From the NCBI RefSeq assembly GCF_003609835.1, contig NZ_AP017898.1, forward strand, positions 3,162,001 through 3,226,000: a stretch of 64,000 nucleotides of DNA, in the 5' to 3' direction. The position numbers were made by a program, and so were the translations under genes. The stretch is from Sphingopyxis sp. FD7 (GTDB lineage: Bacteria > Pseudomonadota > Alphaproteobacteria > Sphingomonadales > Sphingomonadaceae). Below, piece after piece: positions 1 to 64,000 of the stretch; position 1 is the first letter of the stretch; each line of letters opens with the position of its first letter. The notes under the pieces were generated by a model. It was not told the DNA's origin and did no database searches. It saw only the letters and a program-made list of their open reading frames with translations.

Positions 1-2038
1 CCACCGACCCGTCGCTCGCCACCTCGCCAAAACCACTGAGCTGCAACGCCTTGAAACGGCGCGTATATCCAGCGCCGATGCGCGCGCGATCGAGCCCGCG
101 ATCATAGCCGAGCTCGGCGCGCCATTCGGCGTCACCCTTCCCGGCCCATTCGCCGATCAGCGTCATGCGGGTGTCGCCGCCCTCGCCGGCCAGCGCAAAG
201 CGCGCCTCGCCGCGGAGACGCACGCGCCCGATGCGCGCGTTGGCGAGCAGGCTGGCGGTCAGATTGTCGGGCGGGTCGGGCCCCACCGGCGCCTTCGTCC
301 GGCTCCAGTCGAGCTGGCCCGTAAAGGTCAGCGCGCGGAAATTCGCCGACGCGCGCGCACTCGCCTCGATGCTGTCGAACCCCGACCCGCGCTCGACGTG
401 CCGCAGATCGAAATGCAGCGGCAGCATCGTCCGCCCGAGCTTGACCGACTGGTCGAGCGAAACCGAGGTTATAGCATTGACATTGTTCACGAATCTGTCC
501 GACACAAACCCGCCCCAGCCGCGCATCGCGTCGGCGCGAATATGGGTCTCGCCAAAGGCGGCGAGCCAGCTCGCGCGTGCCGCGCCACCGCCATCGTCGG
601 CCTGCGCCACGCCGACTTCGAGCAAGGTCGGGCCGATCGAACGCCGCAGCGCGACCTCGCCATAGTTACGGCGGACATTCTCGATCAGCAGGCTGTGCGC
701 ATGAGCGGCGATCGACGTGCGCGTGTCCAGCCCGCGTTCGATCCCCAGCGTGCCGCGCCAGCCGCGACGAAACGCTCCACGCCGCCGGTTTCCGAAGCTG
801 AAAAGGTCGGTATCCTCCTGCGCGATGCCCGCCCAATACCAGGTTTGCTGCGGGGGAATCGAATCCATGCCGACCTGCACCTGCCGGATCTCGCGGCGGA
901 TCTGCCCCTGCGGGCCATAAAGCACGATCTCGAACCGATTGGCGCCATATTGCAGCGGCACGTCGATAAACTCGTAACGGCCGTCGCCCGTCGGCGTGGT
1001 GAAGGCGAGCAACTGCCCGTTGCGATACAGTTCGGCATCCCAGCCCGCGGGCAGGTCGCCGCGAAAATCGGTCTTGTCGAAGGCGTCGGGCCGCTCGACG
1101 GGGCGGTTGGTCACCACCGCGCCGCGGCCGGCCGCCGAAGCGGCGACGATTCCCGTCGACAGCAGGCTGACATCCCCCGCCGCGTAATGCGTCGCCCGCA
1201 GCGGCCCCAGCAGCCGTCCGTCGGGATCTGTGCGGTAGAGGCGCATCCTGAGGCTGTCGGGCACGCCCTCATTGTCCGACGACAGCCGCGCATCGAAGCT
1301 CTGCCCGGCGAGTTCGCCCGCCGCAAAAATCTCGTAGCGCGCCTGCACATGGGAACCGCCGCGCTTGTCCGATACTGCGCCCGCCGAGGCGACGACATCG
1401 ACCGACGGCGTCGCCCACGCCCGGTACGGCCGCGCCGCCTGCGGCAGGCTGGCGAGGTCGAAGTGCGCCGGTGGGCGGATCGCGGCGGCGCGCGCGCGGC
1501 GTTCGGCGGCGAGCTGAAAGGGCAGCTTGTCCTTCGTATCGACGCGCAGCACCGCATTCGACAAATCGGCGGCGAGCGGCACGCCGAGCCACTGGTTCAG
1601 GCTGTCGAGATCGACGCACCAGCCCGCCGCGGTATCGCGGATCGTCGTCGCGTCGAGGCGATAGCGGGCGCTTCCCGCGCGCACCTCGCCCGCGTCGCGA
1701 TCGATCGACAGGCTGCGCCGCTCGTCAAACACCCAGCCGGTTGCGCGGCGCAACTTCCGGTCGACGCGCACCGCAAGGTCGAGCGCGAGCACGACATCGC
1801 CGAGGTCGACGCAGATCCCCTGCGGCGTCTGATAGCCGCGCACCCCGTCGCCGAGGCGGTACGGCCCCGACCGCACGTCGAACAACCAGCTGTCGTCCTC
1901 ATTCGGTGCCCAGCTGTCGGCCCGAATGGAGAGCGACGAGCGTTCAAGCGCCTGGGTGCCGGTCGGGACCATTGCCCCCACCAGCGCCAGCACCGCCAGC
2001 GCGCCCCTCCGCCATCGGCCAAGCGCCGCGCGGATCAT
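1..2038 (-). CDS. Fimbrial/pilus outer-membrane usher-like protein, 3' end beyond window
   Basis: The frame is open from an ATG at 2038 to the window edge (about 679 codons), with an in-frame TAA eight codons upstream. It begins with a signal peptide (MIRAALGRWRRGALAVLALV, cleavage near TQA). Around residues 340-420 the stretch RGDLPAGWDAELYRNGQLL followed by GRYEFIDVPLQYGANRFEI is typical of ushers, the beta-barrel pores that assemble pilus subunits in the outer membrane. It follows the chaperone gene by 32 nt, and the DUF4402 pilin-like gene lies further upstream on the same strand, which supports a chaperone-usher system. The first 200 residues do not look like the classical PapC N-domain, so it probably belongs to a divergent alphaproteobacterial usher group. 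The C-terminal part is missing. Confidence 0.8.
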   Translation of the reverse strand, partial: MIRAALGRWRRGALAVLALVGAMVPTGTQALERSSLSIRADSWAPNEDDSWLFDVRSGPYRLGDGVRGYQTPQGICVDLGDVVLALDLAVRVDRKLRRATGWVFDERRSLSIDRDAGEVRAGSARYRLDATTIRDTAAGWCVDLDSLNQWLGVPLAADLSNAVLRVDTKDKLPFQLAAERRARAAAIRPPAHFDLASLPQAARPYRAWATPSVDVVASAGAVSDKRGGSHVQARYEIFAAGELAGQSFDARLSSDNEGVPDSLRMRLYRTDPDGRLLGPLRATHYAAGDVSLLSTGIVAASAAGRGAVVTNRPVERPDAFDKTDFRGDLPAGWDAELYRNGQLLAFTTPTGDGRYEFIDVPLQYGANRFEIVLYGPQGQIRREIRQVQVGMDSIPPQQTWYWAGIAQEDTDLFSFGNRRRGAFRRGWRGTLGIERGLDTRTSIAAHAHSLLIENVRRNYGEVALRRSIGPTLLEVGVAQADDGGGAARASWLAAFGETHIRADAMRGWGGFVSDRFVNNVNAITSVSLDQSVKLGRTMLPLHFDLRHVERGSGFDSIEASARASANFRALTFTGQLDWSRTKAPVGPDPPDNLTASLLANARIGRVRLRGEARFALAGEGGDTRMTLIGEWAGKGDAEWRAELGYDRGLDRARIGAGYTRRFKALQLSGFGEVASDGSV

Positions 2039-2070
2039 CGCCCTGCCTGCGCCGGTCCGCCCTTAGCGCC

Positions 2071-2895
2071 TCACCTCACCACCCGCTCGGCTTCGTCGAT
2101 CGTTCCGCCGCCGAGCTCGCGGTCTTCGGTATAGCGAATGCGCACCGACCCCTTGAGCTTCGCCGCGACCTCCTGCGGCACGCGCAGCGACACCTGGCGC
2201 TCGGCGATTTCGGGATAGACCGCGATGCCGCGTGCGACGAGCAGCGGCTCGGCTACCCCCGGCCGCGTCACCTCAATGTCGCCATAGACCGAGCGATTGC
2301 CCGTACGCGTCAGATCGAAATTGAACGCTGCGCCCTCATCGCTCTCGCTCACCCAGGCCTCGCCGATCGCCGCCTCGGCGTCCAGGTCACCGACGCGCAC
2401 GATCACCGGGATGGTGATGCCATAGATCGGCGTCAGCGCGATCGACACGCCCGTGCTCGCGGGCCTGGGCTCGGCGGTCGCCGCAACCGCATCGGGGACC
2501 GCGCGGAACAGCATGTGCGCGCGATATTCGCCCGGCGGCGTCCCTTCGGGCACGCGCACGCCGACGCGCACGACCTGGGGCTGATTCGGCGGCAGGGTGA
2601 CGCGGCGCGGGCTGAAGACGATCATGTTCAGCGCCGCCCTTTCGGCATCATTCGCATCGGCTTCGGCGATCTCGTCGAGCCCGCCCGCTGCGGTCATCCG
2701 CTTGACTTCAAGGCTGACGCGATAAGTCGCGGGCTCGGCACCGATATTGTTGAGCACGACTTCGGTCCCGCGCGACCCGTCGAGAATGACGCGCGTCGGC
2801 GCGACGAGCAGGTCGCCCGCGGCGTGCGCGGGCACCGACAGCAAGGCGAGCGCGCCCGCGGCAAGCAGGCGAAAGGCTTTGAAAAGGCGCAGCAT
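2071..2895 (-). CDS. Periplasmic pilus-assembly chaperone (PapD-like fold)
   Basis: A 274-residue protein with signal peptide (MLRLFKAFRLLAAGALALL, cleavage after AHA). The N-terminal immunoglobulin-like domain reads LLVAPTRVILDGSRGTEVVL, followed by FSPRRVTLPPNQPQVVRVGV, the pattern of pilus chaperone domain 1. The second domain covers roughly residues 140-260. Such chaperones hold pilus subunits in the periplasm by donating a beta strand and deliver them to the usher encoded just downstream. ATG 2895 was chosen because it starts directly at the signal peptide. A GTG at 2910 would add five residues. It lies 473 bp from the DUF4402 gene because a repeat element sits between them, so the two may or may not share a transcript. 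Confidence 0.85.
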   Translation of the reverse strand: MLRLFKAFRLLAAGALALLSVPAHAAGDLLVAPTRVILDGSRGTEVVLNNIGAEPATYRVSLEVKRMTAAGGLDEIAEADANDAERAALNMIVFSPRRVTLPPNQPQVVRVGVRVPEGTPPGEYRAHMLFRAVPDAVAATAEPRPASTGVSIALTPIYGITIPVIVRVGDLDAEAAIGEAWVSESDEGAAFNFDLTRTGNRSVYGDIEVTRPGVAEPLLVARGIAVYPEIAERQVSLRVPQEVAAKLKGSVRIRYTEDRELGGGTIDEAERVVR

Positions 2896-3063
2896 GGATA
2901 CGATCCCCACAATCGTTGGCGAGTCGGGGGCTGGCTGGTCCTTGCCCCCTTCGGTTGGTCGCCCCCTGCCTGGCGCAACATGGTTGATATTTCGCTAACC
3001 ACGCCGTTGCCTGTCCGACAAATGAAAGCGGCCGCCGGGTCCATCCCGACGGCCGCCCAGACC

Positions 3064-3322
3064 CTGTTTCAGTGAAATTGAAGCGACGAGATCGTGCAGC
3101 GAGCTGTGCCGGGGAGGAGCGTTGCGCCGTGCGGGCCGGTGGGCCCGTGCAAGCGACGCGGCGCGCCCGGCGCGGCTCGGTGGACGACCGCCTGTGGCGG
3201 CGGGCGGATTTGCCGCGAGGACGTCGTTGCTCGTCGGTCACGATGGAAAACCATCGCTCCCTCCTCGCGCCTCGCCTCGCGACAAATCTGCTCCGTCCCG
3301 CGCTTCAATCTCACTGAAACAG
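3064..3322. repeat. 259-bp element bounded by 22-bp inverted repeats (MITE-like candidate)
   Basis: The arms are 3064-3085 and 3301-3322. They start CTGTTTCAGTGA and match over 22 bp with one mismatch, as inverted copies. A weaker match extends five bases outward on each side. The interior is GC-rich and contains only short spurious reading frames. No clear target-site duplication is visible. It fills the gap between the DUF4402 gene and the chaperone gene, both on the minus strand. It could be a non-autonomous mobile element, a large REP-type palindrome or a long structured RNA. Confidence 0.6.
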
Positions 3323-3368
3323 AGCCTAGCGCTTCGGCGCGCGCGGCCCTCCGGCCCCCCGCGCTCTG

Positions 3369-3866
3369 TTACTGGTAGTTCGCGGTGACGTTGAACGTGC
3401 CGCTGTAATCGCCCGCGGTCTGGTTGGCGCCGACGTTCAGCGTGCCGCCGACCTGGAAGCTGCCCCCGCTCGCGCCGAGCGTGATCGTCGTATCCGAATA
3501 GGTCAGCGACGAGCTCATCGTGCCGCCAAGCGAGCCATTGAGCGTGACGTTCGCATCGCCGCCAACCACGACGACCGCGCCTTCGGTGCCTTCGACATCG
3601 AAGTTCGCGGCAGTGGTCGTGCCGGTGCAGGTCAGCCCCGCGCCACAGCTGACCGCGCCAGCGGTCGAGACGCTGACGGTCGAAGCGGTCGCGCCGCTGA
3701 TGATCGTCGCGAACTGCAGGTCGCTGGTGTTGGTGAGCGTGATCTGGCGCAGGATCTTGGCGGTCGCCGTGCTCGTCGCGGTCGCCGCGTGCGCCGCCGA
3801 GGCGTTGAAGGCGAAAGCAGCAATCGCGGCGCCCAGCAGGGCGCGCTTCATTCCAGTGGTGCGCAT
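3369..3866 (-). CDS. DUF4402 domain protein, pilin-like secreted subunit
   Basis: 165 residues. The start ATG 3866 has an AAGGGA ribosome site 8 nt upstream; earlier codons in the frame lack one. A signal peptide (KRALLGAAIAAFAFNASAAHA) precedes a mature protein rich in Thr, Ser, Gly and Ala. It begins ATATSTATAKILRQITLT and ends GDYSGTFNVTANYQ, the characteristic terminal strand of DUF4402 proteins. Two cysteines (SCGAGLTC) could form a disulfide. DUF4402 proteins are commonly encoded beside chaperone-usher genes, as here, so a role as the exported or polymerised subunit is inferred. It is the first gene of the locus as transcribed, preceded by a 569-bp gap. Confidence 0.8.
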   Translation of the reverse strand: MRTTGMKRALLGAAIAAFAFNASAAHAATATSTATAKILRQITLTNTSDLQFATIISGATASTVSVSTAGAVSCGAGLTCTGTTTAANFDVEGTEGAVVVVGGDANVTLNGSLGGTMSSSLTYSDTTITLGASGGSFQVGGTLNVGANQTAGDYSGTFNVTANYQ

Positions 3867-4211
3867 ATGATTGGTCCCTTGATTCGATAAATGGTCAAAA
3901 TCCGAATGGAAATCCCACCCCATTCGCCAACCTCTTTAGGCGCCCAGCCGTTCAGGCTTTGCCAGCAATCATGGTTAACGATACATTAGGGGTTGCAGCC
4001 GGTTCCAGAGTATAATCCTTGAAAAACATCTAATTGCATCGAATCCGCCCGCGGCATCGACATCGGGTTTCGGATCTTTCCGGCCCGGCATGATACAGTT
4101 CGGGCATTGCTCGCAGCGATTCGCGACCCGGTGGATCGCGCCGCGTTGCCGAATCGGCCGAAATCCAGGGCGCCCACCCTATCATGGTGGAATCGACGTT
4201 CGTTTCATCAT

Positions 4212-4298
4212 CGTCATCCCGGGCTTGATCCGGGATCCCGCTTTTCTTCTGTCCGCGCGCGAAAGAAGGCGGGACCCCGGGTCAAGCCCGGGGTGACG
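4212..4298. repeat. REP-like inverted pair, GTCATCCCGGGCTTG family
   Basis: CGTCATCCCGGGCTTGATCC on the left is mirrored by an imperfect inverted copy ending GGTGACG on the right, around a centre of about 25 bases. Each half is itself partly palindromic. Related units with the core GTCATCCCGG occur at 15674-15749, 23857-23932 and 31518-31548. Confidence 0.75.
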
Positions 4299-4332
4299 AC
4301 ATCAATGTGGTGAACTTTGGTTCAGGTGAATA

Positions 4333-4373
4333 GAGTGCGCCCGGTTTTGATCGAATCAGAACCGAGCGCACTC
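4333..4373 (-). terminator. Strong hairpin just downstream of parB, possible terminator
   Basis: GAGTGCGCCCGGTTTTGAT pairs with its inverted copy ending GCGCACTC, giving a stem of about 18 bp with two mismatches and a very short loop. It lies 62 bp after the parB stop. In the direction of parB transcription no run of T follows, so it is not a textbook intrinsic terminator. It may stabilise the mRNA 3' end, or be a protein-binding palindrome. Confidence 0.4.
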
Positions 4374-4435
4374 CAGATTCTTGTTTTGCCGTGTTTTCCG
4401 AGTCGTCAGATGATCCCACCTGACTTGAAAACTCG

Positions 4436-5395
4436 CTAGATACCCTCGCCCGACAATCGCTGGCAGATCATGTCGAGCTGGTCGAGCGACGCGAATTTCA
4501 GCGTCAGCGCACCCTTGCCGCCGCCCGCATATTGGATCGCCACCCCGATACCGAGCAGTTCGGACAGATGGCGCTCGACCGCGACGATGTCGGGGTCGCG
4601 CCCGCCGGGGCCGTCCATGCTCTTATATTCGAGCGGCGCCTTGCGCCCGCCGCCGCGCCCCGCGCGCACCAGCGCCTCGACCGCGCGCACCGACAAGCCT
4701 TCCTTGACCACCTTGCGCGCGATCGCTTCGGCATCGTCGGCGCCGATCAGCGCGCGCGCGTGGCCCATCGCGAGCGACCCGTCGCCGACGAGCGCCTGCA
4801 CGGCGTCGGGCAGGTCGAGCAGGCGCATCAGATTTGCGACATGGCTGCGCGACTTGCCGACCAGTTTCGCGAGTGCTTCCTGATTATGCCCGAAATCCTC
4901 GATCAGGCGGCGATAGGCGCTCGCCTCCTCGATCGCGTTCAGATCCTGCCGCTGGATATTCTCGACGAGCGCGATCTCATAGGTCGCGGCATCGTTCAGC
5001 TCGCGCACGAGCGCCGGAATCTGGTGCAGCCCCGCGCGCTGCGCCGCACGCCAGCGGCGCTCACCCGCAACCAGCTGAAAACCATCGCCATCGGGCGACC
5101 GGCGCACGATGATCGGTTGCAACAAGCCGCGCAGGCCAATCGAATCGGCGAGTTCGGCGATCGCCGCCTCGTCGAAATGGCGGCGCGGCTGACCGGGCAG
5201 CGGGCGGATCGCGCCGACGGGCACATGCTGCACGGAATCGCCCGCCACCGGCGCGGCGCGCGCCGCGCCGCCCGGCGTTGCCAGAACCGGCGCCTCGACC
5301 GCGACGTCGCCGAACAGCGCGTTCAGCCCGCGCCCCAGGCCGGACGGGCGTTTGCGCGGCGAGGATACGCTATTTTCTTCTTTTTTATCAGTCAT
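4436..5395 (-). CDS. parB: Chromosome-partitioning protein ParB
   Basis: 319 residues. ParB binds parS sites and spreads as a CTP-dependent clamp, recruiting ParA and condensin for origin segregation. After a basic N-terminus (GLGRGLNALFG, the usual ParA-interacting segment) comes the ParB/Spo0J nuclease-like domain with the conserved GERRWRAAQRAGL (about residue 110-125), then ENIQRQDLNAIEEA and the helix-turn-helix region around VGKSRSHVANLMRLLDLP. The C-terminal dimerisation segment ends the protein. Its ATG follows the parA stop directly (TAAATG), so the two are co-translated. Three perfect parS palindromes lie 0.9-3.7 kb upstream in the same cluster. Confidence 0.97.
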   Translation of the reverse strand: MTDKKEENSVSSPRKRPSGLGRGLNALFGDVAVEAPVLATPGGAARAAPVAGDSVQHVPVGAIRPLPGQPRRHFDEAAIAELADSIGLRGLLQPIIVRRSPDGDGFQLVAGERRWRAAQRAGLHQIPALVRELNDAATYEIALVENIQRQDLNAIEEASAYRRLIEDFGHNQEALAKLVGKSRSHVANLMRLLDLPDAVQALVGDGSLAMGHARALIGADDAEAIARKVVKEGLSVRAVEALVRAGRGGGRKAPLEYKSMDGPGGRDPDIVAVERHLSELLGIGVAIQYAGGGKGALTLKFASLDQLDMICQRLSGEGI

Positions 5396-6178
5396 TTATG
5401 CTGCCTTGCGAATCTCGGGAAGCCGGTCGATCAGCTCGCGCGCGAGCGCAATATAGGCCGCCGACCCGGCGCAGCGATGGTCATAGATGAGCGCGGGGAG
5501 CCCGTGGCTCGGCGCTTCGGACAAGCGAACGTTGCGCGGGATCACCGTGTCGAACACCACCGGCCCCAGCACCTCGCGCACATCGTCGGACACCTGGTCG
5601 GTCAGCCGGTTGCGCCGGTCGAACATGGTGAGCGCGACCCCGAGGATCGACAATTTCTGGTTGAAACGCTCGCGCACGCGCTCGACCGTCGTGAGCAGCT
5701 GACTCAATCCCTCGAGCGCAAAAAATTCGCATTGCAGCGGCACGAGCAGCGATTCGGCGGCGATCAGCGCATTGAGCGTCAGCATCCCCAGTGACGGCGG
5801 GCAATCGATCAGGCAAATGTCCCATTGCCCCGCTTCGGCGCCCGACAGGGCTTTTTGCAGCCGGTGGAGGCGGTCCTGAAACTCGATCAGCTCGATCTCG
5901 GCGCCCGACAGATCGACCGTCGCGCTGACGATGTCGAGCCGCGGTACGGCGGTCGCGATCGCGCATTCGGCCACCGTCGCATCCCCGCGCAGCAACTCAT
6001 AGCTTGAGCATTCGCGTTGCGCCTGCTTGATCCCCAGCCCCGTCGAGGCATTGCCCTGCGGATCGAGGTCGATGATCAGCGTGCGCCAGCCCGTCGCCGC
6101 GAGTGCGGTCGCCAGATTGATCGCTGTCGTTGTCTTGCCGACCCCACCCTTCTGGTTCGCCACGGCAATGCGGATCAT
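5396..6178 (-). CDS. parA: Chromosome-partitioning ATPase ParA
   Basis: 260 residues. Starts MIRIAVANQKGGVGKTT, the deviant Walker A motif of ParA/Soj ATPases, with the Walker A' and B regions at LIIDLDPQGNAS and CLIDCPPSLGML. ParA dimerises on ATP, binds DNA non-specifically and moves ParB-parS complexes. ATG 6178 is supported by a GAGGGA ribosome site and by the motif beginning at residue 5; upstream in-frame codons are the tail of rsmG in another frame. Its start overlaps the rsmG stop by four bases (ATGA). It forms the rsmG-parA-parB unit standard in origin-proximal clusters. Confidence 0.97.
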   Translation of the reverse strand: MIRIAVANQKGGVGKTTTAINLATALAATGWRTLIIDLDPQGNASTGLGIKQAQRECSSYELLRGDATVAECAIATAVPRLDIVSATVDLSGAEIELIEFQDRLHRLQKALSGAEAGQWDICLIDCPPSLGMLTLNALIAAESLLVPLQCEFFALEGLSQLLTTVERVRERFNQKLSILGVALTMFDRRNRLTDQVSDDVREVLGPVVFDTVIPRNVRLSEAPSHGLPALIYDHRCAGSAAYIALARELIDRLPEIRKAA

Positions 6179-6834
6179 GCTTTCCCTCGCTTTTTCGGCG
6201 CGATACGCCCCGTTCCGACCAATATGCCGCTTTCGGCATCGGTACGGCTCTGTTCCACGTGGAACATTCTCTGCCACGCCTCGGGCAGCGATGCCAGTTC
6301 CTTAACCCCGTTTCGCCCTTTTGGCAGCAGCCAGCGCGTCGATTCGGTGGAAAAACGCGCGGATAAGTCGATGAGCCGGTCGAGCGGCGCAAAGGCGCGC
6401 GCGCTGATCGTCGCCGCGGGGCGCGTTTCGATGCGCTCAAGCGGCGCTTCGGCGACCTCCACATGGCCAAGACCCAGATCGGCCACGACCGCGCGCAGGA
6501 AATCGCAGCGGCGGCGGCGCGATTCGATGAGCAGCATCGGCCGCGCGCTCAGAATCGCGACGACCAGCCCCGGCAATCCTGGCCCGCTCCCCAGGTCGAC
6601 CCAAAGCCCCTTGCCTCCGGTATCGAGTCCGAGCAACTGCGCGCTGTCGGCAATATGCCGCACCCAAATCGTCGGGATCGTGGACGCGGCGATCAGGTTC
6701 TGCCGGTCATTCTCGGCCACCAGCATCGCCGCGAACCGCTCGAGCTGCGTCCATTGTTCGGTCGAAGGCGCGAACGCCTGCGTCAGCCAGCCGCGCGCAG
6801 CGTGTTCATCCTTCAATAGTTCGGCAGCGCTCAC
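6175..6834 (-). CDS. rsmG: 16S rRNA (guanine-N7) methyltransferase RsmG (GidB)
   Basis: 219 residues. Methylates N7 of G527 in 16S rRNA using S-adenosylmethionine. The motif LWVDLGSGPGLPGLVVAI (about residues 83-100) is the SAM-binding loop. NLIAASTIPTIWVRHIADS before it is the family signature. A parS palindrome (6251-6266) is embedded near the 3' end and is read as MFHVEQ, so the coding sequence accommodates the partition site. It overlaps the parA start by four bases. Confidence 0.95.
   Translation of the reverse strand: MSAAELLKDEHAARGWLTQAFAPSTEQWTQLERFAAMLVAENDRQNLIAASTIPTIWVRHIADSAQLLGLDTGGKGLWVDLGSGPGLPGLVVAILSARPMLLIESRRRRCDFLRAVVADLGLGHVEVAEAPLERIETRPAATISARAFAPLDRLIDLSARFSTESTRWLLPKGRNGVKELASLPEAWQRMFHVEQSRTDAESGILVGTGRIAPKKRGKA
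6251..6266. promoter_or_regulatory. parS: parS site 1 (inside rsmG)
   Basis: TGTTCCACGTGGAACA, a perfect 16-bp palindrome that differs from the canonical TGTTTCACGTGAAACA only by the symmetric C/G pair. It lies in the 3' part of rsmG, just upstream of parA. ParB loading site. Confidence 0.93.
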
Positions 6835-7137
6835 GTCGTTCCTTCACCAGCCGCGCGATGCGGGATTATCATCCGTCTTCGCGCCTTTGCGCCTTTGCGT
6901 GAGATTTTGAAAGCCTCACGCAAAGACGCAAAGGCGCGAAGAGAGGGGCCAGCTCTTCCGGCGCTGCAGAATCTTCTCACACAAAGATGTCGCGCCGACC
7001 CTCATACCACGGCTCATGATCCGCTCACCGCCGGTTTTTGCTCGAGTCGAGATTTCGCGGTACGGGAGCCTCCCGCCAGAACCAACGCGGCCGTCTTCGT
7101 GTCCTTGTGTGAGATTCCCAAACCTGCCTTCGCAGAT
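6835..7137. other. 303-bp intergenic region between mnmG and rsmG
   Basis: No gene was found. It holds the strong inverted repeat at 6876-6942 and, further right around 7085-7115, a degenerate related piece (GTCTTCGTGTCCTTGTGTGA). It separates the mnmG stop from the rsmG start, so the two genes may be transcribed separately. Confidence 0.6.
6876..6942. repeat. 28-bp inverted repeat, CTTCGCGCCTTTGCG family
   Basis: Left arm 6876-6903 and right arm 6915-6942 match as inverted copies at 27 of 28 positions, around an 11-base centre. The unit contains tandem CTTTGCG words. Degenerate relatives with ACACAAAGACG occur near 9073 and in the repeat at 26227-26365. It may serve as a transcript 3'-end structure for mnmG, or be a dispersed REP element. 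Confidence 0.75.
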
Positions 7138-9009
7138 TCAAGCCGCGCGCCGCCGGCTATGCACCATGATCGCGGTGAGCGCCGCGGGCGTCACCCCGTC
7201 GATTCGCGACGCCTGCCCCAGCGTTTCGGGACGTGCCTTGGTCAGCCGTTCGACCATCTCGCGCGACAGCCCGCCGATCGCGCCATAGTCGAGCGCGGGG
7301 TCGAGACTGATCGCCTCGTTCGCCGCGAGCGCGCGGAGTTCGGCTTCGTGGCGCGCGATATAGGGCGCATAATGTGCGTCTTCGACGACTTCGGCCAGGA
7401 TCGTCCGATCGATCGATTCGATCGCGGGCGCCAGAATCATCAACTGCTCGACCGTCACGTCGCGAAAGCGCAACAGGTCGATTCGCCGCCGCGCGATGCC
7501 GTCGCCGGGCAGCGGCAATCCGATCGCCGCATAATCGGCGGTCGCCACCGGCGCTTCGAGCAGTGCCTCGGCGCGCGCCCGCTCGGCCATCCGCGCATCG
7601 AACAGCGCCGCGGTCGCGGGCCGCACCAGCCCCAGCGCCTTCCCCTTCGGGGTCAGCCGCGTCGCCGCATTGTCGGCGCGCAGCCGCAAGCGATATTCGG
7701 CGCGCGCGGTGAGCATCCGATACGGCTCGGTCACCCCCTGCAACACCAGGTCGTCGACCATCACCCCGATATAGGATTCGGACCGTTCAAGGATCAACGG
7801 GTCGCGGCCCTGAACGGCGAGCGCGGCATTGGCGCCCGCGACCAGCCCCTGCGCCGCGGCTTCCTCATATCCGGTCGTGCCGTTGATCTGCCCCGCGCAC
7901 CACAGCCCGGCGATAGCGCGCACCTGCAAGGTCCGGTCGAGCGCACGCGGATCGATATGGTCATATTCGACCGCATAGCCCGGAACGACCATTTCGACCG
8001 TCTCAAGCCCCTCCATCGTGCGCAGCATCGCGAGCTGCACATCGGCGGGGAGCGAGGTCGAAATGCCGTTCGGATAGACAAGATGCGTGTCGAGCCCTTC
8101 CGGTTCGAGGAACACCTGATGCCCGTCGCGGTCGGCGAAGCGATGGATCTTGTCCTCGATCGACGGGCAGTAGCGCGGTCCCGCCGCGCCGATCGCGCCG
8201 GTAAACAGCGGCGAGCGGTGCAGATTATTGGCGATGATCCGATGCGATTCGGCGTTGGTGCGCGTGATCGCGCAGAAAATCTGCGGCACGCTCCGCCCAT
8301 TGTTCCACGTGGAACAGGTCCAGGTCGCGCCCTCAGCGCTATCCGACGGCTGTTCGGCAAGCCGCGCCCAATCGATCGTCCGGCCGTCGAGTCGCGGCGG
8401 GGTTCCCGTCTTGAGCCTAGCCATCGGCAGATCGGCGGCGCGAAGCTGCGCGGCGAGCCGGTGTGCCCCCGCTTCGCCGATACGCCCGCCCGCCATCCGC
8501 TCCTCGCCGCGAAACAGTCGCCCGCCGAGAAAGGTGCCCGTCGCGAGCACGACGGCCGACGCTTTCAGCCCCGACCCGTCGCCGAGTTCGAGACCTTCGA
8601 CCCGTGCGCCGTCGGCCGAAAGCGTCAGCGCGGCGGCTTCGCCTGCGACGACGGTAATGCGATCTTCCGCCGCGAGCAAAGTCTGGATCGCGTCGCGATA
8701 CAGCTTGCGGTCGGCCTGGATGCGCGGCCCCTGCACCGCGGCGCCCTTCGACGCATTGAGCATCCGGTAATGGATCGCCGCGGCGTCGGCGGCGCGCGCC
8801 ATCCAGCCGTCGAGCGCATCGACCTCGCGCATCAGATGGCCCTTGCCCAGCCCGCCGATCGCCGGGTTGCACGACATCGTCCCGATCAGCGCCGGGTCGA
8901 AACTGACCAGCGCAACCCGCGCACCCAGCCGCGCCGCGGCCGCGGCGGCCTCGGTCCCGGCATGTCCACCGCCGACGACGATGACATCGAAAATTGCGCT
9001 GCTGGTCAT
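7138..9009 (-). CDS. mnmG: tRNA uridine-5-carboxymethylaminomethyl synthesis protein MnmG (GidA)
   Basis: About 623 residues. With MnmE it installs the cmnm5 group on wobble U34 of certain tRNAs, using FAD and NADH. The N-terminus carries [18 protein letters not shown] (FAD-binding), then [14 protein letters not shown], and later [19 protein letters not shown] and [13 protein letters not shown], all family signatures. Start at ATG 9009 places the FAD motif at the usual distance; ATG 9024 would add five residues. A parS site sits inside (8301-8316), and the local peptide [13 protein letters not shown] departs from the usual MnmG sequence there. Adjacent to mnmE, its functional partner. Confidence 0.96.
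8301..8316. promoter_or_regulatory. parS: parS site 2 (inside mnmG)
   Basis: A perfect copy of TGTTCCACGTGGAACA within the mnmG coding sequence, read in frame as part of CSTWN. ParB loading site. Confidence 0.93.
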
Positions 9010-9111
9010 GATCGTGCGGCGCATAGCCGAAAGCGGTCGCGAAATCCATCGCGCGAAGCGTCTTCAAAATCTTACACAAAGACGGGCTTACGCCCACTCC
9101 GCCAAAGTCGC

Positions 9112-9127
9112 TGTTCCACGTGGAACA
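9112..9127. promoter_or_regulatory. parS: parS site 3 (mnmE-mnmG junction)
   Basis: A perfect copy of TGTTCCACGTGGAACA, directly abutting the mnmE stop codon (9128-9130) in the gap before mnmG. It is the parS copy closest to the proposed oriC, about 8.3 kb away. Confidence 0.93.
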
Positions 9128-10456
9128 TCATTTTCCGATGCAGAATCGCCCAAACAGCGTGTCGAGCATATCCTCGACCCCGGCGCGCCCCGTGATGCGG
9201 TCGAGCGAAGTCGCGGCGAGCCGGAGGCGCTCGGCGAGCAGGATCAGGTCGCTGGCCTCGCGCGACTCGGGATCGATCGCAAGCCATTGCTTTGCGTCGG
9301 CAAGTGCGGCGCGCTGGCGTTGGCGCAGTGCCGCTTCGCCCTCGCGCGGCAACAGCGTCCGTGCCATTTCGACGATCATGTGATGCAGCCTGTCCATCCC
9401 TTCGCCTGTCGCCGCCGACAGGATAAGGTCGCAGCGCGCAGCCTCGGCTTCGGCCGCCGCGTCGCCGCGCCAGCGGTCGGCCTGCGCCGCGATCAGGATC
9501 GTGCGCGGGTGGTGAGGCGCTTCCTTCGGCGGCCCGAGCCACAGCAATATATCGGCCGCCTCGACCGCCGCCTTCGCGCGATCGATCCCGATCGCCTCGA
9601 TAGCGTCGGCCTCACCGCGCAGTCCTGCGGTATCCGAAAAGCGCATCGCGATCCCATCCAGCGCCAGCGGCGTTTCGATCACGTCGCGCGTCGTCCCCGC
9701 GACCGGCGACACGATCGCCAGCTCCCTTTTTGCCAAGACATTGATAAGAGTAGATTTACCGGCATTTGGCGGTCCTGCGATCACCACCGACAGCCCCTCC
9801 GATATCACCTCGGCCGCCGGCCGCGCCAGCCACTTCCCCAGCTCCTCCGCCAGCGCTGCCATCCCCCCCCGCACCCGCTGCGCCACAACTTCGCCAACTT
9901 CGACGTCGTCTTCGTCGGCGAAATTGAGCTCGGCCTCGGCGCCCGCCATCAATCCGAGCAGCCGCTCCTGCCAGTCCGCCACCGCGCGCGATACATGCCC
10001 GCTCGCATGGCCCAGCGCCTGCACCCGCTGGCTTTCGGTTTCGGCCGCGAGCAGGTCAGCCAGTCCTTCGGCCTCGGCAAGGTCGATCCGTCCATTCTCG
10101 AACGCCCGCCGCGTAAACTCGCCCGGCGCAGCGCGCCTTAATCCCGGCATGGCCGCCAGCACCGCCTCCACCGCCGCGACCACCGCGCGCCCGCCGTGCA
10201 GGTGCAGTTCGGCGAGGTCTTCGCCGGTCGCGGTCGCCGGCCCCGGAAACCAGAGGATCAGCGCATGATCGAGCGCCCCGCCGTCGGGGTCCGTCAACCT
10301 GGCGAGTGAAGCTTGTCGGGGCACCGGCAGTCGCCCTGCCAACGCCTGCAACGCCTTGGCGGCATCGACCCCGCTGATCCGCACGACCGCGATCGCGGCG
10401 GGCGGCATCCCGCTCGACAGCGCGAAAATCGTATCGCTTGCTGGCGCCTGGTTCAG
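9128..10456 (-). CDS. mnmE: tRNA modification GTPase MnmE (TrmE), probable CTG start
   Basis: 442 residues if started at CTG 10456. MnmE partners MnmG in wobble-uridine modification. The G domain has GPPNAGKSTLINVL (Walker A) and SPVAGTTRD (switch), and the protein ends in FCIGK, the catalytic C-terminal Cys motif. The first ATG (10408) would start at PPAAIAVVRISG and lose the family's DTIFALSSG segment, which is present upstream in frame with no ATG, GTG or TTG. The only plausible start is CTG, overlapping the upstream stop as CTGA, with AAGGGG eight bases before it. The start is inferred; the identity is certain. Confidence 0.93.
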   Translation of the reverse strand: MNQAPASDTIFALSSGMPPAAIAVVRISGVDAAKALQALAGRLPVPRQASLARLTDPDGGALDHALILWFPGPATATGEDLAELHLHGGRAVVAAVEAVLAAMPGLRRAAPGEFTRRAFENGRIDLAEAEGLADLLAAETESQRVQALGHASGHVSRAVADWQERLLGLMAGAEAELNFADEDDVEVGEVVAQRVRGGMAALAEELGKWLARPAAEVISEGLSVVIAGPPNAGKSTLINVLAKRELAIVSPVAGTTRDVIETPLALDGIAMRFSDTAGLRGEADAIEAIGIDRAKAAVEAADILLWLGPPKEAPHHPRTILIAAQADRWRGDAAAEAEAARCDLILSAATGEGMDRLHHMIVEMARTLLPREGEAALRQRQRAALADAKQWLAIDPESREASDLILLAERLRLAATSLDRITGRAGVEDMLDTLFGRFCIGK

Positions 10457-10746
10457 CTTTTGCGCCCCTTGGCGGGTTTGCCGTCATTCGCGTCGCCATT
10501 TTTCGCCACGCCGCCCATCAGGCCGCCGCCGAACTGGCCGAGCAGCGACTGGACGAGCCCAAGCCCGCTTTCGCCCATCGGCACCCAGCTCCTGACCATC
10601 GCCTGGACCATCTCGGGCGTAATGCCTTTGGCCATCAGTTCCTTGACGCGATCGAGATAGATGTCGTGGAGCGGTTCGAGGTCGGGAAGGCCGAACAGCC
10701 GCCGCGCCTCTTCGGGGGTGCAATCGATCTCGATATGGAATTTCAT
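10453..10746 (-). CDS. DUF6489 family protein
   Basis: 97 residues starting MKFHIEIDCTPEEARRLFG, with a helical middle (LHDIYLDRVKELMAKGI), a Gly-rich part (LLGQFGGGLMGGVA) and a basic tail (KPAKGRKS). It matches my memory of DUF6489, small alphaproteobacterial proteins of unknown function. It is the first gene of the minus-strand cluster and overlaps the proposed mnmE start by four bases, so it is probably co-translated with mnmE. A role in tRNA modification or origin biology is only suggested by position. Confidence 0.75.
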   Translation of the reverse strand: MKFHIEIDCTPEEARRLFGLPDLEPLHDIYLDRVKELMAKGITPEMVQAMVRSWVPMGESGLGLVQSLLGQFGGGLMGGVAKNGDANDGKPAKGRKS

Positions 10747-10851
10747 CGCCTGTCTCCGCCCCCGTCATGGTAAGCCGCTTGAGCCATAGCCGCGGCGCCG
10801 CTAGCTTCGCGCTTTCACCGCCAAGAAGCAAGAGTCAGGAGAGCCCCCGCC

Positions 10852-11550
10852 ATGTCCGCGACGAACATCAGCATACCCGCGCTCGACGGGACGAACCAGA
10901 TTCCCGCCTATGTCGCGCGCCCCGACGCCGACAGCTCGCGCGCGGTCATCGTCATCCCCGAAATCTTCGGGGTGAACGCGGGCATCCGCCAGAAATGCGA
11001 CGATTGGGCGGCCGAGGGCTATCTGGCGATCGCGCCCGACATCTTCTGGCGTTTCGCCCCCGGAGTCGAGCTTGACCCCGACATCGAGGCCGAACTCAAC
11101 GAGGCTTTCGGCTATTTCGGTCGATATGACGCCGACGACGGGGTGAAAGACATCGAAGCGGCGATCCGCTGGCTCCGCAGCCAGGGCGCGAGCAAGGTCG
11201 GATGCGTCGGCTTCTGCCTTGGCGGTCGCCTTGCTTATATGGCCGCCGCACGCACCGACATCGATGCGTCGGTCGGCTATTATGGCGTGATGATCGACCA
11301 GATGCTGAACGAAAGCCATGCGATCGCCAACCCGCTGATGCTCCATATCCCGACCGCGGATCATCTGGTCGACGATGCCGCGCAAAAGCGGATCCACGAC
11401 GAGCTCGATCCGCATCCGAAGGTGACGCTCCACGATTATCCGGGCCTCGATCACGGCTTCGCCGCGACGACGGGCAATCGCCGCAACGACGAGGGGGCGA
11501 AGCTCGCCGATAGCCGCACCAGGGCTTTTTTCGCCGAGCATCTGGCATGA
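10852..11550 (+). CDS. Dienelactone hydrolase family protein
   Basis: 232 residues with the alpha/beta-hydrolase fold. The nucleophile motif GFCLGG (Cys122) uses Cys in place of Ser, as in carboxymethylenebutenolidases. His201 in DHGF and Asp170 or Asp174 (TADHLVDD) complete the triad. The early motif IPEIFGVNAGIRQKCDDWA is typical of the family. No signal peptide, so cytoplasmic. Substrate unknown; family members open cyclic lactones in aromatic degradation but many have other roles. It overlaps the next gene by four bases (ATGA). Confidence 0.9.
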   Translation: MSATNISIPALDGTNQIPAYVARPDADSSRAVIVIPEIFGVNAGIRQKCDDWAAEGYLAIAPDIFWRFAPGVELDPDIEAELNEAFGYFGRYDADDGVKDIEAAIRWLRSQGASKVGCVGFCLGGRLAYMAAARTDIDASVGYYGVMIDQMLNESHAIANPLMLHIPTADHLVDDAAQKRIHDELDPHPKVTLHDYPGLDHGFAATTGNRRNDEGAKLADSRTRAFFAEHLA

Positions 11551-11945
11551 GCGCGCATCGGGGGCTCGCCGCCTGGCACGCCTATATGGCGGGCGGCGGC
11601 GACCCGCAGACCTTGCGGAGCCTGATCGCCGACGATGCAGTGTTCCACTCACCCGTCGTCCACACCCCGCAGGAGGGGCAAGACAAGGTCTTTGCCTATC
11701 TCCACGCGGCGAGCCACGTCCTCGGCGGTGAGCATTTCCGCTATTTGCGCGAGATCGTCGACGGCGATCAGGCCATGCTGGAGTTCCAGACCGAGCTCGA
11801 CGGCATCCAGATCAACGGCGTCGACATCATCCGCTGGAATGACGAAGGAAAAATAAGTGATTTCAAGGTGATGGTTCGTCCGCTCAAGGCCATCAACAAG
11901 GTCTGGGAAAGAATGGCCGCGATGCTTGCGGCGCAGGCGGGCTAG
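11547..11945 (+). CDS. NTF2-like (SnoaL-type) fold protein
   Basis: 132 residues. The helical start (GLAAWHAYMAGGGDPQTL), then LIADDAVFHSPVVHTPQEGQ and the strand-rich end (FQTELDGIQINGVDIIRWN followed by DFKVMVRPLKAI) fit the cone-shaped NTF2-like fold. Such proteins bind or isomerise small hydrophobic ligands. Translationally coupled to the dienelactone hydrolase gene, so a shared substrate is plausible but unproven. Its 3' end overlaps the convergent DUF1489 gene by four bases. Confidence 0.8.
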   Translation: MSAHRGLAAWHAYMAGGGDPQTLRSLIADDAVFHSPVVHTPQEGQDKVFAYLHAASHVLGGEHFRYLREIVDGDQAMLEFQTELDGIQINGVDIIRWNDEGKISDFKVMVRPLKAINKVWERMAAMLAAQAG

Positions 11946-12343
11946 ATCAGGCTGAGCCCGGCGAGTTCGCGATAGAGTTCGGGCGGCAGCTCGTCGATGC
12001 CGCTTCCATCCTCCAGCCCCTTGGGCGCGTCGGCGTCGGCCAGATAGCGCCACCCCTGATGCGCGCGCTTTGGCTGCGGATACACGCGCTCCAGATCGGC
12101 AGCGCAAACGATATCGACCCGCCCGTCGCTGCGATCCTCGAAACGCAGGATCCGGGCACGGGCGACAAGCATATGCTTGACGATGAAATGCAGCTTGCCG
12201 CCGATCAGCTCGTCGGCGCGCTTTGGCCTGAACCGCGTCGTAAAGCGGACTTCGCCGTCGCACGCATAGGTAGCGATCCGCGCCTGCAGTGCCGGATAAT
12301 CGGAACAACCGACGGCAACGCGGGTCATGTGGAGAGCTGACAT
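11942..12343 (-). CDS. DUF1489 family protein
   Basis: 133 residues. The segments HMTRVAVGCSDYPALQARI, FTTRFRPKRADELIGG and LHFIVKHMLVARARILRFED match the conserved blocks of DUF1489, an alphaproteobacterial family of unknown function. No signal peptide or membrane segment. The start could be ATG 12343 or the internal Met six codons on (HMTRV). It is convergent with the NTF2-like gene, so it is its own transcription unit. Confidence 0.8.
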   Translation of the reverse strand: MSALHMTRVAVGCSDYPALQARIATYACDGEVRFTTRFRPKRADELIGGKLHFIVKHMLVARARILRFEDRSDGRVDIVCAADLERVYPQPKRAHQGWRYLADADAPKGLEDGSGIDELPPELYRELAGLSLI

Positions 12344-12396
12344 GTCCGAGAGATGGGAAATCGACGGGAGGCTTCAAGCATCCCATAACTCTATTG

Positions 12397-12819
12397 TCAG
12401 AACTCGATCGACCAAAAATTGCGATCGACTGTAAACCGACATTTTCCGAGGACATCCATTCCGATAATGACGTCAAAATGACGCGCCATCGGCCAGCCGA
12501 ACCCGTCACACTCACCTATAACATAAGGAAATGCGTGTGTTTCGATCATTCCATTTGCGTCGCGATACCCAAGGAAACCCAACCGAAAAAAATAATAAGG
12601 CATCATGCGTTCGTCGGTCGCAGACCCGAGCGGCCTCTTTCCGTAGCTCCGCAAACCAAGTTGCGTGACGATAGTTGGTCCGACCCCGCTGCTTGTGGCA
12701 CCGGTATCGATCAGCGCTCGACCAATCACATGGCTGAGGTCCGCCGGATTCTCCGCAGCTAACACCGCAACATCGGTGACGATGCGTCGCCCGTCGTGTC
12801 GGCCCTCAATCGACGGCAA
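12397..12819 (-). CDS. Retropepsin-like aspartic protease (clan AA), TTG start
   Basis: 140 residues. ALIDTGATSS (Asp38) is the catalytic Asp-Thr-Gly of retroviral-type proteases, and FDVIIGMDVLGKC (about residues 114-126) is the hydrophobic-hydrophobic-Gly motif that follows in this fold. With a single DTG it should act as a homodimer. No signal peptide. The frame has a TAG five codons upstream of TTG 12819 and AGGA about 10 nt before it, so TTG is the likely start. It overlaps the upstream small gene by 14 bases, indicating coupling. The region is visibly less GC-rich than its neighbours, which suggests acquisition. Substrate unknown. Confidence 0.8.
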   Translation of the reverse strand: MPSIEGRHDGRRIVTDVAVLAAENPADLSHVIGRALIDTGATSSGVGPTIVTQLGLRSYGKRPLGSATDERMMPYYFFRLGFLGYRDANGMIETHAFPYVIGECDGFGWPMARHFDVIIGMDVLGKCRFTVDRNFWSIEF

Positions 12820-13051
12820 GCGATAGAAATCCTAGATCGAGAGGTTCGTCGACGACTTGCTGAATCGAAAAAATTCGATCGGGAAACTGAGCGAGTGCAG
12901 TCCGCAATGCCTCGCCGGGCGATTGATAAAATCCGTGCACCGCTTCGCCACGCAACACTGCATAATCCCCGTCATGATCGACAAGGAAAGTTTTCAAGTT
13001 ACGCTGAAACCAATCGTAATTGCGATCAACCTCGGCTTGTAGCTGGTCCAT
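12806..13051 (-). CDS. Small protein preceding the retropepsin (DUF5678-like)
   Basis: 81 residues: MDQLQAEVDRNYDWFQRNL, then FLVDHDGDYAVLRGEAVHGF, a helix (SPGEALRTALAQF) and a final strand (DRIFSIQQVVDEP). The pattern of a leading helix, a hydrophobic strand pair and a short helix resembles small DUF5678-type proteins, but this is from memory. It has a strong AGGAGG ribosome site 6 nt before ATG 13051 and directly precedes and overlaps the retropepsin gene. It could be the protease's substrate, inhibitor or specificity partner. Codon and base use are more AT-rich than the flanks. Confidence 0.65.
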   Translation of the reverse strand: MDQLQAEVDRNYDWFQRNLKTFLVDHDGDYAVLRGEAVHGFYQSPGEALRTALAQFPDRIFSIQQVVDEPLDLGFLSLAVD

Positions 13052-13064
13052 GAACCGACCTCCT

Positions 13065-13115
13065 CCGATTGGAGGATACTCTCACAAAACTGCCGAAAGA
13101 GAATCCCCCAATCGG
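13065..13115 (-). promoter_or_regulatory. 18-bp inverted repeat in the leader of the retropepsin cassette
   Basis: CCGATTGGAGGATACTCT (13065-13082) is mirrored at 13098-13115 with two mismatches around a 15-base loop. The inner end touches the AGGAGG ribosome site of the 81-residue gene, so a transcript could fold into a stem-loop that controls ribosome access; as DNA it could be an operator. Confidence 0.55.
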
Positions 13116-13174
13116 TGAACCGAATCCATTTTGAGTCAAACTGTGACCGAAAAGACTCGACTCACCGAAGAGAT

Positions 13175-13897
13175 TCAGCCGAAGAGCGTACCGATGCCGA
13201 CGCTGGGGTCGATCCAGCCTTCGTAGATCATCTTGAATGCGACATAGACGATCACGGCAAGGCCGAGATAGGCGATCCAGCGATAACGCTCGATATATTT
13301 GGCGATGATGTTCGCCGCGACACCCATCAGCGCCACCGCGAAGATCAGGCCGACGATCAGGATGCCGGGATGGTCGCGCGCCGCACCGGCGACCGCGAGC
13401 ACATTGTCGAGGCTCATGCTGACGTCGGCGACGGCAACCGCCCAGGCGGCGCCGGCAAAGCTCTTGGCGGGCCGGAGACCCGAATGTTCGTCGCCGACAA
13501 TTTCCGGAGACCCCGCCGAATGGCCGCCGTCGCGCAGTTCGCGCCACATTTTCCAAGCCACCCAGATGAGCAGCAGGCCGCCGACAAAGATCAGCCCGAC
13601 GATCTGCATCAGCTGCGTGACGACGAGCGCGAAGGCGATGCGCAGCACCAGCGCAGCGAGCACGCCGATGACGATCACCTTGCGGCGCTGGTCGGCGGGA
13701 AGTCCCGCCGCGAGCGCGCCGACGACGATGGCATTGTCGCCCGCCAGCACGATGTCGATCATCAGCACTTGCAGAAAGGCAGCGAAGGCCGCGGGCTCCG
13801 TAATGTTCGAGAAATCGTGAACGATCGCGTCCCACATGCCCGCGGGCCCGCCAAATCCGCCGGCGTGCGCGCCGACCTGCATCAAGATATCCAGCAT
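13175..13897 (-). CDS. TerC family integral membrane protein
   Basis: 240 residues with about seven membrane helices. The conserved acidic membrane motifs LMIDIVLAGDNAIVVG and AVADVSMSLDNVLAV are the TerC/YkoY hallmarks. The family is linked to tellurite resistance and, in better-studied members, to manganese export during metalation of secreted proteins. It lies 22 bp after rho on the same strand, so it may be read through from rho. No manganese riboswitch was recognised upstream. The exact substrate is not deducible. Confidence 0.88.
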   Translation of the reverse strand: MLDILMQVGAHAGGFGGPAGMWDAIVHDFSNITEPAAFAAFLQVLMIDIVLAGDNAIVVGALAAGLPADQRRKVIVIGVLAALVLRIAFALVVTQLMQIVGLIFVGGLLLIWVAWKMWRELRDGGHSAGSPEIVGDEHSGLRPAKSFAGAAWAVAVADVSMSLDNVLAVAGAARDHPGILIVGLIFAVALMGVAANIIAKYIERYRWIAYLGLAVIVYVAFKMIYEGWIDPSVGIGTLFG

Positions 13898-13919
13898 CTT
13901 TGCTTAACCCGCCCTTTGC

Positions 13920-15176
13920 CTATTGGTTCATCGAATCGAAGAAATCTTCGTTCGTTTTGGAATCCTTGATCTTGTCGAGCAGGAACTCCATCGCATCGAC
14001 GGTGCCCATCTGCATGAGGATGCGGCGCAGCACCCACATTTTGCTGAGCTTGTCCTTCTCGACGAGCAGTTCTTCCTTGCGCGTGCCCGATTTTCCGACG
14101 TCGAGCGCGGGGAAGATGCGCTTGTCGGCGACCTTGCGGTCGAGCACGATTTCCGAGTTGCCCGTGCCCTTGAACTCTTCGAAAATGACTTCGTCCATGC
14201 GGCTGCCGGTGTCGATCAGCGCGGTCGCGATGATCGAAAGCGAACCACCTTCTTCGATGTTGCGCGCCGCGCCGAAGAAGCGCTTGGGACGCTGGAGCGC
14301 GTTGGCGTCGACACCGCCGGTCAGCACCTTGCCCGACGAAGGGACGACGGTGTTGTAGGCGCGGCCAAGGCGGGTGATCGAATCGAGCAGGATGACCACG
14401 TCCTTCTTGTGCTCGACGAGCCGTTTGGCCTTTTCGATCACCATTTCGGCGACCTGGACGTGGCGCGTCGCGGGTTCGTCGAAGGTCGAGGAAACGACCT
14501 CGCCCTTCACGCTGCGCTGCATGTCGGTGACTTCCTCGGGCCGTTCGTCGACGAGCAGGACGATCAGATACACCTCGGGGTGATTGTCGGTGATCGCCTT
14601 GGCGATATTCTGGAGCAGGACGGTTTTACCCGTACGCGGTGGCGCGACGATCAGCGCGCGCTGGCCCTTGCCCTGCGGGCTGACGAGGTCGATGACGCGC
14701 GCCGACTTGTCCTTGACGGTCGGATCGACGGTGTCGAGCGACAGCTTCTGGTTCGGATAGAGCGGCGTGAGGTTGTCGAAATTGACACGGTGGCGCACGA
14801 CATCGGGATCATCGAAATTGACGCTGATCAGCCTGGTGAGCGCGAAATAGCGCTCGCCGTCGCGCGGCGCGCGAATCTCGCCCTCAACCGTGTCGCCGGT
14901 GCGCAGCCCATATTTGCGAACCTGGTTCGGCGAGACGTAGATGTCGTCGGGACCGGCGAGATAATTGGCGTCGGACGAGCGCAGGAAACCGAAGCTGTCG
15001 GGCAGGACCTCGATCGTGCCCGACCCGATGATCTCCTCACCCTCTTCGGCGAGTTCCTTCAGGATCGAGAACATCAGATCCTGCTTGCGCATCGTCGATG
15101 CGCCCTCGACGCCCAGTTCCTCGGCCATCTCGACGAGTTGCGCGGGCGATTTTGTCTTGAGTTCTTTCAGATGCAT
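13920..15176 (-). CDS. rho: Transcription termination factor Rho
   Basis: 418 residues, the usual length. The N-terminal helical domain ([20 protein letters not shown]) is followed by the cold-shock-like RNA-binding fold ([17 protein letters not shown]), then Walker [15 protein letters not shown] and the conserved [13 protein letters not shown] and [12 protein letters not shown]. The hexameric helicase terminates RNA synthesis at C-rich sites. A 632-bp upstream gap may hold a long leader; Rho is autoregulated in many bacteria. Close to oriC, as in many alphaproteobacteria. Confidence 0.97.
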
Positions 15177-15468
15177 GGATGGATTCCGGACAGATATTCG
15201 GGAGAAAATCAGACTAAAGTTCGTTGCACCGCCGGGTGCCTATCCGGCCGGGGGACGGCCGCCGATGATAGCTTCGGCGCGGGGGACGCACCGCCCGCCT
15301 GGGATGCGGGATTGACCGGCCCCTATAACCCGCCGCGCGCCAAGTCAATCGCGGCTGCGATGGGTCGGGATGGACCGGGCCCGTCGCTAAAGCCTCAAAA
15401 GTCCCGCACGGGCGATTCGATTCTGTGTCCTTTGTGGCTTTAAGGCGAGACGCGGCGGCGCGATATGC

Positions 15469-15531
15469 GTCCTAAAGCGACAAAATATACGGACGGATGC
15501 GACGAATCTGTCTCCTTTGTCGCTTTAGGAC
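15469..15531. repeat. Perfect 16-bp inverted repeat
   Basis: GTCCTAAAGCGACAAA (15469-15484) is mirrored exactly at 15516-15531 around a 31-base centre. A third, partial copy lies just left at about 15428-15445. The word family (CTTTGTCGCTTTAGG) resembles the CTTTGTGGCTTCG repeat near 26.3 kb. Confidence 0.75.
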
Positions 15532-15673
15532 GGGGCTTGCGGTGGAGGGAAAGCCGACGCGGACGGTGACACGAACCCGTGCAGGCTGGCACGGCACACC
15601 AAGGTAGGAAAGCGGTTTTTCCGGGGGATCGATGACGGCGGCTTCGGGGTGGATTCCGGGCCTTCCCTTTTCC

Positions 15674-15749
15674 GTCATCCCGGCGCAGGCCGGGATCTCG
15701 CCGGTGCGACAAACCGAAAGGGTGAGATCCCGGCCTTCGCCGGGATGAC
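15674..15749. repeat. REP-like inverted pair, GTCATCCCGG family
   Basis: GTCATCCCGGCGCAGGCCGG on the left is mirrored by an inverted copy ending CGCCGGGATGAC on the right. Same family as 4212-4298 and 23857-23932. Confidence 0.8.
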
Positions 15750-15808
15750 GATAAAGTTGAGGGCAACTACCGGTCGTCAGCCGCCAATCCTCAAAAACGT
15801 CGGAGGCT

Positions 15809-16258
15809 TCAAGGCCGGACGACCGCAAGGATGACAATGATCGCCGCGGCGACGCCGGGAACCTCGTTGAGCATCCGCAGCTGCTTTTCGGTGAGCGGCC
15901 GCTCCCCCTTGCTGAGCCTCTTGAAATAGCCGATCAGCCAGCCGTGATAGCCCGACAGCGCGAGCACGAGGATGAATTTGGCGATGAACCAGGTCTCGCC
16001 CCAATAATTGCCGTTGAAGGCGAGCGTCAGCCCGAAGATCCAGACGATGATCAGCGACGGATTGAGGATGATCCGCCGCAGCCGGTCCTCGCGCTCGATC
16101 CACTTCTTGTCCTCGTCGGACCCGACGGCCGCCTGCTGGTGATAGACGAAGAAGCGCGGCATCATGAACAGGCCGGCCATCAGGAAAATCACGAAAATGA
16201 CATGCGCGGCTTTGACCCAAAGCATGGTTGCTCCCAGAAATCCCGCCCAGTCTGCCAT
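15809..16258 (-). CDS. hemJ: Protoporphyrinogen oxidase HemJ
   Basis: 149 residues, four predicted membrane helices. LWVKAAHVIFVIFLMAGLF followed by MPRFFVYH (with conserved His19) and EREDRLRRIILNPSLI are HemJ signatures. HemJ oxidises protoporphyrinogen IX to protoporphyrin IX in the inner membrane in bacteria lacking HemG or HemY. ATG 16258 lies one base after the hemE stop (TAAT ATG), so the longer open frame upstream is just hemE in another frame. The hemE-hemJ operon joins two haem-pathway steps. Confidence 0.92.
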   Translation of the reverse strand: MADWAGFLGATMLWVKAAHVIFVIFLMAGLFMMPRFFVYHQQAAVGSDEDKKWIEREDRLRRIILNPSLIIVWIFGLTLAFNGNYWGETWFIAKFILVLALSGYHGWLIGYFKRLSKGERPLTEKQLRMLNEVPGVAAAIIVILAVVRP

Positions 16259-16259
16259 A

Positions 16260-17288
16260 TTATCCGCCGCGGACGCGCTTGATGAGATGTTCGACATGGG
16301 CGATCGGGGTGTCGGGAACGATCCCATGGCCCAGGTTGAAGATATGGGGGCGCGACGGAAAAGCCGCAAGGATATGGTCGATCGCGCTGTCGAGCGCGGC
16401 GCCGCCCGCGACGAGCGCGAGCGGATCGAGATTGCCCTGCACCGGCAGATGTGGCGGCAAGGCGGCATCGGCCCAGGCGGGATCGACCGTCTCGTCGAGC
16501 CCGATCGCGTCGACACGCGTTTCGTCGGCATAGGCGCGAAGCTTGCCCCCGGCCCCCTTGGGAAAGCCGATGATCGGTGTATCGGGGTGCAGCGCCTTCA
16601 ATCGCCGGACGATTTCGGCGTTGGGCGCGATCACCCATTGTTCATATTGGGCGGGGCTGAGGCTGCCCGCCCAGCTGTCGAAGAGCTGCACGGCGTCAAC
16701 GCCATGTTCGATCTGGCCCGCCAGATAGACGACCGTAAGCTCGACGATCGCGTCGATGATCGTCTGGAAAGCCGTGGGATCGGCGAACGCCATCCGCCGT
16801 GCCGCCGCCTGGTCCTTCGACCCCTGTCCCGCGACCATATAGGTGGCGACGGTCCACGGGCTTCCCGCAAAGCCGAGAAAGGTCGTTTCGCCCGGCAGCG
16901 ATCCTGCGACGCGCGCGACCGTCGCATAGACCGGGTCGAGCCGCTGCGGCGCGGCTTCGAGTGACGTCAAGGCGCTGTCGACGAGCGGAGGCGCGAGCCG
17001 CGGCCCCTCACCCGCCTCGAACCACAGATGCTGGCCGAGCGCGTGCGGAATGACAAGAATGTCGGAGAAGAGGATCGCGCCGTCGAACCCGAAACGCCGG
17101 ATCGGCTGCAGCGTCACGTCCGCGGCGGCATCGGGGTCGTAGCAAAGCTCGAGAAATCCGCCCTTGGTTTCGCGAAGGGCACGATATTCGGGCAGATAAC
17201 GCCCGGCCTGGCGCATCAGCCAGAGCGGCGGGCGCTCCTGCCGCACTCCGCGCAGCGTCGCGAGCAGCTTCTTCGGTGACGCCTTCAC
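16260..17288 (-). CDS. hemE: Uroporphyrinogen decarboxylase HemE
   Basis: 342 residues. Decarboxylates uroporphyrinogen III to coproporphyrinogen III. PPLWLMRQAGRYLPEYRALR is the N-terminal signature, and GFAGSPWTVATYMV and IGFPKGAGGKL follow. GTG 17288 is chosen: it lies 7-8 nt after AGAGGGG and gives the family's usual N-terminus (KASPKKLLATLRG). The longer open frame would run into the AT-rich origin region. hemE next to oriC is a conserved alphaproteobacterial arrangement. Confidence 0.95.
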   Translation of the reverse strand: MKASPKKLLATLRGVRQERPPLWLMRQAGRYLPEYRALRETKGGFLELCYDPDAAADVTLQPIRRFGFDGAILFSDILVIPHALGQHLWFEAGEGPRLAPPLVDSALTSLEAAPQRLDPVYATVARVAGSLPGETTFLGFAGSPWTVATYMVAGQGSKDQAAARRMAFADPTAFQTIIDAIVELTVVYLAGQIEHGVDAVQLFDSWAGSLSPAQYEQWVIAPNAEIVRRLKALHPDTPIIGFPKGAGGKLRAYADETRVDAIGLDETVDPAWADAALPPHLPVQGNLDPLALVAGGAALDSAIDHILAAFPSRPHIFNLGHGIVPDTPIAHVEHLIKRVRGG

Positions 17289-17447
17289 GCGGCCCCTCTT
17301 TCTCTCTTCATATATAATCTTGAATAAAATTGTTGTGGTTTGTTGGTCGGCGGACAAGGGCGGCTTTAGGCCGGGACGCCCGTTTTGCCAACAGCTTGAC
17401 TCCCGGTTCACGGGCATCACTCAGAGAGTCGCGGCTCGCTTTGCCCC

Positions 17448-17456
17448 TTATTCACA
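17448..17456 (+). promoter_or_regulatory. DnaA box TTATTCACA
   Basis: Matches the TTATNCACA consensus; first of four in the proposed oriC. Confidence 0.75.
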
Positions 17457-17459
17457 GCA

Positions 17460-17468
17460 TGTGGATAA
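17460..17468 (-). promoter_or_regulatory. DnaA box TTATCCACA (reverse)
   Basis: Read TGTGGATAA on the plus strand; a perfect strong-box sequence, three bases from the previous box and in opposite orientation. Confidence 0.8.
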
Positions 17469-17479
17469 GATTCATCCCA

Positions 17480-17488
17480 TGTGGATAA
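17480..17488 (-). promoter_or_regulatory. DnaA box TTATCCACA (reverse)
   Basis: Second perfect TGTGGATAA, spaced 20 bp start-to-start from the previous reverse box and followed by the same G. Confidence 0.8.
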
Positions 17489-17560
17489 GCGATGGAGCGG
17501 AATCGGTGCGCCTGGGGATCAATTGCGCGTGCCGAAATCATCCCGGCGCTTTTGCCAAAC

Positions 17561-17569
17561 TTATCCACA
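17561..17569 (+). promoter_or_regulatory. DnaA box TTATCCACA
   Basis: Perfect box on the plus strand, at the RP001-side of the proposed oriC. Confidence 0.8.
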
Positions 17570-17695
17570 GCCCAAACCGTCGCCCCGCGAAGACGGGGAC
17601 CGCTGGAGAGATTGAGCAAGGCCGAGAACACCCCTGGCTTCGCCGGGACGACGGTTGCTATTGCCTTTTTCCCCCCTGCGCCCGAAAGCGGGGCG

Positions 17696-18508
17696 ATGAG
17701 CCGCCTTCACCTGCACCTCATATCCGATTCCACCGGCGAAACGCTCGAAAATATCGCCAAGGCGGCGATCGCGCAGTTCGACGATGTCGAGGTGGTGCGC
17801 CATTTCTGGCCGATGGTGCGATCCGAATCGCATCTCGACCGCATCATGGCCGAAGTGCAGGCGAGCCCCGGCATGATCCTCTTCACGCTCGTCAACGGCG
17901 AGCTGCGCAGCAGCCTCGAGCGCCGCGCGGGAATGCTCAACCTGCCCACCGTGGCCGCGCTCGACGCGGTAACCGACGCCTTGTCGCGGATGCTGGGACA
18001 GGAAGCCAAGGCGCGGCCCGGACGCCAGCATGTTCTCGACGCCGCCTATTTTGCGCGCGTCGAGGCGATCCAGTTCACCGTCGCGCACGACGACGGCATC
18101 GGCTGGGAAAATTGGGAACAGGCCGACATCGTCCTTGCCGGTGTATCGCGCACCTCGAAGACCCCGACAAGCATCTACCTCGCCAACCGCGGGTTCAAGA
18201 CCGCGAATATCCCGATCGTCCCCGAATCGCCGCCGCCGAGCGCGCTGTTCAACCTGAAGCGCCCGATGGTCGTCGGGCTCACGACGGGACTCGACCGGCT
18301 GGTTCAGGTGCGGCGCAACCGGCTGCTCTCGCTGAACCAGACGCCCGAGACGAGCTATGTCGACGATGAGCGCGTCAAGGCCGAACTGGCCTTTGCGCGG
18401 CGCATGTTCGCCGACAACGGCTGGCCGGTGATCGACGTCACGCGCCGCTCGATCGAGGAAACCGCGGCGGCGGTGATCAAGCTGGTCGAGGACCGCGCCA
18501 GCGCATGA
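17696..18508 (+). CDS. PEP synthase / PPDK regulatory kinase-phosphorylase (RP001, DUF299)
   Basis: 270 residues. The family reversibly phosphorylates PEP synthase or pyruvate phosphate dikinase using ADP. MSRLHLHLISDSTGETLENI is the N-terminal signature, and GVSRTSKTPTSIYLANRG holds the P-loop-like motif. YVDDERVKAELAFARRMF and the final DVTRRSIEETAAAVI are also conserved. ATG 17696 is chosen because it begins the conserved domain; the longer open frame upstream runs through the origin. It is the RP001 gene that flanks oriC in alphaproteobacteria and starts the rightward ppsR-maf-aroE-coaE-dnaQ run, overlapping maf by four bases. Confidence 0.92.
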   Translation: MSRLHLHLISDSTGETLENIAKAAIAQFDDVEVVRHFWPMVRSESHLDRIMAEVQASPGMILFTLVNGELRSSLERRAGMLNLPTVAALDAVTDALSRMLGQEAKARPGRQHVLDAAYFARVEAIQFTVAHDDGIGWENWEQADIVLAGVSRTSKTPTSIYLANRGFKTANIPIVPESPPPSALFNLKRPMVVGLTTGLDRLVQVRRNRLLSLNQTPETSYVDDERVKAELAFARRMFADNGWPVIDVTRRSIEETAAAVIKLVEDRASA

Positions 18509-19104
18509 GCGGGCTCGTTCTCGCCTCGCAAAGCAGCGGCCGTGCCGCGATGCTGCGCGCCGCCGGGCTGGCGTTCGAGACGACGGCCGCGCATATCGAC
18601 GAAGAAGCGCTCACCGCTTCGCTGCGCGCGGCGGGGCAGACGCCGCGCAACATTGCCGACGCGCTGGCCGAAGCGAAGGCGGTCAAGATCGCGTCGCGGC
18701 TTTCGGGCGTTACGGTGATCGGCGCCGATTCGACGCTCGCGCTCGACGATGGGACGATGCTTACGAAACCGGCAAGCCCCGAAGAGGCCGCCGACCATCT
18801 CCGCCGGATGGCGGGAAGCCGCCACCGGCTGTTCAGCGCCGCGGTCGCGGCGCGCGACGGGGCGCCCGTCTGGCGCGCGATCGGCGAGGCAAGGCTGTGG
18901 ATGCGCCCCTTGTCGGACGCCTTCATCGCCGACTATGTCGCGCGGAACTGGGACGGCATCCGCCGGACCGTCGGCTGTTACGAGATCGAGGGAGCGGGCG
19001 TGCAATTGTTCGACCGGGTCGAAGGCGACCCCTGGACCATCATCGGCATGCCGATGCTTCCCTTGCTGGCGTGGCTGCGTGCCACCGGGCACGCCCCGCA
19101 ATGA
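18505..19104 (+). CDS. maf: Maf-like nucleoside triphosphate pyrophosphatase
   Basis: 199 residues. Maf proteins hydrolyse non-canonical or pyrimidine nucleoside triphosphates and are linked to division control. LVLASQSSGRAAMLRAAGL is the N-terminal signature (usual consensus LASxSPRR), followed by GADSTLALDDGTML and the late GCYEIEGAGVQLFDRVEGD. Position beside aroE and coaE agrees. Start overlaps the previous stop (ATGA) and its own stop overlaps aroE likewise. Confidence 0.92.
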   Translation: MSGLVLASQSSGRAAMLRAAGLAFETTAAHIDEEALTASLRAAGQTPRNIADALAEAKAVKIASRLSGVTVIGADSTLALDDGTMLTKPASPEEAADHLRRMAGSRHRLFSAAVAARDGAPVWRAIGEARLWMRPLSDAFIADYVARNWDGIRRTVGCYEIEGAGVQLFDRVEGDPWTIIGMPMLPLLAWLRATGHAPQ

Positions 19105-19913
19105 GCAAGCCCTACGCCGAGGTCATTGGCGACCCTATCGCCCAGTCGAAATCGCCGCTGATTCATAATTTCTGGCTCGATGCGCTCGGAATCGCAGGCG
19201 ATTACCGGCGCTTCCACGTGCCGGTTGATGCGCTTGCGGATTATATCGCGGGGGCCCGCGCCGACGCCGATTGGCGCGGTTGCAACGTGACCATGCCCCA
19301 TAAGCAGGCGATCATGGATCTCGTCGACGATCCGGGCGACATTCGCGGCACCATCGGGGCGATGAACACGGTTGTGCGCCAGCCCGACGGGTCGGTCATC
19401 GGCACCAACACCGACGCTGCGGGCTTCTATGCGCCGCTCGCCGAGCTTGACCTTGAAGGAGCGCCGGTCGCGGTTGTCGGGGCGGGCGGCGCGGCGCGTG
19501 CCGTGCTGTTCGCGCTTGCGCGGGCGAAGGTCGGGCCGGTAACGATCCTCAACCGCAGCCCGCTCAAGGCGATGGGCCTGCTCGCCACCTTCGGCCTCAA
19601 GGGCGAGGTCGCCGGGCTCGATGCGCAGCTTCCGCCGGTGTCGCTGCTTGTCAATTCGAGCAGCCTTGGCATGACCGGAAACCCGCCGCTCGACCTCGAC
19701 CTGTCGCCATTGCCGGGCGATGCGATCGTGTACGACCTCGTCTATTCGCCGCTTCGGACCGGCCTCCTCAACGCGGCCGAAGCGCGAGGGCTCGCCACGG
19801 TCGACGGGCTCGACATGCTGATCGGCCAGGCGGCGCTTGCCTTCGAGCTGTTTTTCGGGGCGCCGCCGCCTGAAGGCCGCGACGACGAGCTGCGCGCGCT
19901 CCTGGTCGCGTAA
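19101..19913 (+). CDS. aroE: Shikimate dehydrogenase (NADP+)
   Basis: 270 residues. Reduces 3-dehydroshikimate to shikimate. YAEVIGDPIAQSKSPLIHNF is the substrate-binding start; the catalytic Lys lies in CNVTMPHKQAIM. GTNTDAAGFYAPL and VAVVGAGGAARAVLFAL (NADP-binding) follow. ATG 19101 is coupled to the maf stop; upstream in-frame codons belong to maf in another frame. Confidence 0.96.
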   Translation: MSKPYAEVIGDPIAQSKSPLIHNFWLDALGIAGDYRRFHVPVDALADYIAGARADADWRGCNVTMPHKQAIMDLVDDPGDIRGTIGAMNTVVRQPDGSVIGTNTDAAGFYAPLAELDLEGAPVAVVGAGGAARAVLFALARAKVGPVTILNRSPLKAMGLLATFGLKGEVAGLDAQLPPVSLLVNSSSLGMTGNPPLDLDLSPLPGDAIVYDLVYSPLRTGLLNAAEARGLATVDGLDMLIGQAALAFELFFGAPPPEGRDDELRALLVA

Positions 19914-19923
19914 GATATTTCGC

Positions 19924-20547
19924 ATGAGCCATTTCAAGCGCCCGCACCTGCCGCTCCGCCGCCCCTTCCTGCTCGGCCTCACCGGCTCGATCGGCATGGG
20001 CAAATCGACCGCGGCGGCGATGTTCGAGCGCGAGGGCGTCCCCGTCTTCGATGCCGATGCCGAGGTGCATCGGCTGCAAGGCCCCGGTGGCGCGCTGGTT
20101 GCGGCGATCGAGGCGCGCTTTCCGGGGACGACCGGCCCCGGCGGCGTCGACCGGCAGAAGCTGGGCGCGCGCGTGCTCGGCAATACACACGAACTCGCGG
20201 CGCTCGAAGCCATCGTCCATCCGGCCGTGTTCCGCGCGCAGAAACGCTTTCTCGCCAGGCACCGTGCGCGCGACGTGGTGGTGCTCGACATCCCGCTGCT
20301 GTTCGAAAAAGGCGGCTGGCGGCGCGTCGGCGCGATCGCCGTCGTCTCCGCGCCCGCCTGGATGCAGCGTCGGCGCGTGATGCGTCGCCCCGGCATGACC
20401 GCCGCGAAGCTGAAGGCGATCCGCCGCCTGCAGGTGCCCGACCGCGTCAAACGCGCGCGCGCCGATTTCATCATCGAGACGGGCCGACCGAAAAGCGAAA
20501 CGCACCGTCAGATTCGCTTCATCGCCTCTTGTTTCCACGCGCGATAG
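19924..20547 (+). CDS. coaE: Dephospho-CoA kinase
   Basis: 207 residues. Last step of coenzyme A synthesis. LLGLTGSIGMGKSTAAAMF is the P-loop, VFDADAEVHRLQ follows, and VVVLDIPLLFEKGG is the Walker B region. ATG 19924 lies 10 nt after the aroE stop; the longer open frame would overlap aroE. Fourth gene of the origin-proximal run. Confidence 0.95.
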   Translation: MSHFKRPHLPLRRPFLLGLTGSIGMGKSTAAAMFEREGVPVFDADAEVHRLQGPGGALVAAIEARFPGTTGPGGVDRQKLGARVLGNTHELAALEAIVHPAVFRAQKRFLARHRARDVVVLDIPLLFEKGGWRRVGAIAVVSAPAWMQRRRVMRRPGMTAAKLKAIRRLQVPDRVKRARADFIIETGRPKSETHRQIRFIASCFHAR

Positions 20548-20566
20548 GGTCCAGATTATTGCTTCG

Positions 20567-21265
20567 ATGCGCGAGATTATTTTCGATACCGAAACCACGG
20601 GTTTCGATCCCAGGACGGGGGACCGGCTGGTCGAAATCGGATGTGTCGAACTGGTCGATCGACGCGAAACGGGCGTTACCTTCCACGCCTATTTCAACCC
20701 CGAGCGCGACATGCCCGCCGCGGCCGAAGCGGTGCATGGCCTGTCGAGCCAGTTCCTGTCGGACAAGCCGCTCTTTGCGGCGCGGGTCGACGAACTGCTC
20801 GACTTTTTCGGTGACGCGCCGCTGATCGCGCATAATGCGGCGTTCGATTTCGGCTTTGTGAACGCCGAGCTCGAGCGGATCGGGCGGCCCGCGCTCGACA
20901 TGGCGCGCATGTGCTGCACGGTGCAGATGGCGCGGCGACTGCATCCTGGCGCCAAGCACAGTCTCGATGCGCTCTGCACCCGCTACGGCATCGACCGCAG
21001 CCACCGCATCAAGCATGGCGCGCTGCTCGACGCCGAGCTGCTCGCGCATCTCTATATCGAAATGACGGGCGGGCGGCAGATCGGCCTTGGCCTCGCATCC
21101 GCGGCCGCGCCGACGGCCGCGTCGACAGCGGGCCCGGTCGCGCCGCGCGGTCCGGCGCGACCCTTTCGCGAACCGAGACCGCATATGGCGTCGGCTGCCG
21201 AACTCGCGCGCCACGCCGATTTCGTCGCAGGGCTCAACCAGCCGCTGTGGCTCGATACGGTGTGA
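20567..21265 (+). CDS. dnaQ: DNA polymerase III epsilon subunit (3'-5' proofreading exonuclease)
   Basis: 232 residues. Exo I motif IIFDTETTGFDPRTGDRL (Asp7, Glu9), exo II around PLIAHNAAFDFGFVNAEL and exo III near HGALLDAELLAHLYI (His, Asp) are all present, so the nuclease should be active. A Pro/Ala-rich linker leads to a short C-terminal tail for binding the alpha subunit. Last gene of the ppsR-maf-aroE-coaE-dnaQ group. Confidence 0.95.
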   Translation: MREIIFDTETTGFDPRTGDRLVEIGCVELVDRRETGVTFHAYFNPERDMPAAAEAVHGLSSQFLSDKPLFAARVDELLDFFGDAPLIAHNAAFDFGFVNAELERIGRPALDMARMCCTVQMARRLHPGAKHSLDALCTRYGIDRSHRIKHGALLDAELLAHLYIEMTGGRQIGLGLASAAAPTAASTAGPVAPRGPARPFREPRPHMASAAELARHADFVAGLNQPLWLDTV

Positions 21266-21310
21266 CGACTCCCCCATTGTCGTCGCGCCGGCCATAGAAG
21301 GAGAAGAAAA

Positions 21311-21886
21311 ATGGAAATCCGCGTCTCTGGCCATCAGATCGAAACCGGCGAAGCGCTGCAGGCGCATGTCGCGGACCGGATGAACGCGATTGCCGACAAA
21401 TATTTCTCGCGCGCGATCAGCGCTCACGCGACCTTCGGCAAGGGTCCGCACGACAGTTTCCAGTGCGACATTGTCGCGCATGTCATGCAGGGGCTGGTGC
21501 TGAAGGGCCATGGCCAGGCGCAGGACGCGCATGTCGCGTTCGAGGGCGCGGCCGACCGCATCGAAAAGCAGCTCAGGCGCTATATGCGACGCTTGAAGGA
21601 TCGCAACAACGGACCGGCCGAACCCTCGCCGACCATCGACGAGATCGAGGAAAATGCCAGCTACACTGTTTTCGATCCCGGCGCCGAAGAGGAAGAGGCG
21701 GGCGACGCGCCGGCGATCATCGCCGAAACGCGCGTCGACATCCCCAACAGCAGCGTCTCCGACGCGGTGATGATGCTCGACTTGCGCAACACCAATGCGC
21801 TGTTGTTCGTCAACAGCAAGACGGGCGCACACAATATGGTCTATCGCCGCGATGACGGCACCATCGGGTGGGTCGAACCACGATAG
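21311..21886 (+). CDS. hpf: Ribosome hibernation promoting factor, long form
   Basis: 191 residues. The N-terminal S30AE domain (MEIRVSGHQIETGEALQAHV to about residue 100) binds the ribosome; the C-terminal domain, from about residue 130 (RVDIPNSSVSDAVMMLDLRN through KTGAHNMVYRRDDGTIGWVE), mediates 100S dimer formation. The start has AGAAGGAGAAG just upstream. Followed 149 bp later by ptsN, a pair usually found downstream of rpoN; rpoN is not here. Confidence 0.93.
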   Translation: MEIRVSGHQIETGEALQAHVADRMNAIADKYFSRAISAHATFGKGPHDSFQCDIVAHVMQGLVLKGHGQAQDAHVAFEGAADRIEKQLRRYMRRLKDRNNGPAEPSPTIDEIEENASYTVFDPGAEEEEAGDAPAIIAETRVDIPNSSVSDAVMMLDLRNTNALLFVNSKTGAHNMVYRRDDGTIGWVEPR

Positions 21887-22035
21887 GACTGGATTTTATC
21901 CGCCATCCGGCTTAAGGGCCGCGCCCAACGATGCCCGAAGCCCGGATGGCGGCGGGCCTGCCACGACAGATCCGCGATCGCTAGCCAGCCCCTGTTTCTG
22001 GCGGTGTCCGGCGTTTTACAAGATTTGATCCGACG

Positions 22036-22500
22036 ATGAATCTTTCTTCTCTTCTCTATCCGGCGACGGTGCGCGCGCACGTCCAGATCGATTCGAAAAA
22101 GGCGCTTTTCCCCTTCATCGGCGATCTCGCCAGCCGATCGCTCGGCCTCGATGCCGGCGAAGTGAGCGAAGCCTTGCTCGAACGCGAACGGTTGGGATCG
22201 ACAGGATTCGGCCGGGGTATCGCGCTGCCGCACGCCAAGCTGGCCGATCTTGGCGGTGTGCGCGGCCTGTTCCTCCAGCTTGCACGACCAATCGATTTCA
22301 ACGCGGTCGACGGCCTGCCGGTCGATCTGCTTTTCGTGCTGCTTTCGCCGCTCGATGCCGGCGCTGACCATTTGAAGGCGCTCGCCGGCGTGTCGCGGAT
22401 GCTGCGCAACGACGCGATCGCCGAACGGCTGCGCGGCGCCAAGAATGACGAAGCGCTTTACGCGCTGCTCGTCGACACCGAAGCGCGTGACGCGGCCTGA
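22036..22500 (+). CDS. ptsN: PTS IIA-like nitrogen regulatory protein PtsN
   Basis: 154 residues with the EIIA-Ntr fold. STGFGRGIALPHAKLADLGG carries the phosphorylated His66. LLFVLLSPLDAGADHLKALA is also typical. Part of the nitrogen-PTS regulatory chain that controls potassium transport and sigma54-linked processes in other bacteria. Next to hpf as in the common hpf-ptsN arrangement. Confidence 0.92.
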   Translation: MNLSSLLYPATVRAHVQIDSKKALFPFIGDLASRSLGLDAGEVSEALLERERLGSTGFGRGIALPHAKLADLGGVRGLFLQLARPIDFNAVDGLPVDLLFVLLSPLDAGADHLKALAGVSRMLRNDAIAERLRGAKNDEALYALLVDTEARDAA

Positions 22501-22509
22501 CGAGCGATC

Positions 22510-22624
22510 GGTCGGGCCTCCGCGAAGGCGGGGGCCCATCGCGCGCCGCCACGATTTCGGTCTCCCTCGCTTCAGGACGAGATATTCGGCGATGAACCTC
22601 CGCCTTCGCATTGGCGGGGGCTGA
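22510..22624. repeat. Degenerate REP-like units (GCGAAGGCGGGGG family) after ptsN
   Basis: CCTCCGCGAAGGCGGGGGCC near 22517 and an inverted, decayed copy CCTCCGCCTTCGCATTGGCG near 22599 flank about 60 bp. Same family as the pair at 54524-54603. Confidence 0.55.
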
Positions 22625-22625
22625 C

Positions 22626-22961
22626 ATGCGGCTCAAAAGCCGTTTCCTTGTCGATCTGTTGCTGCGCCGCACCGAAGCGGCGGGCGGCTTCGCGGCCGTG
22701 CTGGCCAGAGGCGACGACACCGCGGGTGTCATTCTGGTCCAGTGCAGCGACCGCGGCGAGCCTGGCCCGCTGCTCGAACGGCGATTTTCGGCCGACGGCA
22801 AATATATATGGGAGGAAGTCGGCCCCGCGGACGCCCAGGATCGTGAATCCCGCGCCAATTATCGCGAGCGGCGGCGAAAGGCCGATCCCGATCTGTGGGT
22901 CGTCGAACTGGACATCGCAGATGCGGCACGACTCGTCGCGGAGTGGGGCGCGTTAACTTGA
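22626..22961 (+). CDS. DUF1491 family protein
   Basis: 111 residues, starting MRLKSRFLVDLLLRRTEAAG. VILVQCSDRGEPGPLLERRF, WEEVGP and the closing DPDLWVVELDIADAARLVAE match DUF1491, an alphaproteobacterial family of unknown function. No signal peptide. ATG 22626 begins the conserved part. Alone after ptsN, with a REP-like repeat before it. Confidence 0.82.
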   Translation: MRLKSRFLVDLLLRRTEAAGGFAAVLARGDDTAGVILVQCSDRGEPGPLLERRFSADGKYIWEEVGPADAQDRESRANYRERRRKADPDLWVVELDIADAARLVAEWGALT

Positions 22962-23158
22962 CTCTGTTGCGGTGCACAATAGCTGGCGCCCATTCGATAA
23001 CGCGAAGGTCGGTCCGCGGGTTGCATCGCCATGCCATGCTCCCGAGAAAACGGACTGGACACGCAGTCGGACGATGACCGCAGGCGGCGATACAGGATCA
23101 AAGTCCCCCGTCTGTTCTTGAGAGGCTCGGTTCATCGGCCGCACTTTTGACGGACAAT

Positions 23159-23824
23159 ATGAGTCGCATTCTGAACGTGGCCAGCGTGGCCGCCGTCGGC
23201 ATGACTGCCGCCACCATGCTGCTTCTGGCGGAACCCGGCTTTGCAAGCGACCTTGCTGCCGACGCCAATCTTCCCGCCATCACCCTGCCCGGCGCCGCGG
23301 CGCCCGAGGCGCAAAAGGCGGATTTGCCGACCGAGGCCGAGTTGCCCGTCGAGGAACAAGGCGATCCCGAGCGCGACGCCGCCCCCGAAAGTGAAAACAC
23401 GCCGCCGGTAACCGCGGCGTCGCTCGCGGCGCTTGTCGCCGCGACGCCAAAGCCCGCCACGATCGACGGCGAGCTGCGCTGCCTGGCCGGGGCGGTCTAT
23501 TTCGAATCGCGCGGCGAATCGCTCCCCGGCCAGCTCGCGGTCGCGCATGTCGTGATCAATCGCGCGCGGTCGGGACGCTTCCCTGCCAGCCTGTGCGGCG
23601 TCGTTCACCAGAAGCGCCAGTTCAGTTTCGTGCGCGGCGGCCGGATGCCCGCGATCCGCGAAGGCGCGCAGTGGGACACGGCGGTGGCGATCGCGCAGAT
23701 CGCGCTCGACGGCAGTTGGAAGAATCACGCGCCGGGCGCGCTTTTCTTTCACGCGCGCTATGTCTCGCCTGGCTGGCGCAAGACGCGCATCGCGCAGATC
23801 GACAATCACATCTTCTACCGGTGA
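23159..23824 (+). CDS. SleB-like cell wall hydrolase, exported
   Basis: 221 residues. A signal peptide (RILNVASVAAVGMTAATMLL, cleavage near FAS) is followed by a low-complexity Ala/Pro/Glu-rich linker (to about 105), then the hydrolase_2 domain: CLAGAVYFESRGESLPGQLA (catalytic Glu), VVINRARSGRFPASLCGVVH and QFSFV. The family cleaves peptidoglycan, known from spore cortex lysis but widespread in non-sporulating alphaproteobacteria, where it probably remodels the wall. The 197-bp gap upstream contains no gene. Confidence 0.9.
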   Translation: MSRILNVASVAAVGMTAATMLLLAEPGFASDLAADANLPAITLPGAAAPEAQKADLPTEAELPVEEQGDPERDAAPESENTPPVTAASLAALVAATPKPATIDGELRCLAGAVYFESRGESLPGQLAVAHVVINRARSGRFPASLCGVVHQKRQFSFVRGGRMPAIREGAQWDTAVAIAQIALDGSWKNHAPGALFFHARYVSPGWRKTRIAQIDNHIFYR

Positions 23825-23856
23825 TTCGATAGCGGCCGTTGCCGCACCGCCAATTC

Positions 23857-23932
23857 GTCATCCCGGCGAAGGCCGGGATCTCATCGTCGCGATATGACGC
23901 ACCGTCGAGATCCCGGCCGTCGCCGGGATGAC
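23857..23932. repeat. REP-like inverted pair, GTCATCCCGG family
   Basis: GTCATCCCGGCGAAGGCCGG and its inverted copy ending CGCCGGGATGAC, with a 25-base centre. Lies between the SleB-like gene and the lipoprotein gene. Confidence 0.8.
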
Positions 23933-24010
23933 GATTCGGGTTGGGCGTGTCCTTTGGACGCCGATATCCTGTTCATTGCCAAGCCATGAATGCTGGCGCA
24001 TGATACAGGC

Positions 24011-24637
24011 ATGATGCGTCATCTTTCCGTCGCCCTGCCCTTCGCAGCGGCGCTTGCGCTCGGCGGCTGCGCCACCGCCGTTCCGCCGGTCGAGGTCACC
24101 CGTTTTCACAGCAATGCCGTGGCGGGCTGGGCGCCGGGGACGCGCTACACCGTCGATACCGCGCCGCTGGGCGACGCCGCGGCGATGCCGGGCGCCGCCG
24201 CGCCCTCGCTGGAATGGTCCAGCTATCGCGGCGCGGTCGAACGCCAGCTTCAATTGCAGGGCCTCGTTGCCGCGCCCGACGGCGCGCGTGCGCCGCTCAA
24301 GGTCCGCATCGGTTTCGACCGTGCGACGCACGAAAGCGTGGGCAAGCGATCGCCGGTGTCGGTCGGCGTCGGCGGTTCGACGGGCAGCTATGGTTCGGGT
24401 GTCGGGCTCGGCGTGGGGATCAACCTTGGCGGCGGCTCCAGACGCATGGTCGATCTCCAGCTTTCGGTGCGCATCGACGATGCCGCGACGGGTCAGGCGC
24501 TGTGGGAGGGCCGCGCGCTGACCGCGGTTCCGGTGAAGGCGCCCGCCAGCCAGCCGAGCCTTGCCGCGGCGAAATTGGCCGAAGCCCTATTCAAGGACTT
24601 CCCCGGCGAATCGGGACGCACTATCAGCGTCCCATGA
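24011..24637 (+). CDS. DUF4136-like lipoprotein
   Basis: 208 residues. The signal ends ALALGGCAT, a lipobox with Cys about residue 19. A Ser/Gly-rich segment ([20 protein letters not shown]) precedes the strand [20 protein letters not shown] typical of DUF4136-type envelope lipoproteins. Function unknown. ATG 24011 or 24014 are both possible. Overlaps the carboxypeptidase gene by four bases (ATGA). Confidence 0.75.
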
Positions 24638-25755
24638 CCATCACCATCAACGCCGCTTTCGACAGCGGCAACATCGTCGTGGACGCCATCGACGGGACGT
24701 CCGCCCGCCTGTCGATCCGCAAGGATCGCGAATCGGACTTTTTCCAGTGGTTCCATTTTCGCGTCGCCTGCTCCGTCGGCGACCCGCTCGACCTTGCGAT
24801 CACCGGTCTCGAAGCCTCGGCCTACCCCGACGGCTGGCCCGGCTATGCGGCGTGCGCGAGCTATGATCGCGAAAGCTGGTTCCGCCTCGACACGGCCTAT
24901 GATGCCAAAGTGGACGGGGGCCGTTTGACCATCCGGCACACGGCCGAGGGCCCGCTGCTCTGGATCGCCTATTTCGCGCCCTATTCGCTGGAGCGGCACC
25001 ACGACCTGATCGCATCGGTCGCCGAATGCGAGGGCGTGACCTATCGCTGCCTTGGCACCAGCCTTGAAGGCCAGCCGATCGACTGCCTCGAAATGGGCAG
25101 CGGCGATATTCAGGTCTGGCTCTATGCGCGCCAGCATCCGGGCGAGAGCATGGCCGAATGGTGGATGGAGGGTGCGCTCGAAATGCTCACCGACCCCGCC
25201 GACCCGCACGCGCGCTCGCTCCGGCAGAAATGCCGTATTCATATCGTGCCGAACATGAATCCCGACGGTTCGCGCCGTGGCCACCTGCGCACCAATTATG
25301 CGGGGGTGAACCTCAACCGCGAATGGCACGAGCCGACCGCCGAACGCAGCCCCGAAGTGCTGTGCGTGCGGAATGCGATGGACGAAAGCGGCGTCGACTG
25401 GGCGATGGACGTTCATGGCGACGAAGCGATCCCGGCGGTCTTTCTGGCGGGATTCGAGGGCATTCCGTCGCTGAAAGCCGAGCAGATGGAGAAATATAAG
25501 GCGTTCGAGGCCGCGCTCGCGGCGAACACCCCCGATTTCCAGCTCGATCTCGGCTATGCCGAATCGGCGCCGGGGCAGGCAAATCTGTCGATGTCGACGA
25601 CGCAGCTCGCCGAACGCTTCGGCGCGGTGTCGATGACGCTCGAAATGCCGTTCAAGGACAATCGCGACCTGCCCGATCCCGTTCAGGGCTGGTCGCCCGA
25701 ACGGTCGAAGCGGCTCGCGCACGCCTGCCTCCAGACGCTGGACCATATTTTGTGA
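24634..25755 (+). CDS. M14 family zinc carboxypeptidase (cytosolic Nna1/AGBL type)
   Basis: 373 residues. The N-terminal beta domain (residues 1-125, with [12 protein letters not shown] and [12 protein letters not shown]) is typical of cytosolic carboxypeptidases. Zinc ligands are His168 and Glu171 (RQHPGES) and His261 (DVHGDE); NLNREWHEP lies between, and the catalytic Glu is in [10 protein letters not shown]. No signal peptide. Bacterial substrates are not established; eukaryotic relatives remove C-terminal glutamates. It is coupled by four-base overlaps to the lipoprotein before and the acetyltransferase after, suggesting one function. Confidence 0.9.
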
Positions 25756-26219
25756 GCGACGCCTGGCGGATCGTCGAGGATGATCTGTCGGGCGCCGCGA
25801 TCCGTGCGCTGCTCGAGCTGCATTTTGCAGGGATGCTCGCGAACTCGCCCGCGGGAAGCTGTCACTTCCTCGATTTCGACGGGCTGCGCGCGGGCGATGT
25901 CACCTTCTGGTCGATCCACAAGGACGGCGCGCTCGCGGGCTGCGGCGCGCTCAAGATGCTCGATGCAAAGCATGGCGAGATCAAGTCGATGCGCACCGCC
26001 GCGGCCTTTCTGCGCCAGGGCGTCGCTGCGCGGATGCTCGGCCATATCATCGCCGAAGCCCGGCGCCGCGGCCTCGAACGGCTCAGCCTCGAAACGGGGT
26101 CGGGCGCAGCCTTCGAGCCCGCGATCGCGCTCTATCGCCGCTATGGGTTCGAGGATTGTGAGCCCTTTGCCGACTATCGGCCCGACCCCTTCAGCCGCTT
26201 TATGACGCGCGCTTTGTAA
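25752..26219 (+). CDS. GNAT family N-acetyltransferase
   Basis: 155 residues from a GTG start that overlaps the carboxypeptidase stop (GTGA). The central [20 protein letters not shown], then [20 protein letters not shown] (acetyl-CoA loop Q-x-x-G-x-A) and [20 protein letters not shown] followed by [10 protein letters not shown] are classical GNAT motifs. Resembles the PanM/ElaA-like small acetyltransferases; acceptor unknown. Last gene of the operon; a good terminator follows. Confidence 0.88.
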
Positions 26220-26226
26220 TAGGGAC

Positions 26227-26365
26227 TTGCACAAAGCGACGAAGCCACAAAGAAGCGCGTGCCGCGAAGCGGCTTTTTTCCTGCCCGCGGCGTCCGGGCG
26301 CGACGGTGTTGGATAAAGGGCCTGGCGGCCCGAGGCCCCTTTGTGGCTTCGTGGATTTGTGCGAA
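26227..26365. repeat. Inverted repeat, CACAAAGCGACGAAGCC family
   Basis: Left arm 26227-26252 and right arm 26339-26365 pair over about 26 bases with few mismatches (shared core ACGAAGCCACAAAG). A terminator hairpin sits inside. Located between the convergent GNAT and hsp20 genes. Confidence 0.65.
26261..26279 (+). terminator. Intrinsic terminator of the lipoprotein-M14-GNAT operon
   Basis: GCCGC-GAA-GCGGC followed directly by TTTTTT, 42 bp after the GNAT stop. The stem is short but perfect and the T run is clean. Confidence 0.7.
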
Positions 26366-26413
26366 CCGAAACAAAAGCGACACCGACGCCACGCGCGAAA
26401 GCAAACCGCCCGA

Positions 26414-26445
26414 TAAAAAGGGGCCCGGAAGGGACTCCGGACCCC
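26414..26445 (-). terminator. Intrinsic terminator of hsp20
   Basis: In the hsp20 direction: GGGGTCCGGA, a six-base loop, TCCGGGCCCC, then TTTTTAT. It lies 27 bp after the hsp20 stop. Textbook stem plus T run with one mismatch. Confidence 0.85.
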
Positions 26446-26471
26446 ATAATGTCGATCGGCACGGGCGACGC

Positions 26472-26930
26472 TTACGCGGCCTTCTTGTCCTCGATCACCG
26501 GCGTGGCGCCGCCGCCGATCGCGATCTTGTGCGGCTTCATCGCCTCGGGGACTTCGCGGACCAGCTCGATCGTCAGCAGTCCGTCGGCAAGGTCGGCGCG
26601 TTCCACGCGCACGAAGTCGGCGAGCTGGAAGCGGCGCTCGAACGCGCGCGTCGCAATGCCGCTATAGAGCAGCTGTCGTTCCTCGCCTTCGGCAACCGGT
26701 GCCTTGCGGCCGCTCACGGTCAGCATATTTTGCTGCGCGGTGATGTCGATCTCGTCCGCTTTGAAACCGGCAACCGCGACGGTGATGCGGAAATGGTCGT
26801 CGGCGACCTTTTCGATATCGAACGGAGGATAATTTTCCGCGCTGGACGCGCCGGTTTCGAGGAAATCGAAGAGCCGGTCGAAACCGACGGTCGAACGGCG
26901 ATAGGGGGTCCAGTCAAAGCTGTTACGCAT
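26472..26930 (-). CDS. Small heat-shock protein Hsp20 (IbpA-like)
   Basis: 152 residues. The alpha-crystallin domain spans about 35-130: YPPFDIEKVADDHFRITVAV, LTVSGRK, GIATRAFERRFQLADFVRV, LADGLLTIELVREVPE, and the C-terminal I-x-I-type tail (HKIAIGG). The N-terminus MRNSFDWTPYRRSTVGFDRL is that of IbpA-like proteins. An ATP-independent holdase in the cytoplasm. The 5' leader can form a ROSE-type hairpin over the ribosome site, so heat control at translation is likely. A strong terminator follows. Confidence 0.94.
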   Translation of the reverse strand: MRNSFDWTPYRRSTVGFDRLFDFLETGASSAENYPPFDIEKVADDHFRITVAVAGFKADEIDITAQQNMLTVSGRKAPVAEGEERQLLYSGIATRAFERRFQLADFVRVERADLADGLLTIELVREVPEAMKPHKIAIGGGATPVIEDKKAA

Positions 26931-26938
26931 GAGGCATT

Positions 26939-26965
26939 CCTTCCTTGTTCAAAGCGAAGCAAAGG
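26939..26965 (-). promoter_or_regulatory. ROSE-like RNA thermometer hairpin in the hsp20 leader
   Basis: In transcript sense, CCUUUGCUU (26965-26957) faces the ribosome-site segment AAGGAAGG (26946-26939) across a ten-base loop. Pairing gives C-G, C-G, U-A, U-A, U-G, a G-G opposition, an unpaired C, then U-A, U-A. This U-U-G-C-U versus A-G-G arrangement is the hallmark of ROSE thermometers of alphaproteobacterial hsp20 genes. Manual folding only. Confidence 0.55.
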
Positions 26966-27121
26966 GACCGCGGAACGCGCCCGCGATCACCACCCGACCC
27001 CGTTCCGGCGGCCGGATAAGGCCAATCTGGTAGCCGTCGAAACCATTTCAAGAGGGGCGTTGGCCTTTACCGAAAAGCCGCGCTAAAGGGCGGCGAAACC
27101 GCTCCATCCAAAGGATATGAC

Positions 27122-27808
27122 ATGCCCCAGCTCATCCTCATCCGTCACGGCCAGTCGCAGTGGAATCTCGAGAACCGCTTCACCGGCTGGTGGGATGTCG
27201 ATGTCACCGAAAAGGGCGCGGCCGAAGCCTGGGCTGCGGGCGAATTGATGAAGGCCAGGGGCGTCGCCCCCGACATCGGCTTCACCTCGGTCCAGACGCG
27301 CGCGATCAAGACATTGAACCTCGCGCTCGAGGCGATGGGCCGCCTGTGGCTCCCCGTCACCAAGGACTGGCGCCTCAACGAACGCCACTATGGCGGGCTC
27401 ACCGGACTCGACAAGGCCGAGACCGCGGCGAAACATGGCGACGATCAGGTCAGGATATGGCGCCGCAGCTTCGACATTCCGCCGCCGCCGCTCGAAGCCG
27501 GGTCCGAATGGGATCTGTCGACCGACCCGCGCTACGCCGGCATTGCGATTCCCGCGACCGAAAGCCTGAAAGACACGATCGCGCGGGTGCTTCCCTATTA
27601 TGAGGCCGCGATCGTCCCCGAACTGGCGGCGGGCAAGACGGTGCTGATCTCGGCGCACGGCAACAGCCTGCGCGCGCTCGTCAAGCATCTGTCGGGCATT
27701 TCGGACGCCGACATCACCGGCCTCGAAATCCCGACGGGCCAGCCGATTGTTTATGAGCTGAACGACGATCTGAGCGCGCGCGAGCGCTATTATCTCAGCG
27801 AACGGTGA
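27122..27808 (+). CDS. gpmA: 2,3-bisphosphoglycerate-dependent phosphoglycerate mutase
   Basis: 228 residues. [20 protein letters not shown] carries the phosphorylated His9; [20 protein letters not shown] and [16 protein letters not shown] complete the catalytic set. Interconverts 3- and 2-phosphoglycerate in glycolysis/gluconeogenesis. Somewhat shorter than the 250-residue E. coli enzyme, as is common in alphaproteobacteria. Divergent from hsp20. Confidence 0.95.
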
Positions 27809-27878
27809 GTGACCCGAATGTCCGTCTTGCGTCCCGGCCAGTTTTCGACATGATGTCAGGAAATTGCGGGGGGAAAAA

Positions 27879-29927
27879 TTGCGCAAGACGGGATGGGCAT
27901 TGCTGGGGCTGGCGCTGGCGCATGTGTCGGCGAAAGCCGAGGAGACCGGGGTAAAGCGTGGGCCGACTCCAGACTGGGCGGTTCCCTCCGCCCTGATGCC
28001 GGTTCCAGAGGGAGCAAGCGGACTGCTCTTCGTCCGCCGTCAAGATATTGTCGCCCATCTCGACGATCGGGGGCAGGCGCAATATCTGGGCTATCGGATG
28101 CGGATACTCCATCCCAACGCCCTGCAACTCGGCAATATTTCGATCGCCTGGAACCCCGTCTCGGGTCCGCCGGTCGTGCATATGATCAATGTGCATCGCG
28201 ACGGCGCGACGATCGACGTGCTCAAAAATGCGTCCTTCGAAATCTTGCGCCGCGAGGGTCAGCTCGAAGCCGCCATGCTCGACGGCATATTGACCGCGGT
28301 GCTGCGGGTACCCGATCTGCGCGTCGGCGACGAACTTGAAGTCGGCCTGACCACCCGGTCGAACGACCCCACGCTGGCGAAGAACGATTCGGGGATGCTC
28401 TTTCTGTTGCCCAGTCCGCAGCCCGGCCGGTTCCGCCTCGGGCTGAGCTGGGACAAGGGCGCCAAGCCCGCCATAAGGATGACGCCGGATATGGCGGCTG
28501 TGGCGCAAACCGGCGAGCAGCGCGTCGATTTCCTGTTCGACAATCCCGCGACCTTGACGCCGCCCAAGGGCACGCCGACGCGCTATCAGTGGCAACGCAT
28601 TGTCGAGTACAGCGATTTCGCGGATTGGGCGGCCGTGTCGCGGCATTTTGCGCCGCTGTACGTCGAGGCCGCACGCATTTCCGGGAAGTCGCCGCTCAAG
28701 GCCGAAGCGCAACGGATCGCATCGGCGCACACCCGTCCGCTCGACCGTGCGGCTGCCGCGCTCAAACTGGTTCAACAGGATGTCCACTATATCTACGTCG
28801 GGCTTGGGAACGGGAACCTGACGCCCGCCACGGCCGACGAAACCTGGCAGCGCCGCTATGGCGATTGCAAGGGCAAGACGGCGCTCCTGCTCGGGCTGCT
28901 CGCGGAACTGGGCATTCGGGCCGAAGCCGTGGTTGTCAACAATCAGGGCCATGACGACGGTTTCGACGAGCGGTTGCCCAATCCAGGGCTGTTCGACCAT
29001 GTGCTCGTCCGCGCGCAGATCGACGGCAAGACATATTGGCTCGACGGGACGCTGCCGCCCGTGGCGGCCCCGGCGCTTGATCCGGTGATCGATTATCGCT
29101 GGGTCTTGCCGTTGAGCTTGCGGGGCAGTGCGCTTGAAAAGCGGAAGTGGCGACCGGCCGACCGGCCGGACGAAATTACGTTGTTCGAGATCGATGCACG
29201 TGCCGGTTTCGACCAGCCGGCACGGATACGGAATACGACGATTACCCGTGGAATCGCGGGACTTCAGCAATATGCGCAACTATCCGGCCTGAGCGCCGAC
29301 CAGTTGCTGACGGGAATGCGGCAGCAGCTGGTCGGCAGCACGTGGCAGACGGTCGAAGATGTCAAATTGCGTTATGACCCAAAGGCCGGAGCGAGCGTGC
29401 TGACGGTTGTCGGCGCGTGGGAGGTCGATTGGGACGACGACGGCGACGGCGGGCGGTCGCTGGCGCTGCCCGGCGGCGGTTTCAGTCCCCCTGAAAAGCG
29501 GATGCGACCGGACGATCAGGACCAGACCCTGCCTTTCGCCAACAAGCCCGAATTCTCTTGCGCCGTGACGACGCTCCGCTTTCCGTCGACGACCGATGCT
29601 GCGAACTGGACCTATAAGTCGGGCTTCGACACCAGCATCTTCGGGCAGAATTATTATCGCGCGTTCGACGTTCGCGATGGCTCGATACGGATGATACGCG
29701 GTTTTCGCGTCGACCAGATCGAGATCGACGCAGCGAGCGCACTGCAGGATAATGACCGGATTGCCGCTTTCGACAACAGCAAGGGCTGGATATTCTACGA
29801 ACCGACAGGCGGCGCCTCGCCCAGCCCGGTGCGAACGCTTGTCCCGGCCACCTACGACATCGACTGGACCGCCGCCGACGTCCCCTGCCTGTCGCCCGCC
29901 GCAATCAATCGCGCAGCAGCTCGTTGA
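27879..29927 (+). CDS. Secreted DUF3857 / transglutaminase-like protein, TTG start
   Basis: 682 residues from TTG 27879, which has GGGGGGA upstream and opens on a signal peptide ([19 protein letters not shown]). The DUF3857 domain covers about 45-230; the transglutaminase-like core has [19 protein letters not shown] (Cys330), FDHVLV (His374) and YWLDGT (Asp389), so the triad is intact. A C-terminal beta-rich part (DUF3858-like) follows. Periplasmic or surface; biochemical activity is unproven for the family. Its last 23 bases overlap the convergent dapD gene. Confidence 0.85.
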
Positions 29928-30747
29928 TGCCCGTCTTGGCGCGCGTCTGCGCGTCGACGCGCTTGACGATCACCGCGCAATAGAGCGACGGCCCCGGTGT
30001 GCCGTCGGGCAGCGGCTTGCCGGGCAGCGATCCCGGGACGACGACCGAATAGGCGGGGACTTCGCCGATGAAGACTTCGCCCGTCGCGCGGTCGATGATC
30101 TTGGTCGAGGCGCCGAGGTAAACGCCCATCGACAGCACCGCGCCCTCGCGCACGATCACGCCCTCGGCGACCTCGGCGCGCGCGCCGATGAAGGCGCCGT
30201 CCTCGATCACCACCGGTCCGGCCTGCAACGGCTCCAATACGCCGCCGATCCCCGCGCCACCCGACAGGTGGACGTTGGCGCCGATCTGCGCGCAGCTGCC
30301 GACGGTGGCCCAGGCGTCGACCATCGATCCCTCGCCGACCCAGGCGCCGATATTGACGAAGCTCGGCATCAGCACCGCGCCCTTGCTGATGAAGGCGCCG
30401 CGGCGGACGATCGAGCCGGGCACAGCGCGGAAGCCCGCGTCGCGGAAACGATTTTCGCCCCAGCCGGCGAATTTCGACGGAACCTTGTCCCACCAGGTCG
30501 CACCGCCCGCGCCGCCCTCGATGATCGCCATGTCGTTGAGGCGGAATGACAGCAGCACTGCCTTCTTGAGCCACTGGTTGACCTGCCACCTGCCGTCTTC
30601 GGCGCGCTCGGCGACGCGAAAGCGGCCGTCGTCGAGCCCGGCAATCGCGGTATCGACCGCCTCGCGCACCACGCCGGTGGTGGTGAGGCCCAGCGTATCG
30701 CGCGCTTCCCACGCGGCTTCGATCGTGCTCTGCAGGTCGGTGGTCAT
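29905..30747 (-). CDS. dapD: Tetrahydrodipicolinate N-succinyltransferase
   Basis: 280 residues. Succinylates tetrahydrodipicolinate in lysine/diaminopimelate synthesis. The helical N-domain ([20 protein letters not shown]) is followed by the left-handed beta helix of hexapeptide repeats ([20 protein letters not shown], then [20 protein letters not shown]). Its start overlaps the stop of the nucleotidase gene upstream (ATGA), so the two are coupled. Confidence 0.96.
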
Positions 30748-31433
30748 GCTATTCCCCAGGGTGAAGGCAGGTTATCGAGCCAGTCGGCAATGTCGGTCGC
30801 GCGGAAATCGACATGGTCCGGCAGGTGGCCCCGATGGCCGCTTTCGCTGCCATTGTCCAGCCACACGGTCGTCATGCCGAGCCGCTTCGCCGGCGTCAGG
30901 TTGCGCGCCATATCTTCGACGAACAAGCTTTTCGCCGGTTCGACGCCGAGGTGTTCGACCATCATGGCATAGGCCGCCGCGTCGGGCTTGGGCGTATAGC
31001 GGGTGATACGAATGTCGCAGATGCCGTCGAACAGGTCGGCGATCCCGCGCGCGTCGAGCACGCGCGCCGCATAATCGGCGTCGGCGTTGGTGAAGACCAG
31101 CCGACGGCCGGGCAGCCGTTCGAGCCCGGCGCGCAGCCGCGGGTCGGGGGTCAACCGGTCGAGCGCGATATCATGCACATCGACCAGGAAGTCTTCGGGA
31201 TTGACACCATGATGCCGCATCAGCCCCGCCATCGTCGTGCCATGGTCGTGGAAATATCGCTTCTGCACGCGCCGCGCCTCGACCGCGTCGACATCGAGCA
31301 GCCGCATGATGAAGGCGCCCATGCGTTCGTCGATCAGGTCGAACAGCTTTGCCGAGGGCGGATAGAGCGTGTTGTCGAGATCGAAGATCCAGGCGTCGAT
31401 ATGGTCGAGCGGCGGCGGCATGGCGTGGCGCAT
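30744..31433 (-). CDS. HAD family pyrimidine 5'-nucleotidase
   Basis: 229 residues from ATG 31433 (ATG 31421 also possible). Motif [17 protein letters not shown] (Asp nucleophile), motif II LVFTNAD and motifs [22 protein letters not shown] and [16 protein letters not shown] are those of the HAD pyrimidine 5'-nucleotidase (SDT1-like) group, which removes phosphate from UMP or CMP and analogues. Cytoplasmic. Coupled to dapD downstream, a pairing seen in alphaproteobacteria without a clear metabolic reason. Confidence 0.88.
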
Positions 31434-31517
31434 AGAGGGTGGGACGGGGAGGGGCAAGGCCGTCCGTTTTACCTTCCGGCAATGTCTATGGCCCAAAGCT
31501 GCATGATGTTATCTTGG

Positions 31518-31548
31518 CCGTCATCCCGACCTTCGCCGGGATGACCTG
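31518..31548. repeat. Single REP-like unit, GTCATCCCG family
   Basis: CCGTCATCCCGACCTTCGCC closely followed by GGGATGACC, a self-complementary unit upstream of the protease gene; a solo relative of the paired repeats elsewhere. Confidence 0.6.
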
Positions 31549-31564
31549 GATCAGGGGAATCGCG

Positions 31565-33937
31565 ATGGCCGACGCGAAAGGGCGCAAGGATATGCGGGGG
31601 ATCGCGGTGCGGCCTTTGCCGCTTCTGCTCGGCATCGCCTCGCTGACGCTCGCGGCGTGCGGCGGCGGCGCGGGCCCTTCGCCGACCCCGGCCCCGCCGT
31701 CAGCCCCGGCTCCGACGCCAGCTCCGACACCCACACCCACGCCGACTCCGCCACCGACGGGCAATTTCGACACCGCCGAGGTGCGCCGTTCCGACGGCGT
31801 CAATTTCCATGGCGCGATCACCGCCTATCGGGCGGGGGCGAGCGGGCAGGGGATATTGGCGGGGGTGATCGACGACGGGATCGATGTGGACAGCCCCGAG
31901 TTTGCCGGGCGCATCTCGCCACTCTCGGCCGACCTTGCCGGGTCGCGCGGGATCGACGGCGAGGGGAGCCACGGCACCAATGTCGCGCAGGTGCTGCTCG
32001 GTGGGAAAAACGATGCGGGCACGATGGGAATCGCCTTCAACGCGAACCTGCTCGTATTGCGCGCCGACCAGCCCGGCAGCTGCGCGACCGAGGATCCGTC
32101 GAACGACGAAAGCGGCTGTCGCTATCCCGAAAGCGCGATCGCGGCGGGACTCGACCGTGCGGTGAGCGCGGGTGCGCGCGTCGTCAATATCTCGCTCGGC
32201 GGCGACGATCCGCCGGGCGCGACACTCCGCGCGGCGGTGTCGCGCGCGACCGCGGCGGGGATCATCGTCATCCTCTCGGCGGGGAACGAGGGCGATACGA
32301 CCGTGGGCGGCAACGACCCGAACAACCCCGGCCGCTTTGCGCAGGGGCTGCGCGATGCGGGCGGCGGGCTGGTCATCATCGCCGGATCGGTCGACGAAAA
32401 TGGCGCGATCTCGGACTTCAGCAATCGCGCGGGGGCCTATGCCGCCTCCTATCTGTCGGCGCTCGGCGAGGGCGTGTGCTGCGTCTATGAAAATGGCGCG
32501 CTCAAGACCGAGGGCAATTTCGTGTTCCTGCTCAACGGCACCAGCTTCGCCGCGCCGCAGGTTGCCGGGGCCGTCGCGCTGATCGCGCAGGCTTTCCCCA
32601 ATCTGACCAGCCAGCAGATCGTCGACCTGCTTTATCAATCGGCGCGCGATGCGGGGGCGGCGGGCGACGACGCCGTCTATGGCCAGGGCATTCTCGATAT
32701 CGCGCGCGCCTTTCAGCCGATGGGGGCGACGACGCTGGCGGGCACCTCGACCGCGGTGGCGCTGGGCGCGCCGCTCGGCCTGTTGGGCGGGCCGATGGGC
32801 GATGCCGGCGGCGGCGCGACGGGACTCGTCACCGATGGCTTCGGCCGCGCTTTCGATGTCGATTTCGGCCAGTCGCTGGCGCAGCGCCGCCCCGATTTCA
32901 AGCTGACGGGCGCGATCGGCGGGCTCGTCCGCCAGCAGAGCGCCGCGAATGGGTCGCTGGCGCTGTCGCTCGTCACCGCGCCGGGAGCGGGCGGCAGCGA
33001 CGCCCTTGCGGGCTTGTCCTTTCACGACGCGCAGGGTGCGCGTGCGCTCGCCGCCTCGGTGATGACGCGGCTCGGCGCGCGCACGCGCCTCGGCTTCGCG
33101 GCGGGGCGCGGGACGGGAGGGCTGCTCGCGGGCGAGCGCGGCGAAAGCGGCCATGCGATGCTGATCGGCGACGCCGCGCACGAAGGGCTCGGCTTTGCCG
33201 CAAACCCCGGAATCGGGACGCTGGTTCGGCATAATATCAAGAAAAATCAATATATTAACATATATGGCGAGAGTGGTTTCGTGTCGGGTTCGCGCTGGCA
33301 TGACGACCCGCTGCTCCGCTATCGTTTCCACCGCGACAGTCGTTATCAGCGCTTCGGCGCGTCATGGGACGGCCGCTTCGGTCCGGTGGGCGCAGCATTG
33401 GGTGCGAGCTGGCTACGCGAATCGGACAGCCTGCTCGGCGCGCGGCTCGGCCCGCTTTTCGGTGCGGGCGGCGCGACCAGCCTGGTCGGCGATGCACGGC
33501 TGGCGTTCGATGCACCGCGCGGCTGGCAAATCGCCGCTGCCTGGCGCCAGATGTGGACGCGCCCTGACGCGCGCGGACTCGTCGCGGGGGGTGCGCTCTG
33601 GTCGAGCGCCTTTTCGCTCGACGTCGCGAGGGCGGGACTGGTGCGGCCGGGCGACCGCGCCGCGCTGCGGTTCGCGCAGCCGCTGCGCGTCGCGCGCGGC
33701 GGCATCGACCTGATGCTCCCGGTCGCTTACGACTATGCCAGCGGCCGCGCCGATTTCGGCCGCCGCGCCTATAACCTTGCCCCCACCGGCCGCGAACTGG
33801 TGGTCGAGGCGAGCTATTCGCTGCCGCTGTTCGGCGGCGACGTCGTCGCCAACGGCTGGTGGCGCCGCGATCCGGGGCATATCGCCGCCATGCCCGACGA
33901 CAAAGGGGTCGCGCTGCGCTTTACGATGGGCTTCTGA
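31565..33937 (+). CDS. Subtilisin-like (S8) lipoprotein with C-terminal outer-membrane-type domain
   Basis: 790 residues. ATG 31565 has GGGGAA upstream. The signal ends LTLAAC (lipobox Cys32), followed by a Pro/Thr-rich linker (residues 38-66). Peptidase S8 domain about 85-380 with Asp103 (GVIDDGID), His136 (GEGSHGTNVAQ) and Ser327 (LNGTSFAAPQVAGA), so catalytically complete. The remaining 400 residues are strand-rich, contain RYRFHRDSRYQRFGASW and end in FTMGF, the terminal Phe of outer-membrane barrels, as in subtilisin autotransporters. Whether it stays anchored or is released is unknown. An AT-rich codon patch lies at 33231-33265. Confidence 0.85.
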   Translation: MADAKGRKDMRGIAVRPLPLLLGIASLTLAACGGGAGPSPTPAPPSAPAPTPAPTPTPTPTPPPTGNFDTAEVRRSDGVNFHGAITAYRAGASGQGILAGVIDDGIDVDSPEFAGRISPLSADLAGSRGIDGEGSHGTNVAQVLLGGKNDAGTMGIAFNANLLVLRADQPGSCATEDPSNDESGCRYPESAIAAGLDRAVSAGARVVNISLGGDDPPGATLRAAVSRATAAGIIVILSAGNEGDTTVGGNDPNNPGRFAQGLRDAGGGLVIIAGSVDENGAISDFSNRAGAYAASYLSALGEGVCCVYENGALKTEGNFVFLLNGTSFAAPQVAGAVALIAQAFPNLTSQQIVDLLYQSARDAGAAGDDAVYGQGILDIARAFQPMGATTLAGTSTAVALGAPLGLLGGPMGDAGGGATGLVTDGFGRAFDVDFGQSLAQRRPDFKLTGAIGGLVRQQSAANGSLALSLVTAPGAGGSDALAGLSFHDAQGARALAASVMTRLGARTRLGFAAGRGTGGLLAGERGESGHAMLIGDAAHEGLGFAANPGIGTLVRHNIKKNQYINIYGESGFVSGSRWHDDPLLRYRFHRDSRYQRFGASWDGRFGPVGAALGASWLRESDSLLGARLGPLFGAGGATSLVGDARLAFDAPRGWQIAAAWRQMWTRPDARGLVAGGALWSSAFSLDVARAGLVRPGDRAALRFAQPLRVARGGIDLMLPVAYDYASGRADFGRRAYNLAPTGRELVVEASYSLPLFGGDVVANGWWRRDPGHIAAMPDDKGVALRFTMGF

Positions 33938-33977
33938 TCGGCTTTAACTGCCCGCGACACCGAATAGGGGACGCAGG

Positions 33978-35279
33978 ATGAAGCCTTTCCATCTGATTTT
34001 GCTCGCGCTGGTCGGCGCGGCGCTCGCCACGCCGCTCGCTGCCCAGGCGCCCGCGCGCACCGTGATCCACGCCGGGCATTTGCTCACCGAGCCGGGCAAG
34101 CCCGCGCGCGGCGCCGCGACGATCGTGGTCGAGGGCGGCAGGATCGTCAGTATCGCCGACGGCCACCAACCCGCCGGGGCGGGCGCGACGCTGATCGACC
34201 TCAGCGATAAATATGTCCTCCCCGGCCTCATCGACAGCCATGTCCATCTGACCAGCGACACGGGCGGTCTCGCGGGCCAGCTCGAGGAGATCACGCTCAG
34301 CCCCGCGGCGCAGGCGTTCAATGCCGAGGTCAACGGGATGAAGACGCTCCGCGCGGGCTTCACCACCGTGCGCAACCTCGGCGATGGCGACGGGGTGACG
34401 CTGGCGCTCAGGGATGCGATTCGCGCGGGCAAGGTGCAGGGGCCGCGCATCGTCGATGCGGGGGCGAGCATTTCGGGCAGCGCGGGGCATATGGACGGGT
34501 CGCTCGGCTATCGCGACGAGCTTCGCCCTTTCTTTGCAGGGGCAGGCAATACGTGCAACGGCGCCGACGATTGCCGCCGCGCGGTGCGGCTCCAGATCGG
34601 GCGCGGCGCCGACGTCATCAAATTCGCCTCGACCGGCGGGGTCAACAGCCGGATCGGGGCGGGCCTGGGCAAGCAGATGTTCGACGACGAGGCGCAGGCG
34701 ATCGTCGACACCGCGCATATGTTCGGCAAGAAGGTCGCGGTCCACGCGCACGGCGCCGACGGCATCCGCCTCGCGCTCGCCGCGGGGGCCGATTCGATCG
34801 AACATGGCACGATCCTCGACGAGGCGACGATCGCCGCCTGGGCGAAATCCAAGACCTATTATGTTCCGACGCTCTCGACCGTGAACGGGTACAAGGAACG
34901 GCTGGCCGCCAATCCGGACGCCTATGAACCCGATGTGCTCGCCAAGATCCAGTGGCGCATCGCGATCACCGGCAAGAGCCTGGAGCAACTTGTGCCGCGC
35001 GGCGTGCGCATCGCCTTCGGCACCGATGCCGGCGTGTCGAAGCACGGCCGCAACGGCGACGAGTTCGAGCTGATGGTCCAGCACGGCATGACCCCGGTTG
35101 AGGCGCTGAAGGCCGCGACGGTGAACGCCGCCGACCTGCTCGGTCTCGCCGACCAGATCGGCACGATCGCGCCGGGCAAGAGCGCCGACATCATCGCGGT
35201 CGCAAGCGATCCGCTCGCCGATGTGCGTGTGCTCAAGAAGGTCGATTTCGTGATGGCGCGGGGCCGGGTGGTCGATTGA
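33978..35279 (+). CDS. Secreted metal-dependent amidohydrolase (imidazolonepropionase/prolidase-like)
   Basis: 433 residues. Signal peptide (FHLILLALVGAALATPLAA). GLIDSHVHLTSD (His88, His90), DVIKFASTGGVNS (Lys), KKVAVHAHGADGI (His), ADSIEHGTILD (His) and IAFGTDAGVSKHG (Asp) form the binuclear metal site. Periplasmic relatives hydrolyse N-acyl amino acids or Xaa-Pro dipeptides, but the substrate cannot be read off. It follows the S8 protease by 40 bp and precedes the isoaspartyl peptidase, which suggests extracytoplasmic peptide breakdown. Confidence 0.88.
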   Translation: MKPFHLILLALVGAALATPLAAQAPARTVIHAGHLLTEPGKPARGAATIVVEGGRIVSIADGHQPAGAGATLIDLSDKYVLPGLIDSHVHLTSDTGGLAGQLEEITLSPAAQAFNAEVNGMKTLRAGFTTVRNLGDGDGVTLALRDAIRAGKVQGPRIVDAGASISGSAGHMDGSLGYRDELRPFFAGAGNTCNGADDCRRAVRLQIGRGADVIKFASTGGVNSRIGAGLGKQMFDDEAQAIVDTAHMFGKKVAVHAHGADGIRLALAAGADSIEHGTILDEATIAAWAKSKTYYVPTLSTVNGYKERLAANPDAYEPDVLAKIQWRIAITGKSLEQLVPRGVRIAFGTDAGVSKHGRNGDEFELMVQHGMTPVEALKAATVNAADLLGLADQIGTIAPGKSADIIAVASDPLADVRVLKKVDFVMARGRVVD

Positions 35280-35322
35280 ACCGCATGCTTCGCTTCTCTC
35301 CCGCTTGGCCAAGGAATGAACG

Positions 35323-36384
35323 ATGATCCTTTCGCTTGTCGCCGCCGCGCTCGCCGCCGCACAGGCCGCCGCACCGCAGCCCTTTGCCGATGCGGTGGCG
35401 CCGCCGCCCGGCGAAACGCGCGCCGACACGGCCGGGACTCCGGCGACGACCGGCGGTTGGACGCTCCTCGTTCACGGCGGCGCGGGCACCATCCGCCGCG
35501 ACCGTATCACGGCGGAGCAGGACGCCGCCTATCGAGCGGCGATCGACGCGGCGCTGATGGCGGGGCAGGCGGTGCTGGCAAAAGGCGGCAGCGCGCTCGA
35601 CGCGGTGCAGGCGGCGGTCGAGTTGATGGAGGACGACCCGCTGTTCAACGCGGGGCGCGGTGCAGTCTTCACCCATGACCGCACCAACGAACTCGACGCT
35701 GCGATCATGGACGGCCGCACGCGCGCGGCGGGTGCGGTCGCGCGGTTGACGACGAGCCGCCATCCGGTCGCGGTGGCGCGCGCGGTGCTGCGCGACGGGC
35801 GGCATGTCATGCTGACCGGTGCCGACGCCGACCGCTTCGGCGCCGACCGCGGGGTCGAGCAGATGGATCCCGCCTGGTTCGCGACGCCGCATCGCCGCGA
35901 GCAGATCGACGAGTTTCTGCGCCGCGAGGCGGGCGCGAAGGCCGTTTCTTCCTATGACATCGACCAGAAGTTCGGGACCGTCGGCGCGGTGGCGCGCGAC
36001 GCGCGCGGCCATCTCGCCGCGGCCACGTCGACGGGCGGCCTGACGGGCAAAAGATGGGGACGGATCGGCGATGCGCCGATCGTCGGCGCGGGCACCTATG
36101 CCGACGATCGCGCCTGTGCGGTGTCGGCGACGGGGGCGGGCGAGTATTTCATCCGCGTCGGCGTTGCGCACGAAATCTGCGCGCGCGTTCGGCTGGCGGG
36201 GGAATCGCTGCAAGAGGCGGCCGACGCGGTGATGGCCGAGGTGCTGGCGCTCGGCGGATCGGGCGGGGTGATCGTCGCGGGGCCGGACGGCCGTTCGGCG
36301 TTCAGCTTCAATACCGAAGGCATGTATCGCGGCCGACTGACCAGCGACGGCGTGCATGAGGTGGCGATCTATGATGATGAATAG
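35323..36384 (+). CDS. Isoaspartyl peptidase / L-asparaginase (Ntn hydrolase), exported
   Basis: 353 residues. Likely signal peptide (ILSLVAAALAAAQAAA). LLVHGGAGTIRRD and NAGRGAVFTHD are family signatures; the autocleavage site and nucleophile are at Gly218-Thr219 in QKFGTVGAVARD. The enzyme splits itself and releases beta-aspartyl residues or hydrolyses asparagine. Follows the amidohydrolase by 43 bp on the same strand, so likely one operon with it and the S8 protease. Confidence 0.9.
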   Translation: MILSLVAAALAAAQAAAPQPFADAVAPPPGETRADTAGTPATTGGWTLLVHGGAGTIRRDRITAEQDAAYRAAIDAALMAGQAVLAKGGSALDAVQAAVELMEDDPLFNAGRGAVFTHDRTNELDAAIMDGRTRAAGAVARLTTSRHPVAVARAVLRDGRHVMLTGADADRFGADRGVEQMDPAWFATPHRREQIDEFLRREAGAKAVSSYDIDQKFGTVGAVARDARGHLAAATSTGGLTGKRWGRIGDAPIVGAGTYADDRACAVSATGAGEYFIRVGVAHEICARVRLAGESLQEAADAVMAEVLALGGSGGVIVAGPDGRSAFSFNTEGMYRGRLTSDGVHEVAIYDDE

Positions 36385-36404
36385 GTCGCCGAGCGCGCAC
36401 CCCA

Positions 36405-36433
36405 TTGACCGGGGGGCCGTTCGCGGCTAGAGG
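36405..36433 (+). promoter_or_regulatory. Candidate sigma70-type promoter for the str operon
   Basis: TTGACC, a 17-base spacer and TAGAGG lie in the 277-bp gap before rpsL. The -35 is good, the -10 weak (3 of 6). No other candidate in the gap looked better. Confidence 0.35.
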
Positions 36434-36661
36434 GCCGCCAGTTCGGGAATGGCGCTTTGTCGCGGTTTTCGAGTCACAACAGCGCTTGAACATTGCTGGC
36501 GCGGATGGAGCCTCCGGAAGATCATGCGATCGGCCGGGGTCTTTTGCTGTTATCAGGTCGGCCGTTTTCCGCCATTTCCGGCGGGGCGGGGCCGGAGCTT
36601 CATCCCCCGCGGCAGAGTAACCGTTCGCTTTGATGGGCGGACACAAAAAGGTGAAGCATTC

Positions 36662-37033
36662 ATGCCCACGATCAACCAGCTGGTCCGCAAGGGCCGGACT
36701 CCCCAGAAGGTGAAGTCCAAGGTTCCGGCGATGGACGCAAACCCGCAAAAGCGCGGCGTTTGCACCCGTGTCTATACGACGACCCCGAAAAAGCCGAACT
36801 CGGCGCTCCGCAAGGTGGCCAAGGTCCGCCTGACCAATGCCCGCGAAGTCATCACCTACATCCCCGGCGAAGGCCACAACCTCCAGGAACACAGCGTCGT
36901 GCTGATCCGCGGCGGTCGTGTCCGCGACCTTCCCGGTGTGCGTTACCACGTCCTGCGCGGCGTGCTCGATACGCAGGGTGTGAAGGACCGCAAGCAGAGC
37001 CGTTCGAAATACGGCGCGAAGCGTCCGAAATAA
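36662..37033 (+). CDS. rpsL: 30S ribosomal protein S12
   Basis: 123 residues. [20 protein letters not shown] and the decoding-site loop [18 protein letters not shown] with the Lys residues targeted by streptomycin resistance are wild-type (KPNSA). The start at 36662 has AAAAAGGTGAAG upstream; the longer frame into the leader lacks support. Opens the str operon and the whole ribosomal superoperon; unlike in many bacteria, rpoBC is not directly upstream. Confidence 0.98.
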
Positions 37034-37107
37034 GGACCGTTTTTTCGGCTATTTGGTCATCCCGAGGTCGCTCTTGCGCCGGGATGCTGTTGTAAAAGGA
37101 ATTACCC

Positions 37108-37578
37108 ATGGCTCGTCGTCGTCGTCCTGAGCGCCGCGAAATCCTGCCCGATCCCCGTTTCGGGGACGTCGTGCTCTCGAAATTCATGAACAGCGTCATG
37201 CTGGACGGGAAGAAGTCGGTCGCCGAAAGCATCGTTTACGGTGCGCTCGAGGCGGTCGAGGCCCGCGCCAAGAAGGAACCGCTGGGCGTGTTCCACGAAG
37301 CGCTGGCGAATATCCGCCCGAACATCGAAGTGCGCAGCCGCCGTGTCGGCGGCGCGACCTATCAGGTTCCGGTCGAGGTCCGCCCCGACCGCGCGCAGGC
37401 GCTCGCGATCCGCTGGCTGATCACCGCGGCGCGCAACCGCAGCGAAACCACGATGGCCGCGCGCCTGTCGGGCGAGTTGCTCGATGCCTCGAACAATCGC
37501 GGCAACGCGGTGAAGAAGCGCGAAGACACGCACCGCATGGCCGAAGCGAACCGCGCTTTCAGCCACTACCGCTGGTAA
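37108..37578 (+). CDS. rpsG: 30S ribosomal protein S7
   Basis: 156 residues. [20 protein letters not shown] and [20 protein letters not shown] are S7 signatures. Binds the 3' major domain of 16S rRNA and lies at the mRNA exit/E site. 74 bp after rpsL; in E. coli this is where S7 represses the operon, but no specific site was identified here. Confidence 0.98.
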
Positions 37579-37674
37579 AGGGCGGCGGGTCTTTGGCCCG
37601 TCGCGCAATCGCAACAAAACTTCCTATATCGGGGGCGGCGCCAAAGGCCTCCCCCCAAATCCAAGGAAAAGATC

Positions 37675-39768
<2,094 letters not shown>

Positions 39769-39886
39769 CAGGTCTGGGCCGCGCGGGCTTGCACCGCGCG
39801 GCAAAGCCTACTAAGGGCGGCGCCTGATTCAGCGGGCTCGTCCGGACTGATCAACGGAAACACATCGAACAAGAAGGTTCAATATC

Positions 39887-41077
39887 ATGGCCAAGGCTAA
39901 ATTTGAGCGGACGAAGCCGCACTGCAACATCGGCACCATCGGTCACGTCGACCATGGCAAGACCTCGCTGACCGCCGCGATCACCAAGGTGCTCGCCGAA
40001 GAGGGGCTGTCGCAGAAGGTCGATTTCGAAAACATCGACAAGGCGCCCGAAGAGCGCGAGCGCGGCATCACCATCTCGACCGCGCACGTCGAATATGAAA
40101 CCAAGAACCGCCACTATGCGCACGTCGACTGCCCGGGCCACGCCGACTATGTGAAGAACATGATCACCGGCGCCGCGCAGATGGACGGCGCGATCCTCGT
40201 CGTGTCGGCTGCCGACGGCCCGATGCCGCAGACCAAGGAGCACATCCTGCTCGCGAAGCAGGTCGGCGTTCCGACGATGGTTGTCTTCCTCAACAAGGTC
40301 GACCAGCTCGACGATCCCGAACTGCTCGAACTCGTCGAACTCGAAATCCGCGAAGAATTGTCGAAGCGCGATTTCGACGGCGACAATATTCCGATCATCG
40401 CAGGTTCGGCGCTCGCGGCGCTCGAAAGCCGCGACGACAATATCGGCAAGGAAGCGATTCTGAAGCTGATGGAAGCCGTCGACAGCTGGATCCCGCAGCC
40501 GGAACGTCCGCTCGACAAGCCCTTCCTGATGCCGATCGAAGACGTGTTCTCGATCTCGGGTCGCGGCACCGTCGTCACCGGTCGTGTCGAAACCGGCGTC
40601 GTCAAGGTTGGCGAAGAAGTCGAAATCGTCGGCATCAAGGACACCAAGAAGACGGTCGTTACGGGCGTCGAAATGTTCCGCAAGCTGCTCGACCAGGGCC
40701 AGGCCGGCGACAACATCGGCGCGCTGATCCGCGGCGTCGGCCGTGAAGAAGTCGAGCGTGGCCAGGTTCTGGCGAAGCCCGGCTCGATCACGCCGCACAC
40801 CGAGTTCACCTCGGAGGTCTATGTCCTGTCGAAGGACGAAGGCGGCCGTCACACGCCCTTCTTTGCGAACTATCGTCCGCAGTTCTATTTCCGCACCACC
40901 GACGTCACCGGCGAGGTCATCCTCCCCGAGGGCACCGAGATGGTCATGCCGGGCGACAACGTCCAGCTGTCGGTCAAGCTGATCGCTCCGATCGCCATGG
41001 ACCCGGGCCTGCGCTTCGCGATTCGCGAAGGCGGCCGCACGGTCGGCGCAGGGGTTGTGGCGACCGTCACAAAGTAA
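39887..41077 (+). CDS. tuf: Elongation factor Tu
   Basis: 396 residues, full length. [18 protein letters not shown] (G1), [26 protein letters not shown] and NKVDQLDD are the GTPase motifs. Delivers aminoacyl-tRNA. The start follows AAGAAGGTT. Only copy in this window; many proteobacteria carry a second elsewhere. A hairpin follows. Confidence 0.98.
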
Positions 41078-41087
41078 TATAGGGCCG

Positions 41088-41122
41088 CGAGCCGCGCGAT
41101 TCGGACCGATTCGCGCGGCTCG
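41088..41122 (+). terminator. Hairpin after tuf (possible terminator or attenuator)
   Basis: CGAGCCGCGCGATTCG pairs with CGATTCGCGCGGCTCG at 15 of 16 positions across a three-base loop. A TTTTT run follows 11 bases later, so termination would be inefficient. It separates the str part from the S10 part of the cluster. Confidence 0.55.
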
Positions 41123-41225
41123 TAGCTTAAAGGTTTTTGATGGCCGATCCGGCTTCCGGCACGGAAGTCGGAGCAGGCCATTTCGGCTCTTTCGCATCGT
41201 TAGACGGGATTCGACTGGAACAGTC

Positions 41226-41537
41226 ATGGAAACGCAGAATATACGCATTCGCCTGAAGGCCTTTGATCACCGCGTGCTCGATCAGGCCACCACCGACATC
41301 GCCGACACGGCACGTCGTACGGGCGCGCTCATTCGTGGTCCGATCCCGCTTCCGACGCGCATCGAAAAATTCACCGTGAACCGCGGTCCGCACATCGACA
41401 AGAAGTCGCGCGAGCAGTTCGAGGTGCGCACCCACAAGCGGCTGCTCGACATCGTGCAGCCCACCCCGCAGACGGTCGACGCGCTGATGAAGCTCGATCT
41501 TGCCGCGGGCGTGAATGTTGAAATCAAGCTGGCCTGA
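41226..41537 (+). CDS. rpsJ: 30S ribosomal protein S10
   Basis: 103 residues starting [20 protein letters not shown], with [19 protein letters not shown] and [16 protein letters not shown]. Also the NusE partner of NusB in antitermination. ATG 41226 is chosen as the family start; the longer open frame is not supported. First gene of the S10 block, followed by an unusually long gap. Confidence 0.98.
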
Positions 41538-41860
41538 TTGGGCCAGCGTGCTCCGGACTTGATCCGGAGCCCAGGGTATAAGCGGCCGCCGGGCCGCGCT
41601 GAAACCGCCCTGGGTTCCTGTTTTCGCAGGAACATATTCAGGTTTCGGTGGATACCGCCGGTCGCTTCCATCGGAAGCATCTACGACCGGGCTGCGTCCC
41701 CCGTCTCGCCGCCAACTCCTTCGGGACCGGCGGCACCTCAGCCCGGACGGGGCGACGCATCGAAATTATGGGCTGGGAGGGTGGCCGTCGGGTTTCGACC
41801 CGTGGCTTCCCGCAAGCCGTGCGGAATGGTCCGCCCGGCCTCTGTTTAGGAGTATGGATC
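41538..41860 (+). other. 323-bp gap inside the S10 operon, hairpin-rich leader of rplC
   Basis: No gene. Contains a REP-type hairpin (GCTCCGGACTTGATCCGGAG, 41552-41571), a hairpin GTTCCTG-TTTTCG-CAGGAAC (41614-41633) and CGGGTTTCGACCCG (41789-41802) among other GC-rich structure. An AGGAG ribosome site lies at 41848-41852. S10-rplC spacing is normally short, so this may hold an internal promoter or a regulatory leader. Confidence 0.5.
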
Positions 41861-42634
41861 ATGCGGACTGGCGTGATCGCGAAAAAAATGGGGATGACCC
41901 GCCTGTTTCAGGACGACGGCCGCCATGTGCCCGTCACCGTCCTGAGCCTCGAAGGCTGCCAGGTCGTCTCCGTGCGCGATAAGGAACGCGACGGCTATGT
42001 GGCCGTGCAACTCGGTGCCGGCTCGGCGAAGGCGAAGAATGTCGCCAAGCCGCAGCGCGGCGCCTATGGCAAGGCCGAAGTCGAGCCCAAGGCGAAGCTC
42101 GTAGAGTTCCGCGTCGCCGACGACGCGACGCTCGACGTGGGCGCCGAACTGTCGGCCGATCATTTCGTCGCCGGCCAGATGGTCGACATCCAGGGCGTGA
42201 CGCAGGGCAAGGGCTTTGCCGGCGCGATGAAGCGCTGGGGTTTCGGCGGTATGCGCGCGACCCACGGCGTTTCGATCAGCCACCGCGCGCATGGTTCGAC
42301 GGGCAACCGCCAGGATCCTGGCCGCGTCTTCAAGAACAAGAAGATGGCGGGCCACATGGGCGCGCGCAATCGCACCCAGCAGAATCTCGAAATCGTCCGC
42401 ACCGACGTCGAGCGCGGCCTTCTCTTCGTCAAGGGCTCGGTTCCCGGATCGAAGGGCGGTTGGCTGCTCGTCCGCGATGCGGTGAAGCTGCCGCGTCACC
42501 CCGATGCTCCTTATCCGGCGAGCATCAAGAGCGCGGCCAACACCAACACTGCCCCGGCTGACGCGCCGGTCGAAACGCCGGCCGAAGCGGTCGTCGTCGA
42601 CACCGCGGCCACCGACGGCGCACAGGAGTCCTGA
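41861..42634 (+). CDS. rplC: 50S ribosomal protein L3
   Basis: 257 residues. [20 protein letters not shown] is the N-terminus; [20 protein letters not shown] and [20 protein letters not shown] are L3 signatures. It is about 45 residues longer than E. coli L3, because of a low-complexity Ala/Pro/acidic tail after residue 220 ([20 protein letters not shown]). ATG 41861 is the family start. Confidence 0.97.
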
Positions 42635-42636
42635 TC

Positions 42637-43263
42637 ATGAAGGTCAAGGTTCAGACCCTCGATGGCAAGGCTGGCGCCGACATCGACCTTAACGACGACG
42701 TTTTCGGCGTCGATGCGCGTGCCGACATCCTGCACCGCGTCGTTGCCTGGCAGCTCGAAAAGCGGCGCGCTCCGGCGCGCGCCGCGCGCGAGCGCAGCGA
42801 CGTTGCCCGCACCGGCAAGAAATTCGGTCGGCAGAAGGGCGGCGGCACCGCGCGTCACGGCGACCGCAAGGCGCCGGTCTTCATCGGCGGCGGCAAGGCG
42901 CACGGCCCGCGGGCGCGCACCTTCGGCCATTCGCTGAACAAGAAGATTCGCACGCTTGGCCTCAAGATGGCGCTGAGCGACAAGGCGAAAGGCGGCAAGC
43001 TCGTCGTTCTCGACTCGCTCGAGCTCAAGGACGCGAAGACCAAGGTGCTCGCCGGCAAGCTGGGCAAGCTCGACCTCGGCAATCGCGCGCTCTTCATCGA
43101 CGGGGACGCGGTGCATGAAAGCTTCGCCATGGCTTCGGCCAACCTGATCGGTGTCGATGCGCTTCCCGCCATCGGGGCCAATGTCTATGACATCGTCCGT
43201 GCCGACACGCTGGTCCTGACCCGCGCGGCGGTCGAAAAGCTGGAGGCACGCTGCAATGGCTAA
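42637..43263 (+). CDS. rplD: 50S ribosomal protein L4
   Basis: 208 residues. [20 protein letters not shown] and [20 protein letters not shown] form the extended loop reaching the peptide exit tunnel. L4 represses the S10 operon in enteric bacteria. Two bases after rplC; overlaps rplW by eight bases. Confidence 0.97.
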
Positions 43264-43564
43264 GGCAAAAACAGTCGACGCGCGTCACTATGACGTGATC
43301 CTCGCTCCGGTGATCACCGAAAAGTCGACGCTGCTCAGCGAAAACAACGCCGTGGTGTTCAAGGTCGCACGTGACGCGACCAAGCCCGCGATCAAGGCCG
43401 CCGTCGAGGCGCTGTTCGATGTCAAGGTGGTGGGCGTGAACACGCTCGTCACCAAGGGCAAGACGAAGCGCTGGAAGGGCAAGCCCTACACCCGCAGCGA
43501 CGTGAAGAAGGCGATCGTCCGCCTGGCCGAAGGCCAGTCGATCGACGTCACCACCGGCGTCTGA
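43256..43564 (+). CDS. rplW: 50S ribosomal protein L23
   Basis: 102 residues. [20 protein letters not shown] is the family signature. Lines the tunnel exit and docks SRP and trigger factor. Eight-base overlap with rplD. Confidence 0.97.
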
Positions 43565-43586
43565 CGGATAGGGGAAGGCAGAGAAA

Positions 43587-44423
43587 ATGGCACTCAAATC
43601 CTATAATCCGACCAGCCCCGGACAGCGCGGCCTGATCCTCGTCGACAAGTCGGCGCTGTGGAAGGGCAAGCCCGTCAAGGCGCTGACCGAAGGCAAGCGC
43701 AAGACCGGCGGCCGCAACAACAAGGGGCATGTGACCTCGCGCGGCATCGCCGGTGGCCACAAGCAGAAATACCGCTTCATCGACTTCAAGCGTCGCAAGT
43801 GGGACATGCCGGCGACGGTCGAGCGGCTGGAATATGACCCCAACCGCACGGCGTTCATCGCGCTCGTCAAATATGAAGACGGAACGCAGGCCTACATCCT
43901 CGCGCCGCAGCGTCTGGCGGTCGGCGACACGATCGTCGCGGGCAAGAAGACCGACGTGAAGCCGGGCAATGCGATGGAACTTGCGCAGATGCCGGTCGGC
44001 ACGATCGTCCACAATATCGAGATGAAGCCGGGCAAGGGCGGCCAGATCGCCCGTTCGGCGGGCACCTATGCGCAGGTCGTGGGTCGCGACCGCGGACTGG
44101 TGATCGTGCGCCTGGGCTCGGGCGAACAGCGCTACATCCGCGGCGAGTGCATGGGCACGGTCGGTGCGGTGTCGAACCCCGACAACCAGAACACCAACCT
44201 CGGCAAGGCCGGCCGCAATCGCTGGCTGGGCAAGCGTCCGCTGACGCGCGGTGTCGCGAAGAACCCGGTCGACCACCCGCACGGCGGTGGCGAAGGCCGC
44301 ACCTCGGGCGGCCGTCATCCGGTCACCCCCTGGGGCAAGCCGACCAAGGGCGCCCGGACCCGTCACAACAAGTCGACCGACAAGATGATCATCCGGTCGC
44401 GTCACGCGAAGAAGAAGAGGTAA
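43587..44423 (+). CDS. rplB: 50S ribosomal protein L2
   Basis: 278 residues. [20 protein letters not shown] and the C-terminal [20 protein letters not shown] (with the conserved His near the peptidyl transferase centre). Usual length. Confidence 0.98.
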
Positions 44424-44426
44424 GCC

Positions 44427-44702
44427 ATGGCTCGCTCGGTCTGGAAGGGTCCGTTCGTGGACCTTCATCTCCTCAAGAAAGCCGAAACGGCCCAGGACGG
44501 CGGCAGCACTGCGCCGATCAAGACCTGGTCGCGCCGGTCCACCATCCTGCCGCAGTTCGTCGGGCTGACCTTCAACGTCTACAACGGCCGCAAGTTCGTG
44601 CCGGTGTCGGTCAATGAAGACATGGTCGGCATGAAGCTGGGTGAATTTGCGCCGACGCGCTTCTTCCCCGGCCACGCGGCCGACAAGAAGGGCAAACGCT
44701 AA
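44427..44702 (+). CDS. rpsS: 30S ribosomal protein S19
   Basis: 91 residues. [20 protein letters not shown] and [20 protein letters not shown]. Its TAA overlaps the rplV ATG by one base (TAATG). Confidence 0.98.
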
Positions 44703-45082
44703 TGGGCAAGCAAAAGTCCCCCCGCCGCGTTGCGGACAATGAGGCGCTCTCGGTCGGCACGCAGATTCGCGGTTCGGCGCAGAAGCTGAACCTCGTCGCC
44801 GCGCTGATCCGTGGCCGCAAGGTCGAAGACGCGATGAACGTCCTCGCCTTCTCGAAGAAGGCGATGGCGGTCGACGTGCGCAAGGTTCTCGCCAGCGCCG
44901 TCGCCAACGCGGAGAACAACCACAACCTCGACGTCGACGCGCTCGTCGTCAAGGAAGCGAGCGTCGGCAAGTCGCTCTCGATGAAGCGCTGGCACGCACG
45001 CGGCCGCGGCAAGTCGACCCGGATCGTCAAGCCGTTCAGCCGCATCCGCATCGTCGTGCGCGAACAGGAAGAAGAGGCGTAA
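44702..45082 (+). CDS. rplV: 50S ribosomal protein L22
   Basis: 126 residues. [20 protein letters not shown] and [20 protein letters not shown], the beta-hairpin that lines the exit tunnel. One-base overlap with rpsS. Confidence 0.97.
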
Positions 45083-45083
45083 G

Positions 45084-45791
45084 ATGGGCCAGAAGAGCAA
45101 TCCGATCGGCCTGCGCCTGCAGGTCAACCGCACCTGGGACAGCCGCTGGTTCGCCGAGGGGCAGGACTATGGCCGCATGCTGGTCGAGGATCTGAAGATC
45201 CGCCAATATGTGTTCAAGACCCTGCCGCAGGCAGCGATCTCGAAGGTCGTGATCGAGCGTCCCGCGAAGCTGTGCCGCGTGTCGATCTATGCCGCCCGTC
45301 CGGGCGTCATCATCGGCAAGAAGGGCGCCGACATCGAAAAGCTGCGCAAGAAGCTGGGCGAGATGACGGGCAGCGACGTGTCGCTGAACATCGTCGAAAT
45401 CCGCAAGCCCGAAGTCGACGCCAAGCTCGTCGCGCAGGGCATTGCCGACCAGCTCGAACGCCGTGTCGCCTTCCGCCGCGCGATGAAGCGCGCGGTGCAG
45501 TCGGCGATGCGCCTTGGCGCCGAGGGCATCCGAATCAACTGCGCAGGCCGTCTGGGCGGCGCGGAAATCGCGCGCACCGAATGGTATCGCGAAGGCCGGG
45601 TGCCGCTGCACACGCTGCGCGCCAATGTCGATTATGCCGAGGCCGAAGCGCACACCGCCTATGGCGTGTGCGGGATCAAGGTGTGGATCTTCAAGGGCGA
45701 GATCCTGGGTCACGACCCGATGGCGACCGACCGTCTGATGCTCGACGCGCAGACGACCGGCGTCCGTCCGGCGCGTGACGATCGCCGCTAA
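45084..45791 (+). CDS. rpsC: 30S ribosomal protein S3
   Basis: 235 residues. [20 protein letters not shown] at the start; the KH domain motif [17 protein letters not shown]; and [20 protein letters not shown]. Helps form the mRNA entry tunnel. Confidence 0.98.
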
Positions 45792-45802
45792 GGAACGCTG
45801 AC

Positions 45803-46234
45803 ATGCTGCAACCGAAAAAAACCAAGTTTCGCAAGGCGTTCAAGGGCCGCATCCATGGCAATGCCAAGGGCGGAACCAGCCTGAACTTCGGCTCCTACGG
45901 CCTGAAGGCGATGGAACCTGAGCGCATCACCGCGCGCCAGATCGAAGCGGCGCGCCGCGCGATCAGCCGTGCGATCAAGCGTCAGGGCCGCCTGTGGATC
46001 CGCGTGTTCCCCGACGTTCCCGTATCGTCGAAACCCGCCGAAGTCCGCATGGGCAAGGGCAAGGGTTCGCCCGAATACTGGGCGGCCCGCGTCAAGCCCG
46101 GCCGCATCCTGTTCGAGCTCGACGGCGTTCCCGGCCCCGTGGCCGCGCTGGCGTTCGAACGTGCGGCGATGAAGCTGCCGATCAAGACGAAGGTTGTCGC
46201 CCGCCTCGGCGACACCTCGCACCTGGAGGGTTAA
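45803..46234 (+). CDS. rplP: 50S ribosomal protein L16
   Basis: 143 residues. [20 protein letters not shown] and [20 protein letters not shown]. Binds near the A-site tRNA. The Arg of the motif hydroxylated by YcfD-type enzymes in other bacteria lies in this region. Confidence 0.97.
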
Positions 46235-46238
46235 GGAC

Positions 46239-46442
46239 ATGGCCAAGACCGAAGATTTCAAGGCCAAGACCGACGATCAGCTCGCCGAACAGCTTGGCGA
46301 GTTGAAGCGCGAGGCGTTCAACCTCCGCTTCCAGGCGGCGACCGGCCAGCTCGAAAAAGCCTCGCGCGTCAAGGAAGTGCGGCGCTCCATCGCCCGCATC
46401 AAGACCGTGCAGACCGAGCGCGCGCGCTCGGCCGCGAAATAA
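46239..46442 (+). CDS. rpmC: 50S ribosomal protein L29
   Basis: 67 residues. [20 protein letters not shown] and [14 protein letters not shown], the two-helix hairpin of L29. ATG 46239 follows TTAAGGAC four bases after the rplP stop; upstream in-frame codons are rplP. Confidence 0.97.
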
Positions 46443-46453
46443 GGAGACACGTC

Positions 46454-46720
46454 ATGCCGAAGCGCATTCTGACCGGCACGGTGGTGTCCGACAAGGGCGA
46501 CAAGACCGTCGTGGTCAAGGTCGAACGGAAGGTGAAGCACCCTCTCTATGGCAAGATCATCCGCCGTTCGAAAAAATATCACGCCCATGATGAGGACAAC
46601 GCCATCAAGGCTGGCGAAACCGTCCGCATCGAGGAAACGAAGCCGATTTCTAAGCTGAAGACCTGGAAGGTTCTCGACAAGGTCGAAACCTCCACCAAGG
46701 CGAAAGCGGCCGAGGCCTGA
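46454..46720 (+). CDS. rpsQ: 30S ribosomal protein S17
   Basis: 88 residues. [20 protein letters not shown] and [20 protein letters not shown] are S17 signatures (OB fold). AAGGAG lies before the ATG. Confidence 0.97.
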
Positions 46721-46788
46721 GGGCTTCGTCAGATTTTCACGGAACCGCCGGGACGGCCCGGTAGGCCAAGGAAGAAGGAAATGCATCG

Positions 46789-47157
46789 ATGATCCAGATG
46801 CAGTCACAATTGGAAGTCGCCGACAACAGCGGCGCGAAGCGCGTCCAGTGCATCAAGGTGCTGGGCGGGTCGAAGCGCCGCACCGCCGGCGTGGGCGACG
46901 TCATCGTCGTGTCGATCAAGGAAGCGCAGCCGCGCGGCAAGGTGAAGAAGGGCGACGTGCATCGCGCCGTCATCGTTCGCACCGCCAAGGATGTGCGCCG
47001 CGCCGATGGCTCGGTGATCCGTTTCGACAGCAATGCCGCCGTGCTCGTCAACAAGAATGAAGAGCCGATCGGCACCCGTATCTTCGGCCCCGTCGTCCGC
47101 GAACTGCGCAGCCGCGGCTATATGAAGATCATCAGCCTGGCGCCGGAGGTGCTCTGA
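46789..47157 (+). CDS. rplN: 50S ribosomal protein L14
   Basis: 122 residues. [20 protein letters not shown] and [20 protein letters not shown]. The 68-bp gap before it begins what is the spc operon in E. coli; no clear promoter was recognised. Confidence 0.98.
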
Positions 47158-47159
47158 CC

Positions 47160-47477
47160 ATGGCGAACAAGATCAAGAAGGGCGATACGGTCGTCATCCT
47201 GTCCGGCAAGGACAAGGGCAAGACCGGCGAAGTCGTGCAGAGCCTGCCGAAGGACGGCAAGGTCGTCGTCGCGGGCGTCAACGTCATCACGCGCCACCGC
47301 AAGCCGAGCCAGCAGAATCCGCAGGGCGGTCTCGAGCGCAAGGAAGCGCCGCTGTTCGCGAGCAAGGTCGCGCTTGCCGACCCCAAGACGGGCAAGCCGA
47401 CGCGCGTGCGCTTTGAAACCAGGGACGGCAAGAAGGTCCGCGTGGCCGTGAAGTCCGGGGAGACGATCAATGGCTGA
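47160..47477 (+). CDS. rplX: 50S ribosomal protein L24
   Basis: 105 residues. [20 protein letters not shown] (KOW motif) and [18 protein letters not shown]. Initiator of 50S assembly. Overlaps rplE by eight bases. Confidence 0.97.
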
Positions 47478-48048
47478 CAATTACACCCCGCGCATGAAGA
47501 AGCTGTATGACGACAAGATCGTCAAGGCGATGACCGAGAAATTCGGTTACAAGAATGCGATGGAAGTGCCGAAGATCGAAAAGATCACGCTCAACATGGG
47601 CGTCGGCGAAGCGACGCAGGACAAGAAGAAGGTCGAAGCCGCGGCGGCCGAAATGGAGCTGATCGCGGGCCAGAAGCCCGTCGTCACCCGCGCGAAGAAG
47701 TCGATCGCGCAGTTCAAGCTGCGCGAAGGCATGCCGATCGGTTGCAAGGTCACCCTGCGCCGCGAACGCATGTATGAGTTCCTCGACCGGCTGATCACCA
47801 TTGCGATGCCGCGCATCCGCGACTTTCGCGGCGTGTCGGCGAAGAGCTTCGACGGCCGTGGCAATTATGCCATGGGCCTGAAAGAGCAGATCATCTTCCC
47901 CGAGATCAACTATGACCGCATCGACCAGGTGCGCGGCATGGACGTGATCGTCACCACCACCGCTCGCACCGACGAAGAGGCCCGCGAACTGCTCAAGCTG
48001 TTCGGCTTCCCCTTCCCGATCGAAGCGCAGGAAAAGGAAGCCGCCTGA
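47470..48048 (+). CDS. rplE: 50S ribosomal protein L5
   Basis: 192 residues. [20 protein letters not shown] and [13 protein letters not shown]-type core ([19 protein letters not shown]), then [20 protein letters not shown]. Binds 5S rRNA and contacts P-site tRNA. Confidence 0.97.
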
Positions 48049-48101
48049 TCCCTTCCACGGGACCAGCCAGGCTCTTTCAAGAAGGAAAGAGAACTTAAGT
48101 C

Positions 48102-48407
48102 ATGGCGAAACTGAGTTCGGTAAACAAGAATGAGCGTCGCAAGAAGCTGGTGAAGAAATATGCCGGCCGTTATGCGAAGCTGAAGGCGATGGCCGCGGAT
48201 AGCTCGCTCGACGATGGCGAGCGCCTGATCGCGCGCCTCAAGATGGCGGAAATCCCGCGCAACGGCAACCCGACCCGCATCCGCAACCGGTGCGAGCTGA
48301 CGGGCCGTCCGCGCGCCTATTATCGCAAATTCCGGCTGTGCCGCGTGCAGCTCCGCGATCTGGCCAACAAGGGCCTGATCCCGGGCGTTGTGAAGTCGAG
48401 CTGGTAA
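48102..48407 (+). CDS. rpsN: 30S ribosomal protein S14 (zinc-free type)
   Basis: 101 residues. [16 protein letters not shown]-like block ([20 protein letters not shown]) and [11 protein letters not shown]. The long form without the four-Cys zinc site. 53 bp after rplE with AAGAAGGAAAG upstream. Confidence 0.97.
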
Positions 48408-48418
48408 GGGACTAGAAG

Positions 48419-48823
48419 ATGGCAATGACCGATCCCCTGGGTGATATGCTCACCCGCATCCGCAACGGCCAGCAGGCGAAAAAGGACAGCGTCCTGACGC
48501 CGGCTTCGACGCTGCGCGTCCGCGTTCTCGATGTCCTCCAGCGCGAAGGCTATATCCGCGGCTACAGCGAAGAAGCGCTGGGCGCCAAAGGCCAGCACAA
48601 GGGCATTCGCATCGAGCTCAAATATTTCGAGGGCCAGCCGGCGATCCGCCACGTGGCCCGCGTGTCCAAGCCGGGCCGCCGCGTCTATTCGGGCTCGAAA
48701 GAGCTGCCGATCGTGCGCAACGGCCTTGGCATCACCATCGTGTCGACCCCGCGCGGCGTCCTGTCGGACGCCGAAGCCCGCGAACAGAATGTCGGCGGCG
48801 AAGTGCTGGCGGAGGTGTTCTGA
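48419..48823 (+). CDS. rpsH: 30S ribosomal protein S8
   Basis: 134 residues. [20 protein letters not shown] and the C-terminal [20 protein letters not shown]. Binds helix 21 of 16S rRNA; in E. coli S8 represses the spc operon. One-base overlap with rplF. Confidence 0.98.
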
Positions 48824-49356
48824 TGTCGCGCATTGGTAAAAAGGCAGTCGAGATTCCGAGCGGCGTCACCGCCGCGATCGACGGCGGCACGCTGTCGGTC
48901 AAGGGGCCGAAGGGCACGCTCGCCATGTCGCTGTCCGACAACATCAAATATGAAGTCGGCGACGGCAGCATTTCGGTGCAGCCCGCGAACGACAGCCGCG
49001 AAGCCCGCGCCTTCTGGGGTATGCAGCGGACTTTGGTGCAGAATCTTGTCACGGGCGTGACCGAGGGCTTCACCAAGGTGCTCGAGATCACCGGTGTCGG
49101 CTATCGCGCCAACGCGCAGGGCAAGAATCTGAAACTGCAGCTCGGTTACAGCCATGACGTCGATTTTCCGGTGCCCGAAGGCATCGAGATCAAGACGCCG
49201 GACAATACGACGATCGAGATCAGCGGCATCGACAAGCAGAAGGTCGGCCAGGTCGCGGCGGAAATCCGCCGTTGGCGCAAGCCCGAACCCTATAAGGGCA
49301 AGGGTATCAAATATCGCGGCGAGTACATCTTCCGCAAAGAAGGCAAGAAGAAGTAA
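48823..49356 (+). CDS. rplF: 50S ribosomal protein L6
   Basis: 177 residues. [20 protein letters not shown] and the C-terminal [20 protein letters not shown]. Two repeated domains near the GTPase centre. Confidence 0.98.
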
Positions 49357-49359
49357 GCC

Positions 49360-49713
49360 ATGGCACATCTTACCCCTTTCGAAAAACGCCGCCAGCGCGT
49401 TCGCACCGCGCTCCGCCAGCGCGCCGCCGGGCGTCCGCGCCTGTCGGTTCACCGTTCGGGCCGCCACATCTATGCCCAGCTCATCGATGACGCCGCGGGC
49501 ACGACGCTGGCCGCCGCCTCGACGCTCGACAAGGATGTCCGCGGCAAGACCGGCGCGACCACGGCCGCTGCTGCCGATGTCGGCAAGCGCCTTGCCGCCG
49601 CCGCCAAGAAGGCGGGCGTGACGCAGGTCGTGTTCGACCGTGGCGGCTTCCTGTTCCACGGGCGCATCAAGGCGCTGGCCGACGCGGCGCGCGAAGGCGG
49701 ATTGGAGTTCTAA
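49360..49713 (+). CDS. rplR: 50S ribosomal protein L18
   Basis: 117 residues. [20 protein letters not shown] and the C-terminal [20 protein letters not shown]. Binds 5S rRNA. Its TAA overlaps the rpsE ATG by one base. Confidence 0.97.
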
Positions 49714-50408
49714 TGATGGCTGACGAAGTACAGAACGCCGAAGGCGCTGGTGAAGCGACCGAAAACACCGGCGCCCCCCGCCGTGGCCGGGGCGGCCGCG
49801 ATGGCGGTCGTGGTGGCCGCGACGGCGGCCGCGGTCGCCGCGATGATCGTCGCCCGCAGGGCGAGGATGGCGGCGAAGAGCTGATCGAAAAGCTCGTCCA
49901 CATCAACCGCGTGTCGAAGACGGTGAAGGGCGGCAAGCGCTTCGGCTTCGCCGCGCTCGTCGTCGTCGGCGACGGCAAGGGCCGTGTCGGTTTCGGCCAT
50001 GGCAAGGCGCGCGAAGTGCCCGAAGCCATTTCCAAGGCGACGGCCGCCGCGAAAAAGGCGATGATCCGCGTTCCGCTGCGCGATGGCCGCACGCTGCACC
50101 ATGACGGCCGCGGCCACTTCGGTGCGGGCAATGTGACGCTGCGCTCGGCGCCCGCCGGGACTGGCATCATCGCCGGTGGTCCGATGCGCGCGGTGTTCGA
50201 ATCGCTGGGCGTGGCGGATGTGGTGACCAAGTCGGTCGGCACCTCGAACCCCTATAACATGATCCGCGCGACCTTCGAGGCGCTCGGCGAACAGACCAGC
50301 CCGAAGTCGGTCGCGCAGCGTCGCGGCAAGAAGGTTTCGGACCTGATCAAGCGCGGCGGTGCGTCCGACCGCGCAGCCGAGGCCGAAGCCGCGGCGGTGA
50401 CGGAGTAA
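49713..50408 (+). CDS. rpsE: 30S ribosomal protein S5 with long RG-rich N-terminal extension
   Basis: 231 residues versus about 167 in E. coli. The core starts near residue 55 ([20 protein letters not shown]) and contains [20 protein letters not shown]. The first 55 residues are disordered, with repeats of [20 protein letters not shown], and the C-terminus has an Ala/Glu tail. ATG 49713 or 49716. The core is intact, so function is not in doubt; the extension's role is unknown. Confidence 0.96.
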
Positions 50409-50412
50409 GACG

Positions 50413-50598
50413 ATGGCCGACAAGAAGATCAAGATCCGCCAGATCGGCTCGCCGATCCGTCGACCCAAGGACCAGCGCAAGATCCTGACCGGCCTCGGCC
50501 TGGGCAAGATGCACCGCGAGGTCGAACTGGTCGACACGCCCGAAGTGCGCGGCATGATCCGCAAGCTTCCGCATATGGTGGAAGTCGTCGAGGGCTAA
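50413..50598 (+). CDS. rpmD: 50S ribosomal protein L30
   Basis: 61 residues. [20 protein letters not shown] and [20 protein letters not shown]. Four bases after rpsE. Confidence 0.97.
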
Positions 50599-50605
50599 AG
50601 AGGCC

Positions 50606-50812
50606 ATGAAGCTCTACCGTCTGTTGACCGGCCCCGACGATGCCGCCTTCTGCGCGCGGGTCGAGGGATTGCTCAACCGGGGGTGGCAGCTTCACGGCAG
50701 CCCCGCGATCACCAGCGTCGACGGCCGCGCGCATGTCGCGCAGGCCATCGTGATGGAAAAGGCCGGACCTTATCCGGGCTTCCAGCCATCGAGTGAAATC
50801 GAACCGGACTGA
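50606..50812 (+). CDS. DUF1737 domain protein inserted between rpmD and rplO
   Basis: 68 residues: KLYRLLTGPDDAAFCARVEG, then LNRGWQLHGSPAIT and the hydrophobic AHVAQAIVME, the pattern of DUF1737, small proteins of unknown function. An AAGAGG site precedes ATG 50606, 7 bp after the rpmD stop. Same strand and spacing as its neighbours, so it is expressed with the ribosomal genes. No signal peptide. Confidence 0.82.
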   Translation: MKLYRLLTGPDDAAFCARVEGLLNRGWQLHGSPAITSVDGRAHVAQAIVMEKAGPYPGFQPSSEIEPD

Positions 50813-50854
50813 TGCCGGTTCATAGCGCGAACATAGCGAAAGCGAGTGCAAGAC

Positions 50855-51343
50855 ATGACGATCAAGCTTAACGAACTTCGTGACAACAACGGCGCCCGCA
50901 AGGGCCGGATGCGCGTCGGACGCGGCATCGGCTCGGGCAAGGGCAAGACCGCGGGTCGCGGCCAGAAGGGCCAGAAAGCGCGCAGCGGCGTTGCGATCAA
51001 CGGCTTCGAGGGCGGCCAGATGCCGCTCCACATGCGTCTGCCCAAGCGCGGCTTCAACAATATCTTCGGCAAGGATTTCGCCATCGTCAATCTGGGCATG
51101 ATCCAGAAGCTGGTCGATGCGAAGAAGCTCGACGTAAAGAAGACGGTCGATCATGCCGCGCTCAAGGCTGCGGGCGTCGCGCGCGGCGGCAAGGATGGTG
51201 TGCGCCTGCTTGCCAAGGGCGAACTGACCGCCAAGCTCAATTTCTCGGTCGCCGGCGCGTCGAAAGGCGCGATCGCCGCGGTCGAAAAGGCCGGCGGCAA
51301 GGTCGAACTTCCCGAAGCTCCGGCCGAAGCGAAGGCCGAGTGA
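50855..51343 (+). CDS. rplO: 50S ribosomal protein L15
   Basis: 162 residues. [20 protein letters not shown], the Gly-rich [17 protein letters not shown] and [20 protein letters not shown] 50855 gives the family start; GTG 50846 would add three residues. A GC-rich hairpin (51352-51379) follows. Confidence 0.97.
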
Positions 51344-51664
51344 AAATAAGGGAGGGGCGGTTCGGAAGAGCCGCCCCTCGCCGCATACGAGATTCAAATA
51401 CCCGTTCGTGTCGAGCCCTTCGACTGCCTTGCAGGCGCTCAGGATGAACTTCGACCTTTGGTCGAAGTCGAGACACCCCTCGGGACTGCGCAAGGTCGAG
51501 GGGCATCTCGACTTCGCTCGATGCGAACGGACAATGAAAGCGGAGTTCGACAGCGGCCTGCCGCTTAAAATAGGCCCTTTCCCCTTGCGTTCCGGCACAT
51601 GCGAACGCACATAGGCGCCGGGTCGCGGGGGGCGCGGTCCGGACTATCCTCGAGGAAAATACCC
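51344..51664. other. 321-bp gap between rplO and secY
   Basis: No gene. Begins with a hairpin of at least 9 bp (GAGGGGCGG / CCGCCCCTC, 51352-51379) without a T run, then the repeat pair 51402-51530, then about 130 bp that must hold the secY ribosome site (GAGGAAAAT). secY may therefore have its own promoter. Confidence 0.55.
51402..51530. repeat. Inverted repeat element (CCGTTCG..TCGAG) with internal TCGACTTCG words
   Basis: Outer arms CCGTTCGTGTCGAG (51402-51415) and CTCGATGCGAACGG (51517-51530) pair with two mismatches. The interior contains further paired words such as CTTCGACC / GGTCGAAG and CCCCTCG / CGAGGGG. A dispersed REP-type element of a different family from the GTCATCCCGG units. 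Confidence 0.6.
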
Positions 51665-53038
51665 ATGGCCTCTCGCGCCGACCAGCTTGCTTCCAACCTC
51701 AATTTCTCGAAATTCGGTCAGGCGACCGAACTCAAGAACCGCATCTGGTTCACGATCGGCGCGCTGATCGTCTTTCGCTTCCTGTCGTTCGTACCGCTTC
51801 CCGGCGTCGACCCCGTCGCGCTGGCGAACCTCTATTCGCAGGCGGCGTCGGGCGGCGTGCTCGACATCTTCAATACCTTCTCCGGCGGCAGCCTGGAGCG
51901 CATGAGCATCATCGCGCTCGGCGTCATGCCCTATATCACCGCGTCGATCGTCGTGCAGCTTGCCGCGGCGCTCTCGCCCAGCCTTGCGGCGCTCAAGAAA
52001 GAGGGCGAGAGCGGGCGCAAGAAGCTCAACCAATATACGCGCTACGGCACTGTCGTGCTCACCGCGATCCAGGGCTATTTCATTGCCGTCGGGCTCGAAA
52101 CGCTCGGCGCGTCGCAGGGCATCGCCGCGGTCGTCGATCCCGGCATGATGTTCCGCGTCGGTGCGGTCATCTCGATCGTCGGCGGCACGCTTTTCCTGAT
52201 GTGGCTCGGCGAACAGATCACCAGCCGCGGCATCGGCAACGGCGTCTCGCTCATCATCATGGCGGGCATCCTCGCGCAGCTGCCGCGCAGCTTTGCGCAG
52301 ATGTTCACGCAGGTGCGCGAAGGGTCGATGGGCGGCGGCACCGTCGTGGCGGTCATCGCCGGGGGCATCGCGATCATCGCCTTCATCAGCTTCATGGAGC
52401 GCGCGCAACGTCGCGTCCTCGTCCAGTATCCGAAACGCGCGACGCAGCGCGGCGTGATGCAGGCCGACCGCAGCCACCTGCCGCTCAAGGTCAATACCGC
52501 GGGCGTGATTCCGCCGATCTTCGCGTCGTCGCTGCTGCTCATGCCGCTCACGGTCACGCAGATGATGGGCAATAATGTCCAGGGCGATACCGCGTGGGGC
52601 GATTTCCTGATCACGCTCAACCAATATCTCGCGCATGGTCAGCCGCTCTATATGGCGCTCTATGCCGCGGGCATCATCTTCTTCTGCTTCTTCTATGTCG
52701 CGGTCGTCTTCAACCCCGAGGAAACCGCCGAAAATCTGAAAAAGCAAAATGGCTTCATTCCCGGCATCCGTCCGGGCAAGAACACCGCCACCTATCTCGA
52801 TTTCGTGCTGACGCGCATCACGGTGATCGGCGCTGCCTATCTCGCGGTCATCTGCCTCGTTCCGGAGTATTTCATCGCCCAGTCGGGGCTGCCCTTCTAC
52901 CTCGGCGGCACCAGCCTGCTCATCATCGTCAACGTGACGATCGACACGATCAGCCAGATCCAGAGCCACATGCTCGCGCATCAATATGGCGACCTCATCA
53001 AGAAGGCGAAATTGAAGGGCGGCGTTGCGCGGCGCTGA
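51665..53038 (+). CDS. secY: Preprotein translocase subunit SecY
   Basis: 457 residues, ten predicted membrane helices. ASNLNFSKFGQATELKNRIW at the start, FVPLPGVDP in helix 1, SGGSLERMSIIALGVMPYIT (plug and helix 2), and the cytoplasmic loop PKRATQRGVMQADRSHLPLK. ATG 51665 lies after GAGGAAAAT; the longer frame is unsupported. Forms the protein-conducting channel with SecE and SecG. Confidence 0.97.
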   Translation: MASRADQLASNLNFSKFGQATELKNRIWFTIGALIVFRFLSFVPLPGVDPVALANLYSQAASGGVLDIFNTFSGGSLERMSIIALGVMPYITASIVVQLAAALSPSLAALKKEGESGRKKLNQYTRYGTVVLTAIQGYFIAVGLETLGASQGIAAVVDPGMMFRVGAVISIVGGTLFLMWLGEQITSRGIGNGVSLIIMAGILAQLPRSFAQMFTQVREGSMGGGTVVAVIAGGIAIIAFISFMERAQRRVLVQYPKRATQRGVMQADRSHLPLKVNTAGVIPPIFASSLLLMPLTVTQMMGNNVQGDTAWGDFLITLNQYLAHGQPLYMALYAAGIIFFCFFYVAVVFNPEETAENLKKQNGFIPGIRPGKNTATYLDFVLTRITVIGAAYLAVICLVPEYFIAQSGLPFYLGGTSLLIIVNVTIDTISQIQSHMLAHQYGDLIKKAKLKGGVARR

Positions 53039-53085
53039 CGCCTTCGTTAGGGCAGGCGGCGACACGCACGGGAACAGGGGCTTCC

Positions 53086-53745
53086 ATGACGCTCAATATC
53101 ATTTTGCTCGGGCCGCCGGGGGCGGGCAAGGGAACGCAGGCTTCGCGGCTCGAGGATGAGCATGGCATGGTGCAGCTGTCGACCGGCGACATGCTGCGCG
53201 CCGCGGTCAAGGCGGGCACCCCCATCGGGCTTCAGGCGAAGGCGGTGATGGACGCGGGCGAGCTGGTCTCGGACGACATCGTATCGGGGCTGATCGGCGA
53301 GCGGCTCGACGAACTCGGCCCCGATGTTTCGGTGATCTTCGACGGCTATCCACGCACCGCGGCGCAGGCCGATGCGCTCGACGGTATTTTGTCGGCGCGC
53401 GGCCGCAAGCTCGACCATGTGATCGAGCTGCGCGTCGAGGAAGACGCGCTCGTCGACCGCATCACGGGTCGCTTCAGCTGCGCCAAATGCGGCGAGGGCT
53501 ATCACGATCGCTACAAGCTGCCCAGGGTCGCCAATGTCTGCGACATTTGCGGGTCGGAGGAGTTCAAGCGCCGTCCCGACGACAATGAGGAAACGGTGCG
53601 CACGCGCATGGTCGAGTATCGCGCCAAGACCGCTCCGATCCTGCCGATCTACGAGGCGCGCGGCATCGTCACCCATGTCGACGGCATGGCGCCGATCGAC
53701 CAGGTCAACGACGCGATCGAAACGATCCTGAACACCGCTGGCTAG
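53086..53745 (+). CDS. adk: Adenylate kinase with zinc-type LID
   Basis: 219 residues. NIILLGPPGAGKGTQASRLE is the P-loop; FDGYPRTAAQA follows. The LID holds CAKCGEGYHD and CDICG, a four-Cys zinc site, as in Gram-positive-type long adenylate kinases. Interconverts ATP+AMP and 2 ADP. 47 bp after secY, the usual position, but rpsM and rpsK do not follow. Confidence 0.96.
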   Translation: MTLNIILLGPPGAGKGTQASRLEDEHGMVQLSTGDMLRAAVKAGTPIGLQAKAVMDAGELVSDDIVSGLIGERLDELGPDVSVIFDGYPRTAAQADALDGILSARGRKLDHVIELRVEEDALVDRITGRFSCAKCGEGYHDRYKLPRVANVCDICGSEEFKRRPDDNEETVRTRMVEYRAKTAPILPIYEARGIVTHVDGMAPIDQVNDAIETILNTAG

Positions 53746-53793
53746 CCAGCCCCGCCGCCGCCCGTTATTGAGGGCGGCAAGGGGGACAGGCTG

Positions 53794-54486
53794 ATGGCGA
53801 TTTCTGGATATTTTGCCGGTTTTGCGGCTTTTGGCACGCTGGCACTCGCGCCCGCGGCAGACGCCAAGGTTATCGACCAGAGCGAGAGCGGCTTTACCGT
53901 CGCGCACACCGCGCAGGTCGCGGCGGCGCCCGCCGACGTGTGGAAGATGCTGCGGATGCCGCAGAACTGGTGGTCAAAGGATCATAGCTGGTCGGGTGAT
54001 GCGGCGAACTTCTGGCTCGATTCGCAGGCGGGGGGCTGTTTCTGCGAAAAGCTGCCCGATACCGGGTCGGGGCTCGGCAGCGTCCAGCATGCGCGCATCC
54101 TTTTCGCCCGGCCCAACGCGCTGCTCCGCCTGTCGGGCGCTTTCGGGCCGCTGCAGGGCGAGGCGCTGACCGGCACGCTGACCATCCAGATCAAGCAAAC
54201 TCCGACGGGCAGCGCGCTGCGCTTCGACTATGTCGTTGGCGGCTATATGCGCTTCAAGGTCGCCGACATCGCGCCCGCGGTCGACCGCGTGATCGGCGAG
54301 CAGCTCAAGGGGCTGGCCGAGGCGCTCGGCGGCGCGCTGCCCCCGGCGCGCGATGAAAAGGCGGCGGAAGAGGCAGCGACGCCTGACGCCGATGCCCCGG
54401 CGGCGAAGGATGAATCCGGCCTCGACGCCGCAGTCGCCGATCTGGTCGAGCCAGACGCCAACCCGAAGCCCGACGAGCGCCGCTGA
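53794..54486 (+). CDS. Exported SRPBCC family protein
   Basis: 230 residues. N-terminal signal (MAISGYFAGFAAFGTLALAP, cleavage near ADA), then a START/SRPBCC-like domain: HTAQVAAAPADVWKMLRMPQ, WWSKDHSWSG and LRLSGAFGPLQGEALTGTLT. The last 50 residues are a charged Ala/Asp/Glu tail, probably disordered. Such folds bind hydrophobic ligands; ligand unknown. It follows adk by 48 bp where rpsM would be expected. Confidence 0.78.
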   Translation: MAISGYFAGFAAFGTLALAPAADAKVIDQSESGFTVAHTAQVAAAPADVWKMLRMPQNWWSKDHSWSGDAANFWLDSQAGGCFCEKLPDTGSGLGSVQHARILFARPNALLRLSGAFGPLQGEALTGTLTIQIKQTPTGSALRFDYVVGGYMRFKVADIAPAVDRVIGEQLKGLAEALGGALPPARDEKAAEEAATPDADAPAAKDESGLDAAVADLVEPDANPKPDERR

Positions 54487-54523
54487 AGCGCAAAGACCAA
54501 AATCGGGGTCAAGAGAATCGCGC

Positions 54524-54603
54524 GCCCCCGCGAAGGCGGGGATCCAGCTCCTGTCGGCGCCGAACATCGCCGTCGGGCGATGGGCCCCCGCCTTCGCGGG
54601 GGC
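54524..54603. repeat. REP-like inverted pair, GCCCCCGCGAAGGCGGGG family
   Basis: GCCCCCGCGAAGGCGGGGA and its inverted copy GCCCCCGCCTTCGCGGGGGC flank about 40 bp between the convergent SRPBCC and DUF177 genes; both halves can form hairpins and could terminate both transcripts. Confidence 0.75.
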
Positions 54604-54627
54604 ACAGGCTATCCCTGTAGCAAAACG

Positions 54628-55158
54628 CTAACCCCCCGGCTTGCCGCGCAGCCTGGCGAGCGCCGCGAACGGCCCTGCCGCTTCCTCGCTCAGCACACCC
54701 TTTTCGGCGAGGATGCGGTCGGCGTCGGGGTGGCGCGGAAAGGGGTCGAGTGCGAGCGACAGCGTTTGCACTGCCGCCTCGCCAATGTCGGCGCGGTCGC
54801 CTTCGAGCGGCAGCAGGTCGAGCTCGTCGCGGCCGATCTCGACCTCCTCGTCGGCGTGCGCGGGGGCATCGACATCGCGCAGGAAGCGCAGGTCGAAGGG
54901 TTCGGCGATGCGCGTGGCGACGGGCAGGGCGGTGGCGGCGCACGCCTGCACCACCTCTGCCCTGACTTCGCCGGTTGCGGCGAGCCCCCCGGCGACGGCG
55001 CGCAGGCTGGCGGCGAGCGCAAAATGATCGAGCGCCATCAGGCCGAGCCGCGCCGCGATCCGCGCGCGCGCCGTCGCGTCGGCCTCGACGGCGATGGCGC
55101 GGCCCTGCGCCGCGTCGGCGAGCGTGACGACCAGCGAAAACTCGCTCGCCGCGTTCAC
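54628..55158 (-). CDS. DUF177 family protein (YceD-like, 23S rRNA accumulation)
   Basis: 176 residues from GTG 55158, which overlaps the upstream stop (GTGA). The C-terminal CDAPAHAD-type segment (FDLRFLRDVDAPAHADEEVE) and the block IGEAAVQTLSLALDPFPRHP are typical of DUF177. YceD of E. coli affects 23S rRNA accumulation; it is usually followed by rpmF, which is absent here. The open frame continues upstream, but the conserved part starts only here. Confidence 0.85.
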   Translation of the reverse strand: MNAASEFSLVVTLADAAQGRAIAVEADATARARIAARLGLMALDHFALAASLRAVAGGLAATGEVRAEVVQACAATALPVATRIAEPFDLRFLRDVDAPAHADEEVEIGRDELDLLPLEGDRADIGEAAVQTLSLALDPFPRHPDADRILAEKGVLSEEAAGPFAALARLRGKPGG

Positions 55159-55685
55159 CGCTCGGCTCCCGGCAGGCGGTCCGTCGCGACCAGCTCGGCG
55201 ACCGGCATCGCCGCGAGCGCGCCGCGCAGCGCCGCCACCTTCGCCATCACATGCGCCAGCGCCGCTTCGCCCGGCGCCTTGCCGCGCCACAGGTTGCGCA
55301 CCAGCGCGGCACGAAGCTCGTCCGACCCGTCGGGCGCGCGATAGGCGCCCAGCCGCCCGCCGAGCGCGCCCATCATCCGCCCGACCTGCTTGCCGACGAC
55401 CATGTCGCCAAAGCCGATCTGGCGCATCTGCCCGTCCATGTCGCTCACGAACAATTCGGTGAGCTGGACCCCGGCGAGCGCCTGATCGGGATCGTCGTCG
55501 ATCCGGTGGAGCACCAGCGCCATCACCAGGCTGACCATGTCGAACCGGCCGTCGAGCGTGTCGGGAACGCCGCCCTCGGCATACCAGTGCGGCGCGCGCG
55601 CGGTGGCGATCACCGCCTGCCACAGCGGGCGGCGCGCCTCGCGCGGGTCGGGTTGGGATCGGAACAATTTGCGAAAGGAAAACAT
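55155..55685 (-). CDS. Ubiquinol-cytochrome c chaperone (CBP3-like)
   Basis: 176 residues. WQAVIATARAPHWYAEGGVP, GRFDMVSLVMALVLHRID and AGVQLTELFVSDMDGQMRQI are signatures of the CBP3/UQCC1 family, which assists assembly of cytochrome b in the bc1 complex. Coupled by a four-base overlap to DUF177, an arrangement known in alphaproteobacteria. Confidence 0.9.
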   Translation of the reverse strand: MFSFRKLFRSQPDPREARRPLWQAVIATARAPHWYAEGGVPDTLDGRFDMVSLVMALVLHRIDDDPDQALAGVQLTELFVSDMDGQMRQIGFGDMVVGKQVGRMMGALGGRLGAYRAPDGSDELRAALVRNLWRGKAPGEAALAHVMAKVAALRGALAAMPVAELVATDRLPGAER

Positions 55686-55855
55686 CGCCGCTGCTTAGGC
55701 GCATTCGCGCCGCGCGAAAAGGGGCGCCGGTCAGCTTGTGGCAAGCTTTGCCGCGGCACAAGCGGCTTGTGCGCGCTCACCGCTTGCGGTTAAGAGGCGC
55801 GAGAGCCAGCGCCACCGCCCGACGCAGCGGCGGACCGGCGCAATGGAGATAGTTT

Positions 55856-56341
55856 ATGCCGAATGCGAGTCCTGTCCTTTCCACCCCCCGCGCGCGCCTT
55901 GTCCTGCTCGGCCTCGCCGCCCTGCTCGCGACCAGCGGCTGCGCGCAGCTCAAGGGGCGGCAGGGCTATGTGGTCGATCCGGCGCTCACTGAGGCGATCA
56001 CCCCCGGTGTCGACAATCGCGAATCGGTCGAACGCACGCTCGGCCGCCCCACCTTCGTCGGGCAGTTCGGCACCGGCGAATATTATTATGTCTCGCGCGA
56101 AACGCGCCAGCTTGCCTTCGCCAAGCCGCGACCGATCGCGCAGCAGGTGCTGCGCGTGCGCTTTGATGCCGCGGGCAACGTCGCCGCGGTCGATCGCACC
56201 GGGCTCGAACTGGTGAGCAGGATCAGCCCCGAAGGCGACAAGACGCCGACGCTCGGCCGCGAACGCAGCTTCTTCGAGGATATTTTCGGCAATATCGGCG
56301 CGGTCGGCGCGCCCGGTGCCGGTGCGCCGACGGGGCCGTAA
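55856..56341 (+). CDS. bamE: Outer membrane assembly factor BamE (SmpA/OmlA lipoprotein)
   Basis: 161 residues. The signal ends LLATSGCAQ (lipobox, Cys about residue 29). VDNRESVERTLGRPTFVGQF and EYYYVSRETRQLAFAKPRPI are the BamE core. Part of the BAM complex inserting outer-membrane proteins. A short Gly/Ala/Pro tail is divergent. Followed by a large inverted repeat before maeB. Confidence 0.9.
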   Translation: MPNASPVLSTPRARLVLLGLAALLATSGCAQLKGRQGYVVDPALTEAITPGVDNRESVERTLGRPTFVGQFGTGEYYYVSRETRQLAFAKPRPIAQQVLRVRFDAAGNVAAVDRTGLELVSRISPEGDKTPTLGRERSFFEDIFGNIGAVGAPGAGAPTGP

Positions 56342-56351
56342 AGGATAGAAT

Positions 56352-56483
56352 CCTCCCTGTCGCGTAGCGATGGGGAGGGGGACCGCGTCCGAAGAGCGTG
56401 GTGGAGGGGCGTCGACGGCAGTGCCATTGCCCCTCCGTCAGCGCTTCGCGCTGCCACCTCCCCATGGCTTCGCCACAGGGAGG
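56352..56483. repeat. Nested inverted repeat between bamE and maeB
   Basis: Outer arms 56352-56378 and 56457-56483 match as inverted copies at 24 of 27 positions (core CCTCCCTGT .. ATGGGGAGG, each arm also self-palindromic). A nested inner pair GGAGGGGC (56403-56410) / GCCCCTCC (56429-56436) lies within. Sits between two convergent genes and could end both transcripts. Confidence 0.75.
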
Positions 56484-56492
56484 AGCGAAGAA

Positions 56493-58757
56493 TTACTGCG
56501 CGATGCCGCCCGCGGCGAGCACCGCCAGCGTGACCAGGTCCGACGCGGTCGACGCCATCGTCGCGACCTGCACCGGATGCTCCATGCCAACCAGCATCGG
56601 GCCGATGATGGCGCCGCCACCGAGTTCGCGCAGCAGCTTCGCTGACAGGTTCGCCGATTGCAGCCCCGGCATCACCAGCACATTCGCGGGCCCCGACAGG
56701 CGGCAGAAGGGATAGTTTTTCATCACCTTGGCGTTGAGCGCGACGTCGGGTGCCATTTCGCCTTCATATTCGAACGCGGGCTGGCGCCGGTCGAGGATCG
56801 CCACCGCCTCGCGGATATTCTCCAGCCAGCTCCCCTCGGGGTTGCCGAAGGTTGAATAGGACAGGAAGGCGACGCGCGGTTCGTGCCCCATGCGCCGCGC
56901 GACCTGCGCGGTGCGTTCGGCGATGTCGGCGAGCATTTCGGCCGACGGCCGCTCGTTGACCGTCGTGTCGGCCATGAAGATGGTGTGATGCTGGTCGACC
57001 AGCACGTGAATGCCGAACGGCGTCTTGCCCTCGGCATGGTCGATCACGCGGCGGATTTCGCGCATCGTCTGCGAATAGGTGCGCGTCGTGCCGGTGATCA
57101 TTGCGTCGCCCAGCCCCATCTTCAGCAGCAGCGAGCCAAAGATGTTGCGGTCGCGGTTGACCATCCGCTCGACGTCGCGGCGCAGATATCCGCGGCGCTG
57201 GAGCCGCTCATAGAGCATGTCGACCATCGCGGGCACATGCGGCGAATTGACACTGTTGTGGACCTCGAAACTCTCGGCATCGGCGACGCCCATCGCGCGC
57301 AGCTTGTCGTGCAGCCCTTCGCGCCCGACGAGCACGGGCGTGCCATAGCCGCCGTCGCGGAACTGGATCGCGGCGCGCAGCACGGTTTCTTCCTCGCCCT
57401 CGGCAAAGACGACGCGCTTCGGGTTGGTGCGCGCGGCTTCATAGGCGAGCGTCAGCACCGACGTCGTCGGGTTGAGCCGCGCGCGCAGCCGCGTGCGATA
57501 TTCATCGAGGTCGGCGATCGGTTTCTGCGCGACGCCGGTGTCCATCGCCGCCTTGGCGACAGCGGCGGGGACGATTTCCATCAGGCGCGGGTCGAAGGGG
57601 GAGGGGATGATATATTCGGGGCCAAAGCTCGACGCGCGCCCGCCATAGGCCGCGGCAACCTCCTCGGGCACCTGCTGGCGCGCGAGGTCGGCGATCGCAT
57701 AGGCCGCGGCGATCTTCATCTCCTCGTTGATCGCGGTCGCATGGACGTCGAGCGCGCCGCGGAAAATGAAGGGGAAGCAGAGGACATTGTTGACCTGGTT
57801 CGGATAGTCCGACCGCCCCGTCGCGATGATCGCGTCGGGCCGCGCCGCGCGCGCATCCGGCGGCGAGATTTCGGGATCGGGGTTCGCCATCGCAAAGATG
57901 ATCGGCGCGGGCGCCATGTCCTTCACCATCTCGGGCTTGAGCGCGCCCGCGGCGGACAGGCCCAGGAACACGTCGGCGCCGACCAGCGCTTCGGTGAGGT
58001 CGCGCGCGTCGGTCGGGACCGCGTGCGCCGACTTCCACTGGTCCATGCCATCGGTACGACCCTGATAGATGGTGCCCTTGCGGTCGCACATGATGACATT
58101 TTCGTGCCGCACGCCCATCGCCTTGATCAGCGCGGTGCAGGCGATCGCCGCCGCCCCTGCGCCATTGACGACGACCTTGACCGCCCCCAGCTCGCGCCCG
58201 GTCAGGTAACAGGCGTTGATCAGCCCCGCGGCGGTGATGATCGCGGTGCCATGCTGGTCGTCATGGAACACCGGAATGTTCATGCGCTCTTTCAGCGCCG
58301 CCTCGATGATGAAGCAATTGGGCGCGGCAATATCTTCCAGGTTGATCCCGCCAAAGCTCGGCGCGAGCAGTTCGACCGCCTCGATAAAACGCTGCGGATC
58401 TTCGGTATCGACTTCGAGGTCGATCGAATCGACGTCGGCGAAGCGCTTGAACAGCACCGCCTTGCCCTCCATCACCGGCTTCGACGCGAGCGCGCCGAGG
58501 TTGCCGAGCCCCAGGATCGCGGTGCCGTTCGAAATGACCGCGACGAGGTTGCCCTTGACCGTATAGTCATAAGCCGCGGCGGGATTTTCGGCGATCGCCT
58601 TCACCGGCACCGCGACGCCGGGCGAATAGGCGAGGGACAGGTCGCGCTGCGTCGCCATCGGCTTCGATGCGACGATCTCGATTTTTCCGGGCCGCCCATA
58701 TTCGTGGTAGAGCAGGGCCTCGCGATCCGAAAACTGCACCTTGCTGCCGCTGTCCAT
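56493..58757 (-). CDS. maeB: NADP-dependent malic enzyme with phosphotransacetylase-like domain (MaeB)
   Basis: 754 residues. The malic domain (to about 160, LAYSPGVAVPVKAIAENP) and NAD(P)-binding domain (VVVNGAGAAAIACTALIKAM) are followed from about residue 430 by a PTA-like domain (KRVVFAEGEEETVLRAAIQF, then RDRNIFGSLLLKMGLGDAMI). Converts malate to pyruvate and CO2, making NADPH. The PTA part is usually regulatory, not catalytic, in this family. Own transcription unit, divergent from mutS. Confidence 0.96.
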   Translation of the reverse strand: MDSGSKVQFSDREALLYHEYGRPGKIEIVASKPMATQRDLSLAYSPGVAVPVKAIAENPAAAYDYTVKGNLVAVISNGTAILGLGNLGALASKPVMEGKAVLFKRFADVDSIDLEVDTEDPQRFIEAVELLAPSFGGINLEDIAAPNCFIIEAALKERMNIPVFHDDQHGTAIITAAGLINACYLTGRELGAVKVVVNGAGAAAIACTALIKAMGVRHENVIMCDRKGTIYQGRTDGMDQWKSAHAVPTDARDLTEALVGADVFLGLSAAGALKPEMVKDMAPAPIIFAMANPDPEISPPDARAARPDAIIATGRSDYPNQVNNVLCFPFIFRGALDVHATAINEEMKIAAAYAIADLARQQVPEEVAAAYGGRASSFGPEYIIPSPFDPRLMEIVPAAVAKAAMDTGVAQKPIADLDEYRTRLRARLNPTTSVLTLAYEAARTNPKRVVFAEGEEETVLRAAIQFRDGGYGTPVLVGREGLHDKLRAMGVADAESFEVHNSVNSPHVPAMVDMLYERLQRRGYLRRDVERMVNRDRNIFGSLLLKMGLGDAMITGTTRTYSQTMREIRRVIDHAEGKTPFGIHVLVDQHHTIFMADTTVNERPSAEMLADIAERTAQVARRMGHEPRVAFLSYSTFGNPEGSWLENIREAVAILDRRQPAFEYEGEMAPDVALNAKVMKNYPFCRLSGPANVLVMPGLQSANLSAKLLRELGGGAIIGPMLVGMEHPVQVATMASTASDLVTLAVLAAGGIAQ

Positions 58758-58934
58758 TCGTCATCCTCTCGATAAAGTCACAAGATGCGCGCCCGAGCCT
58801 TTCCCCTAGCGCCGCCTCGCGAAAATGTAACCGCCAATGTTGGGTGCGGGGGCGATGGGGATGACGGATAAGGGAAAGGCAGTTCCTCACCCCACACCCT
58901 CCATTCCACCCCGCATCCCCCCTCCGACCTTGCC

Positions 58935-61640
58935 ATGCCGCCCCCAATCACTAAGCAGGGGGCGATGGCCGCCACCGCTCCCCGTCCCGCCAACAGCAAC
59001 GCCGCCGCGCGCGCGGTTCCGTCGGCCTCGACGCCGATGATGGCGCAATATTGGGCGCTGAAGGAAAAGGCCGGCGACTGCCTGCTCTTCTATCGCATGG
59101 GCGATTTTTTCGAACTGTTCTTCGACGATGCCAAGGCGGCGGCATCGACGCTCGACATCGCGCTGACCTCGCGCGGCGAACATGACGGAGCGCCTGTGCC
59201 GATGTGCGGCGTGCCGGTCCACGCCGCCGAATCCTATCTCGCGCGCCTCATCCGCGCGGGGCACCGCGTCGCGATTGCCGAGCAGGTCGAAACCCCCGCC
59301 GAAGCCAAGGCGCGCGGCGGGTCGAAGGCGCTCGTCGCGCGCGACATCGTGCGCTTCGTCACCGCGGGCACGCTGACCGAGGAAAGCCTGCTCGAAGGGC
59401 GCAGCGCGAACCGCCTCGCCGCGCTGGCGCAGGTCGGCAGCGAGGGCGAGGTGGCGATTGCCGCCGCCGACATTTCGACCGGACGGTTCGAGGTCGTCGC
59501 GGTGCGCGCGGAAGCGGTCGACGCCGAACTCGCCCGGCTGGCGCCCTCCGAACTGCTGCTCAGCGAGAGCGCAGACGCGCTGCCCATCTCGTCGGCGCGG
59601 CAGGTGGTGCGCCGGCCGGCGGCGGACTTCGCCAGCACCGGCGCGCAGAAACGGCTCGAATCCTTTTACGGCGTCCGGACACTCGACGGTTTCGGCCCGT
59701 TTTCGCGCAGTGAAATCGCCGCGATGGGCGCGCTCCTCGCCTATCTCGATCATGTCGGGACCGGCGGCCCGACCTTCCTCCAGCCGCCGGTGCGCGTGTC
59801 GGCGTCGGATCGCATGGCAATCGACGCCGCGACGCGCGAAAGCCTCGAACTCGTCCGCACCATGGCGGGAACGCGCGAGGGCAGCCTGCTCGGCACGATC
59901 GACCGCACCGTCACCGCGGCGGGCGCGCGGCTGCTCGCCGACGATCTGGCGAGCCCGCTCACCGACCGCGCCGCGATCCTCGACCGGCTCGACCTCGTCG
60001 ATGCGTTGGCGCAAGACGCGCTGTGGCGCGGCGATCTCCGCGCGGCGCTCCGCGCGCTGCCCGACGCCGGGCGCGCGCTCGGCCGCCTCGTCGCGGGGCG
60101 CGGCGGCCCGCGCGACCTCGCCCAGCTGCGCGATGCGCTCGGCGGCGCGCGGCTCCTGCGCGAACGGCTCGCGCGGCGCGCCGACCTCCCGCCTTTGCTC
60201 GCGCGCCTGCTCCCCGGCCTCGACGGCCATGGCGCGCTCGTCGATGAACTGACACGCGCGCTCGTCGAAACGCCGCCGGTCGACGCCGCGCAGGGCGGCT
60301 ATATCGCCGAAGGCTATGACCATGCGCTCGACGCGCTGCGCGAAACCGCGCGTGACGGGCGCAAGGCGATCGCCGCATTGGAAGCCGGGTATCGCGACCG
60401 CACGGGCATCGCCTCGCTCAAGATCCGCCACAATGGCGTGCTCGGCTATCATGTCGAGGTGCCCGCGAAGCATGCCGACGCGCTGATGGCGCCCGATAGC
60501 GGCTTCACCCACCGCCAGACGCTCGCGGGGGTGGTGCGGTTCAACTCGGCCGACCTCCACGACGCGGCGAGCCGTGTGACGCAGGCGGGCGTCCACGCGG
60601 TCGCGGCCGAGGCCGCCCATCTCGAGGCGCTCACCGACGCCGCGGTGGCGCGGCGCGAGGCGATCGCCGCCTCGTGCGACATACTCGCGCGCCTCGACGT
60701 CGCCGCCGCGCTCGCCGATCATGCGATGAGCCACAATTGGTGCCGCCCGGAGCTGGCGGACGAACCGTGCCTTGATGTTGTCGGCGGGCGGCATCCGGTG
60801 GTCGAGGCGGCGCTGGCCAGGGCAGGCGAACGCTTCGTGCCCAATGATGTGTCCCTATCGGAACGCGACCGGCTCTGGCTCGTCACCGGCCCCAATATGG
60901 GCGGCAAATCGACCTTTCTCCGCCAGAATGCGCTCATCGTCGTGCTCGCGCAGGCGGGCGGCTTTGTCCCCGCCGTCTCGGCAAGGCTCGGCCTCGTCGA
61001 CCGGCTGTTCAGCCGCGTCGGCGCGAGCGACAATCTCGCGCGCGGGCGCTCGACCTTCATGGTCGAAATGGTCGAAACCGCCGCCATCCTCGCGCAGGCG
61101 ACCCCCGACAGCTTCGTCATCCTCGACGAGGTCGGGCGCGGCACCTCGACCTACGACGGGCTCGCGCTCGCCTGGTCGGTGGTCGAGGCGGTGCATGAGG
61201 TGAACCGTTGCCGTTGCCTCTTCGCGACGCACTACCACGAACTCACGCGGCTCGCCGAAAGCCTGGATGCGCTCTCGCTCCATCATGTTCGCGCGCGCGA
61301 GTGGCAGGGCGATCTGGTGCTGCTCCACGAGGTCGCCGACGGCCCCGCCGACCGCAGCTACGGCCTCGCCGTCGCGCGCCTTGCGGGGGTTCCGGCCGCC
61401 GTCGTCAAGCGCGCCGAGGCCGTGCTCGCCAAACTCGAAGCCGGGCGCGAAAAAACCGGCGGGCTCGCCGCGGGGCTCGACGACCTGCCGCTCTTCGCCG
61501 CGACGCTTGCCGCCGCGCCCGCCGAAAAACCGGACAAGCTGCGCGACGCGCTGGCAAGCATCGACCCCGACGCGCTCGCCCCGCGCGAGGCGCTCGACGC
61601 GCTCTATACGCTCAAGCGCCTGATGGCGGACGAGGGTTAG
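58935..61640 (+). CDS. mutS: DNA mismatch repair protein MutS
   Basis: 901 residues. The mismatch-binding Phe-x-Glu lies in LLFYRMGDFFELFFDDAK; Walker A VTGPNMGGKSTFLRQ is at about residue 650-665, with Walker B FVILDEVGRGTSTYDG and LFATHYHELTRL after it. The clamp and lever domains lie between. An Ala-rich N-terminal extension of about 30 residues precedes the core, so the real start could be slightly downstream. Followed 158 bp later by glnD, with a perfect inverted repeat between. Confidence 0.97.
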   Translation: MPPPITKQGAMAATAPRPANSNAAARAVPSASTPMMAQYWALKEKAGDCLLFYRMGDFFELFFDDAKAAASTLDIALTSRGEHDGAPVPMCGVPVHAAESYLARLIRAGHRVAIAEQVETPAEAKARGGSKALVARDIVRFVTAGTLTEESLLEGRSANRLAALAQVGSEGEVAIAAADISTGRFEVVAVRAEAVDAELARLAPSELLLSESADALPISSARQVVRRPAADFASTGAQKRLESFYGVRTLDGFGPFSRSEIAAMGALLAYLDHVGTGGPTFLQPPVRVSASDRMAIDAATRESLELVRTMAGTREGSLLGTIDRTVTAAGARLLADDLASPLTDRAAILDRLDLVDALAQDALWRGDLRAALRALPDAGRALGRLVAGRGGPRDLAQLRDALGGARLLRERLARRADLPPLLARLLPGLDGHGALVDELTRALVETPPVDAAQGGYIAEGYDHALDALRETARDGRKAIAALEAGYRDRTGIASLKIRHNGVLGYHVEVPAKHADALMAPDSGFTHRQTLAGVVRFNSADLHDAASRVTQAGVHAVAAEAAHLEALTDAAVARREAIAASCDILARLDVAAALADHAMSHNWCRPELADEPCLDVVGGRHPVVEAALARAGERFVPNDVSLSERDRLWLVTGPNMGGKSTFLRQNALIVVLAQAGGFVPAVSARLGLVDRLFSRVGASDNLARGRSTFMVEMVETAAILAQATPDSFVILDEVGRGTSTYDGLALAWSVVEAVHEVNRCRCLFATHYHELTRLAESLDALSLHHVRAREWQGDLVLLHEVADGPADRSYGLAVARLAGVPAAVVKRAEAVLAKLEAGREKTGGLAAGLDDLPLFAATLAAAPAEKPDKLRDALASIDPDALAPREALDALYTLKRLMADEG

Positions 61641-61657
61641 ATGACGACATCCTCTCT

Positions 61658-61770
61658 CCGATTCCCCGAGCGAAGACGAGGGGCTCTGCCGAGCGAAGTC
61701 GAGGCGGGGTGTGTTGCCAAGGGTTCTCGCTGCGCTCGAACGGCCCCCTCGTCTTCGCTCGGGGAATCGG
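61658..61770. repeat. Perfect 26-bp inverted repeat between mutS and glnD
   Basis: Left arm 61658-61683 (CCGATTCCCCGAGCGAAGAC..) and right arm 61745-61770 are exact inverted copies around 61 bases that contain further GAGCGAAG and CTTCGCTC-like words. The right arm ends 29 bp before the glnD start. Confidence 0.8.
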
Positions 61771-61798
61771 CTGTCAGAATCCGCCGGGCTTGTCTCGC

Positions 61799-64000
61799 AT
61801 GACCGACCTCTTCGCCCATCTCGACCAGCGCCGCGCGATCATCGACCGCCGCGCGCTCGCGGGGCAGCTCGACGCCATCGCCGCCGAAACGGGCGATGCG
61901 AGCCAGCGCCGCCGCGCGATGGTCGCGCTGCTCAAGGCGGCGCTTGAGGATGGCCGTGCGGAGATCGAGCGGCGGCTGCTCGCGCACCCGTCGTCGGGGC
62001 GCGTCGCGGCGCAGGCGACTGCTTTCCTGATCGACCAGCTCGTCCGCCTCAGCCATGATTTCACCGTCCAGCATCTTTACCCCGCCAACAACCGTTCGGC
62101 GGGCGAGCGCATCACGCTGATCGCGGTCGGCGGCTATGGCCGCGGCGAGATGGCGCCGCACAGCGACATCGACATCGGCTTCCTCACCCCGTTCAAACAG
62201 ACGAGCTGGACCGAGCAGGTGATCGAGGCGCAGCTCTATACGCTCTGGGATCTGGGGCTGAAGGTCGGCCATTCGTCGCGTTCGCTCGACGAGATGGTGC
62301 GCGCGGCAAAGGACGACCTCACCATCCGCACGGCGTTGCTCGAAGGGCGCTTCATCTGGGGCGACCGCGACCTGTACGACCAGGCCGCGGCGCGTTTCGA
62401 TGCCGAGGTCGTCGCGGGCAATGCGCGCGCCTTCGTCGCCGACAAGCTCGCCGAGCGCGACGAGCGGCACAAAAGAATGGGTGATTCGCGCTATGTCGTC
62501 GAACCCAATGTGAAGGAGGGCAAGGGCGGGCTGCGCGACCTGCACACGCTCTTCTGGATCGGCAAGTTCATCCACCGCGTGCGCACCGTGCCCGAGCTGG
62601 TTGATGCCGGATTGCTCTCGGCGCGCGAGCTGCGTCAGTTTGCGCGCGCGGAAAACTTTCTGCTCGCGGTCCGCTGTCACCTCCATGTCCTTGCGGGCCG
62701 CGCCGAGGACCGGCTGACCTTCGATTTCCAGCGCGAGATCGCCGCCCGCATGAAATTCGCCGACCGTCCGGGCAAGAGCGCGGTCGAACGCTTCATGCAG
62801 CTCTATTTCCTTCATGCGAAGAGCGTCGGCGATCTGACCGGCACCTTCCTCGCGCATCTCGACGACCAGATGGCGGCGCGCGGGCGGCGCTTCCTGCCGA
62901 CCATCCGGCGGCGGCCGGGCAAGCTCAATGGCTTCGTCCTCGATCGCGGCCGCCTCGCGCTGCCTTCGGATGATTTTTTTGCGGCCGACCCGGTGCGGCT
63001 GATCGAGATTTTCGCGCTCGCCGACCGGCACGGCCTCGAAATCCACCCGCAGGCGATGCGCCAGGCGCGCCACGATGCCAAGCTGATCGAGACGCAGGGC
63101 GTGCGCCGCAATGCCCGCGCCAACGCGCTGTTCCTCGACGTGCTCACCAGCCCGCGCGACCCCGAAACGGTGCTGCGCTGGATGAACGAAGCGGGGGTGT
63201 TCGGCCGCTTCGTGCCCGATTTCGGCCGCGTCGTCGCGCAGATGCAGTTCGACATGTATCATCATTATACCGTCGACGAACATACGATCCGCGCGATCGG
63301 GCTTCTGTCGGACATCGAACAGGGACGGCTCAAGGAGGATCATCCGCTGTCGACCGCGATCATGGACCAGATCCATTCGCGGCGCGTCGTCTATGTCGCG
63401 GTGCTGCTGCACGACATCGCCAAGGGGCGCGGCGGCGACCATAGCGTGCTCGGCGCCGAGCTCGCGCTGCGCGTCTGCCCGCGGCTGGGGCTGAGCGAGG
63501 CGGAGACCGAGACCGTGTCGTGGCTCGTGCGCTATCACCTCCTCATGTCGGCGACCGCGTTCAAACGCGACCTCGCCGATTTCAAGACGATCCTCGACTT
63601 CGCGCAGATCGTGCAGAGCCCCGAGCGCCTCCGCCTCCTGCTCGTGCTCACTGTCGTCGACATTCGCGCGGTCGGCCCCGGCGTGTGGAACAGCTGGAAA
63701 CGGCAATTGCTCACCGAACTGTACGACGCCGCCGAAGAAGTGCTGCGCCTCGGCCACAAGCAGAAGGGCCGCGAACAACGCATCGCGAGCAAGAAGGAGG
63801 CGGTGGCGGCGCAATTCGGCTTCGACCGCAAGACCTTCGACAAGGTCGCCAGGCGCCTGCCCGAAAGCTACTGGATCGCCGAGCCGGTCGAAGTCATCGC
63901 CGCGAACCTCGTCCATATCCGGCAGGCGGGCGACGCGCCGCTGCACATCGCCGCGGTCCCCGACGACGATCGCGGCGCGACGCTCGTGATGGTGCTCGCC
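61799..64000 (+). CDS. glnD: [Protein-PII] uridylyltransferase GlnD, 3' end beyond window
   Basis: 734 codons are present; the family is about 900. The nucleotidyltransferase domain has VGGYGRGEMAPHSDIDI; the linked PII-UTase domain contains PNVKEGKGGLRDLHTLFW; the HD domain, HHYTVDEHT and VAVLLHDIAKGRGGDHSVLG, removes UMP. The ACT domains would lie past the edge. GlnD senses glutamine and modifies PII. ATG 61799 has no strong ribosome site, so the start is moderately certain. Confidence 0.95.
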   Translation, partial: MTDLFAHLDQRRAIIDRRALAGQLDAIAAETGDASQRRRAMVALLKAALEDGRAEIERRLLAHPSSGRVAAQATAFLIDQLVRLSHDFTVQHLYPANNRSAGERITLIAVGGYGRGEMAPHSDIDIGFLTPFKQTSWTEQVIEAQLYTLWDLGLKVGHSSRSLDEMVRAAKDDLTIRTALLEGRFIWGDRDLYDQAAARFDAEVVAGNARAFVADKLAERDERHKRMGDSRYVVEPNVKEGKGGLRDLHTLFWIGKFIHRVRTVPELVDAGLLSARELRQFARAENFLLAVRCHLHVLAGRAEDRLTFDFQREIAARMKFADRPGKSAVERFMQLYFLHAKSVGDLTGTFLAHLDDQMAARGRRFLPTIRRRPGKLNGFVLDRGRLALPSDDFFAADPVRLIEIFALADRHGLEIHPQAMRQARHDAKLIETQGVRRNARANALFLDVLTSPRDPETVLRWMNEAGVFGRFVPDFGRVVAQMQFDMYHHYTVDEHTIRAIGLLSDIEQGRLKEDHPLSTAIMDQIHSRRVVYVAVLLHDIAKGRGGDHSVLGAELALRVCPRLGLSEAETETVSWLVRYHLLMSATAFKRDLADFKTILDFAQIVQSPERLRLLLVLTVVDIRAVGPGVWNSWKRQLLTELYDAAEEVLRLGHKQKGREQRIASKKEAVAAQFGFDRKTFDKVARRLPESYWIAEPVEVIAANLVHIRQAGDAPLHIAAVPDDDRGATLVMVLA

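Follow-up and report, generated by a model that had tools for sequence, protein, structure and literature searches.

A predicted chromosomal replication origin between hemE and a ppsR-type gene in Sphingopyxis sp. FD7

Results

The hemE-ppsR gap as the predicted origin

The 407-bp gap between the divergently transcribed genes hemE and ppsR of Sphingopyxis sp. FD7 is almost certainly the replication origin (oriC) of the main Sphingopyxis chromosome. This prediction, made from sequence, sustains the oriC reading that the initial annotation had given to this hemE/RP001-type gap, and it draws on a DnaA-box cluster that is unique in the genome, nearby parS sites, a switch in strand-biased octamers, and a dif-like site on the opposite side of the chromosome. 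The stretch of DNA that we analyzed (“the window”, 64,000 nucleotides) corresponds to C1:3162001-3226000, where C1 is a contig of 3,695,614 bases; positions given without a contig name are those of the window.

The gap (17289-17695) is bordered on the left by hemE, encoding uroporphyrinogen decarboxylase on the minus strand (16260..17288; PF01208, E 6.9e-114), and on the right by a gene for a ppsR-type kinase/pyrophosphorylase (Kinase-PPPase) on the plus strand (17696..18508; PF03618, RP001/COG1806 type). The hemE start at 17288 is our own reading, and the listed open reading frame continues to 17420. Both genes point outward, as originally described, and the gap has the same neighbors, hemE and the COG1806/RP001 gene, as the hemE-type oriC of alphaproteobacteria. 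Across 31 genomes (FD7, 18 of the genus and 12 of the order), hemE and the PF03618 gene are divergent neighbors without exception, the hemE match being split over two contigs in one genome (G017). Among the matches listed, the named relatives closest to the PF03618 protein belong to Sphingopyxis, that of Sphingopyxis sp. LK2115 being 100% identical over residues 1-269, and the best 80 include at least 49 loci that are 85% or more identical, 44 of them named Sphingopyxis and five carrying broader names.

Four exact TTATNCACA boxes span 122 bp of the gap, and their number, spacing and orientation (two forward, two reverse) are as first reported. They are located at 17448..17456 (plus strand, TTATTCACA), 17460..17468 and 17480..17488 (both minus strand, TTATCCACA), and 17561..17569 (plus strand, TTATCCACA). 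The window contains no further exact box, and shuffled sequences contained a mean of 0.22 and a maximum of two, with four being reached in 0 of 100. Genome-wide (3.94 Mb) there are 18 exact boxes, with none on contig C2, and because a control pattern, the same box read backwards, occurs 20 times, the genome total amounts to background. The remarkable feature is their clustering: any other pair of boxes is at least 49 kb apart, and the cluster in the gap is the sole one in the genome. The four-box spacing is kept in all 50 Sphingopyxis-type loci (our own plus L105-L153); the worst box has at most one mismatch in 41 of these loci, two in seven and three in two, and all four boxes are exact in four of the 50.

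Beside hemE lies an AT-rich stretch (17305..17334), which we propose as the duplex unwinding element. This stretch, too, had been pointed out from the sequence, and it is real: it is 83% AT, versus 42% across the gap, and the gap in turn is richer in AT than sampled stretches of the chromosome (~31-38%). The stretch is uncommon, not unique: counting the stretch itself, the 1.335 Mb of chromosome that we sampled has 14 separate places with a 30-mer that is equally or more AT-rich. In an alignment of relatives, from which one misplaced row (L039) was left out, the AT-richness is kept and the sequence is variable. The gap also contains GANTC sites, as claimed, but their number is four and not three, versus 0.65 expected (Poisson P 0.004): GACTC at 17398..17402, GAGTC at 17426..17430, GATTC at 17469..17473, and GAATC at 17500..17504. 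The first two, with the second 28 bp after the first, are inside a conserved element that is described below. The proteins encoded by the genome include a GcrA and a RAMA-domain protein, the latter being, we infer, CcrM-type.

T/G triplets at the proposed unwinding end

Beside the AT-rich stretch, on the plus strand, is a tract of T/G triplets, TTGTTGTGGTTTGTTGG (17330..17346), which we propose as candidate deviant DnaA-trios, and adjoining it on the minus strand is a degenerate DnaA-box-like site with three mismatches, TTGTCCGCC (17349..17357). The arrangement (AT-rich stretch, triplets, spacer, reverse box) has the same order and direction as the basal unwinding system of B. subtilis (PMC8287927, PMC10721633), but differs from it in that the middle base is mostly G or T and not A, the box carries three mismatches, and DnaA has Leu for Asn187. 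The search rule for the basal unwinding system is NAN triplets, and its authors suspect that there are deviant trios lacking the middle adenine (PMC8287927). Our tract, TTG TTG TGG T TTG TTG G, contains zero middle-adenine triplets, where the system asks for at least three; the system also calls for a DnaA box no more than ~16 bp from the trios, and the box-like site of FD7 is the degenerate one described above. T. maritima cannot do without its three TAG repeats (PMC10316083), and in B. subtilis, where Asn187 contacts the adenine, a middle G or T slows strand separation while C is tolerated (PMC10721633).

Two readings of the tract are evenly balanced. Our comparison of loci predicts that the triplets would act as DnaA-trios without the middle adenine; with equal probability, the tract may be a single-strand DnaA site like that of E. 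coli (TTGT/TTATT type), or a mere AT-rich edge. The composition of the triplets favors the second reading, as the middle bases of 155 triplets in the genus are 91 G, 55 T, 8 A and 1 C, and are thus mostly those with which strands separate more slowly in B. subtilis (PMC10721633). So does the degenerate state of the adjoining box, since a reverse box that is exact or one mismatch off lies within 45 bp past the AT peak in only one of the 50 genus loci (0.6% of shuffles), and so does the modest excess of the triplets themselves: at least three in-phase T.G triplets are present in 48 of the 50 genus loci versus 36% of shuffles (outside the genus, in 23 of 43 loci, G023 included, versus 25% of shuffles). 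Yet the tract is kept across the genus, next to an AT-rich stretch that varies, and relatives outside the genus show, in the same place, repeats of TAG and a reverse box of good quality, both of which argue for trios. The sequences found there are TAGTAGTAG (L031), TAGTAGTGGTTGTTG (L053), TGGTGGTGGTGGTGG (L056) and TTGTTGTTG (L155); certain relatives within the order, L031 and L053, carry the TAG repeats, and in L055 TTGTAGTTGTTGTTG is followed by an exact reverse box. Within the same 45 bp, 15 of the 43 outside loci contain a reverse box that has one mismatch or none (3.3% of shuffles), versus a forward box of that quality in 0 of 43.

When aligned to chain 8btg_A, which we take to be the DnaA of B. 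subtilis, FD7 DnaA has Leu, Val, Met and Lys at positions 187, 190, 193 and 202, respectively, as counted by hand on the alignment. The presumed identity of 8btg agrees with the residue numbers in PMC10721633. Not one of the 31 DnaA proteins that we read has Asn at 187; they instead have Leu (19 proteins: 18 of the 19 from the genus, and G029, which has TGG repeats), Tyr (five), Phe (five), Met (one, G016) or His (one). Middle-adenine triplets accompany Phe or Tyr in four genomes (G022, G028, G021 and G023), and another with Tyr (G026) has one TAG; counter to this, Phe occurs with TTG in three (G019, G024 and G030), and three more genomes (G025, G027 and G020) are ambiguous. A simple rule connecting residue 187 with the middle base of the triplets, drawn by eye over related genomes, is only suggestive.

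A conserved element with a spacer of fixed length

A conserved element, TTTTGCCAACAGCTTGACTC-N23-GAGTCG (17383..17431, plus strand), occupies part of the interval from the AT-rich stretch to the boxes. With up to two mismatches allowed, GCCAACAGCTTGACTC-N23-GAGTCG has a single copy in each of 73 of the 80 genus genomes (the control pattern had no match) and is absent from the other seven, two of which (G014 and G016) have diverged origins. In all 17 element-bearing genomes for which the place of the PF03618 gene is known, the element is just upstream of that gene. The sequence TTTGCCAA is present in 50 of 50 Sphingopyxis-type loci and in 0 of 31 loci outside the genus; in 44 of the 50 a box-like site follows it at a distance of exactly 64 bp, and in these same 44 the distance from GACTC to GAGTC is always 28 bp, although the intervening bases vary. 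A shorter core, ACA[GT]NTTGAC, is present in 49 of the 50 genus loci and in 26 of the 31 outside, and in all 75 core-bearing loci a GANTC site follows 30 or 31 bp past TTGAC.

The element contains, on the minus strand, an IHF-like site, AGTCAAGCTGTTG (17389..17401), that differs from WATCAANNNNTTR by one mismatch and occupies the same place in 49 of the 50 genus loci. The reverse complement of the core has one mismatch to the IHF consensus in every one of the 49 genus loci with the core and two in each of the 26 such loci outside, and our gap contains two one-mismatch IHF-like sites, the background being 0.15 per kb of sampled sequence. Judged by these matches, it is plausible, if not secure, that the element is an IHF site. 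Alternatively, TTGAC-N-GAGTC could be a promoter controlled by GcrA and CcrM, and not a bend site: TTGAC resembles a −35 box, gcrA and the gene for the RAMA-domain (CcrM-type) protein are both present in the genome, and the distance from TTGAC to GANTC is 30 or 31 bp in all 75 core-bearing loci. A −10 box would be located in the N23 segment, however, which varies in sequence and keeps only its length, and we disfavor the promoter reading as rather unlikely.

Chromosome-scale landmarks

The genome contains three exact parS matches (GTTCCACGTGGAAC), and all are in the window, 8-11 kb from the boxes (6252..6265, 8302..8315 and 9113..9126). Three more parS-like places, with one mismatch each, are found at C1:2981984-2981997 (~0.2 Mb from oriC), 180636 and 952581. 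Near the origin, parB, parA, rsmG (GidB), mnmG (GidA) and mnmE are consecutive (4436-10408), and the parS sites fall in the parA/rsmG overlap region, in mnmG, and just beside mnmE. Both parB (4436..5395; HTH_ParB, E 1.4e-33; ParB_N, E 4e-33) and parA (5396..6277; AAA_31, E 7.4e-60; CbiA/ParA, E 2.6e-31) are on the minus strand, and the true start of parA is probably downstream of the first codon of the open reading frame.

Octamers biased to the leading strand, learned from 17 stretches of the right arm and 19 of the left at a distance from the gap, reach their cumulative minimum over 2.945-3.440 Mb in the 3.17-3.18 Mb bin, and the boxes are at 3.179 Mb. The second strongest biased octamer is GGGCAGGG (55 to 14), which we take to fit the KOPS pattern. 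The counts for GGGNAGGG are 20 to 4 in seven stretches between 0 and 1.16 Mb and 7 to 27 in nine stretches between 1.33 and 2.87 Mb. A search with the dif pattern, allowing up to three mismatches, returned a single match at 1,257,075 (three mismatches), with control patterns returning none; this site, which we regard as dif-like, is nearly opposite the boxes, leaving arms of ~1.77 and ~1.92 Mb. The GC skew of a sample comprising 36% of the chromosome turns near 1.26 Mb, almost opposite the boxes and close to the dif-like site.

The minimum of the GC skew, by contrast, had been expected at the gap, and the best two-breakpoint fit to the raw skew puts it near 3.39 Mb. Over 2.945-3.440 Mb, cumulative G-C has a shallow local minimum at 3.18-3.19 Mb and then falls to the 3.39 Mb bin. 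We attribute this shift to a stretch right of the origin, C1:3250001-3420000, where the G+C of the bins is lower (down to 57%) and the G-C sums are negative; the stretch possibly represents islands or an inversion. Raw GC skew was rejected as a sole guide to the origin because it is too noisy, and third-codon-position skew was not used, its best-fit minima being scattered at 343 kb, 533 kb, 3.57 Mb and 3.39 Mb.

The dnaA gene, correctly placed outside the window by the initial annotation, is at the start of C1 (C1:542-1021), ~0.52 Mb from the boxes round the circle, provided that C1 is circular, as its position and the arms suggest. The denser box cluster beside dnaA that would have spoken against the gap is absent. 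Clusters that titrate DnaA occur in other bacteria, and an origin beside dnaA, as in many bacteria, would make the hemE boxes a titrating or regulatory cluster, but we rejected this as extremely improbable, since the location of dnaA at the start of C1 is accompanied by a single exact box just after it (C1:1585) and zero exact parS sites, and the octamer switch, parS, the dif-like site and genus-wide conservation all favor hemE.

DnaA-family ATPase matches with identical scores are repeated on both contigs, three at 25.6 bits (C1:1608185, C1:3420855 and C2:124511) and two at 32.9 bits (C2:50304 and C2:94949). We presume that these are probably IstB-type helper genes of insertion elements.

Discussion

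The predicted origin of FD7 is ordinary in kind, as a hemE-side oriC is already known for the genus, and the N23 element and the triplets are extra details. The rule of a hemE-side origin comes from Caulobacter and Rickettsia (told in PMC1914354), such an origin has been predicted for Novosphingobium sp. PP1Y (PMC4059872), and hemE-side origins with conserved DnaA boxes and an unwinding element have been published for S. granuli TFA and other Sphingopyxis (PMC4741004). Our gap has in common with the latter its place near hemE, the DnaA boxes, the duplex unwinding element and the gene order, and nothing in our analysis contradicts that report. With Cori of Caulobacter crescentus it shares the hemE/COG1806 location, DnaA boxes, an AT-rich stretch and an IHF-like site, but Cori has five CtrA-type sites (PMC1914354) and our gap has none. 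No TTAA-N7-TTAA sequence with at most one mismatch was found in the 450 bp before ppsR, and CtrA control of the FD7 origin was rejected on the lack of a site in the gap; some relatives carry one or two sequences of this type. Text searches, made without the letters of the element, turned up neither the N23 element nor T/G trios in the accessible literature on Sphingopyxis or hemE-side origins and on DnaA-trios, and the supplementary alignment of PMC4741004 may show the element.

In the model that we propose, DnaA would bind the four boxes, and a bend at the IHF-like element, positioned between the boxes and the AT-rich stretch, would bring both together. DnaA would open 17305-17334 and, at the T/G triplets, keep hold of one of the strands; helicase loading would follow, and forks would leave both ways. 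ParB at the three parS sites would then move the copies apart. We further suggest, tentatively and with some doubt, that the trios of Sphingopyxis lost their middle adenine (TGG or TTG for TAG) alongside a change of DnaA Asn187 to Leu, giving a deviant code for strand capture, and that a single-copy bend site with two GANTC sites at fixed spacing may tie opening to the methylation cycle.

Together, these results fix the replication map of the genome, with the origin at 3.179 Mb and dnaA ~0.52 Mb away, in agreement with the rule published for the genus. To that rule they add two testable details, namely triplets in the trio position that lack the middle adenine, paired with a DnaA in which the adenine-contacting Asn is missing, and, on the way from the AT-rich stretch to the boxes, a single-copy element whose spacer keeps its length but not its sequence.
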